A stretch of 33,463 nt of DNA from Fimbriimonadaceae bacterium (GTDB lineage Bacteria; Armatimonadota; Fimbriimonadia; Fimbriimonadales; Fimbriimonadaceae), in assembly GCA_019638835.1 (NCBI GenBank), contig JAHBTC010000021.1:1-33463 (forward strand), written 5' to 3'. Position 1 is the first letter of the stretch. Each line of letters starts with the position of its first letter. Position numbers and translations under genes: made by a program. Under the pieces are notes generated by a model. The model did not search any database and was not told where the DNA came from. It worked only from the letters and a program-made list of their open reading frames with translations. Below are positions 1-33,463 of the stretch, piece after piece.

Positions 1-38
1 AGGCGAGTGGGGACGCACGAGCGGCTAAACTCAGTTCA

Positions 39-2036
39 ATGGCCGACACGATTGACACTCTGCTTCACGAGGACCGGGTCTTCCCCCCGAGCCCCGAGTT
101 CGTCGCCAAAGCCAACATCAGCGATCCGGCAATCTACGAAAGCGCCGCCGCCGACCCGGTTGGATTCTGGCGCGGATGGGCAGAGCAACTGGACTGGTTC
201 AAGCCCTGGGATGTGATCGTCGAATGGGAGTTACCGTACGCAAAATGGTTTGTCGGCGGCCAAATCAACGCTTGTTACAACTGCGTCGATCGCCATGTGG
301 CTAGGGGCAACGGTGACCGAGTCGCGTTCATCGCCGAAGGAGAGCCCGGAGATGTTCGCCACTTCACCTACGGTCAGGTCAAAGACGAAGTGAGCCGCCT
401 CGGCAATGCCCTCAAGTCCTTGGGAGTAGCCAAAGGTGATCGAGTTGCCATCTATATGCCAATGGGGCCCGAGCTCGCGTTTGCGATGCTTGCTTGCGCC
501 CGGATCGGCGCAGTACACAGTGTTGTCTTTGGAGGATTTAGTGCCGAATCGTTGGCGGAACGAATCAATGATCAGTCGGCAAAGCTACTCATTACCGCCG
601 ACGGATCCTGGCGAGGGGGCAAAGTCATTGAGTTGAAGCGGATTGCCGACGAAGCCATGGGGATTGGCTGTCCTAGCATTGAGAGAGTACTCGTTTACGA
701 ACGGATCGGGGATTCTTCTTCGGAGTTCGACCGAGGGTCGGTGAACGACCGCGATGTCTTCTGGAGTCAAGTCGTTCCTCATCAGCCCTCGGACTGCCCT
801 TGCGAGCCGATGGAGAGCGAGGACCTTCTCTTTATCCTTTACACAAGCGGAAGCACGGGCAAGCCCAAGGGCATCATGCACACGACTGGCGGCTATCTCA
901 CCGGCGTGTATGCGACGACTCAGTGGGTGTTCGACATCAAGCCGGACGACGTGTACTGGTGCACTGCCGATTGTGGATGGGTCACCGGGCATAGTTACGT
1001 GGTTTATGGCCCGATGGCGAATGGTGCCACCCAAGTGCTCTACGAGGGTTCGCCGGCCGCCCCTGGAAAGGATCGATTCTGGAGGATCATCGAACGCCAC
1101 GGAGTCACAATCCTGTACACGGCACCGACAGCGATTCGGACGTTTATGCAGTGGGGCGAATCGTATCCCTCGGGCTGCGACCTTTCATCTCTAAGATTGC
1201 TCGGCTCAGTTGGAGAGCCGATCAATCCCGAAGCATGGATGTGGTACCACCGGGTCATTGGCGGCGAGCGTTGTCCAATCGTGGATACGTGGTGGCAGAC
1301 GGAGACGGGCGCAATCATGATCACGCCCCTACCTGGGCTCGTAGCAACGAAACCGGGGAGTGCGACAAAGGCTTTCCCTGGAGTCCAGACGCTTCTCCTC
1401 AGTGAGTCAGGTGAACTGGTGGACCTCTCAAAAGACGATCGGGAAGGACATGGCGGCATACTCGCCTTGCGTGCACCTTGGCCCTCAATGTTGCGCGGAA
1501 TTTGGGGGGATCCAGAGAGATTCCACAGCACATATTGGGCGAAATTTCCGGGCTATTACTTCCCAGGCGACGGCTGCAAAATTGATGCCGACGGTGATCA
1601 CTGGCTCTTGGGAAGGGTGGATGACATCATGCTCGTGAGCGGTCACAACATCAGCACGATGGAAGTTGAAAGTGCGCTTGTGGATCACCCCGCCGTCGCG
1701 GAAGCGGCGGTGATTGGACGTGAACATGATGTCAAAGGCCAATGCGTTGCCGCTTTTGTGATCTTGCGCGGTGATCATGCGATTGTTCCAGGGTCGGACG
1801 AAGCCGATCAGATGATCGCGGAATTGAAATCGCATGTGGCTGGAAAAATTGGTGCTCTGGCTCGACCAGAGGACATTTTCCTTTCCGCTGACCTCCCAAA
1901 AACGCGCAGCGGGAAAATTATGCGTCGGCTCCTCCGGGACATCGCAGAAGGACGCGCGCTCGGGGATGTGACTACCCTTGCCGACCCAAACGTAGTGCAA
2001 AACTTACGTTCGCAATACGAGGAGAAAGAGGGCTAA
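39..2036 (+). CDS. acsA: Acetyl-CoA synthetase (AMP-forming)
   Basis: Activates acetate to acetyl-CoA through acetyl-AMP in the cytoplasm. The 665-residue length is normal for the family. The adenylate-forming P-loop motif [11 protein letters not shown] lies near residues 268-278. The WWQTETGA motif follows in the middle, and the C-terminal subdomain carries [11 protein letters not shown] near residues 621-631, whose lysine is the catalytic residue that is acetylated for control in characterised Acs enzymes. The N-terminal acetyl-CoA synthetase domain is present, with [16 protein letters not shown]. The start has no clear Shine-Dalgarno sequence, but a TAAACT hexamer at 26-31 could give an almost leaderless mRNA. 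Only 38 bases precede the gene, so its upstream partner is unknown. The assignment is firm. Confidence 0.97.
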
Positions 2037-2045
2037 ACCCGTACT

Positions 2046-2071
2046 TATACTAGGGATTCACCCTGGGTGAA
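2046..2071 (+). promoter_or_regulatory. Possible -10 box with adjacent palindrome
   Basis: In the 52-bp gap after acsA, a TATACT hexamer at 2046-2051 is followed by the palindrome TTCACCC-T-GGGTGAA at 2057-2071. A dyad placed at or just after a transcription start would suit an operator. No good -35 element is visible 17 bp upstream, and the dyad could alternatively fold as an RNA hairpin. The functional reading is inference. Confidence 0.35.
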
Positions 2072-2088
2072 CCCGGAAAAAACTCTGT

Positions 2089-2952
2089 ATGGACGCACGC
2101 GCCTACGGATGGGGAATTTTGGTCGTGCTTGCGGGAGTGGCCGTGGCTCAGTGGCCGTCAAAGACTCCGGACTATACGCAAGCGAAGCGAGAAGTTGCCG
2201 CCGCAAAGATTTATTCGGAATGGGATGGCTTCGCTTGGCCGCGACAGTCGAAGGCATCGCCTCCGGTTGTTGATCGGGCCCGTCAAGTCGCCAACGCGGA
2301 ATCGGCCCGGATTACGGATGCAAATGCCGTGACGGTACAGTCGGCGGAGGAACTCTTCACCCAAGACCCGCATAGCGCCGAGCAAAAACTTGCCGGTCGC
2401 GCTTTCGCCTGGAGCGGTGAAGTTGCCGAGTTCATGTCACCTGGTGGAGACGAGGCACTTGTGATCTTCCATGGCCCGGCGCCAAGGGCTGGTTGGTCCT
2501 TGCATCTCGTGTTCAATGGCAAGGCGAGCCAACTTGGAAACGTCCAACGGGGGCAATCCATGGCGATAACAGGTCGGTTCGCCCAACGGCTCGTGGACGA
2601 AACCAACTTTGTGGTGAGCTATCTCATCGAAGATGCCCAGGTGACTAGCCGAGGCCCGGCACCTGCCCAAAATGGCGCCGCGCCCAGTGGCAATCCGATG
2701 GCGGCTACAAACGAAGCCCCGAAGCCAAGTGAAGAAGCGCGTAAGTTCAGTGATCTCACTAAGGGTTGGCGATACGCCGGTCATGTAGTGAATGGGGATG
2801 GCGCAGTCGCCGTGTTTGTTTCGCCGGAAGGTCGTCCAACATTTGCTCGGGCAGGCAAACGACTTGCGGACGGACTGTTCGTCAAGGCTCTCGAGCCCGG
2901 TCGCGCGGTCGTTGTCGTGGACTCAAAGGCACTCATCCTAACGCCTTGGTAA
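2089..2952 (+). CDS. Exported or membrane-anchored protein of unknown function
   Basis: I do not recognise this 287-residue protein. It opens with a hydrophobic segment (about residues 7-21, GWGILVVLAGVAVA) that could be a signal peptide or an anchor. A region near residues 100-190 has alternating beta-type hydrophobics (GRAFAWSGEVAEF, SMAITGRFAQRLV), which hints at an OB-like fold of the nucleic-acid-binding or DUF type; this is inference only. A Pro/Ala/Asn-rich linker (about 195-220) leads to a second small beta-rich module, GWRYAGHVVNGDGAVAVFVSPEG. The gene follows acsA by 52 bp and ends 1 bp before the stop of the convergent MFS gene. No strong Shine-Dalgarno sequence precedes the ATG. 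Confidence 0.75.
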   Translation: MDARAYGWGILVVLAGVAVAQWPSKTPDYTQAKREVAAAKIYSEWDGFAWPRQSKASPPVVDRARQVANAESARITDANAVTVQSAEELFTQDPHSAEQKLAGRAFAWSGEVAEFMSPGGDEALVIFHGPAPRAGWSLHLVFNGKASQLGNVQRGQSMAITGRFAQRLVDETNFVVSYLIEDAQVTSRGPAPAQNGAAPSGNPMAATNEAPKPSEEARKFSDLTKGWRYAGHVVNGDGAVAVFVSPEGRPTFARAGKRLADGLFVKALEPGRAVVVVDSKALILTPW

Positions 2953-2953
2953 G

Positions 2954-4183
2954 TTAGGCGGTTTCCGCATCCGTATTCGGCTCTGGTTCGCGATCACTCG
3001 CAACCGGAGCCGTTTGCTCGTCAGGCATCCGTACTCGCCAGCTCGCAATCGCAGGATAGAGCATCAGAGTCGCACCAAAAACGTACGGTAGCCAAGGCTG
3101 GACCTCAATCAAGGAATTTCCAATCGGTGGGGCCGCCATTCGGGCGATCGCCCCCAGCGATTGTTGAACTCCGAATACGCCCCCCATTACGGTGGCGGCG
3201 GCAGCCTGAGAGACAAGACTACTTAGCGACGGTTGCGCAATGCCGTTTGCAACACCAAGCACTGCCGCCCCGAGGATCACCCACCCCCACGGCGGGGCAA
3301 ATGGCACTACGGCGAGACCGGGCACCATCAGCGCATATCCGACGCGCAAAAGTGTTGCCTCCCCAAATCGCTTGGCAAGGGGCCGGACTACTCCGCCTTG
3401 GACAATAGCAGCAACTAACCCAACCTCTAGAAGAATCCACGTGGTGTCCATCTGGCTGAAACTCCATTGCATTTTCATCAGCCGGTAGTAGGTGGATTCT
3501 AAGTTAGCGAAGGCAAAGTTTGCCATGAAGAAAAGGCTGAGGAGTAAACCAAGCGCGGGGGTACGCAACGCCGCACCAACCGCCTTCAGTTGTTTCAGCA
3601 CGTTCCCTCTCGCGGCGGGGTCGCGAGGCTCTACTTCTGGCATTAGAAACCAAACGAACAGCAAGTTGATGAAAGCAAAGATCCCGGAAACGTATCCCAG
3701 ATAGACGGGTAGGCCATCGTTCAAATGAACAAGCCACGCTCCGAGAGGCGGCCCAAACATAAAACCCAATCCGAAGGCGGCCCCAAGTTTGCCCATCGCA
3801 CTCGTCCGTTCCTCCGCCACTGTAACGTCTGCGACGTAAGCGTATACGACGCCAAGATTCGCACCCGCAACGCCAAGAAAGAGTCGACTTACGATCATCG
3901 CCCATAGTTCCGTTGAGTAGGCGTAAAAGAAGCCCGCCACAACCGCAAGGGCGCACGTGAGAATCAATATTTTCCGGCGACCGATGCGGTCCGAGAGACT
4001 TCCGAGCGTAGGCGCGACGAGAAACTGAGCGATGGAATAGATCGCTAGTACAAAGCCGAGCGATGCGCCGGTTAGCCCTAAAGACTCGCCCCGCAACTGC
4101 ACGTCTGGGATGACCACCCCGAAACTTAGGAAGTCCAGGAATACGGTCATGAACGCCGCTGTGAGATATGTGGGGCGGCGCAT
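2954..4183 (-). CDS. MFS transporter, TetA-like drug/metabolite efflux family
   Basis: A roughly 410-residue integral membrane protein with about 12 predicted hydrophobic segments. The MFS motif A is clear after helix 2: GSLSDRIGRRKILI. Helices 4-5 contain SRLFLGVAGANLGVVYAYVADV and GLGFMFGPPLGAWL, as in the drug:H+ antiporter (TetA/Bmr) branch. The C-terminus is a charged cytoplasmic tail. A GTG lies one codon upstream of the chosen ATG and could also be used. The gene starts 11 bp after the stop of the esterase gene, so it is probably the last gene of a dioxygenase-esterase-MFS operon. The substrate cannot be read from sequence. Confidence 0.9.
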   Translation of the reverse strand: MRRPTYLTAAFMTVFLDFLSFGVVIPDVQLRGESLGLTGASLGFVLAIYSIAQFLVAPTLGSLSDRIGRRKILILTCALAVVAGFFYAYSTELWAMIVSRLFLGVAGANLGVVYAYVADVTVAEERTSAMGKLGAAFGLGFMFGPPLGAWLVHLNDGLPVYLGYVSGIFAFINLLFVWFLMPEVEPRDPAARGNVLKQLKAVGAALRTPALGLLLSLFFMANFAFANLESTYYRLMKMQWSFSQMDTTWILLEVGLVAAIVQGGVVRPLAKRFGEATLLRVGYALMVPGLAVVPFAPPWGWVILGAAVLGVANGIAQPSLSSLVSQAAAATVMGGVFGVQQSLGAIARMAAPPIGNSLIEVQPWLPYVFGATLMLYPAIASWRVRMPDEQTAPVASDREPEPNTDAETA

Positions 4184-4194
4184 CACCGGTCAGT

Positions 4195-5184
4195 TTATCG
4201 GTTGTTCAAGAGTCGAATGAGTCCCGGCGCGAACTCTTCCCGCCAAAGCGACCACGTGTGGCCCTCCGGTCGCTCATTGAGATACAAGACCCTTCCGCGA
4301 CTCCCGAGAGCAGCTTGCCAAGCTTGCACCTGACCCTCCATTCGCTCAAATGAACCCCAAGTCAATGCGGTTCGGGCCCGATAAGAACTCATCCCATTGC
4401 TCGTTGTCAGATTCTCATCCGCCCAAATCGAAGGTGATTGTGCGAAGACCATTCCGAAGCGATCGGGAAACTCACGACCTGCGCGCAGAGAGATCAAGCC
4501 CCCAAGGCTGGCTCCTCCCATTCCGGTGTCACGCGTCGCGGCAATCACCCCCGCCGACTGGCGCACCCATGGTAGCAACCGATCGTTGATAAACGCGAAG
4601 TACGGTGCTGGCTCCTGCCAATAATCTCGTGTGCGGTTCGGGGATTCGACGAGAACGATGACGCACTTCGGAATCTTCCCTTCCTTGACGAGGTTCGCAG
4701 TCTGATCTAGGGCCCTTACATACGTCTCGTATCCGCGACCATCATTGAAGATAAACACGGGAGCCGTCGGGGTGACGCCTGCCGGCCGTGCAAGAACGAC
4801 CTCATACTTCTCGCCCCGCGCATCTTCCATCGTCGTTCGACTTACCCCCCACTGACGGAGTGGCGATGGATCAACGATTGCCGTTCCCCGGTAGTTCGGG
4901 CCAGTCCAAAAGCTGTTCTCGCCACCGAGACCATTCGGAGACTTCGGTGCCCTGGGATTCAATATCCACTCACCGTCCACGACAAATTTGTATTCGACTC
5001 GTGCGGCCGCTGGTACATCTTTCTCTAACGCCCAGATTCCGTTTCGGCCCTTTTGCAAAGCCTCCCCTTTATCCCAACCCCATAGGTCACCCCGAATCTC
5101 TACGACCTTTGCATTCGGCTCCACGAGCGTAAAGCGGGCCGTTACCGTAGGGTTGAGAGCAAGCAGAATCGCGCAGGTCAGCAC
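4195..5184 (-). CDS. Exported CBM48/esterase-D family alpha/beta hydrolase
   Basis: A 329-residue enterochelin-esterase-like protein. A short hydrophobic N-terminus (about residues 1-16) looks like a signal peptide. Residues about 18-80 form an early-set/CBM48-type beta domain (VEIRGDLWGWDKG, VEYKFVVDGEWILNP), as found in front of Fes-like and feruloyl-esterase-like hydrolases. The hydrolase domain follows: nucleophile elbow GGASLGG with Ser226, a FNDG strand near 146-149, and a C-terminal GHTW with probable catalytic His309. The chosen start is GTG; no ATG fits the signal peptide better. It sits 23 bp after the dioxygenase and just before the MFS gene. The ester substrate is unknown; siderophore, aryl or polysaccharide esters are possible. 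Confidence 0.87.
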   Translation of the reverse strand: MLTCAILLALNPTVTARFTLVEPNAKVVEIRGDLWGWDKGEALQKGRNGIWALEKDVPAAARVEYKFVVDGEWILNPRAPKSPNGLGGENSFWTGPNYRGTAIVDPSPLRQWGVSRTTMEDARGEKYEVVLARPAGVTPTAPVFIFNDGRGYETYVRALDQTANLVKEGKIPKCVIVLVESPNRTRDYWQEPAPYFAFINDRLLPWVRQSAGVIAATRDTGMGGASLGGLISLRAGREFPDRFGMVFAQSPSIWADENLTTSNGMSSYRARTALTWGSFERMEGQVQAWQAALGSRGRVLYLNERPEGHTWSLWREEFAPGLIRLLNNR

Positions 5185-5207
5185 GGATTGATTCTATCTC
5201 GCAGGAA

Positions 5208-5975
5208 TCACAGAAGTGCGACGTTAAATTCGCCCCGAATTCCGGAAGGAGACTTTGCCGTCCGGACAATCAAGTGCGAACCCACTGACGTTCCGTCGGC
5301 CTGCTTAGCGGAGAAAATCCCGTCGTTCGCATTCTTGATTCGTCTCTCGCCGCGACTGTTATAGGGGGCTTTCTTGAGCACCTCATCGTTTGTCGCTTCG
5401 TCAAAGAACAGTTGCGATGTGAACTCCGCCGTCTTTCGTCCGTCCGCGTCAAACTTGCGAACCTTGAAGTGGATATGGACCGCCCGACCAATGTACCAAC
5501 CCGGATAGATCGTCCTAAACTCTACTTTCCCGTCTTTGTCAGAGACTTGGTAACCCCGGAGCCACTTCTGGCCGCTTGTACTTTCTCGCTGGATACCGCT
5601 ACTGGGCTCGTCCGAGTACGTTCCTGCTGCATCCGCATGCCAAACATCCACTTGCACTCCTTCTAAGGGAACCCATTCGCCTCGCATTTGCTTGAAAAGG
5701 TTGAAAGCGAGTACCAGCGGCAATCCGTCAACCACTGACTTTCTCTCCGTTCCCGTGGTCAGGTCACGCCGGTTGAGTCGCTCATCCACAAAGAACGGAC
5801 CTTCCGTCATTTGGGGTGTCGCAACGAGGTCAATTTGCACCGCATTCGGTGATGCTGCTTCTAAAGGGGTCAGGAATGGGAGAGCCGTCGCACCAGCAAA
5901 CGCCGAGAGTGCACCATAGCGAAGGGCTTCACGTCGGGTGAGAATGCGACCGATGATTCTGTCGTCGTTGTCCAT
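5208..5975 (-). CDS. Tat-exported intradiol ring-cleavage dioxygenase-like protein
   Basis: A 255-residue protein of the protocatechuate 3,4-dioxygenase / intradiol dioxygenase superfamily. The N-terminus has a Tat-type motif (TRREAL, Arg14-Arg15) and a hydrophobic stretch to about residue 36, as in the 'dioxygenase-like' exported subgroup. The four non-haem Fe(III) ligands can be placed as Tyr120 (DAAGTYSD), Tyr161 (YPGWY), His167 and His169 (VHIHF). The family motifs TEGPFFVDE and VDVWHADAAG are present. Known members cleave catechol-type rings between the hydroxyls. Exported versions have poorly defined substrates. A TAGAGT hexamer at 5982-5987 lies exactly 6 nt before the ATG, which would fit leaderless transcription. 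It is first in the operon with the esterase and MFS genes. Confidence 0.9.
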   Translation of the reverse strand: MDNDDRIIGRILTRREALRYGALSAFAGATALPFLTPLEAASPNAVQIDLVATPQMTEGPFFVDERLNRRDLTTGTERKSVVDGLPLVLAFNLFKQMRGEWVPLEGVQVDVWHADAAGTYSDEPSSGIQRESTSGQKWLRGYQVSDKDGKVEFRTIYPGWYIGRAVHIHFKVRKFDADGRKTAEFTSQLFFDEATNDEVLKKAPYNSRGERRIKNANDGIFSAKQADGTSVGSHLIVRTAKSPSGIRGEFNVALL

Positions 5976-6050
5976 GTGCTTACTCTAAGGTACGCCTATG
6001 AGGAACTTGTGAGGTCCTATTTCATCCAAACCTCTCCTTAATAAACAACG

Positions 6051-6080
6051 GAGCCCGTCCAATTTTCGTTGGGCGGGCTC
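6051..6080 (-). terminator. Intrinsic terminator of rpsO-pnp
   Basis: Inverted arms at 6051-6062 and 6069-6080 give a 12-bp stem with one G-U type mismatch and a 6-nt loop. On the minus strand it is followed by a T-rich tract (CGTTGTTTATT). It lies 20 bp after the pnp stop codon and before the divergent dioxygenase promoter region. Confidence 0.75.
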
Positions 6081-6100
6081 GTGTTGACTTTCGCGATGTT

Positions 6101-8575
6101 TTAACGGCGCGGGCGGAAACGAGCGTTCATCTCGTCATCCGATCCGCCGGATCGCTTGCGACCGGGGAATGCGCTCGGCACGTCCGGCGCCGATTCGTCC
6201 GAGAATCGTGATCCTCGGCTCTCCTCGTTTTCGGAACCGCCTTCGCTTTCTAAACCACGACCTCCTCGGTCGCGGTCTCGGTCGCGATCACGATCTCGAC
6301 CACCTCTGTCCCGATCGCCGTAGCCGCCTCGGCCACCCCGATCTCGGTCTCGGTCACCGTAGCCGCCTCGTCCGCCACGATCACGACCTCCGTCGCGACC
6401 TCCTCGCCCGCCTCGATCACGGTCTCGTCCGCCGCCCCCAAGATCGCCCGTGGGTTCGAGCAATGGCTCGTTGCCACTCAATCGCGGGTGATCAGGGTTC
6501 ATTCCGAGAGCCGTCAAGTTGACTCGGCCCATTGCGTCTACTTCATCCACGCGGACATTGATCTTTTCGCCAATGTTGACCGCTTGGTCAGGTCGTCGAA
6601 GACCGTCCATAAGTTTCTCCGTCGGCACCATTCCGTCGCGACCGTTCGGCATCTCGACGAAAGCACCGCGACCAATGACGCGGGTGACCGCACCGCTGAA
6701 CTCCAGCCCCACTTCCAATGCCGAAGTCGAACCCTTGATCATGTTGATCGCTTGGTCCAGACTTTCCTGGTTGTCGGTACCGATCGTGACCTTTCCATCT
6801 TGCGCAACGTCAATCTGCGCACCCGTGGCTTCGGTGATCTTGCGGATGTTCGCGCCACCGGGGCCGATCAAAGCACCGATCTTGGCAGGCTCGATCATAA
6901 TCGAGGTCAATCGCGGAGCGCGCAGACCCGTGGTTCGGGGAGCATTGATCTCGGCTTCCATCACGTCGAGAATGGCGAGGCGAGCATCGCGGGCCTGAGC
7001 CAGAGCATCCTTCAGAACTTGGGTCGGAATGCCGTCAAGTTTGGTGTCCAACTGCAAAGCGGTGATGCCTTCTCGGGTACCAGCCACCTTGAAGTCCATG
7101 TCTCCAGAGAAGTCCTCAACGCCTTGGATGTCCGTCAGCACCTGGAACTTCTTCCCGTCCGACATCAATCCCATAGCAATTCCCGCAACCGGAGCCTTCA
7201 GCGGAACGCCCGCGTCAAGCATGGCCAGAGTGCTACCGCAGACCGAAGCCATCGAAGTCGAACCGTTCGACTCCAGCACTTCGCTCACCAACAGTACGGT
7301 GTAGGGGAAATCTTCGCCGTCGATTGGCACCACCGGGCGGAGCGCTCGCTCAGCCAAGGCACCGTGTCCGACTTCGCGCCGTCCTGCTCCGCGCAGAGGT
7401 CGAACCTCACCCACCGAATAGGGCGGGAAATTGTAGAAGTGCATGTACTTGCGCTCGGTTTCACTCTCATCCAACGTGTCCGTCTTCTGGGCGTCGCCGG
7501 GCATGCCGAGGGTGCAGAGTGTGAGAACCTGCGTCTGACCGCGCGTGAACAATCCCGAACCGTGGACACGAGGAAGTAGACCAGCCGTGGCTTCCAGCTT
7601 TCGCAAGTCCTTGGTGCCGCGACCGTCGGGTCGCTTGCCTTTGTTGATCACGTTCGAACGGAGCGTGTCCTTGATCGCCTTATCCACAGCGGCGGCCACC
7701 GTCGGCAGAACCTCGGGGTCGTCAGCGTACTTCTCCTTGTACTTCGCGATGAGTTCCTTCGCGAGGTCTTCGGACGCGGATTCGCGGGTCGCCTTGTCCG
7801 GGTCGAAGATATTGTCTTCGATCATCTTGGCGTCGGCCTTCGCAATCGCTTTGGCGAGGTCTTCGCTCGGCTTGCTGAGAATCGGTTCCGCCTTCTCCTT
7901 TGCACAACCCTTGGCAAACTTTTCAATCTCTTCGCAGATGACCTTGATCGCGTTGTGGGCAAAGATCAAGCCCTCCACCATCAAGTCTTCACTGACGATT
8001 TCGGCCCCGGCTTCCACCATGCTGATGGCTCCCTTGTGGCCCGCTACCGCGAGGTCAATCTTGCTCTCTTTCAGATCTTCAAACGAAGGGAATAGAACGA
8101 ACTCACCGTTGATGTGACCGACACGCACCCCGGCGACCGGGCCCGCGAACGGGATGTCACTAATGGTGAGAGCCGCACCGGCGGCGGTGATGGACAATAC
8201 GTCCGGCGGCACATTCGTATCCACGCTCAAAGGCATGGCGATGACCTGAATGTCGTTTCGCATCCCCTTGGGGAACAGCGGGCGAAGCGGGCGATCAATC
8301 AGTCGGCTGGCCAGGACTCCTCGGTCACTGGGGCGGCCGCCTCGCTTCATGAATCCACCGGGAATCTTACCGATGGCGTACTTTCTCTCCTCAAAGTCAC
8401 ACATGAGGGGGAGGAAGTCAATGCCCTCGCGGGCCGTTCTCGACATGGTGGCGGAACAGAAGACAACGGTGTCTCCCATACCCAGGAGCACTGCGCCCCC
8501 GGCTTGTTTGGCCACCCGTCCGGTTTCGAGGGACAGCGTCTTGCCGCCCACCTCGAAGGTGTGGGTGTGAATCAT
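6101..8575 (-). CDS. pnp: Polynucleotide phosphorylase with long RGG/RD-rich tail
   Basis: Phosphorolytic 3'-5' exoribonuclease of RNA decay; typically a homotrimeric ring. At 824 residues it is about 100 longer than most PNPases. Domains in order: RNase PH 1 (about 1-140, with RLIDRPLRPLF), helical linker, RNase PH 2 (about 330-545, with VGEVRPLRGAGRREVGHG and MDFKVAGTREG), KH (GPGGANIRKI), S1 (FSGAVTRVIGRGAFVEM) ending near residue 690. The extra tail after about 695 is almost entirely Gly, Arg and Asp, with RGG and RDRD repeats, then an acidic Ser/Glu stretch and a basic end. It lies 24 bp after rpsO, the common rpsO-pnp operon order. Intrinsic terminator at 6051-6080. Confidence 0.97.
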   Translation of the reverse strand: MIHTHTFEVGGKTLSLETGRVAKQAGGAVLLGMGDTVVFCSATMSRTAREGIDFLPLMCDFEERKYAIGKIPGGFMKRGGRPSDRGVLASRLIDRPLRPLFPKGMRNDIQVIAMPLSVDTNVPPDVLSITAAGAALTISDIPFAGPVAGVRVGHINGEFVLFPSFEDLKESKIDLAVAGHKGAISMVEAGAEIVSEDLMVEGLIFAHNAIKVICEEIEKFAKGCAKEKAEPILSKPSEDLAKAIAKADAKMIEDNIFDPDKATRESASEDLAKELIAKYKEKYADDPEVLPTVAAAVDKAIKDTLRSNVINKGKRPDGRGTKDLRKLEATAGLLPRVHGSGLFTRGQTQVLTLCTLGMPGDAQKTDTLDESETERKYMHFYNFPPYSVGEVRPLRGAGRREVGHGALAERALRPVVPIDGEDFPYTVLLVSEVLESNGSTSMASVCGSTLAMLDAGVPLKAPVAGIAMGLMSDGKKFQVLTDIQGVEDFSGDMDFKVAGTREGITALQLDTKLDGIPTQVLKDALAQARDARLAILDVMEAEINAPRTTGLRAPRLTSIMIEPAKIGALIGPGGANIRKITEATGAQIDVAQDGKVTIGTDNQESLDQAINMIKGSTSALEVGLEFSGAVTRVIGRGAFVEMPNGRDGMVPTEKLMDGLRRPDQAVNIGEKINVRVDEVDAMGRVNLTALGMNPDHPRLSGNEPLLEPTGDLGGGGRDRDRGGRGGRDGGRDRGGRGGYGDRDRDRGGRGGYGDRDRGGRDRDRDRDRDRGGRGLESEGGSENEESRGSRFSDESAPDVPSAFPGRKRSGGSDDEMNARFRPRR
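6262..6440 (-). repeat. Low-complexity repeat encoding the PNPase RGG/RD tail
   Basis: Within pnp, codons for about residues 712-772 form imperfect short tandem repeats of Arg-Gly-Gly, Arg-Asp and Gly-Tyr-Gly-Asp. One 14-base unit (ccgtagccgcctcg on the plus strand) occurs at 6318-6331 and again at 6357-6370, a 39-bp period that keeps the reading frame. Such tracts can expand or contract by slippage or recombination. Confidence 0.8.
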
Positions 8576-8599
8576 TACTTTTCGTGGCTCCAGGTGAGG

Positions 8600-8881
8600 T
8601 TACTTGGGACGCACTTCGCGGATGCCGAGCCGCTGAATCAGGGCGCGATACGCTTCCACGTCGCGGTTCCGTAGGAACGCTTCGAGGCGGCGGCGCCGAC
8701 CGACCATCTTGAGCAGACCCGTGCGACTGTGAAAGTCCTTACGGTTGCTCTTCAGGTGTTCGGTGATTTGTTCGATCCGCTTTTGCAGGATGGCGATCTG
8801 GACCTCGACGGATCCGGTATCCCCTTCCGCGTTTGCATAATCGCTGATCGTTTGTTGTTTCAGATTCGTGTCGAGTGGCAT
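8600..8881 (-). CDS. rpsO: 30S ribosomal protein S15
   Basis: Primary 16S rRNA-binding protein of the small-subunit platform, contacting helices 20-22. The 93-residue product starting [10 protein letters not shown] matches the usual 88-90 residue length. Family motifs are present: [39 protein letters not shown] and the C-terminal [12 protein letters not shown] reading frame extends upstream to 8941, but that added segment is not conserved S15 sequence, so the ATG at 8881 is preferred. A GGAG lies about 13 nt before it. It is the first gene of the rpsO-pnp pair. Confidence 0.96.
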
Positions 8882-9124
8882 GCTTACGCAGTGTCTCCGG
8901 TCGTTTCCGCACCGTTGTGCGGTGGCCTTCTTCATTCCCATGCCGCTCTCGACCGCCCTCGGTTCGAGGACTCAAGAGTGCCACATTTGCGGTTCAGTTG
9001 CGAACGGCAAGAGCCGACGACAACGGCACACGGCAGATTGGGCCATGAGAATGATACTCGTTTCAAGGTCTAGGGCTCTACAAGTAGGCTCAAAAGCCCC
9101 GGTCGCGGGTAGCCTCGCTTCCCT

Positions 9125-10111
9125 ATGAGGGCCCAAGTCGTCGGCGCGGGAAGTTGGGGGACCGCACTTGCCCTCGTGCTGGCGCGCAACGGATGGGATG
9201 TCGTGATCTCCGGTCGGGCCTCTGACAGTCTGGAGCAGATAGCGACCCGACGCGAGAACCTGCGCTACCTCCCTGGATTCGTATTACCCAAATCTGTAAC
9301 GGCCTGTGAAATCGGCGCGGAAGAAGGCGAGTTCGATCTTCAGGTTCACGCATTGCCCTCTTCAGCCGTCCTGAGCGTTTTGGATGAACTGAAGCCGGGT
9401 CGACGGATCGTGCTGGCGAGCAAAGGGCTGATCCCCACAGGTGACGGCATCCTCTGTGATGCCGTCGCGGAAGTCTGGCCCGATGCCGCGATTAGCGTTA
9501 TAAGCGGGCCGAACCTTGCCGTCGAACTCGCGAAAGGCATCCCCACGGCGGCGGTGGTCGCGAGCAAAGACGACGAGGTTGCCGAGCGAGTCCGCGACGC
9601 CTTCATGTGCCGCACTTATAGGGTGTACGTTTCGAATGATGTGCGGGGAGTAGAACTCGCCGGTGCGCTCAAGAACGTTCTCGCGATCGGAGCCGGGGTT
9701 TCGGATGGTTTGGGATTTGGGGACAACACCAAAGCGGCCGTCCTCGCGCGCGGGCTCAACGAGATGGCCCGGCTCGGACATGTTTTGGGGGCCAGCCTCG
9801 CCACTTTCATGGGTGTCGCAGGGGTCGGCGACTTGATGGCAACCGCAAACAGCACGCTTAGCCGGAACTACCGAGTCGGGTTCGGCCTCGGGCAGGGGCG
9901 ATCGCTCACCGAAATCTTAGAGGAAATCGGGCAGGTGGCCGAAGGGGTTCCAACCGCCGACCAAGCCGTGCGCCTCGCACGGAAGTACGAGGTACCGATG
10001 CCGATCTTCCAAGTGCTCCACGGCATCATCATCGGTGACTATGATCCTCGCGACGCCGTCCAGGCGCTCATGGAACGGACGCCGAAACGTGAGGGGTTCG
10101 ACTGGCTATGA
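9125..10111 (+). CDS. gpsA: Glycerol-3-phosphate dehydrogenase [NAD(P)+]
   Basis: Reduces dihydroxyacetone phosphate to sn-glycerol-3-phosphate for phospholipid synthesis. The Rossmann GAGSWG motif is at residues 7-12. SKGLIPTGDGIL and SGPNLAVELAKG are family signatures, and GALKNVLAIGAGVSDGLGFGDN holds the catalytic lysine and substrate-binding residues. The 328-residue length is typical. The gene overlaps folK by ATGA at 10108-10111, so the two are translationally coupled. A TAGCCT hexamer at 9110-9115 may be a -10 box. Confidence 0.96.
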   Translation: MRAQVVGAGSWGTALALVLARNGWDVVISGRASDSLEQIATRRENLRYLPGFVLPKSVTACEIGAEEGEFDLQVHALPSSAVLSVLDELKPGRRIVLASKGLIPTGDGILCDAVAEVWPDAAISVISGPNLAVELAKGIPTAAVVASKDDEVAERVRDAFMCRTYRVYVSNDVRGVELAGALKNVLAIGAGVSDGLGFGDNTKAAVLARGLNEMARLGHVLGASLATFMGVAGVGDLMATANSTLSRNYRVGFGLGQGRSLTEILEEIGQVAEGVPTADQAVRLARKYEVPMPIFQVLHGIIIGDYDPRDAVQALMERTPKREGFDWL

Positions 10112-10533
10112 CTCCGGTCGTGATCGCTTTGGGTTCGAATCTAGGGGACCGAGCTTTGCACTTGGCCGAGGCGGTGAAGCGGCTTTCTGAGCCCGTGGTT
10201 CTGACGGCGGTGAGTTCGGTGGTGGAGTCGGCGCCGATGTACGTCACGGATCAGCCTGCGTTTTTGAATCAGGTGGTGCGGGGGGAGACTTCGCTGGGGC
10301 CATGCCAGTTGCTTGCCGCGCTGAAGATGATTGAGGTTTCTCTGGGGCGAGAACCCGGCGAGCGAAACGGCCCCCGCGTGATTGATCTGGATATTGTGGT
10401 GTTTGGGGTGTTGCAGTTGCGGTCAAACGTGGTGACGATCCCCCACCCCCGGGCGGCGGAGCGTCCATTCGTGATGGGGCCCTGGCGTTCGATTGATGCG
10501 CCGGGTGCGGATCGTCTTCTGGCGCCATGGTAG
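10108..10533 (+). CDS. folK: HPPK, 6-hydroxymethyl-dihydropterin pyrophosphokinase
   Basis: Transfers pyrophosphate from ATP to 6-hydroxymethyl-7,8-dihydropterin in folate synthesis. Family signatures are the N-terminal ALGSNLGDR (residues 7-15), the FLNQVV strand, ERNGPRVIDLDIVVFG (consensus RWGPRTLDLDIL) with the Mg-binding Asp pair, and IPHPRAAERPFVMGPW near the C-terminus. At 141 residues it is a little shorter than the usual 155-160, ending soon after the last core helix. It overlaps gpsA by 4 bp. The accessory island begins about 35 bp after its stop. Confidence 0.93.
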   Translation: MTPVVIALGSNLGDRALHLAEAVKRLSEPVVLTAVSSVVESAPMYVTDQPAFLNQVVRGETSLGPCQLLAALKMIEVSLGREPGERNGPRVIDLDIVVFGVLQLRSNVVTIPHPRAAERPFVMGPWRSIDAPGADRLLAPW

Positions 10534-10567
10534 TTGCCGGGTTTACACCAACGAACGAACCTATCGA

Positions 10568-10592
10568 GCCTCAACCCCGCGAGGGCTGAGGC
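10568..10592 (-). repeat. 25-bp palindromic repeat, copy 1
   Basis: Plus-strand arms GCCTCAACCC and GGGCTGAGGC flank a 5-nt centre CGCGA. Read on the minus strand it matches copy 2 at all arm positions. The minus-strand repeat is preceded by AT, as in copy 2, and its TGA is the stop codon of the RHS fragment. Confidence 0.85.
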
Positions 10593-11044
10593 ATCTCAAA
10601 CCGAGCGGTGGACGGGTCGTAGTAGCGGGGGCCGAGGAGTTTGAAGCCGCCGTCGTCTTCTTGGTAGCCGAAGCCGCCCGCATAGCCGAAACGGCCTTGC
10701 CACGTGCCGGTGGAAGAGAGTTCCGCGCCAAAGGCGTCATAGACGCGGGACGCACTGACGGTCCCGCCCGTGTTCGTTTGCGCGTCAGCGTTCTTCATGC
10801 CGGAATGCAAGAAGGTCGTGGTAGTACCCCGCCGCTCTGAAATCGAAGGCGTGTACTTCGCGGCTCCGTCGCCAATCACCGGATCAGTGACGTATTCGCC
10901 ATCCCGCTTGAACGTCCGTGAAACCGAGTTCTGCGTTGTCGCCACCCGTGTATCGCGGCCGTCGTGGCATGCCCTCCCAACTACGTAATCATGGGGAAGG
11001 GCGGTCTGACGTAGTTCATGAATGACGGACCAACTGCTACTCAT
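10571..11044 (-). pseudogene. Truncated RHS-repeat core fragment
   Basis: A 157-codon frame whose second half is clearly the end of an RHS/YD-repeat core: SRVYDAFGAELSSTGTWQG, FGYAGGFGYQ and GPRYYDPSTARF. In intact RHS proteins a further conserved segment and a variable toxin domain follow the last motif. Here the frame instead enters a 25-bp palindromic repeat, reads MPQPSRG and stops. The large upstream beta-cocoon region is absent. The frame overlaps the stop of the upstream ORF by 8 bp. I read it as a displaced or decayed RHS C-terminal module, but expression as a small protein cannot be excluded. Confidence 0.72.
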
Positions 11045-11516
11045 TGGTTCTTGATATGTGCTTTCGGTACTTGTCGTTCACGATACCGTATGAGCCGGCT
11101 CCGTAGTTCGCTGCGCAATGTCTCAGTGCGCAGACGTCTGGAAACAAGGCGCTACTTTCAATAATGGCCTTCTGAAAGGTACTCTGGATCACACTTCTAC
11201 GCAGTTCGTCAGGTAACTCCGTGTTTGGATTGAGTGCATCTCGATAAAGCGTTAGGTCATCGGATGACAAGTTAACTAACCCGTTAAGTGCGGAATCAAT
11301 GCACATTTCGCTTCGAAGGCCACCAATTTCCTCGTCACAAAACATGAGGTCTACGTCATAGGATTGTTGAATCCGGAGATATCTGATTCTAAACCCAATC
11401 TCAACGCCATTAAATGACGTCACAAAGGCATCCCTCGAAATCCTGCTCAGGCCAATAGATGTGCATGCATATTCAAAGGCGTTGTAGACAGTCTGAGCCC
11501 CAGTTGATCTACTCAT
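11037..11516 (-). CDS. Unknown protein in RHS island, possible immunity protein
   Basis: I do not recognise this 159-residue protein. It is soluble-looking, mixed alpha/beta and mildly acidic, with five Cys and no signal peptide. Its DNA is clearly AT-richer than its surroundings: two 60-base lines I counted within it gave 48% and 40% GC. That and its place directly upstream of a truncated RHS core suggest horizontal origin. In RHS islands small unrelated ORFs beside core fragments are often immunity genes, so that role is a reasonable guess, not a demonstrated one. No Shine-Dalgarno sequence or -10 box is evident before the ATG. Confidence 0.6.
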   Translation of the reverse strand: MSRSTGAQTVYNAFEYACTSIGLSRISRDAFVTSFNGVEIGFRIRYLRIQQSYDVDLMFCDEEIGGLRSEMCIDSALNGLVNLSSDDLTLYRDALNPNTELPDELRRSVIQSTFQKAIIESSALFPDVCALRHCAANYGAGSYGIVNDKYRKHISRTNE

Positions 11517-11633
11517 GATTAGTACAGAATGAGTTCTCCTCCCCAGTTAAGATCAGGTCGTACTTTTCTCATGTGTTCTAAGTAGTTGTGAATTTGATCC
11601 TCCCCTGCGCGGATCCCCCGTACGTTATTTTAT

Positions 11634-11658
11634 GCCTCAGCCCTCTCAGGGTTGAGGC
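11634..11658 (+). repeat. 25-bp palindromic repeat, copy 2
   Basis: Arms GCCTCAGCCC and GGGTTGAGGC flank the centre TCTCA. It is preceded by AT and followed by TA. The arm sequences equal those of copy 1 read on the opposite strand, and the right arm equals that of copy 3. Confidence 0.85.
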
Positions 11659-11709
11659 TACCCCGACTCATATTGTAACCTCCATCGAGTGAGGTAGCGA
11701 CACTTGCAA

Positions 11710-11734
11710 GCCTCAATCCTTGCAGGGTTGAGGC
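11710..11734 (+). repeat. 25-bp palindromic repeat, copy 3
   Basis: Arms GCCTCAATCC and GGGTTGAGGC flank the centre TTGCA. It has the same orientation as copy 2, 76 bp start to start, and is likewise followed by TA. Confidence 0.85.
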
Positions 11735-11958
11735 TAACCCGAACCGTTTCCAAAAGTCAATCCGGCGCGGCACCCGACGTCTCATCCCCGCGGTGCCAAT
11801 AGTGAGGCGAATCGGACCCTCCGCATCATCACATCCAAGGAACGCGTCCCCGCTGTCTAGCCCGCCGCACCTGCGTTCCCACAATTCCCCGAAACGGCAA
11901 TCCTTCCTATTCTGTCCCGATTCATTTCCGACTCAAGTCGTAGACTCAAGACAAAGTC

Positions 11959-12717
11959 ATGCTGGAGATCAGAAACCTGCACGCCCGAGTCGAGGAGAAA
12001 GAGATTCTCAGGGGAATTGACCTCACCGTCCGGCCCGGCGAAGTCCACGCGATCATGGGCCCGAACGGGAGCGGAAAGAGCACCCTCGCCAACGTCCTCG
12101 CGGGCCGCGAAGATTACGAAGTCACCGACGGCACCATCCAACTCGAAGGCGAAGATCTGCTGGAGATGGAGCCCGATGCCCGTGCCCACGCCGGGGTGTT
12201 CCTCGCTTTCCAGTATCCGGTCGAGATTCCGGGGGTCAGCAACGTTTACTTCCTGCGCTCGGCCCTGAACGCCATCCGCAAAGCGCGGGGCGAAGAGGAG
12301 ATGGATTCCATGAAGTTCATGGCTTATATCCGCGAGAAGATCAAACTTCTTGGTCTGAAGGATGAACTGCTCCAACGAAGCGTGAATGAAGGGTTTTCCG
12401 GCGGCGAAAAGAAGCGCAATGAGATCTTCCAGATGGCCGTACTTGAGCCCCGACTCTGCGTGTTGGACGAAACCGATTCTGGGCTGGACATTGACGCCCT
12501 GCAGACCGTTGCGCACGGGGTGAATTCGCTTCGCTCGGCGGATCGCGGTTTCGTGGTCGTGACCCACTACCAGCGACTGTTGAACTTCATCGTGCCTGAC
12601 TATGTACACGTTATGGTGGATGGCCGATTGGTGAAGAGTGGCGGCAAGGAACTGGCCCTAGAGCTCGAAGAAAAAGGATATGGCTGGATCGAAGCGGAAG
12701 TGGCGGCCCAGGCATGA
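11959..12717 (+). CDS. sufC: Fe-S cluster assembly ATPase SufC
   Basis: ABC-type ATPase of the SUF Fe-S cluster assembly scaffold; it forms a complex with SufB and SufD in the cytoplasm. Walker A GPNGSGKST is at residues 34-42, the signature FSGGEKKR at 146-153 and Walker B CVLDETDSGLD at 167-177, the last two being the forms specific to SufC. The 252-residue length is normal. It overlaps sufD by ATGA (12714-12717). The usual upstream partner sufB is missing; the RHS island lies there instead. TAGACT at 11941-11946 is a possible -10 box 12 nt before the ATG. Confidence 0.97.
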   Translation: MLEIRNLHARVEEKEILRGIDLTVRPGEVHAIMGPNGSGKSTLANVLAGREDYEVTDGTIQLEGEDLLEMEPDARAHAGVFLAFQYPVEIPGVSNVYFLRSALNAIRKARGEEEMDSMKFMAYIREKIKLLGLKDELLQRSVNEGFSGGEKKRNEIFQMAVLEPRLCVLDETDSGLDIDALQTVAHGVNSLRSADRGFVVVTHYQRLLNFIVPDYVHVMVDGRLVKSGGKELALELEEKGYGWIEAEVAAQA

Positions 12718-14024
12718 GCGCCGTGCTCACCCGATACGAAACGACTTGGCCTAACGTTGAAGCCGTCGCTCAAGCGCACATCGGAGAGGGCCCGTTGTGG
12801 CTGCGAAACCTGCGTTCACGCGGCCTTCGCGTGTTTCAAGAGTTAGGCATCCCGACTCCGAAGGTTGAGGAGTGGAAGTACACCCCCCTTCGCGATATCG
12901 CTGAGCGAAAGTGGGAGTTGGCCGAGCCTGGCCCGGCATGGTTCGAGCCCGCTCTTCCTTCGTTTGTTGAAGGCGCGGTGCGCATCGTCTTGGTCAACGG
13001 CCGTTTCGATGCAAACCTAAGTGATTTTCCCCGTTTGCCCGGACTTACCGTAAGCCCGATCCGCGAGGCTCTGACCGACGATGCGAATCCGGTTAGCGCC
13101 GTGCTTGGCACAATCGCGCGGATCGAAAAGCACCCGTTTGGAGCCCTTGCGACTGCCTTGTTCGAAGATGGCGTGTACGTCCATTTGGCGACGGGCTCGG
13201 TGATCGAGTCGCTTATTGAGATCGTCCATGTGACGAGCGGTGAAGGCGGGGTGTGCGCCCCCCGCGTCTTGATCGTAGCCGAGAAAGATTCAGTGGCGAA
13301 GATCGTTGAGGTCTATGTCACGGATGGCGCGGCAGATTCTCTGACATTGCCGGTGACCGAGGTGATTGTGGAGCGAGGCGCAAACCTGGAGCACGTCCGG
13401 GTGCAAGACGAAGCCACCACCAACGCCCACATTGCGTTGTGGGAGACCCGGCAGGCCGAAGGCAGTGAGTACCGGTCTTACAACGTCGCATTTGGGGGCC
13501 GGCTCGCCCGTACCGATCAAGGCATTGACCTGCAGGGCGAACACTGCATCACACGGCTAGACGGTGTCGTGGCGGCGACCGGCAATCAGTTGATTGACAA
13601 CCATACACGGCTTGACCACGCTCTTCCCAACTGCAACTCGTTTGAGATTTACAAGCAGGTGATTGACGATGAGGCTACGGTGGTGTTCAACGGACAGATT
13701 TTTGTCCACGCCCACGCGCAGAAGACCGACGCAAAGCAGACGAACCAGGCTCTGCTGATGAGCCCGAAGGCAACGATCAACTCGAAGCCGCAGTTGGAAA
13801 TCTTTGCGGACGACGTAAAGTGCACCCACGGGGCGACCGTCGGACAACTGGAAGACCTGCCGCTCTTCTACATGAGACAGCGGGGGATCCCTCAAGAGAT
13901 GGCGGAAAGCCTTCTGGTCTACGCTTTCGCGGCTGAAGTTCTGGAACTCATCTCGGTGGATGAAGTGAAACGCGACCTTGAGGCTCGCCTCGATCGCAAG
14001 CTCGGCACCGAACCCCTTCGCTAG
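12714..14024 (+). CDS. sufD: Fe-S cluster assembly protein SufD
   Basis: SufB/SufD-family beta-helix protein of the SufBCD scaffold. The N-terminal EEWKYTPL motif (residues 52-59) and 436-residue length favour SufD over SufB. The C-terminal core carries CTHGATVGQ, with the His conserved in SufD, followed by LFYMRQRGIPQEMAE and the final helix that contacts SufC. The central parallel beta-helix region is present (VIVERGANLEHVRVQDE). It is translationally coupled to sufC. Its stop codon overlaps that of the convergent membrane gene (CTAG, 14021-14024). Because no sufB is near, a scaffold made of SufC with SufD alone, or a distant sufB, must be assumed. Confidence 0.93.
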   Translation: MSAVLTRYETTWPNVEAVAQAHIGEGPLWLRNLRSRGLRVFQELGIPTPKVEEWKYTPLRDIAERKWELAEPGPAWFEPALPSFVEGAVRIVLVNGRFDANLSDFPRLPGLTVSPIREALTDDANPVSAVLGTIARIEKHPFGALATALFEDGVYVHLATGSVIESLIEIVHVTSGEGGVCAPRVLIVAEKDSVAKIVEVYVTDGAADSLTLPVTEVIVERGANLEHVRVQDEATTNAHIALWETRQAEGSEYRSYNVAFGGRLARTDQGIDLQGEHCITRLDGVVAATGNQLIDNHTRLDHALPNCNSFEIYKQVIDDEATVVFNGQIFVHAHAQKTDAKQTNQALLMSPKATINSKPQLEIFADDVKCTHGATVGQLEDLPLFYMRQRGIPQEMAESLLVYAFAAEVLELISVDEVKRDLEARLDRKLGTEPLR

Positions 14025-14419
14025 TCGGTGACGGCTTTTTCGGAGTGAAGGCGAAGCAGCATCGCTTCATCTTCACTCAATCCTTCCGGATACCAGGCGA
14101 ACACCTTTCCCTTCCGCACATCCAAGGCACCCATCTCACCAGCTTTCAGCACCTGTGCAATCTTGGGGCCGATCTCGTAGGTGTCTCGCTCGCCCGTGGA
14201 CAGAATGACTCTCACTTTTCCGAGAGTTTCTCCTTTAGGGGGTTCAACTTCGGTGATGGCGACGGCGGTAAAGCCGACTTGGGCGGTGCTCCCAAAGCGG
14301 CCCGTCATGGCGACAACGAAGATTGCGAACAGGATCAGGGCTACGACCGTCATCGCCAAATAGACCCCGAGTTCGCTCGGCGGCACTTTCTCTAGCTTGA
14401 TCGCCGCGACAATCCACAT
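14021..14419 (-). CDS. Single-pass membrane protein of unknown function
   Basis: A 132-residue protein with one clear membrane helix at about residues 17-39 (LGVYLAMTVVALILFAIFVVAM). A soluble C-terminal domain follows with beta-strand pattern (VGFTAVAITEVE, KVRVILSTGERDTYEIG), ending in a helical acidic tail (SEDEAMLLRLHSEKA). I do not recognise the family. A TATGCT box on the minus strand at 14429-14434 would place transcription 3 nt before the ATG. Convergent with sufD, sharing stop bases. Confidence 0.75.
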   Translation of the reverse strand: MWIVAAIKLEKVPPSELGVYLAMTVVALILFAIFVVAMTGRFGSTAQVGFTAVAITEVEPPKGETLGKVRVILSTGERDTYEIGPKIAQVLKAGEMGALDVRKGKVFAWYPEGLSEDEAMLLRLHSEKAVTD

Positions 14420-14496
14420 CTCAACTTGAGCATACGTCGCGGGTAGCGGTTGGGTGCTGGGGCTCGCCGAGAGAAGACCGGTTCAACCGTCGTATC

Positions 14497-14871
14497 ATGA
14501 AAGGCAACACAACTATGCCGGAACCGATCCCAACACCGCCCCCCGAGGGTTTGAACACGATTCAGCGCAGCTTGCTAGAAGGTGAAGTGATTGAAGCGAT
14601 CCGTGAGGTCTATGACCCCGAGATTCCCGTCAACGTCTACGACTTGGGCTTGATCTACGGGATTGTGATCTCGCCTGACGCCCAGGTGGATATCACAATG
14701 ACGCTGACAAACCCAGCATGCCCGGTCGCCGATATTCTGCCCGGGCAAGTCGAGACGGCTGCCGCTTCCGTACCAGGCGTGAAAGAAGCAAGGGTTGAAC
14801 TGGTTTGGGATCCTCCCTACACTCTCGACCGCGTGCCCGAGCACATTCGGCTTGATTTGGGCCTGTTGTAA
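14497..14871 (+). CDS. sufT: SufT/MIP18-type (DUF59) Fe-S maturation protein
   Basis: Small protein of the MIP18/PaaD (DUF59) family, linked to Fe-S protein maturation. The family pattern is clear: IREVYDPEIPVNVYDLGLIYGI, then TMTLTNPACPVADILPGQV with the conserved Cys, and VELVWDPPYTLDRV. Two ATGs are possible: 14497, or 14515 (MPEPIPTPPPEG), which has AAAGG 10 nt upstream and may be the real start. Its place between sufCD and an Rrf2-IscA pair supports the SufT label. PaaD of phenylacetate oxidation is a homologue, but no paa genes are here. Confidence 0.88.
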   Translation: MKGNTTMPEPIPTPPPEGLNTIQRSLLEGEVIEAIREVYDPEIPVNVYDLGLIYGIVISPDAQVDITMTLTNPACPVADILPGQVETAAASVPGVKEARVELVWDPPYTLDRVPEHIRLDLGLL

Positions 14872-14926
14872 GGCAGAATCTTGCGCCGAACGGTGAACTG
14901 CGACGGCTTTCTGTCAAACTGATTTC

Positions 14927-15412
14927 ATGAAGTTCAGTGCCCAAGAGGAGTTCGGGTTGAGGTGTCTCATCTCGCTGGCTCGCGAGGGTGAGGGCGGATT
15001 TCTCACAATTCCCCAAATCAGTGAGCGGGAGGCGCTGAGCCAGAGCCATGCGGCGAAGTTACTCTCGGCTTTACGAAAGGCAGGTTTTGTCACGAGTGTT
15101 AGGGGACAACTTGGCGGCTACTCCTTGGCACGAGAAGCGAAGGACATTTCAATCCCAGAAGTGTTGATTGCACTTGGAGGGCGACTATACGACAGCGGCT
15201 TCTGTATGCGTCACAGCGGTCAAGCCGACACGTGTGTCCACGATACGGATTGTTCGCTTCGTCCCTTGTGGAACGCCGTGCAGAACGCCGTTGACCGGGC
15301 CGTGGCGTCCTACACTCTTGCCGACCTCTTGGAGGGGACAGTGAATGCGCCTAACGCCGTAATGCAGTCCCGGCCACCGGAACGGCTACAAGCATCGGGC
15401 GCGTCGAAATAG
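14927..15412 (+). CDS. Rrf2-family Fe-S-type transcriptional regulator
   Basis: A 161-residue Rrf2/IscR-type winged-helix regulator. The N-terminus has the family form MKFSAQEEFGLRCLISLAR, followed by the recognition helix and wing (SQSHAAKLLSALRKAGFVTSVRG, LGGYSLARE). Three cysteines, Cys93, Cys103 and Cys109 (FCMRH...TCVHDTDC), sit where IscR/SufR proteins hold an Fe-S cluster. It lies 7 bp before an IscA-type gene and close to suf genes, so it probably senses Fe-S status and controls this neighbourhood. I could not identify its operator. TCAAACT just before the start is near a -10 consensus only. Confidence 0.92.
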   Translation: MKFSAQEEFGLRCLISLAREGEGGFLTIPQISEREALSQSHAAKLLSALRKAGFVTSVRGQLGGYSLAREAKDISIPEVLIALGGRLYDSGFCMRHSGQADTCVHDTDCSLRPLWNAVQNAVDRAVASYTLADLLEGTVNAPNAVMQSRPPERLQASGASK

Positions 15413-15419
15413 AGGACTG

Positions 15420-15764
15420 ATGAGCGACTTCCCCGTGATCATTTCTCCGGATGCGCTGGCGCAGGCCAAGGCGATCCTCGCCCGAAAAGCGCCGGATTCG
15501 TTTCTACGGATCGGTGTCAAGGGTGGTGGTTGCACGGGCATGGAATACGTCGTCCGCCCCGAAACGAAGGTGTTACCCATCGACCTCGTCACCGAGGTGG
15601 ACGGTTTGCAGATCGTGTGCGACGGCAAGTCGGCCGAGTTTCTTCGCGGAGCAACCATGAACTGGGACGGGAACCTCCTGACGGGCGGATTCCGGTTTGA
15701 CAACCCAAACGCGGCACGCTCCTGCGGTTGCGGCACTAGTTTCACACCGAAGCGGACTGCTTAG
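15420..15764 (+). CDS. A-type Fe-S carrier (IscA/ErpA/SufA family)
   Basis: Cluster carrier or iron donor in Fe-S assembly. The three invariant cysteines are at Cys38 (GGGCTG), Cys102 and Cys104 (SCGCGTSF), and the FRFDNPNA segment is typical of the HesB fold. The length of 114 residues is normal. An AGAGGA ribosome site lies just upstream, and the gene is 7 bp after the Rrf2 regulator, so the two form an operon. IscA, SufA and ErpA cannot be told apart by motif alone. Its stop overlaps that of convergent csaA (TTAG, 15761-15764). Confidence 0.94.
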
Positions 15765-16102
15765 AAAAGCCTGCTTCCGTTCGGGACAGGTTTGTCGGGC
15801 CGCGTCAGCACGACGTCACCATTCTCGTCGGGAAAACCCGTGACAAGTACTTGACTCTCGAATCCGGCGATTCTTTTGGGCGGAAAGTTCACGACGGCAA
15901 CAACCTGCGTTCCGATTAGGTTCTGTGGGTCGTAGTGAATCGTAATCTGAGCGCTACTCTGCCGAATGCCGATTTCGGGTCCAAGATCAATCTCCAATAG
16001 GTACGCGGGCTTTCGTGCTCCTTCAAGGTGACGTGCGGCGAGAATCGTGCCCGCACGGAAGTCAACGCGAAGAAACTCTTCGTAGGTCAGATCGTCGGGC
16101 AT
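15761..16102 (-). CDS. csaA: tRNA-binding protein / chaperone CsaA
   Basis: A 113-residue single EMAP/Trbp111-type tRNA-binding domain, matching CsaA closely: [56 protein letters not shown] and the end [12 protein letters not shown]. CsaA is described as an export-related chaperone in Bacillus and as a structure-specific tRNA-binding dimer. The minus-strand hexamer TAGCAT at 16109-16114 lies exactly 6 nt before the ATG, and there is no Shine-Dalgarno sequence, so a leaderless mRNA is likely. Confidence 0.94.
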
Positions 16103-16348
16103 TGATGGATGCTATCCGACTTGAACCCTCACGGATTACTTTCCGATCAGATGGGTATTACTTTCTGGGTTGACCTTCTGTCTGTCGCCGTGCTAGGTTC
16201 AATTCGGTCCCCGTGAAAATACATGGAGTACATCGGGAAACGTATCGCTTTGGGACGGGAACCGATTGTCTTCACATTTTGAGAGCCGCGCGATTTCTAT
16301 ATGCGATGTGGACGGTCGATGGGTCTTAGTTCGATGCTCATCAAACTA

Positions 16349-16371
16349 TTCGATATCTATCGAAGTATAAT
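16349..16371 (+). promoter_or_regulatory. arsR-type promoter and operator, leaderless
   Basis: The dyad TTCGAT-ATCT-ATCGAA at 16349-16364 runs into a perfect TATAAT -10 box at 16366-16371. By standard spacing the transcript would begin at 16378, the A of the arsR start codon. A repressor on the dyad would block polymerase. No clear -35 element is seen, and there is no Shine-Dalgarno sequence. Confidence 0.65.
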
Positions 16372-16377
16372 AACGTT

Positions 16378-16755
16378 ATGAGTGAAGTGCTCCGCAAAGT
16401 CCAAGTGCTGGCCGATGCAACCCGATTTGCCGTGTTTGAGTGCATCAGGGGTTGTGCGGTGAACTGCGAAGACGGGGTTTGCACGTTTGCGGATGGCGAC
16501 GAGGGTTTGGCCGCTATCTGCGACGTGCGATGCCAAGTGCATTGTGCCCCTAGCACCATGACCCACCACCTGAACGCCTTGCGCGAAGCGGGCTTGATCG
16601 AAACGGAGAGACGTGGTCGTAACCTCTTCGCCCGGATCGTGCCTGGCGCCCTCGCCGAACTCGCCCAGCATTTCGACCCGATTCGACATCCCGGAGGCGC
16701 ATCTTCATGCGGTTGCGCTTCCCCGACTCAACCAATGGAGGTAGGAAGCCAATGA
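16378..16755 (+). CDS. Cys-rich ArsR/SmtB-type metal-responsive repressor
   Basis: A 125-residue winged-helix protein of the ArsR/SmtB type. The recognition helix and wing are clear: PSTMTHHLNALREAGLIETERRGRNLFARI. Between the first helix and the recognition helix lies an unusual insertion of about 30 residues with seven Cys (22, 26, 30, 35, 48, 52, 56) and nearby His55, His63 and His64; two more Cys (111, 113) are in the C-terminal tail. Known ArsR-family repressors sense thiophilic metals through such Cys/His groups, so this probably releases DNA on metal binding. The start is set by the TATAAT box 6 nt upstream. Its stop overlaps the ATG of a 25-codon Cys-rich gene by ATGA, so it likely controls that gene and itself. 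Confidence 0.9.
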   Translation: MSEVLRKVQVLADATRFAVFECIRGCAVNCEDGVCTFADGDEGLAAICDVRCQVHCAPSTMTHHLNALREAGLIETERRGRNLFARIVPGALAELAQHFDPIRHPGGASSCGCASPTQPMEVGSQ

Positions 16756-16829
16756 ATAAGGACTGTCCTTGTTGTGGTGGCGGCGAGTGCACTTGCGCTC
16801 CCGGTTGCACTTGTTGCGACTGCTGCTGA
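16752..16829 (+). CDS. 25-residue Cys-rich micro-metallothionein
   Basis: A 25-codon gene beginning MNKDCPCC and ending TCCDCC. Ten of 25 residues are Cys (5, 7, 8, 13, 15, 19, 21, 22, 24, 25), arranged as CXCC, CXC and CXCCXCC; there is no His or aromatic residue. Such composition is typical of metallothioneins. The length resembles the 25-residue copper thioneins of some fungi and is about half that of bacterial SmtA/BmtA or MymT. Translation signals are strong: GGAGGT at 16737-16742, 9 nt before the ATG, and an ATGA overlap with arsR. An intrinsic terminator follows 7 bp after the stop. Probable role: binding of Cu(I), Zn, Cd or a similar metal under control of the ArsR repressor. The metal is unknown and no relatedness to a named family was tested. 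Confidence 0.82.
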   Translation: MNKDCPCCGGGECTCAPGCTCCDCC

Positions 16830-16836
16830 TAGGAAG

Positions 16837-16865
16837 GAGCCCGGCCCCGTAAGGAGGTCGGGCTC
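16837..16865 (+). terminator. Intrinsic terminator after arsR-metallothionein operon
   Basis: Arms 16837-16846 (GAGCCCGGCC) and 16856-16865 (GGTCGGGCTC) form a 10-bp stem with one G-U pair and a 9-nt loop, followed by GTATTATCTATTC. It lies between two convergent genes and could serve both. Its arm GAGCCCG recurs in the pnp terminator. Confidence 0.7.
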
Positions 16866-16872
16866 GTATTAT

Positions 16873-17676
16873 CTATTCACCGATTCGATACTTGGCAAGT
16901 TCGGCTTTCGCGAGTTCTCCGACGTTTTCCAAATACTCCATCCACCGGGCCTGGTACGGTTCTAGAGCCTCCACTATGGACTTCACGACGACGTAATCGC
17001 GGTACCACTTCTGATCGGCCGGCACGACCGACCACGGAGCATTCTTTGGCGAGCATTGCTGGATCACCGCTTCGTACGCAGATTGATAGTCGTCCCAACG
17101 CTCTCGCTCCTTCCAATCGCCCACCGAAAGTTTCCACGCTTTCTCGACTTCTTGTTCGCGTTCCAAGAGGCGCTCCTCCTGCTCTTCTTTGCTGATGTGG
17201 AGGAAGAACTTGAGCATGATCGTTCGATCGCAGGTCAGCAGAGACTCCCATTGATTGATTTGCTCGTATCGCTTCTCCCAGATTGATTGGGGGACCAGTT
17301 CGTGCACCCGGACCACGAGGACATCTTCGTAGTGCGATCGATTGAATACAACGATCTCGCCCGTACCCGGCGTCGCCTTGTGGCAGCGCCAAAGGAAGTC
17401 GTGCGCCAACTCTTCGGCAGTTGGCACCTTGAAACTCACAACGTCCACTGATTGCGCATGGGTGTATCGGAGAACGTTGCGGATGGCGCCGTCCTTGCCG
17501 GCGGTATCCATGCCCTGGAAAACGATCAGAAGCGCATTCTGTCCGGCGAAGAAGAGCAGGTCGAAAAGTTCTTCCATCCGCTTCCCGAGTCGTTGTGTCT
17601 CAAGTTTTGTGGCTTCTTTCTCTCGGTCCTCGGGCGCCCGGGTCGGGATGTCTCGCAAATGGATGGCTCTGGACAT
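16873..17676 (-). CDS. ppk2: Polyphosphate kinase 2 family protein
   Basis: A 267-residue PPK2-family phosphotransferase moving phosphate between polyphosphate and nucleotides. Walker A GMDTAGKDG is at residues 55-63. FNRSHYEDVLVVRVHELV is the typical Walker B and lid-proximal motif, and FFLHISKEEQEERLLERE and WSVVPADQKWYRDY are also family blocks. The length and single-domain form suggest a class I or III PPK2 that uses polyphosphate to phosphorylate ADP or AMP, but direction cannot be read from sequence. It is convergent with the metallothionein operon and divergent from the MerR-like gene. Confidence 0.93.
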   Translation of the reverse strand: MSRAIHLRDIPTRAPEDREKEATKLETQRLGKRMEELFDLLFFAGQNALLIVFQGMDTAGKDGAIRNVLRYTHAQSVDVVSFKVPTAEELAHDFLWRCHKATPGTGEIVVFNRSHYEDVLVVRVHELVPQSIWEKRYEQINQWESLLTCDRTIMLKFFLHISKEEQEERLLEREQEVEKAWKLSVGDWKERERWDDYQSAYEAVIQQCSPKNAPWSVVPADQKWYRDYVVVKSIVEALEPYQARWMEYLENVGELAKAELAKYRIGE

Positions 17677-17752
17677 TGGACTTTAGTGAGTATGGCGAAG
17701 AATCAGATTCAGGTGTCGGTTGAGACTGATTTTTCAGTGTCGCGTAACTGCC

Positions 17753-18274
17753 ATGTATACTTTCTCTGTGCCAACGGTTGACGACTACGCAAATCTGGTG
17801 CCATTTGAACTTGAGGAACTTGTCAGCGCCGTCAATTCAATCTTGAGGGATCGCCCCTCTATGCATATACAGGGCCGGACTGTTCGATATTACATCGCCA
17901 ATGGCTTGCTTCCGCCCCCTAGTGGAGGACCGAAATTTGCCCGATACGGACTCGAACATCTGATTAGAATCGTCTCCATCAGACAATGGCTTGATCAGGG
18001 AGTTTCGCTCGATCAAGCAAAGGCGTGGATTGCGGAGGGTCGCCACGGAGGTGATCCTGAAACTCACGTAAAAAAGTCGCTAGTCCGAGAGTCCCGGCAC
18101 CGACCAGTGTCAGATATCCCTCCGGAAACGCCTTTTGATCGAACCGTTCATGTGATTCGGTTGAGCTCATTTTCAAGGCTAGAAGTTGACACCCGAGCCG
18201 ACTTGCTCAGGGAACTTCAGAGGGCCTCAGAGACGATCCAAAAAGAAATTGCTCGTCTACAAGATAGTTTTTGA
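17753..18274 (+). CDS. MerR-like transcriptional regulator
   Basis: A regulator of about 173 residues with a MerR-type winged helix: GRTVRYYIANGLLPPP (about residues 41-56), GPKFARYGLEHLIRIVSIRQWLD and GVSLDQAKAWI. The C-terminus has a short beta segment (VHVIRLSSFSRLEVD) followed by a helix that may dimerise or bind an effector. The start is uncertain. ATG at 17753 is taken here, but TATACT at 17756-17761 lies exactly 6 nt before an in-frame GTG at 17768, which would be the start of a leaderless mRNA. The next gene, for a vWA protein, begins 77 bp downstream behind a MerR-type promoter, so that gene is the likely target. Confidence 0.82.
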   Translation: MYTFSVPTVDDYANLVPFELEELVSAVNSILRDRPSMHIQGRTVRYYIANGLLPPPSGGPKFARYGLEHLIRIVSIRQWLDQGVSLDQAKAWIAEGRHGGDPETHVKKSLVRESRHRPVSDIPPETPFDRTVHVIRLSSFSRLEVDTRADLLRELQRASETIQKEIARLQDSF

Positions 18275-18302
18275 CACTCGGTGTCTTTAAGTGGTGTATG
18301 AT
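18271..18302 (+). promoter_or_regulatory. MerR-type promoter of the vWA gene
   Basis: TTGACA at 18271-18276 and TATGAT at 18297-18302 are separated by 20 bp. The dyad GACAC-TCG-GTGTC at 18273-18285 overlaps the -35 and the spacer. Over-long spacers with a dyad are the hallmark of MerR-activated promoters. The -35 overlaps the stop codon of the MerR-like gene. GTGTC half-sites also occur at 17713-17717 and 17737-17741 before the regulator gene. Confidence 0.55.
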
Positions 18303-18351
18303 GTCGTTATAGGCGTCGCACTTGTTGGCGTCGCCTGAGCGAGACGACTGT

Positions 18352-19812
18352 ATGAATCACACTCGAACCGTACTTCCCGGTCTGGAAGTAACTCTCGTCG
18401 CACACAAAGACGAGATTCATTCGTTGCTCCTAGCAACTTTAGAAGCTACTAAGTCAGAAAGCCTGGCCGTACGAACTCCGCTGCGGATTGCTTTGGTGAT
18501 CGATAAGAGTGGCTCCATGGGTGGCGACAAACTCGAGATCACGAAAGCCGCTGTAGCCCAGTTCATTCGTACACTGGCCCCGGAAGATCGCGTGGCCGTC
18601 GTTGCTTATGATGATCAAGTGGATGTTCTTTGTGGGCTGGAGGCACCAACAGAAGCGCTTGCGCACCGAGTGGAACACCTGCGGACGGGCGGTAGCACAA
18701 ATCTGTACGGTGGATGGGTGACTGGCGCAAAGATTGTTGGCAATGGTGGGCGCGTCATTCTTCTCTCTGATGGAATGGCGAACGTAGGTCGGTTGACCGA
18801 TGCACAATCGCTTTCAAAACACGCTTTGATCTCATTCGAGAATTACGGAGTGACGACGACGACGATCGGTGTTGGACGAGATTACGACGAAGGATTGATG
18901 GCAGGCATGGCGCAAGCGGGCGGAGGCGCCCACTACTTCGCGCACACTGCAGAATCTATCACGGAAGCGTTTGATCAGGAGCGATACTCTGCGAGCGCAG
19001 TTGTTCTGGAAAGGCTTACGATCAAGTGCAACGGTGTAGATGAACAACTCGGCCACTTTTGGGGCGGAGAGACAAAGAAGAGGGTGTTCGAAGTGAAAGA
19101 CCTCAGTTCGCTTGATTTCAAGATCCACTATCTCAACAAAGAGACTGGCCAGCAAGTCAGCGATTCAGTCACGCTACCAGTTGCTTTCGGGCATTCCGAC
19201 GAAGCCACATTGGAACTCCTGCTGCGACAAGCCAGCAAAGCCGAAGGCGAGATGCTTTCCGTTCGAAATCCGAACGCGGCGACTCAGATGAAGGAACGAC
19301 TCCGAGGCATCGTTCTCAACATATTGGCTCATCCAAAGAGTGACGAACCAATGGTAGCCGGGGTCATTTCCAGGCTCAAAGCATCCATCGCAAGATTGGA
19401 AGTACTCGAAAGGAACTACATTGAGGAGGAGGCAATGTTGCATCGCAAGCGGAGCATGCAAACAAGCTTCAATATGCGAGAAAGAGCGAAGGGTTTTTCA
19501 TCGTTTGAAGATGAGAAAGACATGGTTCGCGAAACAGCAATGGCCTATTCGCAGAAAATTGCTAATGAGAGGCTCGAGTTCGCTATTCCTGCTCTGGAGC
19601 TAGCCCCTTTGGATTCCTGGATTCAATGGAGAGCAATTCCAATCGAGGTTACAGACAATTTGATCACAGTTGCGATGGAGGACTCGCGCAAAGGCTTCCT
19701 GATTAGCGAGATCGAGAGAGCGACCAATCGTCGAGTACAGGCTGTATTCACGACAAGATCGGTGGAAGAAATCCTCAGAGACTTCCGCACGCAGAGAACT
19801 CTCTTTTCCTAA
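18352..19812 (+). CDS. vWA-domain protein with MshEN/GspE-N-like C-terminus
   Basis: A 486-residue soluble protein with no signal peptide. A vWA domain fills about residues 44-215, with a complete MIDAS: DKSGS at 51-55, Thr116 (GGSTNLYGG) and Asp140 (LLSDG). A beta-rich segment follows (about 216-280), then a long helical region (285-400), and a C-terminal module (about 418-480: LDSWIQWRAIPIEV, ITVAMEDSRKGFLISEIERATNRRVQAVF, VEEILRDF). That module resembles the MshEN/GspE-N domain of type II secretion and type IV pilus ATPases, some of which bind c-di-GMP. The fusion is unusual. ATG 18352 is preferred over an upstream TTG because the promoter at 18271-18302 fits it. Function is unknown; probable target of the upstream MerR-like regulator. 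Confidence 0.85.
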   Translation: MNHTRTVLPGLEVTLVAHKDEIHSLLLATLEATKSESLAVRTPLRIALVIDKSGSMGGDKLEITKAAVAQFIRTLAPEDRVAVVAYDDQVDVLCGLEAPTEALAHRVEHLRTGGSTNLYGGWVTGAKIVGNGGRVILLSDGMANVGRLTDAQSLSKHALISFENYGVTTTTIGVGRDYDEGLMAGMAQAGGGAHYFAHTAESITEAFDQERYSASAVVLERLTIKCNGVDEQLGHFWGGETKKRVFEVKDLSSLDFKIHYLNKETGQQVSDSVTLPVAFGHSDEATLELLLRQASKAEGEMLSVRNPNAATQMKERLRGIVLNILAHPKSDEPMVAGVISRLKASIARLEVLERNYIEEEAMLHRKRSMQTSFNMRERAKGFSSFEDEKDMVRETAMAYSQKIANERLEFAIPALELAPLDSWIQWRAIPIEVTDNLITVAMEDSRKGFLISEIERATNRRVQAVFTTRSVEEILRDFRTQRTLFS

Positions 19813-19821
19813 TGACACGAG

Positions 19822-19857
19822 GGCGGATCCCAAGAAACAAGGACCCGCCTCTCCTTT
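19822..19857 (+). terminator. Intrinsic terminator after the vWA gene
   Basis: Arms 19822-19830 (GGCGGATCC) and 19841-19849 (GGACCCGCC) pair with one mismatch around a 10-nt A-rich loop, followed by TCTCCTTTTC. It lies 9 bp after the vWA stop. Confidence 0.65.
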
Positions 19858-19884
19858 TCTGTGAATAGACTTGGCTTCAAAAAA

Positions 19885-19972
19885 TGGAGGAGAGGGTGGG
19901 ATTCGAACCCACGGTAGGTTGCCCTACACCGCATTTCGAGTGCGGCGCACTAGACCACTATGCGACCTCTCC
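19885..19972 (-). tRNA. tRNA-Ser (CGA)
   Basis: An 88-nt class II tRNA on the minus strand. The acceptor stem pairs GGAGAGG with CCTCTCC, and CCA is encoded (19885-19887). The anticodon stem CCGCA/TGCGG holds the loop CTCGAAA, giving anticodon CGA, which reads UCG serine codons. The T arm is GTGGG-TTCGAAT-CCCAC, and a long variable arm (GTAGGGCAACCTAC) is present as expected for tRNA-Ser. It lies 13 bp beyond the stop of the leftward thioredoxin-fold gene. Confidence 0.95.
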
Positions 19973-19985
19973 GCGAGGTTGCGTA

Positions 19986-21998
19986 TTATGGCGCGACTGG
20001 GCCACCCCGCACACGATTAACCGCCTCTTCCACGGACATTGGACCCGTCCGACGGTCGCCTTCAAACACATAAACCCCCGGCGAAGCACCTTTGAGTTCC
20101 TGTACAGCGAGCACCGGTACCTGGCTCCCAAACCGGCCCAAAATTGGCGTGATTGGGCCCGATTCACCGACTACCAGCACTCCGCTCACTCCCTGAATCC
20201 GCACCGCAACGCGATAGAAACCAGCCGCGCGCTGCGTTGTGCCCCGCAATGTGTACGCCACCGCCCCGGTCCAATTTCGAATTCGAGATTGAAGCGATTC
20301 TCGTTCCCCATCGGGCAAAGCCAACGAAAGTCGATTCAGTGTACGAATCAAACCCGCCAGCGGCGATTCCCCGGGACCGTCCAGTGGAGCCGCGTGCGGC
20401 GTGAGGGCCGTCGGAAGTTGCGCATTAGTTCGACCCGCTGCCGGGAGTCCATCTTCCGGCGCGAACTGAAGGGCCCCCTTCGCCACCTGAGTCGCCTCCG
20501 CCAGCACAGCAGGTTCGCCGGACCAGGAGACCACCTCCAGCGCCATATCCAAATAGGCGACGTAGTCCACGAGTGCTCGCTGGTTAGGTGATGCGGCCCC
20601 CGGACTCCGTACGACGTCGCTCAAACCTGATCGAAATCGCCGCATTGAGGGCCATTCATCAAGGATAGGGCGGGCGCGCTCCGGGTCGTTCATCACGCGC
20701 GCGGCCTCCAACATTCGCGCGTAGAAAGTCGCAGTCGGGCCGAGAAGATTGGTCGGTCCGAACTCGTGATCGTCTTCTTGCTCCACCTCGCCTTGGTCAG
20801 TCAGAAACTTCTCGCGAACCGCGATCTCAGAAGGAGATTCGGTAGGTTGCCATCGCAAACTCATCGTTGGTAGGCGGCCTGGCTCAATGCCCCAGGATTC
20901 GGCACTTGGTCGGATAAATGACTGGGTGCGAGGCGTAATCCCGATCCGAAGGTTGCGGCCGAGGGCGTCGCTTTCGGTGTGGATCCATGCCGCAACTCCA
21001 TCCTTCGTGACGAACTCTTCCCAGACGCGATCGAATGTCCATTCCGCGATCCAGCGATCTTCTCTGCTTCCGGTTTGGCGCGCGACGAGCGCTGTGAGGG
21101 CAACCCATTCGGCGGCGGATTCTGCTCGCTTGTCGTATGACATTCGAAGTCGAGGAAAGACTTCTACTTCCTCAAAGATTCCTCCGTGCACCCAGTCCAC
21201 TTGCATGGAACCTCGCATGGCACGGTAGCCACGCTCAAACAAATCTCGATCCCCGACCTGAAGTAAGAACCGCAGGTCAAGCACATTGTTGCGGATCATT
21301 CCCTGACGCACAAAACCAAACTCACCCAATTGCTTTTCGAGTTCATTTGCATATTCGCCGATCTCCACTGAGGATTGATTCTGGAGTTGGGATAGCCTCT
21401 CTTCATCGTCTCGCTGCAACTGCCAAGTGGCCGTGGTGATTTCTCTCGCGCGGGCCTCGTTCTGCCACGAGGAGATTAGATTGAGAAACACAACCGGGTC
21501 GAACCGTTTGCCACGAGGCGCGTCGGCCAAGCCGTTCACTAGCCTTCCCTCAGCATCGGTCACCCAAACCTGAAAGCTCGGATCAAGAGTCGCCTGCGCA
21601 CGGGAGATCGGCAAGAACTGGTATGCCCATTCGGGGCGTTCATCAAGGTCAATCCGAACGCAAATGAACTCTTGATTCATGCGAACCGCTACTTCCGGCG
21701 ATCGAAACACCCACTGATCGTAGGCGCGGGCTTCTTCACTGGATGCCGAGCCGATCACCAGAATCACCGGGAGATCAAGGCGTCTGGCTTCAGCGTACGG
21801 ATCATCGGCAATCGATCGCCAACGAATCGGTAGTCCGGCTCCCGCCTTCATGTATGCCCCGGGCAGCGTCGCGATTGCCCCCGGCTCGGGAGGCGGGATA
21901 AAAGGGCGGCAAACCGTCGTGAGGGCACCTGTCGCGACGAGCGCGAACATGGTGAGGGTGAGCAGCGGATAAGTCCCGCGTTTGCTGCCCTGCGCCAT
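19986..21998 (-). CDS. Membrane-anchored thioredoxin-fold (DUF255-like) protein lacking CXXC
   Basis: A 670-residue protein with one N-terminal hydrophobic segment (about residues 11-30), so probably anchored and facing outward. Residues about 58-165 resemble the thioredoxin-like domain of the DUF255/YyaL family: DPYAEARRLDLPVILVIGS, WVFRSPEVAVRMNQEFICVRIDLDERP and FQVWVTDAEGRLV. In that family a CHWC motif normally follows the first strand; here the position reads SASSEEARAYDQW, with no Cys. The rest is helical, like the alpha-toroid of that family (YRAMRGSMQVDWVHGGIFEEVEVFP). This is a degenerate, probably non-redox homologue, and function is unknown. It is divergent from gatC, 47 bp apart. 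Confidence 0.82.
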   Translation of the reverse strand: MAQGSKRGTYPLLTLTMFALVATGALTTVCRPFIPPPEPGAIATLPGAYMKAGAGLPIRWRSIADDPYAEARRLDLPVILVIGSASSEEARAYDQWVFRSPEVAVRMNQEFICVRIDLDERPEWAYQFLPISRAQATLDPSFQVWVTDAEGRLVNGLADAPRGKRFDPVVFLNLISSWQNEARAREITTATWQLQRDDEERLSQLQNQSSVEIGEYANELEKQLGEFGFVRQGMIRNNVLDLRFLLQVGDRDLFERGYRAMRGSMQVDWVHGGIFEEVEVFPRLRMSYDKRAESAAEWVALTALVARQTGSREDRWIAEWTFDRVWEEFVTKDGVAAWIHTESDALGRNLRIGITPRTQSFIRPSAESWGIEPGRLPTMSLRWQPTESPSEIAVREKFLTDQGEVEQEDDHEFGPTNLLGPTATFYARMLEAARVMNDPERARPILDEWPSMRRFRSGLSDVVRSPGAASPNQRALVDYVAYLDMALEVVSWSGEPAVLAEATQVAKGALQFAPEDGLPAAGRTNAQLPTALTPHAAPLDGPGESPLAGLIRTLNRLSLALPDGERESLQSRIRNWTGAVAYTLRGTTQRAAGFYRVAVRIQGVSGVLVVGESGPITPILGRFGSQVPVLAVQELKGASPGVYVFEGDRRTGPMSVEEAVNRVRGGPVAP

Positions 21999-22045
21999 AG
22001 GGTCATTGTGACACCCGAACTTAGCCGGAGAGGTAACGTTGAATC

Positions 22046-22336
22046 ATGCCGATTTCGCTGGACGAAGTGCGCCACGTGGCACGACTCGCCCGGCTCGACC
22101 TGGACGAGAAAGAACTCGCGGTTTTTCAGGGAGAGTTGAACTCACTCCTGGTTCATTTTCAAGACCTTGACGGAGCCGATCTTCGGGGTTATCTTCCGAA
22201 GCCTCATGCGGTCGCCCTCAGCAATGTGATGGCCGATGACGTCGCCCTAGCCGGGCTGACTCGAGAAGCGGCACTATCGAACGCGGCCCGCAGTCGTGCC
22301 GGTTTGTTCATTGTCCCCACGATCATCGAGGAGTAA
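22046..22336 (+). CDS. gatC: Asp-tRNA(Asn)/Glu-tRNA(Gln) amidotransferase subunit C
   Basis: Small 96-residue subunit that wraps around GatA and links it to GatB in the tRNA-dependent amidotransferase. Family features are VRHVARLARLDLDEKELAVFQGELNSLL, a central acidic linker, and TREAALSNAARSRAGLFIVPTIIE. It lies 3 bp before gatA. A TAACGT hexamer at 22034-22039 sits exactly 6 nt before the ATG, although GGAGAGG at 22027-22033 could also be a distant ribosome site. gatB is not in the window. Confidence 0.95.
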   Translation: MPISLDEVRHVARLARLDLDEKELAVFQGELNSLLVHFQDLDGADLRGYLPKPHAVALSNVMADDVALAGLTREAALSNAARSRAGLFIVPTIIEE

Positions 22337-22339
22337 TCG

Positions 22340-23785
22340 GTGTCGCTTCCCATCACGGCTTCGGCACTGGCCGAGGGATTACGGACGCGTCAGTTCAGCG
22401 CCATCGAAGTCGCCCAACACTTTTTGCAACAGATTGAGGTACGAGACGGTGAACTCGGCTGCTTCCTCACCGTCGAACCAGAACGCACACTTGCCCAAGC
22501 CCAAATGGCGCAAGACATGCTTGACCGCGGTGAGGGCGGGCCGCTCACCGGTGTACCGATCGCCCTTAAAGACAATCTGATTACGCACGGGCAGCGGACA
22601 ACGGCCGCGAGCAAAATTCTCGAGACTTATATTCCACCATTTGACGGGGATGTAGCCGAGGCCCTCGTTTCAGGTGGGATCCCTGTGCTTGGTAAAACGA
22701 ATCTAGATGAGTTCGCCATGGGGACGAGCACGGAGAACAGCGCGTACCAAGTCACACGCAATCCGTGGGATACGAAGACTTCGCCCGGGGGATCAAGCGG
22801 AGGCTCGGCAGCGAGTGTTGCCGGCGGCCTTGCGCCAATTTCATTGGGTTCAGACACGGGTGGCTCGATTCGGCAACCGGCTTCGCTGACCGGCACCGTT
22901 GGTTTCAAACCGACTTACGGGAGAGTCTCGCGCTACGGCTTGATTGCATTCGCCTCCAGCCTTGACCAAATCGGTCCATTCGGGCTGACGGTAGAGGACG
23001 TTGCGCTCGCCGCGCAGGCCATCATGCGACACGACCATCGGGACAGCACTTCACTTCTGGATGCGGCGCTGAAGCCCGATGCCTTCAAAACAAGGTCGGT
23101 GAAAGGTTTGCGATTTGCCTTGCCGTCGGAAACAATGGGCGAGGAAACCGAACCAGGAGTTCGCACGGTGATCGAGTCCACCGTGGCAAGACTCCGTGCG
23201 GAAGGTGCCGAAGTGGACGAAGTCAGTTTGCCGTCGCTCAATCTTGGCATTACAACGTATTACATTATTGCCCCGGCTGAGGCAAGCAGCAACTTGGCTC
23301 GGTTCGACGGGATCCGGTACGGTCCGCGTGCCGATGCGGCCGGAGCCGATGCCATTATCAGTGCTACCCGAGGTCAAAGATTTGGCCACGAAGTCAAACT
23401 TCGCATCATGGTCGGCACATACGCATTGTCGGCCGGATACTTCGACGCATACTACGTTCGAGCGCAGCAAATGAGGGCGAAAATGGCCGCCGAGATTGAT
23501 GCCTTATGGTCGAAGTACGATGCCGTGATCTCACCGACAAGTCCATGTGTAGCCTTCCCAATCGGGGAGATTGATTCGATGTCACTCAAGTTGATGGATT
23601 TCTGCACAATTCCCGCTAACATGGGCGGTTATCCGGCGATCTCCTTGCCTGCCGGGCTCAGTAAGGGATTACCGGTGGGCGTCCAATTGATGGGGCCAGT
23701 GATGGGCGACGAAGGGGTTCTTAGCGCAGCCCGAGGCTTAGAACAACTGCTTGACCTCAACCCAATGCGGCCTCCGAACGTCTAG
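22340..23785 (+). CDS. gatA: Asp-tRNA(Asn)/Glu-tRNA(Gln) amidotransferase subunit A
   Basis: Amidase subunit that releases ammonia from glutamine for transamidation of mischarged tRNA. The Ser-cisSer-Lys triad of the amidase signature family can be placed at Lys77 (IALKDN), Ser152 (PGGSSGGSA) and Ser176 (SDTGGSIRQPA). The 481-residue length is typical. The start is GTG, 3 bp after the gatC stop, and the conserved N-terminus of the family begins directly after it. The next gene follows by only 9 bp and may share the transcript. Confidence 0.96.
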   Translation: MSLPITASALAEGLRTRQFSAIEVAQHFLQQIEVRDGELGCFLTVEPERTLAQAQMAQDMLDRGEGGPLTGVPIALKDNLITHGQRTTAASKILETYIPPFDGDVAEALVSGGIPVLGKTNLDEFAMGTSTENSAYQVTRNPWDTKTSPGGSSGGSAASVAGGLAPISLGSDTGGSIRQPASLTGTVGFKPTYGRVSRYGLIAFASSLDQIGPFGLTVEDVALAAQAIMRHDHRDSTSLLDAALKPDAFKTRSVKGLRFALPSETMGEETEPGVRTVIESTVARLRAEGAEVDEVSLPSLNLGITTYYIIAPAEASSNLARFDGIRYGPRADAAGADAIISATRGQRFGHEVKLRIMVGTYALSAGYFDAYYVRAQQMRAKMAAEIDALWSKYDAVISPTSPCVAFPIGEIDSMSLKLMDFCTIPANMGGYPAISLPAGLSKGLPVGVQLMGPVMGDEGVLSAARGLEQLLDLNPMRPPNV

Positions 23786-23794
23786 GAAAGAGAT

Positions 23795-24655
23795 ATGTCG
23801 ACGCAGATCGCTCGCAGAGACCGCCAGGTGTTTGCGCGCGAACTCGTGACTTTCAACTCTTTCGTCGGCTACTTTCTTTCCATCGGAATCGGAGTTGCGG
23901 TCGCGGCAATCGCTGAGTCGTTCATTCCCGGTGCCCTTCTCACAGGGGTGGGCTTTGGTCTCGTGGCGATTGCGGCCTACCGCAAGAGCGTTCTCAAACG
24001 GTTTCGGAACCCGCGATTTCTCTCACTGTGGACCGGATGTCAGGAACGAATCCGTCGCTTCAATTCAAGCACAAAGGAACTCGGGCGGGCCGGTGTGGCG
24101 GAACTGACCGAATTGCCCGTCACGATCAACAAACTTGCGGATGATCTGTATCAAGCGTTGCGCCGGGCCGATGACGTGGAAACGGAAGTTGGACGGAGCG
24201 AAGGCTGGCTTGCATCGCAAATGCGACATGGACTTGTCGCCCCGCGCGACCCCCAAGCGCAGGAGTTGTATCGGGTCGCAGACCAAAACATTGCGGAGTA
24301 CAAGCGTCATCTTGAGTCGGTGATGGCGGGCGTGAAACGCGCCGAGGCCCAAGCCGCCGTCTTCATGACTACTCTGGACACCCTTCGCATCCGGATGCTT
24401 GGTCATCGGTTTGGTGGACGCGAAGTCGAAGCGGAGAGTCAGGCGTTCCTTGAGGCTGTCACGGAAGCCAAGATGCAACTTGATGCGATTGACCAAGCCT
24501 TGGACGAAATTGCCTTGACGCCATTTCCCGAGAAGATTTCCGTGATTCCGCCGCGACCTGACCGGGTGGGTGACGAGTTCAATCGCGAAGCCGTCGCTCG
24601 GTCCTCGCCACCGGACATTCCGGACGAGGTCAAGCGACGGCTCAACGGTCAATAG
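23795..24655 (+). CDS. Membrane protein with coiled-coil domain, unknown function
   Basis: I do not recognise this 286-residue protein. Two hydrophobic segments lie near residues 23-62 (SFVGYFLSIGIGVAVAAIAE and ALLTGVGFGLVAIAAY) with a short loop between them. The rest is a long, charged, mostly helical domain, heptad-like in places (INKLADDLYQALRRADDVETEV, IAEYKRHLESVMAGVKRAEAQ), suggesting a cytoplasmic coiled coil. The C-terminal 35 residues are Pro- and charge-rich. It follows gatA by 9 bp with GGAAAGAG as ribosome site, so it is probably cotranscribed with gatCA. It converges with the ferritin-like gene, 6 bp apart. Confidence 0.82.
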   Translation: MSTQIARRDRQVFARELVTFNSFVGYFLSIGIGVAVAAIAESFIPGALLTGVGFGLVAIAAYRKSVLKRFRNPRFLSLWTGCQERIRRFNSSTKELGRAGVAELTELPVTINKLADDLYQALRRADDVETEVGRSEGWLASQMRHGLVAPRDPQAQELYRVADQNIAEYKRHLESVMAGVKRAEAQAAVFMTTLDTLRIRMLGHRFGGREVEAESQAFLEAVTEAKMQLDAIDQALDEIALTPFPEKISVIPPRPDRVGDEFNREAVARSSPPDIPDEVKRRLNGQ

Positions 24656-24661
24656 ACGAGC

Positions 24662-25534
24662 CTATGACGTAATCGTGCCATTCAGTCCGTCCGGATAGAA
24701 CAGACCAGTAGTGGCGTTCGGGGCACCGTAGACAATGTTGAGTACCTCGCGTGTGCTCCGGCTGAACGCGATTCCATTGGCATCAGTCGGCACGATGTTT
24801 CCGCGTCCGCCCCGTGTAATTCCCTGATCCTTGTCGTCTCCACCGTCGAGGGCATCGCGAGTATCGGAGATGGATTGGACAACCGATTCCTGACCTTGGC
24901 TCAACAAGACGGTACGTACATTAGCGGCGTGATATGCCTCTACGGCGAGGATTCCGGCAGCGGCCTCCAAGAAGGTCTTGTTTGAGATGAGTGGAGACGC
25001 TCCTTTATACGCCGTCACACCCACATCTTCAAAGATGAAGGCTCCAATAAGAAAGTTGATCTCGTTGGCAAACGGATCAAACGAGGTTCCCAAACCAGCC
25101 GCCTGAGCGAGCGTATTGAACGACTCCTGCAGGTTGATCGCCGGGCGATCCACCGCCGCGCTACCGAGAGCCGCGCGAAGGAATTGCACATGGGCTTCCT
25201 CGTCCGCAGCGATCTCGTCTGCATAGTCCTTGAATGCTTGCGTTGCGAACGTGACTTGCCGCCCTCCGGTGACGGCGCCTGGATTTGACCCGATGTCACC
25301 GGTCATCAATCGTCGGCCTTGCGTTCCAATGAGGTAGTACTCAGCTTCGAGATACTCAAGGTTAAGGGCGAAGTTCAGGACATCGGCGTCCGAGACTCCG
25401 CCTCCTCCACCAATAATGTCATTGCCTCCGCATCCGGCTAGCAATCCACCGCCGAACAACAGGGCGCCAGACCCTAGTGCCGCACGTTGAATCAGTGCTC
25501 GTCGAGATACGCCTACTTCTACTTCTTCGTTCAT
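24662..25534 (-). CDS. Exported ferritin-like domain protein (Tat/lipobox)
   Basis: A 290-residue protein. The N-terminus combines a twin-arginine motif (VSRRALIQR, Arg11-Arg12), a hydrophobic stretch and a lipobox-like LAGC (Cys35), so it is likely exported folded and possibly lipid-anchored. The body is a ferritin-like four-helix bundle of the Ferritin_2 type: [36 protein letters not shown] and [21 protein letters not shown] carry the Glu/His residues expected for a di-metal site. A frame extends to a TTG at 25567, but the ATG at 25534 has AGGGA 6 nt upstream and starts the signal peptide correctly. It is divergent from the HTH-PAS regulator, 70 bp apart. Confidence 0.9.
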
Positions 25535-25604
25535 GACAGTTCCCTGAATTCGCAAACGGAACTGCAATACGCAGATCTTTGCGAACGTTGAAGCAGATTG
25601 TCAG

Positions 25605-26228
25605 ATGACCGAATCTCGCGCAAGTCTCACTTTTGTCCGTCCTCCGAATGACGTACGTCATTCAGATTCCGGTCATCTTCACTCACCAAACACGCGTCTC
25701 GACCAAGTGCTCGCACTAGGTTCAGAGGGATTGACTGACAAAGCGATTGCGCGTCAACTTGGTTTGAGCCCCGGCACGGTCAGGACATATTGGGATCGCT
25801 TGCGCACTCTATACGACGCGGCTACTCGCGGAGAAGTGATTGCGAAGGCAATGAATCGATCGTCAGAGAGAATCGAGCGTGAACTCAAAGATATCCGGTT
25901 AATCTTGGAGAGATGTGAAGTAATTCTTTGGTTAGCCGGGAAGTCCGGCCTTCTTGAATATGTTAGTAGCCATACACTGCGGTATTCGGGACTGCCACCA
26001 AGCCAACTGATTGGCCGTGACTTTACCGATTTGATGCCGCCCGACGAGGCTCTTACGCTTCAGCGGAACTGGATCAAAGCAAATCGGTCCGGCTGTGGCC
26101 TGAGTGAGCAAGTGCACTTGCGCCGATTTGACGGAAAGTACGGCCGCTTCAGGCTTGACATTGCCCCGTTTGAGCAAAATGACGAGGCGATTCTGAGGTG
26201 GATTGGATCGGCGGTTCCCATTCTCTAG
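25605..26228 (+). CDS. LuxR-type HTH protein with C-terminal PAS domain
   Basis: A 207-residue regulator with an unusual order: HTH first, sensor second. Residues about 34-66 form a LuxR/FixJ-type HTH (LDQVLALGSEGLTDKAIARQLGLSPGTVRTYWDRL). A helical linker leads to a PAS domain at about 100-205 (VILWLAGKSGLLEYVSSHTLRYSGLPPSQLIGRDFTDLMPPDEA), which might bind a small ligand. The first 30 residues look like non-domain sequence and contain a perfect 18-bp palindrome in the DNA, so the true start may be further in. No Shine-Dalgarno sequence precedes ATG 25605. It is divergent from the ferritin-like gene, which it may control. A dimer of oxygen or redox sensors is one possible reading. Confidence 0.82.
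   Translation: MTESRASLTFVRPPNDVRHSDSGHLHSPNTRLDQVLALGSEGLTDKAIARQLGLSPGTVRTYWDRLRTLYDAATRGEVIAKAMNRSSERIERELKDIRLILERCEVILWLAGKSGLLEYVSSHTLRYSGLPPSQLIGRDFTDLMPPDEALTLQRNWIKANRSGCGLSEQVHLRRFDGKYGRFRLDIAPFEQNDEAILRWIGSAVPIL
25646..25663 (+). promoter_or_regulatory. Perfect 18-bp palindrome, possible operator
   Basis: GAATGACGT and its exact inverse ACGTCATTC abut at 25646-25663, with no mismatch. It lies 41 bp inside the HTH-PAS gene as drawn and 112 bp upstream of the divergent ferritin-like start. It could be the operator of the HTH-PAS protein. Confidence 0.5.
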
Positions 26229-26260
26229 TTCCGATCAATGACTAAACTGGGGATGCGATC

Positions 26261-27082
26261 ATGCTTCAGCTGACCGTCCGATGCCCTGCGAAGATCAACA
26301 CGTTCCTTGCCGTGGGGCCACGCGACGACCGAGGCTATCATCCCTTACGTACGGTCTTCCAAACCATCTCTTTGACCGATACGCTGACGCTTTCTGCTTC
26401 CGACTCATTTGCGATCACGAGCGATTGGGCAGGGTTGCCGACAGAGAATACGCTTTCAAAAGTCGCACGATTCCTGAGCGAAATCTCGGATTTGCCTAAA
26501 GTTCAAGTGCATCTAGAAAAGAGAATCCCCTCTGAAAGTGGACTTGGTGGGGGAAGTAGCGATGCCGCCGGACTCATCCGAGGTCTACAAAGAATTGCAC
26601 CCGGAAAGTGGGAAGACCACTTCCTTAGAGATACCGCCAAAGCAGTAGGGATGGATGTCCCGTTCTTCCTTTATGGTGGCCGGGCGCTGGCCGAAGGTTA
26701 CGGCGACCAGATCACGCCCCTCCCTGACCTCGCCAAAGAGTGGATAGTCGTCGTGCGCCCCCCGGTGGGGGTAAGCACAGTGTCGGGCTACAAGGCACTT
26801 GACGAGCTCGCGTATCCCTTCCGGGAGTGGCCAAACGACGCCAACGAAACTTACAACGACTTTGAGCGCGTGGCACCGCGCGCATGCGATGAAGCAATCG
26901 ATCGCCTGCGGGATCACGGCGCGATCCGGGCCGGACTCAGTGGAAGCGGTTCGGCAGTATTCGGTTTCTTTGCCGATGAGGATTCCGCACGAAACGCCTA
27001 TGCTCCGTTGACTCGAGAAGATGTCGGAGAGGCTTGGGTTTGCCACACGTTGACCCGGGAGGAAAGCTTATGGACGTCGTAA
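26261..27082 (+). CDS. ispE: 4-diphosphocytidyl-2-C-methyl-D-erythritol kinase
   Basis: GHMP-fold kinase of the MEP isoprenoid pathway, phosphorylating CDP-ME. The 273-residue protein begins with the family block CPAKINTFLAVGPRDDRGYHPLRTVFQ (shown in parts: AKINTFLAV, GYHPLRTVF). The ATP-binding loop PSESGLGGGSSDAAGL is near residues 89-104, and AGLSGSGSAVFGFF is the C-terminal GHMP motif. TAAACT at 26243-26248 is a possible -10 box. Its 3' end overlaps the next gene by 13 bp, showing an operon. Confidence 0.96.
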   Translation: MLQLTVRCPAKINTFLAVGPRDDRGYHPLRTVFQTISLTDTLTLSASDSFAITSDWAGLPTENTLSKVARFLSEISDLPKVQVHLEKRIPSESGLGGGSSDAAGLIRGLQRIAPGKWEDHFLRDTAKAVGMDVPFFLYGGRALAEGYGDQITPLPDLAKEWIVVVRPPVGVSTVSGYKALDELAYPFREWPNDANETYNDFERVAPRACDEAIDRLRDHGAIRAGLSGSGSAVFGFFADEDSARNAYAPLTREDVGEAWVCHTLTREESLWTS

Positions 27083-27792
27083 TCCTCGCTGGCGGTGCCC
27101 TGAAAGGAGAATGGAAGCAGGAATCCGGGCTGGAATGGCGTTGGCAACTGCCCGTCCATGATCACACAATCTTCGACCAAGTGCACCAATCCGTTCGTCA
27201 TCTTGGAGACGTAATAGCCGTTGGTGGACCGGAAGAACATCGCCGGGCCGAACCCGGAAACACATTCTTAGACAGTCTGGCTCAGGGCATGGCTCTGGTT
27301 CGATCGGAAACGATGCTCTTGGTCACAGCGGATATTCCCGACTTAAGTTCTGACGCAGTGGATCGTTTTCTTGCCTCGACGAGTCCGGCGGCCGAACTGA
27401 ACTACCCTATCGTGCCGATCGAGGTCTGCGAACGCGCCTATCCAGGCATGCGTCGCACTACGCTACCGTTGCGGGAGGGGCGATTTACTGGCGGAAACGC
27501 GGCGTATGTCCATACCGAGTCGTTCCGGCAGGCATTGCCTACGCTCGAAAGAGCTTATGCGCTCCGAAAGAGCCCTGCTCGCCTTGCCGGAATGGTTGGT
27601 TATGGGACGCTCGGTCGAGTATTGCTAAGCCAGTTGCTTCCGATGACGTTGCCCATTCGCGAGTTGGAACGTCGTGTAGGGCGATTTCTTGGAATGGATA
27701 TCCGAGCGGTGATCTGTCATGACGCCTCTGTTGGCACGGATATTGACTCTCAGGAACAATACAACGCGTGGCTCGCGAACGCGAAAAGCTAA
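27070..27792 (+). CDS. Nucleotidyltransferase (MobA-like NTP-transferase fold)
   Basis: A 240-residue protein with an N-terminal VILAGGALKGEW, resembling the nucleotide-binding loop of the MobA/IspD/GlmU N-terminal fold, and VTADIPDLSSDAV, whose Asp would hold the metal. Substrate-binding features are weak, and I cannot name the sugar, polyol or cofactor. The ATG at 27070 has GAGGAAAG just upstream and keeps the VILAGG strand at the N-terminus, so it is preferred over an upstream in-frame ATG at 27034. It overlaps ispE by 13 bp; a job in isoprenoid or cell-envelope precursor metabolism is possible. Confidence 0.85.
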   Translation: MDVVILAGGALKGEWKQESGLEWRWQLPVHDHTIFDQVHQSVRHLGDVIAVGGPEEHRRAEPGNTFLDSLAQGMALVRSETMLLVTADIPDLSSDAVDRFLASTSPAAELNYPIVPIEVCERAYPGMRRTTLPLREGRFTGGNAAYVHTESFRQALPTLERAYALRKSPARLAGMVGYGTLGRVLLSQLLPMTLPIRELERRVGRFLGMDIRAVICHDASVGTDIDSQEQYNAWLANAKS

Positions 27793-27856
27793 AAACGGTA
27801 GATTCACGGGCCCGATTGCCCTTAAGTTTCTGCGCTTCAATGCCGAAACCTAACTC

Positions 27857-28105
27857 GTGGCATTGCATTTGCATTTGGCCGACTCATCCGATCCACGACG
27901 GACGGAAGCGTTCTTACGCACCCAGCCCGACGTCGTTGACGCCAGTGTTTGGAGTAGCAACGGGGCTCTTCTGTCCCGCGTCACCGTCAGCCAGGACTCT
28001 CGGCTTTCCCCTTCGGACATTCAGCACGCATGCCGATCGAACCTTGGCGCCGCAATGACGCCAAGATTGGTGATGCTAGAGCGTGCGATTCGGCGCGCGG
28101 CTTAG
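27857..28105 (+). CDS. Small protein of unknown function
   Basis: An 82-residue frame starting at GTG. The pattern of strands and helices (ALHLHLADS, RTEAFLRTQPDVVDASVWSSN, ALLSRVTVSQ, SPSDIQHACRSNLG, PRLVMLERAIRR) resembles the beta-alpha-beta-beta-alpha-beta order of ACT- or HMA-type ferredoxin-like folds, but the HMA CXXC is absent. Its stop overlaps that of the convergent zinc-ribbon gene (TTAG, 28102-28105), the same arrangement as three other gene pairs here, which supports a real gene. No clear ribosome site. Might be cotranscribed with the nucleotidyltransferase. Confidence 0.5.
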   Translation: MALHLHLADSSDPRRTEAFLRTQPDVVDASVWSSNGALLSRVTVSQDSRLSPSDIQHACRSNLGAAMTPRLVMLERAIRRAA

Positions 28106-28302
28106 CCCTGCTTCAGCGCCTTCTTTTTCTTCGGTGCTGGCTCTGCGCCTGCCTCACCTTCGGTAGGAGGCATAAGTTCTACTTCGGTGATTCCCTTCAC
28201 CGTTTGGTTGGGGCAATTGTTGCAGACAAACGTGACAGGAACGCTTTCCAGCCAATTGGGAACCTTTTCTAACGTGCGACCGCACTGTTGACACTGAATC
28301 AT
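28102..28302 (-). CDS. Small zinc-ribbon protein
   Basis: A 66-residue protein with two CXXC knuckles, CQQC at residues 4-7 and CNNC at 27-30, forming a classical zinc ribbon, followed by a flexible Pro/Ala/Glu segment and a Lys-rich tail (APKKKKALKQG). Binding to nucleic acid or protein is likely, but there is no evidence for a specific partner. Its ATG follows directly on the stop codon of the membrane-protein gene upstream (TAA-ATG), so the two are coupled. Confidence 0.8.
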   Translation of the reverse strand: MIQCQQCGRTLEKVPNWLESVPVTFVCNNCPNQTVKGITEVELMPPTEGEAGAEPAPKKKKALKQG

Positions 28303-28578
28303 TTACGCTTCTTCCTTCACCGGAGTCGGTGACATTTCGCCACCATCCTCTTCATACGCCTGCACGGCCTGCAGGTGGGTGAGATACCCATTGACGACCA
28401 TCAAAACGGCACCACCAAAGTACATCAAGACGAGCCCGTTCTCTCGTTTCTGACCGGGGTCACGAATCGCTTCCTGCCCTTGGACGAGACCCCACAGGGC
28501 CACGATTAAAAGGAGGACACCGAAGATGAAGAATGAGTTCTTCCACCAAACCGGTCGCGATGGAGTCTTGCGGCTCAC
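28303..28578 (-). CDS. Small membrane protein, two helices
   Basis: A 91-residue protein from the GTG at 28578 with hydrophobic segments at about residues 14-30 (FFIFGVLLLIVALWGLV) and 49-66 (GLVLMYFGGAVLMVVNGYL). A longer frame to 28668 exists, but it would overlap the upstream YjfB-like gene by 65 bp and adds Pro/Ser-rich sequence, so the shorter form is preferred. I do not recognise the family. Directly followed by the zinc-ribbon gene. Confidence 0.68.
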   Translation of the reverse strand: MSRKTPSRPVWWKNSFFIFGVLLLIVALWGLVQGQEAIRDPGQKRENGLVLMYFGGAVLMVVNGYLTHLQAVQAYEEDGGEMSPTPVKEEA

Positions 28579-28603
28579 AGGTGCGTGAGGATACCTGCGT
28601 GAT

Positions 28604-28792
28604 TCAGGCTCGGATGTCGAGTATGCGTCCTTTGGGCTCAAGGGTCTTGAGCAAGGTTTCTGCGGCATCCTTGTCCGCTTGCAACGACTTCTTCAATACT
28701 TCCACCCCCGCGTTCGCGGAGACGGACTGAGGTCGCTCTGCATAGGCTGCCTGCGCAGCACGAAGAGCGGCGGTCGAAGAAGCCAAGTTCAT
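28604..28792 (-). CDS. YjfB-like putative motility protein
   Basis: A 62-residue helical protein whose middle and end match the YjfB 'putative motility protein' family: VEVLKKSLQADKDAAETLLKTL and the closing LDIRA, where family members usually end in IDIRA or IDVRA. The N-terminus SSTAALRAAQAAY replaces the usual hydrophobic run. The biochemical role of the family is unknown; some homologues sit in flagellar regions. No flagellar gene is in this window. It is first in a row with the membrane protein and zinc-ribbon genes. Confidence 0.7.
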   Translation of the reverse strand: MNLASSTAALRAAQAAYAERPQSVSANAGVEVLKKSLQADKDAAETLLKTLEPKGRILDIRA

Positions 28793-28827
28793 CCCACTCG
28801 GATTTTCGGCTCAATCAACAGAAAACT

Positions 28828-29448
28828 TTAGCGGTGAGCACGACTTGGAAGCGAAATGCCCCGTTGCTGTACGATTTCGCGCAACAACCGACGCCCTCTA
28901 TGGATGCGTGAACGAACCGTACCAACTGTCGTTCCTTGGTAATCCGCGATCTCGGCATAACTCATCTCCTCAAGGTCGCACAACTCCATCGCTTCCCGAT
29001 AAATCTTTGGCAATTCCTCCATCGCAAGATGAAGCTCGCGACGAAACTCCTCAATCAAAATGTTCTCGTCTACGGGAGCGGAGTGATCTGGAATCTGTAA
29101 CTCTTGAATCTCGCCGTTGCCCGGGCTCACCATCGAGTTGAGAGATTCCGCCTTTCGGATTGGATTTTGCCGACGTCGGCTATCGAGGTAGGCGCGTTGC
29201 ATGATGCGGAGTAGCCAGTTGAGGAACGGCTTGCCCGGAAGGTAGCTGTCGAACCCTCGCCACGCTTTCAAATAGGTTTCTTGCACTAAGTCCTCAGCGT
29301 CGGTTGGATTTCGTGTGAGTTGTAAAGCCATGGAGTACGCGCGGCGCCGCGTCTCTTCCCGCATCGCTTGGAACCGGCGAGACTCTGACTCGGTCCTCGC
29401 CTGATTCATTGCGTGCTCGATTTCTGCGTGGTGCGTCAGTTCCATCAT
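28828..29448 (-). CDS. ECF-type RNA polymerase sigma factor
   Basis: A 206-residue sigma-70-family protein. Region 2 spans about residues 35-95: AYSMALQLTRNPTDAEDLVQ, ETYLKAWRGF and FLNWLLRIMQRAYLDSRRR. Region 4 spans about 138-192: AMEELPKIYREAMELCDLEE and SYAEIADYQGTTVGTVRSRIHRGR. No region 1 or 3 domain, as for extracytoplasmic-function sigma factors. The N-terminal 30 residues are a charged helix. No anti-sigma gene follows; the YjfB-like gene lies 35 bp downstream. A ribosome site AGCAGG precedes the first ATG, and a 24-bp dyad with TATACT box lies at 29459-29482, so autoregulation is likely. Confidence 0.92.
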   Translation of the reverse strand: MMELTHHAEIEHAMNQARTESESRRFQAMREETRRRAYSMALQLTRNPTDAEDLVQETYLKAWRGFDSYLPGKPFLNWLLRIMQRAYLDSRRRQNPIRKAESLNSMVSPGNGEIQELQIPDHSAPVDENILIEEFRRELHLAMEELPKIYREAMELCDLEEMSYAEIADYQGTTVGTVRSRIHRGRRLLREIVQQRGISLPSRAHR

Positions 29449-29458
29449 CCTGCTGCCT

Positions 29459-29482
29459 ATATATCAGTATACGCTGATATAT
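29459..29482 (-). promoter_or_regulatory. 24-bp dyad and -10 box of the sigma-factor gene
   Basis: Arms ATATATCAG (29459-29467) and CTGATATAT (29474-29482) flank a 6-bp centre. Read leftward the centre supplies TATACT, a good -10 box, which would start transcription some 10 nt before the sigma ATG. A regulator binding the dyad would cover the -10 region. Confidence 0.55.
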
Positions 29483-29592
29483 CCTGAATTGTTGCGACGT
29501 GACCGAGAGTTTTGTGAAATTCTCCGGGGAACGGGGGGAAAACTTTCACGAGCGACCTCCGGGGCGGCTGGTGCCTCGGTATCCTTAGGCTC

Positions 29593-29958
29593 ATGAAGTA
29601 CGTGCTCCTCACCGCCGACGCAGAGGTCGTCGCGGCTACGGACCGTGCTTTTTTCTCCGACGATGAAGTTGTCGTTACCGATGACACGGCAAAGGCTCTT
29701 GACGCATGCGACGGCGCAGACCTGATCTTCGTGGACATGCTGGCCACTTTGACCGAACCGCATAAAATTGCGGGCTACGAAGCCTTTGCCCATGCAAAGA
29801 TGGAACACCCCCACGCTTCCGCGACACCCCTCGTTCTCATCGGGCCTCCGGAAGACTATGAGTTAGACGCCATTGTGGGTTGGCCCGGATTTGTGTTTGC
29901 GCACTTGCCTCGCCCCATTACGAACAAGCTGTTGCGGCGAGCAACAACCTGGATCTAA
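29593..29958 (+). CDS. Receiver-like (REC) single-domain protein, atypical
   Basis: A 121-residue protein with the alternating pattern of a CheY-type receiver: YVLLTADAEVVAATDRAF, DLIFVDMLATL with Asp48 as possible phospho-acceptor, ATPLVLIGPPE and FAHLPRPITNKLLRRA. The acidic pair normally found at residues 8-13 and the conserved Lys of strand 5 are not clearly in place, so it may be a pseudo-receiver. TATCCT at 29580-29585 lies 7 nt before the ATG, another leaderless-like start. Its stop overlaps that of convergent xerC/D (CTAA, 29955-29958). Confidence 0.68.
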   Translation: MKYVLLTADAEVVAATDRAFFSDDEVVVTDDTAKALDACDGADLIFVDMLATLTEPHKIAGYEAFAHAKMEHPHASATPLVLIGPPEDYELDAIVGWPGFVFAHLPRPITNKLLRRATTWI

Positions 29959-30827
29959 GTCTTGTCATCGGGGCCTGTTTCCTTCGCTCGAGGATGAGAT
30001 TCTTGCACCACTTGGCGGAGCCGCTCCACACTGACATGGGTGTAAACCTGAGTAGTTGCCAAGCTTGCATGTCCGAGCAACTGCTGTACCGTCTTGAGAT
30101 CGGCTCCATGATTGAGGAGGTGGGTGGCGAAACTATGCCTGAGAGTATGCGGGCTTGTTTCCGATGGTAACCCTGCGGCTTGTGCCCACCGCTTCACTAC
30201 GTTTTGAAGAGTTCGTGTGGAGATCCGTTCCCCCGAATGATTGGTGAACAAAGGGGTTCCATGGATGGGAGGCACCCGTTCTTCCTCCATGTAAGCAGCG
30301 AGCGCGCGGGCGCATGCCTCACCGAACAAGACAATTCTCTCCTTGTTTCCTTTGCCCAATACACGGGCCTGACCACGTCGCAAATCAAGGTCAACTTCGT
30401 CAAGACCGACGGCTTCGGCCGCTCGCAGACCAGCCGAATAGAGTAGCTCCAAAAGCGCCTGATCCCGAAGAGGCGTTTTGCTGGTCGGGAGTTGGTCAAG
30501 GAGGTCGGTTGCCTGAGGTTCGGAAAGAGCCTTGGGGAGAGGGCGTCGCCTATAGGGCGCCTCTAAACTCGCCGTTGGATCACCATCCAGAATTCCGTTT
30601 GCCCGAAGAAACTTGACGAACGCGCGCAGAGAACTAAGTTTTCGAGCCCGGGTGGTTGGGGTCACGCCGTAGTCTCGAAGATATCTCAACAGTGTGCTCG
30701 CAGCAAAGTCGAGTTTTCCTCCCGTGCTCAGGGAAAGTTGGGCAAGATCGGCAGCATATGCCCGAACGGTGTGGGCTGATCTGGTGGCACGAAGATGGTC
30801 CAGAAATGCCTGGATCCAAGTCTCCAT
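29955..30827 (-). CDS. Tyrosine recombinase XerC/XerD
   Basis: A 290-residue site-specific recombinase of the Xer type, which resolves chromosome dimers at dif. The N-terminal SAM-like core-binding domain (about 1-85) is followed by the catalytic domain with Arg135 (SAGLRAAE), Lys159 (GKGNKERI), His227 and Arg230 (HTLRHSFATHLL), His253 (LLGHASLATTQ) and nucleophile Tyr262 (VYTHV). All catalytic residues are present. It lies 10 bp after fabF on the same strand, so it probably shares the fab transcript. No dif-like site or other integration genes are seen, so a housekeeping Xer is more likely than a phage integrase. Confidence 0.93.
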   Translation of the reverse strand: METWIQAFLDHLRATRSAHTVRAYAADLAQLSLSTGGKLDFAASTLLRYLRDYGVTPTTRARKLSSLRAFVKFLRANGILDGDPTASLEAPYRRRPLPKALSEPQATDLLDQLPTSKTPLRDQALLELLYSAGLRAAEAVGLDEVDLDLRRGQARVLGKGNKERIVLFGEACARALAAYMEEERVPPIHGTPLFTNHSGERISTRTLQNVVKRWAQAAGLPSETSPHTLRHSFATHLLNHGADLKTVQQLLGHASLATTQVYTHVSVERLRQVVQESHPRAKETGPDDKT

Positions 30828-30837
30828 GAACGCTAGT

Positions 30838-32091
30838 TTAGTCGCGAGGCGATGTGAAAATCAGCGTGGCGTTGTGACCACCAAAACCGAACGAGTTCGA
30901 CAGTACATTTCGAATCTTCATTGGTCTGGCTTCGTTCGGCACGTAATCTAGATCGCAAGCCGGGTCAGGATTCTCGTAATTGATGGTTGGCGGCGCAATT
31001 TGCGACTCCAATGCCTTGATACAAGCGATTGCCTCGAGTGCGCCGGCGGCCCCCAGAGTGTGTCCAATCTGTGACTTGGTGCTGCTCACTGCAAGTTGAT
31101 CGGCATGCGTGCCAAACAAAGTCCGAATAGCGAGTGTTTCCGTGCGGTCATTAAGATCGGTACTCGTCCCGTGGGCGTTGATGTAATCAATGTCCTCGTT
31201 CGCGATCCCCGCGTTGCGAATTGCCATTTGCATTGCCCGCACTGCCCCATTGCCATCGGGCGAGGGTGAAGTGATGTGATGAGCATCGCCACTCTGCCCG
31301 TAGCCAATCAACTCAGCATAGATTTTCGCTCCCCGCGATTGAGCGTGCTCTAACTCTTCGAGTACGAGAACACCCGCGCCTTCACCGATCAAGAAGCCAT
31401 CTCGTTCGGCATCAAAAGGACGACTTGCATGAAGTGGGTCGTCGTTGCGCGTACTCATGGTGCGCGCCGCACAGAACCCAGCCATACTTATCGGGTTGAT
31501 GGGAGCTTCAGCCCCACCGGCGATCATGGCAATGGCGTCGCCCCGCGAAATCATTGCCGCCGCCTCGCCGATAGAGTTTGCGCCGGTAGCGCATGCCGTG
31601 ACGACACACGAGTTGGGGCCGCGAAATCCATGTTGAATTGAGACGAACCCACTACACATGTCAGGGATCATGTACGGCACGAGGAAGGGTGAAATCCGGC
31701 GAGGGCCATCCTTGATGAGTTTCTCGTACTGCTCGCAAAGGGTGATGAGACCGCCAATGCCGGAGCCAATCAGTACTCCTGCATTGATGCGGGCATCGTC
31801 GCCTTCCGGAAAACCGGAATCGAGCACGGCTTGCTTTGCAGCGGCCGCCGCGAAAGCAATGACGCGATCGATTCGAGACGCATCCTTCCCCTCCACCCAG
31901 TCGGACGGGTCGAAATTCTTGACCTCAGCTCCTATCCGAGTCGTGAAGGCGCTGACGTCAAGTTGAGTGATCGGGCCAGCACCGTTTGCTCCATTCGTCA
32001 GTGCCGACCAGTAGTCGGAAACACCAATTCCAACGGGAGACACGGCCCCAAGCCCTGTGACGACAACACGACGCCACCTACGTTCACTCAT
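30838..32091 (-). CDS. fabF: Beta-ketoacyl-ACP synthase II
   Basis: Condensing enzyme that extends acyl-ACP with malonyl-ACP. The 417-residue protein has the nucleophile Cys167 (VVTACATGANSIG), and the two catalytic His residues in YINAHGTSTDLND and KSQIGHTLGAAG, with the gatekeeper region SNSFGFGGHNATLIF at the C-terminus. All are typical of FabF/KAS II. It lies 27 bp after acpP in the order fabD-fabG-acpP-fabF, the usual one. Confidence 0.97.
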   Translation of the reverse strand: MSERRWRRVVVTGLGAVSPVGIGVSDYWSALTNGANGAGPITQLDVSAFTTRIGAEVKNFDPSDWVEGKDASRIDRVIAFAAAAAKQAVLDSGFPEGDDARINAGVLIGSGIGGLITLCEQYEKLIKDGPRRISPFLVPYMIPDMCSGFVSIQHGFRGPNSCVVTACATGANSIGEAAAMISRGDAIAMIAGGAEAPINPISMAGFCAARTMSTRNDDPLHASRPFDAERDGFLIGEGAGVLVLEELEHAQSRGAKIYAELIGYGQSGDAHHITSPSPDGNGAVRAMQMAIRNAGIANEDIDYINAHGTSTDLNDRTETLAIRTLFGTHADQLAVSSTKSQIGHTLGAAGALEAIACIKALESQIAPPTINYENPDPACDLDYVPNEARPMKIRNVLSNSFGFGGHNATLIFTSPRD

Positions 32092-32118
32092 AAGATCAGA
32101 AGGAGCGAAAACCGGGGG

Positions 32119-32358
32119 TTAGTTGCTCTTCGACTTGATGTAGTCAACCAGTGAACCAACGGTCTTCAGGTTGCCAGCATCATCGTCCGGAACCTCAATT
32201 CCGAACTCTTCTTCAACCGCCATGATCAATTCGACCACGTCGAGCGAATCAGCGTTGAGGTCCTCAGTAAACGAGGCGGACTCAACGACTTCTGACTCGC
32301 TGCACTTCAATTCTTCGCAAACGACTTTCTTTACGCGTTCCAGGATGTTGTCGGACAT
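32119..32358 (-). CDS. acpP: Acyl carrier protein
   Basis: A 79-residue acidic carrier of acyl chains. The 4'-phosphopantetheine attachment residue is Ser38 in LNADSLDVVELIMAVEEEFG. The four-helix pattern and the length are standard, although the two Cys near residues 14 and 19 (VCEELKC) are uncommon. The ATG has a strong GGGGGAG ribosome site which lies partly inside a small hairpin (32370-32389). It is flanked by fabG and fabF. Confidence 0.97.
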   Translation of the reverse strand: MSDNILERVKKVVCEELKCSESEVVESASFTEDLNADSLDVVELIMAVEEEFGIEVPDDDAGNLKTVGSLVDYIKSKSN

Positions 32359-32369
32359 GCTTCTGGCTC

Positions 32370-32389
32370 CCCCTGCCTTTTGTCAGGGG
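32370..32389 (-). promoter_or_regulatory. Hairpin covering the acpP ribosome site
   Basis: Arms CCCCTG (32370-32375) and CAGGGG (32384-32389) flank an 8-nt loop in the fabG-acpP gap. In the minus-strand mRNA the 3' arm overlaps the GGGGGAG Shine-Dalgarno sequence of acpP, so folding could reduce translation. Without a T-run it is not a classical terminator. Confidence 0.35.
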
Positions 32390-32457
32390 CGGGCGGATAT
32401 TACCATCGGCTTTCTACGGAAGACGCAAGGACCATGTGCGAATGACACGTCCTTTGG

Positions 32458-33195
32458 CTAAAGAGTGAGCCCACCGTCTACGGTAATCGCTTGTCCGGTG
32501 ATGAAACTCGCTTCCTCAGAACATAAGAATCGGACGACGCTGGAAATGTCTTCTGGCTCGCCAAGGCGGCCCACCGTAGTCAACTTGACCACATGTTCGC
32601 GCTGATCTTCGGGCAGTTCAGCAGTCATGTCGGTTGCAATCCAGCCCGGCGCTACGGCGTTCGCCGTGATACCTCGGCTACCCACTTCTTTGGCGAGCGA
32701 CATTGTAAACCCGATGAGGGCGGCCTTGCTGGCTGCGTAGTTGGTTTGTCCAGGGGCACCGTGGAGTCCAACCACGCTGCTAATGGACACGATTCGTCCC
32801 CAGCGAGCCTTCATCATGCCGCGAAGCAACGCCTTGGTCATCCGGTAAGCCCCATTCAGGTTCACGTCGATAACTCGCTGCCAATCTTCGTCGCTCATCC
32901 GCATCAGTAACGTGTCTCGGGTGAGCCCCGCGTTGTTGACGAGAATGGTCGGGGTGCCTAGCTGACTCTCAATATCGCTTACAAGTGCGTCAATCCCGCC
33001 GCCTTCGCCAAGATCAGCCCCAAACGCGATCGCGTTTCCACCTTCATCGGTAATCTGCCGAACAGTCTCCGCCGCATTCTCTGCTTTCGAGGCTAAGCAA
33101 GCGACTTGACACCCATCCTTGGCTAACGCAATCGCAATCGCTTGTCCGATGCCTCGACTAGCACCCGTGACAACGGCAACCTTGCTCTCACTCAT
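32458..33195 (-). CDS. fabG: 3-oxoacyl-ACP reductase
   Basis: NADPH-dependent short-chain dehydrogenase of the fatty-acid cycle. The cofactor motif TGASRGIGQA is at residues 10-19 and NNAG at 87-90. The catalytic triad is Ser140 (ISSVVG), Tyr153 and Lys157 (YAASKAA). FITGQAITVDGGLTL closes the protein, as usual for FabG; 245 residues is normal. Its start overlaps the end of fabD by 8 bp. Confidence 0.96.
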   Translation of the reverse strand: MSESKVAVVTGASRGIGQAIAIALAKDGCQVACLASKAENAAETVRQITDEGGNAIAFGADLGEGGGIDALVSDIESQLGTPTILVNNAGLTRDTLLMRMSDEDWQRVIDVNLNGAYRMTKALLRGMMKARWGRIVSISSVVGLHGAPGQTNYAASKAALIGFTMSLAKEVGSRGITANAVAPGWIATDMTAELPEDQREHVVKLTTVGRLGEPEDISSVVRFLCSEEASFITGQAITVDGGLTL

Positions 33196-33463
33196 TCACA
33201 GCCTCCAATGCTCGCACGGTTTCCTCAAGAGTTGCCGTATCCATGACCCGAAGACTTTGCACCGAAGGATCGATTCTGCGCATTAGACCACCCAGGACCT
33301 CCCCCTGTCCGCATTCCACCAGCGTCGAGACTCCTCTAGAGACCCCAAACCGCATACTTTCCGTCCATCTCACCGGGTTTTGTAGTTGCTGCACCAAAAG
33401 GTTAGACCAGTCATTTTCGGTCGTTGCTGTCACATTACTGATCACGGGGATTGCTCCTGTCCG
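33188..33463 (-). CDS. fabD: Malonyl-CoA:ACP transacylase, C-terminal part
   Basis: The frame runs off the right edge of the window; about 90 C-terminal residues are visible. The PVISNVTA segment, then WVE-type text (LVQQLQNPVRWTESMRFG) and FVECGQG-like LVECGQGEVLGGLMRRI are the end of a FabD fold. The catalytic Ser and His lie mostly outside the window, so the assignment rests on this C-terminal block and on the fabD-fabG-acpP-fabF order. Its stop overlaps the fabG start by 8 bp. Confidence 0.9.
   Translation of the reverse strand, partial: RTGAIPVISNVTATTENDWSNLLVQQLQNPVRWTESMRFGVSRGVSTLVECGQGEVLGGLMRRIDPSVQSLRVMDTATLEETVRALEAVNE

Follow-up and report, generated by a model that had tools for sequence, protein, structure and literature searches.

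A Cys-rich ArsR-type repressor coupled to a putative 25-residue metallothionein in Armatimonadota

Does a frame of only 25 codons, placed directly behind the gene for a Cys-rich ArsR-type repressor, encode a metallothionein that this repressor controls? The frame lies in a 33,463-nucleotide stretch of DNA (the window) from an Armatimonadota genome assembly of 2.74 Mb, which comprises 207 contigs and is 97.8% complete. An earlier note, made from the letters of the window, had described the two genes as a metal-responsive repressor and its thionein, and our analysis supports this interpretation. We consider it probable that the pair forms a metal-derepressed, autoregulated ArsR-micrometallothionein operon; this judgement concerns the general mechanism, and our confidence in any one metal is much lower. 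We infer the following course of repression, metal derepression and metal binding by the peptide. A dimer of the Cys-rich ArsR would occupy tandem TTCGATnnnnATCGAA operators, filling the spacer upstream of the −10 box and repressing its own promoter. A thiophilic metal ion would bind a Cys cluster (the end of α2, an inserted loop and α3) beside the recognition helix and release the repressor from DNA. Derepression would then yield ArsR together with a translationally coupled 25-residue thionein, whose 10 thiolates would chelate the metal until the promoter is repressed again. The features of the locus are collected in Table 1.

Table 1. Features of the ArsR-peptide locus, with positions in the window
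Feature	Position	Strand	Evidence or remark
Upstream operator copy O2, TTCGATGCTCATCAAA	16330..16345	+	Differs from the 6-4-6 palindrome at 1 position; 19 bp upstream of O1
Operator O1, TTCGATATCTATCGAA, a perfect palindrome	16349..16364	+	Genome-wide pattern matches; same site at relatives
−10 box TATAAT	16366..16371	+	Sequence; same spacing in L003, L008 and L009
ArsR-type repressor, 125 aa, 9 Cys	16378..16755	+	Pfam HTH_20/HTH_5; predicted winged helix; clade A
α2-α3 insertion loop, about residues 27–46, with C30 and C35	16456..16515	+	Low-confidence loop between predicted helices H14-27 and H47-53
Purine-rich ribosome-binding region of the peptide gene, TGGAGGTAGGAAGCCA	16736..16751	+	Sequence; Shine-Dalgarno-like sites at 9/9 loci
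Cys-rich peptide, 25 aa, 10 Cys, proposed micrometallothionein	16752..16829	+	ORF; Cys statistics; same-genus ortholog
Probable terminator hairpin 3′ of the peptide gene	16837..16865	+	−29.1 kcal/mol for the folded stretch, z −5.3

Both reading frames named in the earlier note are present, the repressor with its nine Cys (residues 22, 26, 30, 35, 48, 52, 56, 111 and 113) and, behind it, the peptide MNKDCPCCGGGECTCAPGCTCCDCC with 10 Cys; the two overlap by ATGA, as had been observed. The repressor exceeds the Pfam cut-offs of HTH_20 (E = 2.4e-7, 31 bits, cut-off 27) and HTH_5 (E = 1.2e-5, 25.5 bits, cut-off 22), as winged-helix regulators of the ArsR/SmtB type do, and reaches 46 bits against NCBIfam HTH_metalloreg, under its cut-off of 55. 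The peptide is 40% Cys, with CxCC and CxC motifs, and its sequence has the small size, Cys richness and CxC/CxxC pattern of metallothioneins in the broad sense. It has no matches in Pfam or NCBIfam, where its short length limits sensitivity. The repressor is probably a metal sensor and the peptide very likely serves as a sink for toxic metal.

The predicted structure of ArsR (mean pLDDT 78) is a winged helix normal for the family, with a disordered insertion of about residues 27–46 between α2 and α3. Structural matches of the model found with Foldseek are mostly ArsR-family proteins, and the closest solved folds belong to this family. SqrR and BigR, which are thiol sensors of the ArsR fold, are among both the structural and the profile matches. 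The earlier note had placed seven Cys in an insertion before the recognition helix. Seven Cys do precede α4, but only C30 and C35 lie within the inserted loop of the predicted structure. The loop is flanked by C22/C26 at the end of α2 on one side and, on the other, by C48/C52 on α3 and C56 in the turn that follows; C111/C113 belong to the tail. Five Cys (C22, C26, C35, C52 and C56) are invariant in the clade of ArsR proteins to which the window's repressor belongs (clade A, defined below), and only C26 and C52 of these are common to its sister, clade B. The conserved Cys are thus located in α2, the loop and α3, which is not the α5 site of SmtB-type zinc sensors. Similarity to the smtB profile is weak (E about 1e-4).

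The promoter proposed in the earlier note, a TATAAT box with a dyad, is found where expected, with the dyad (TTCGATatctATCGAA) at 16349–16364. That description had lacked a second copy, TTCGATgctcATCAAA at 16330–16345, which differs at one position. The resulting 6-4-6 operator, TTCGATnnnnATCGAA, lies directly before the −10 box and is tandem in the window; copies with the same 19-bp spacing are also present in L002, L003 and L004, and at several clade A ArsR genes the operator ends one base before the −10 box. The pattern TTYGATNNNNATCRAA has three matches in the whole 2.74-Mb genome, two of which are O1 and O2, and occurs once each in the related genomes G001 and G002, at the ortholog locus. 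The O1 site also precedes the ArsR-thionein pairs of G001, G002 and G045, as well as a thionein gene of G045 that lacks an ArsR. An operator with at most three mismatches lies over the promoter of 9 of the 11 clade A genes, compared to at most 5 in 500 shuffles. When the operator and −10 box were searched as one pattern across 291 genomes, nine matches were obtained; five are upstream of a gene for a Cys peptide or for its ArsR, one (in G150) is near another ArsR, and three look like chance, being inside or beside unrelated genes. Operator-like sites also occur upstream of most clade B genes, so we read TTCGATnnnnATCGAA as the probable operator of the whole ArsR subfamily, with no mark specific to thioneins. 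The idea of a thionein-specific operator was dropped on account of these sites in the arsenic-linked clade. In three clade B genomes described below, a variant of the operator, TTCTATnnnnATAGAA, occurs once in each of two, at the promoter of the repressor-peptide pair.

The ArsR start codon follows the −10 box after only 6 nt, both in the window (16366–16378) and in L003, L008, L009 and L012, which represent several genera; the ArsR transcripts are thus probably leaderless at these loci. At the other end of the unit, the hairpin that had been called an intrinsic terminator is strong, but its U-tract is imperfect, and consensus promoter and terminator scans gave zero calls in the region. It is therefore a likely intrinsic terminator, though not a clean one, and is perhaps shared with the convergent PPK2 gene. 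Comparable hairpins follow the peptide in L008, L003 and L148.

Conservation of the pair was examined in 291 Armatimonadota genomes, from which 107 distinct ArsR relatives were gathered and placed in a tree of short rows (120 columns). The window's repressor falls into clade A (n = 11, support 100/99), to which clade B (n = 96) is the sister. A profile built from the peptide alignment proved too weak at such length, recovering three genomes at E 0.05 across the 291 and giving the peptide itself only E 0.03 in its own genome, so the DNA that follows the ArsR genes was inspected for conservation instead. A Cys-rich ORF of 22–43 residues with a Shine-Dalgarno site lies directly downstream of 9 of the 107 genes, with sites of this kind before the ORF at all nine. 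Six of the 11 clade A genes carry such an ORF, of 25–43 codons: those of the window, G001, G002, G027 (28 aa), G045 (27 aa) and, in another family, G124 (43 aa). A Cys-rich ORF beside orthologous ArsR genes, which the earlier note had made the touchstone of its proposal, is thus seen within the genus, in other genera of the family and in another family.

G001 (contig CP021424.1, Armatimonadetes bacterium Uphvl-Ar2) and G002 belong to the same genus as the window and encode the ortholog peptide MSEKECPCCPGGECNCPEGCENCDCC, in which nine of the ten window Cys are kept. The nine kept Cys codons show only TGT/TGC swaps (three codons changed), whereas other codons change. Between G001 and G002, the 81-nt peptide gene is identical; the ArsR gene differs by 15 synonymous and 6 non-synonymous codon changes. 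Five clade A genes are without the peptide, and two of the five, from two genera, instead overlap a type IV pilin-like gene (N_methyl domain) by ATGA (L031:4309-5037 and L034:4315-5043), a rewired form of the operon.

The remaining three peptide ORFs belong to clade B, in three genomes of one genus, and encode 22–24 residue peptides that overlap ArsR by 23–26 nt. The three ArsRs form one clade (100/99), so this trio appears to be an independent coupling, or an ArsR swap; the association of repressor and peptide would then have arisen separately in a second ArsR clade. Among the other 93 clade B genes there is only one weak candidate, L125 (47 aa, 8 Cys). As the Cys spacing varies between genera, the peptides may not all descend from one homologous family. 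The recurrence of the pairs behind the same operator suggests that these very small bacterial metallothioneins are a genuine family that had escaped notice. When 84,980 species were scanned with the single ArsR sequence, no matches were returned, and an alignment-based scan, which is pattern-based and can miss divergent members, returned matches in Armatimonadota loci only. Among the papers searched, none dealt with thioneins of Armatimonadota.

A gene of G045 adds to this comparison. Here, the operator and −10 box stand before a 45-residue, 17-Cys peptide (MENETKTCGCACCADGCCEKCTCTTGGPCGCECCADGCCENCTCC, L148:5160-5297) with no ArsR. The peptide is tandem-duplicated, has zero Pfam matches, and its gene has its own hairpin at the 3′ side and adjoins genes for a Zn/Cd-type P1B-ATPase and a CusA/CzcA pump. 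This operator-driven gene is the strongest independent evidence for the peptides as genes under the ArsR. Two apparently secreted proteins encoded near thionein genes, L151:5573-5848 (91 aa, 16 Cys) and L148:6279-6452 (57 aa, 10 Cys), have no Pfam match and are perhaps periplasmic metal binders.

The neighbourhoods of the relatives bear on the ligand. Neighbour genes were named from profile matches, several of which are under the curated cut-offs of single-metal models. In the window, SUF genes and PPK2 are the neighbours and no metal transporter adjoins. In contrast to clade B, clade A has no ars genes near any of its 11 loci, so that the linkage expected of an arsenic-responsive ArsR is absent there. 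Several clade A genes are instead accompanied by CopA, a CsoR-family repressor and a YHS-thioredoxin protein in G061, by an RND metal-efflux set and the same YHS-thioredoxin protein in G124, and by CzcA-type pump, cation-diffusion and ZIP-like genes in L033. With Cu/Zn/Cd-type neighbours and no ars genes, the likeliest ligand of ArsR is a soft transition metal, either Cu(I) or Cd(II)/Zn(II). Fusions of a YHS domain to a TlpA/ResA-like thioredoxin are found near clade A ArsR genes in two families (L150:3744-4448 and L151:7006-7791), where they adjoin copper/metal efflux genes.

A different ligand would follow if ArsR responds to As(III)/Sb(III), the probable ligands of the sister clade, with the peptide as a thionein for arsenic. 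By a motif-based count, arsM, arsI, arsD, arsC, ACR3 or aquaporin genes are downstream of 85 of the 96 clade B ArsR genes, and this clade, by its gene content, is clearly arsenic-related. More distant relatives on actinobacterial plasmids head ars operons. The arsenic-type ArsRs (clade B; Rv2640c-like) have C26, C52, the insertion region and the operator in common with clade A, and the second ArsR-thionein coupling falls within clade B. However, clade A differs from them in its extra invariant Cys (C22, C35 and C56) as well as in its lack of ars neighbours, several of its members are among Cu/Zn/Cd genes, and G001 and G002 have another, separate ArsR accompanied by an arsD-like gene. As(III) is thus the less likely ligand of the window system, and we regard the arsenic reading as unlikely. 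We are likewise doubtful of a broader proposal, in which the peptides would be a class of bacterial micrometallothioneins not described before, taken up at least twice by arsenic-type ArsRs of Armatimonadota, with at least the clade B trio, and perhaps all of them, acting on arsenite. If true, it would provide a genetically encoded intracellular arsenic-sequestration peptide under ArsR control. According to a recent paper (PMC12093948), the ars operon has yielded no gene for sequestering arsenic inside the cell, which draws attention to the clade B trio.

The thiol sensors SqrR and BigR among the matches of ArsR, together with the YHS/thioredoxin-fold proteins near two clade A members, would fit a repressor that senses reactive sulfur or redox state. 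The peptide would then be real but no metal sink, acting as a redox or persulfide buffer, a copper-chaperone-like peptide or the precursor of a modified peptide. The metal-transporter neighbourhoods of the relatives argue against this, as do a Cys content and CxC/CxCC motifs typical of thioneins, an operon without a modifying enzyme, and the duplicated 17-Cys version beside metal pumps; we consider such a role improbable.

It is very unlikely that the short Cys-rich ORF behind a normal ArsR is accidental or left untranslated. Its length is under that usual for gene calling, and the ORF after the clade B ArsR of L125 is chance-like, but the probability of at least 10 Cys in 24 codons is about 1e-9 at the composition of the window, where, among 34,530 stop-free 25-codon frames, only overlapping frames of the peptide stretch contain at least 6 Cys; moreover, the ORF and its Shine-Dalgarno sites are kept across genera, and a stand-alone relative in G045 is driven by the operator. 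Finally, a small Cys-rich ORF with a hairpin behind it could resemble a Cys-responsive leader, but the notion that the Cys codons are a regulatory leader or attenuator with no useful peptide is hardly credible: the operon ends with the peptide gene, behind which come the hairpin and a convergent gene, and the stand-alone G045 copy likewise has a hairpin at its end and no obvious target of regulation beyond it.

For the metal-responsive operon that we favour, the closest analogs are cyanobacterial: SmtB-SmtA of Synechococcus, to which the earlier note had compared the pair, and BxmR-BmtA of Oscillatoria. Like the window locus, both link an ArsR-fold repressor to a small Cys-rich protein and have a promoter covered by an inverted repeat. 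The likeness holds at the level of function. It does not extend to the proteins themselves: the repressor is of another ArsR subfamily, with its Cys in α2, the loop and α3 rather than at α5, and neither the 25-residue nor the 45-residue peptide matches Metallothio_Pro, the Pfam family of BmtA/SmtA, for which short length limits sensitivity. The BxmR-BmtA genes form an operon, and smtB and smtA are arranged divergently (PMC8790569); compared to the latter, the window has one operon with an ATGA overlap. Its operator is a 6-4-6 TTCGAT palindrome, in contrast to the 12-2-12 repeat of the cyanobacterial systems.

The peptide also resembles the short Cu-thioneins of fungi. Those of Neurospora crassa and Agaricus bisporus have 26 residues and 7 Cys, spaced CXC-X5-CXC-X3-CXC-X2-C (PMC4755600). 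The window peptide is of the same size and contains this spacing exactly (shuffle p 0.002), although with three extra Cys. The same-genus orthologs have the fungal spacing for 6 of the 7 Cys (p 0.018), so that the complete Family 8 pattern is present in the window peptide only, and PDB entry 1t2y gives a marginal, non-significant match (E 8.5). A claim of homology to the fungal proteins was dropped, since the spacing is lost outside the genus, and convergence seems the more likely explanation.

Bacterial metallothioneins are known mainly as the BmtA, Pseudomonas and mycobacterial types. A class of 22–28 residues would stretch their sizes down to those of the shortest fungal Cu-thioneins, and thioneins would be shown to arise repeatedly beside ArsR repressors. 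The operator would serve as a simple signature for genes too short for standard annotation. Furthermore, an arsenic-linked clade and its thionein-linked sister would constitute a natural experiment in how ArsR proteins switch partner, and perhaps ligand.

Several other features of the window are recorded here. Directly upstream of the ArsR-thionein unit, at 11959–15764, is a set of SUF iron-sulfur cluster genes encoding an ABC ATPase, a SufBD-type protein, an FeS assembly protein, an Rrf2 regulator and a HesB-like protein. An orphan ORF at 10571–11044, with no Pfam match, is like the end of an RHS-repeat core (GPRYYDPSTARF). The protein encoded at 18322–19812 has a von Willebrand A domain and, at its C terminus, an MshEN domain.
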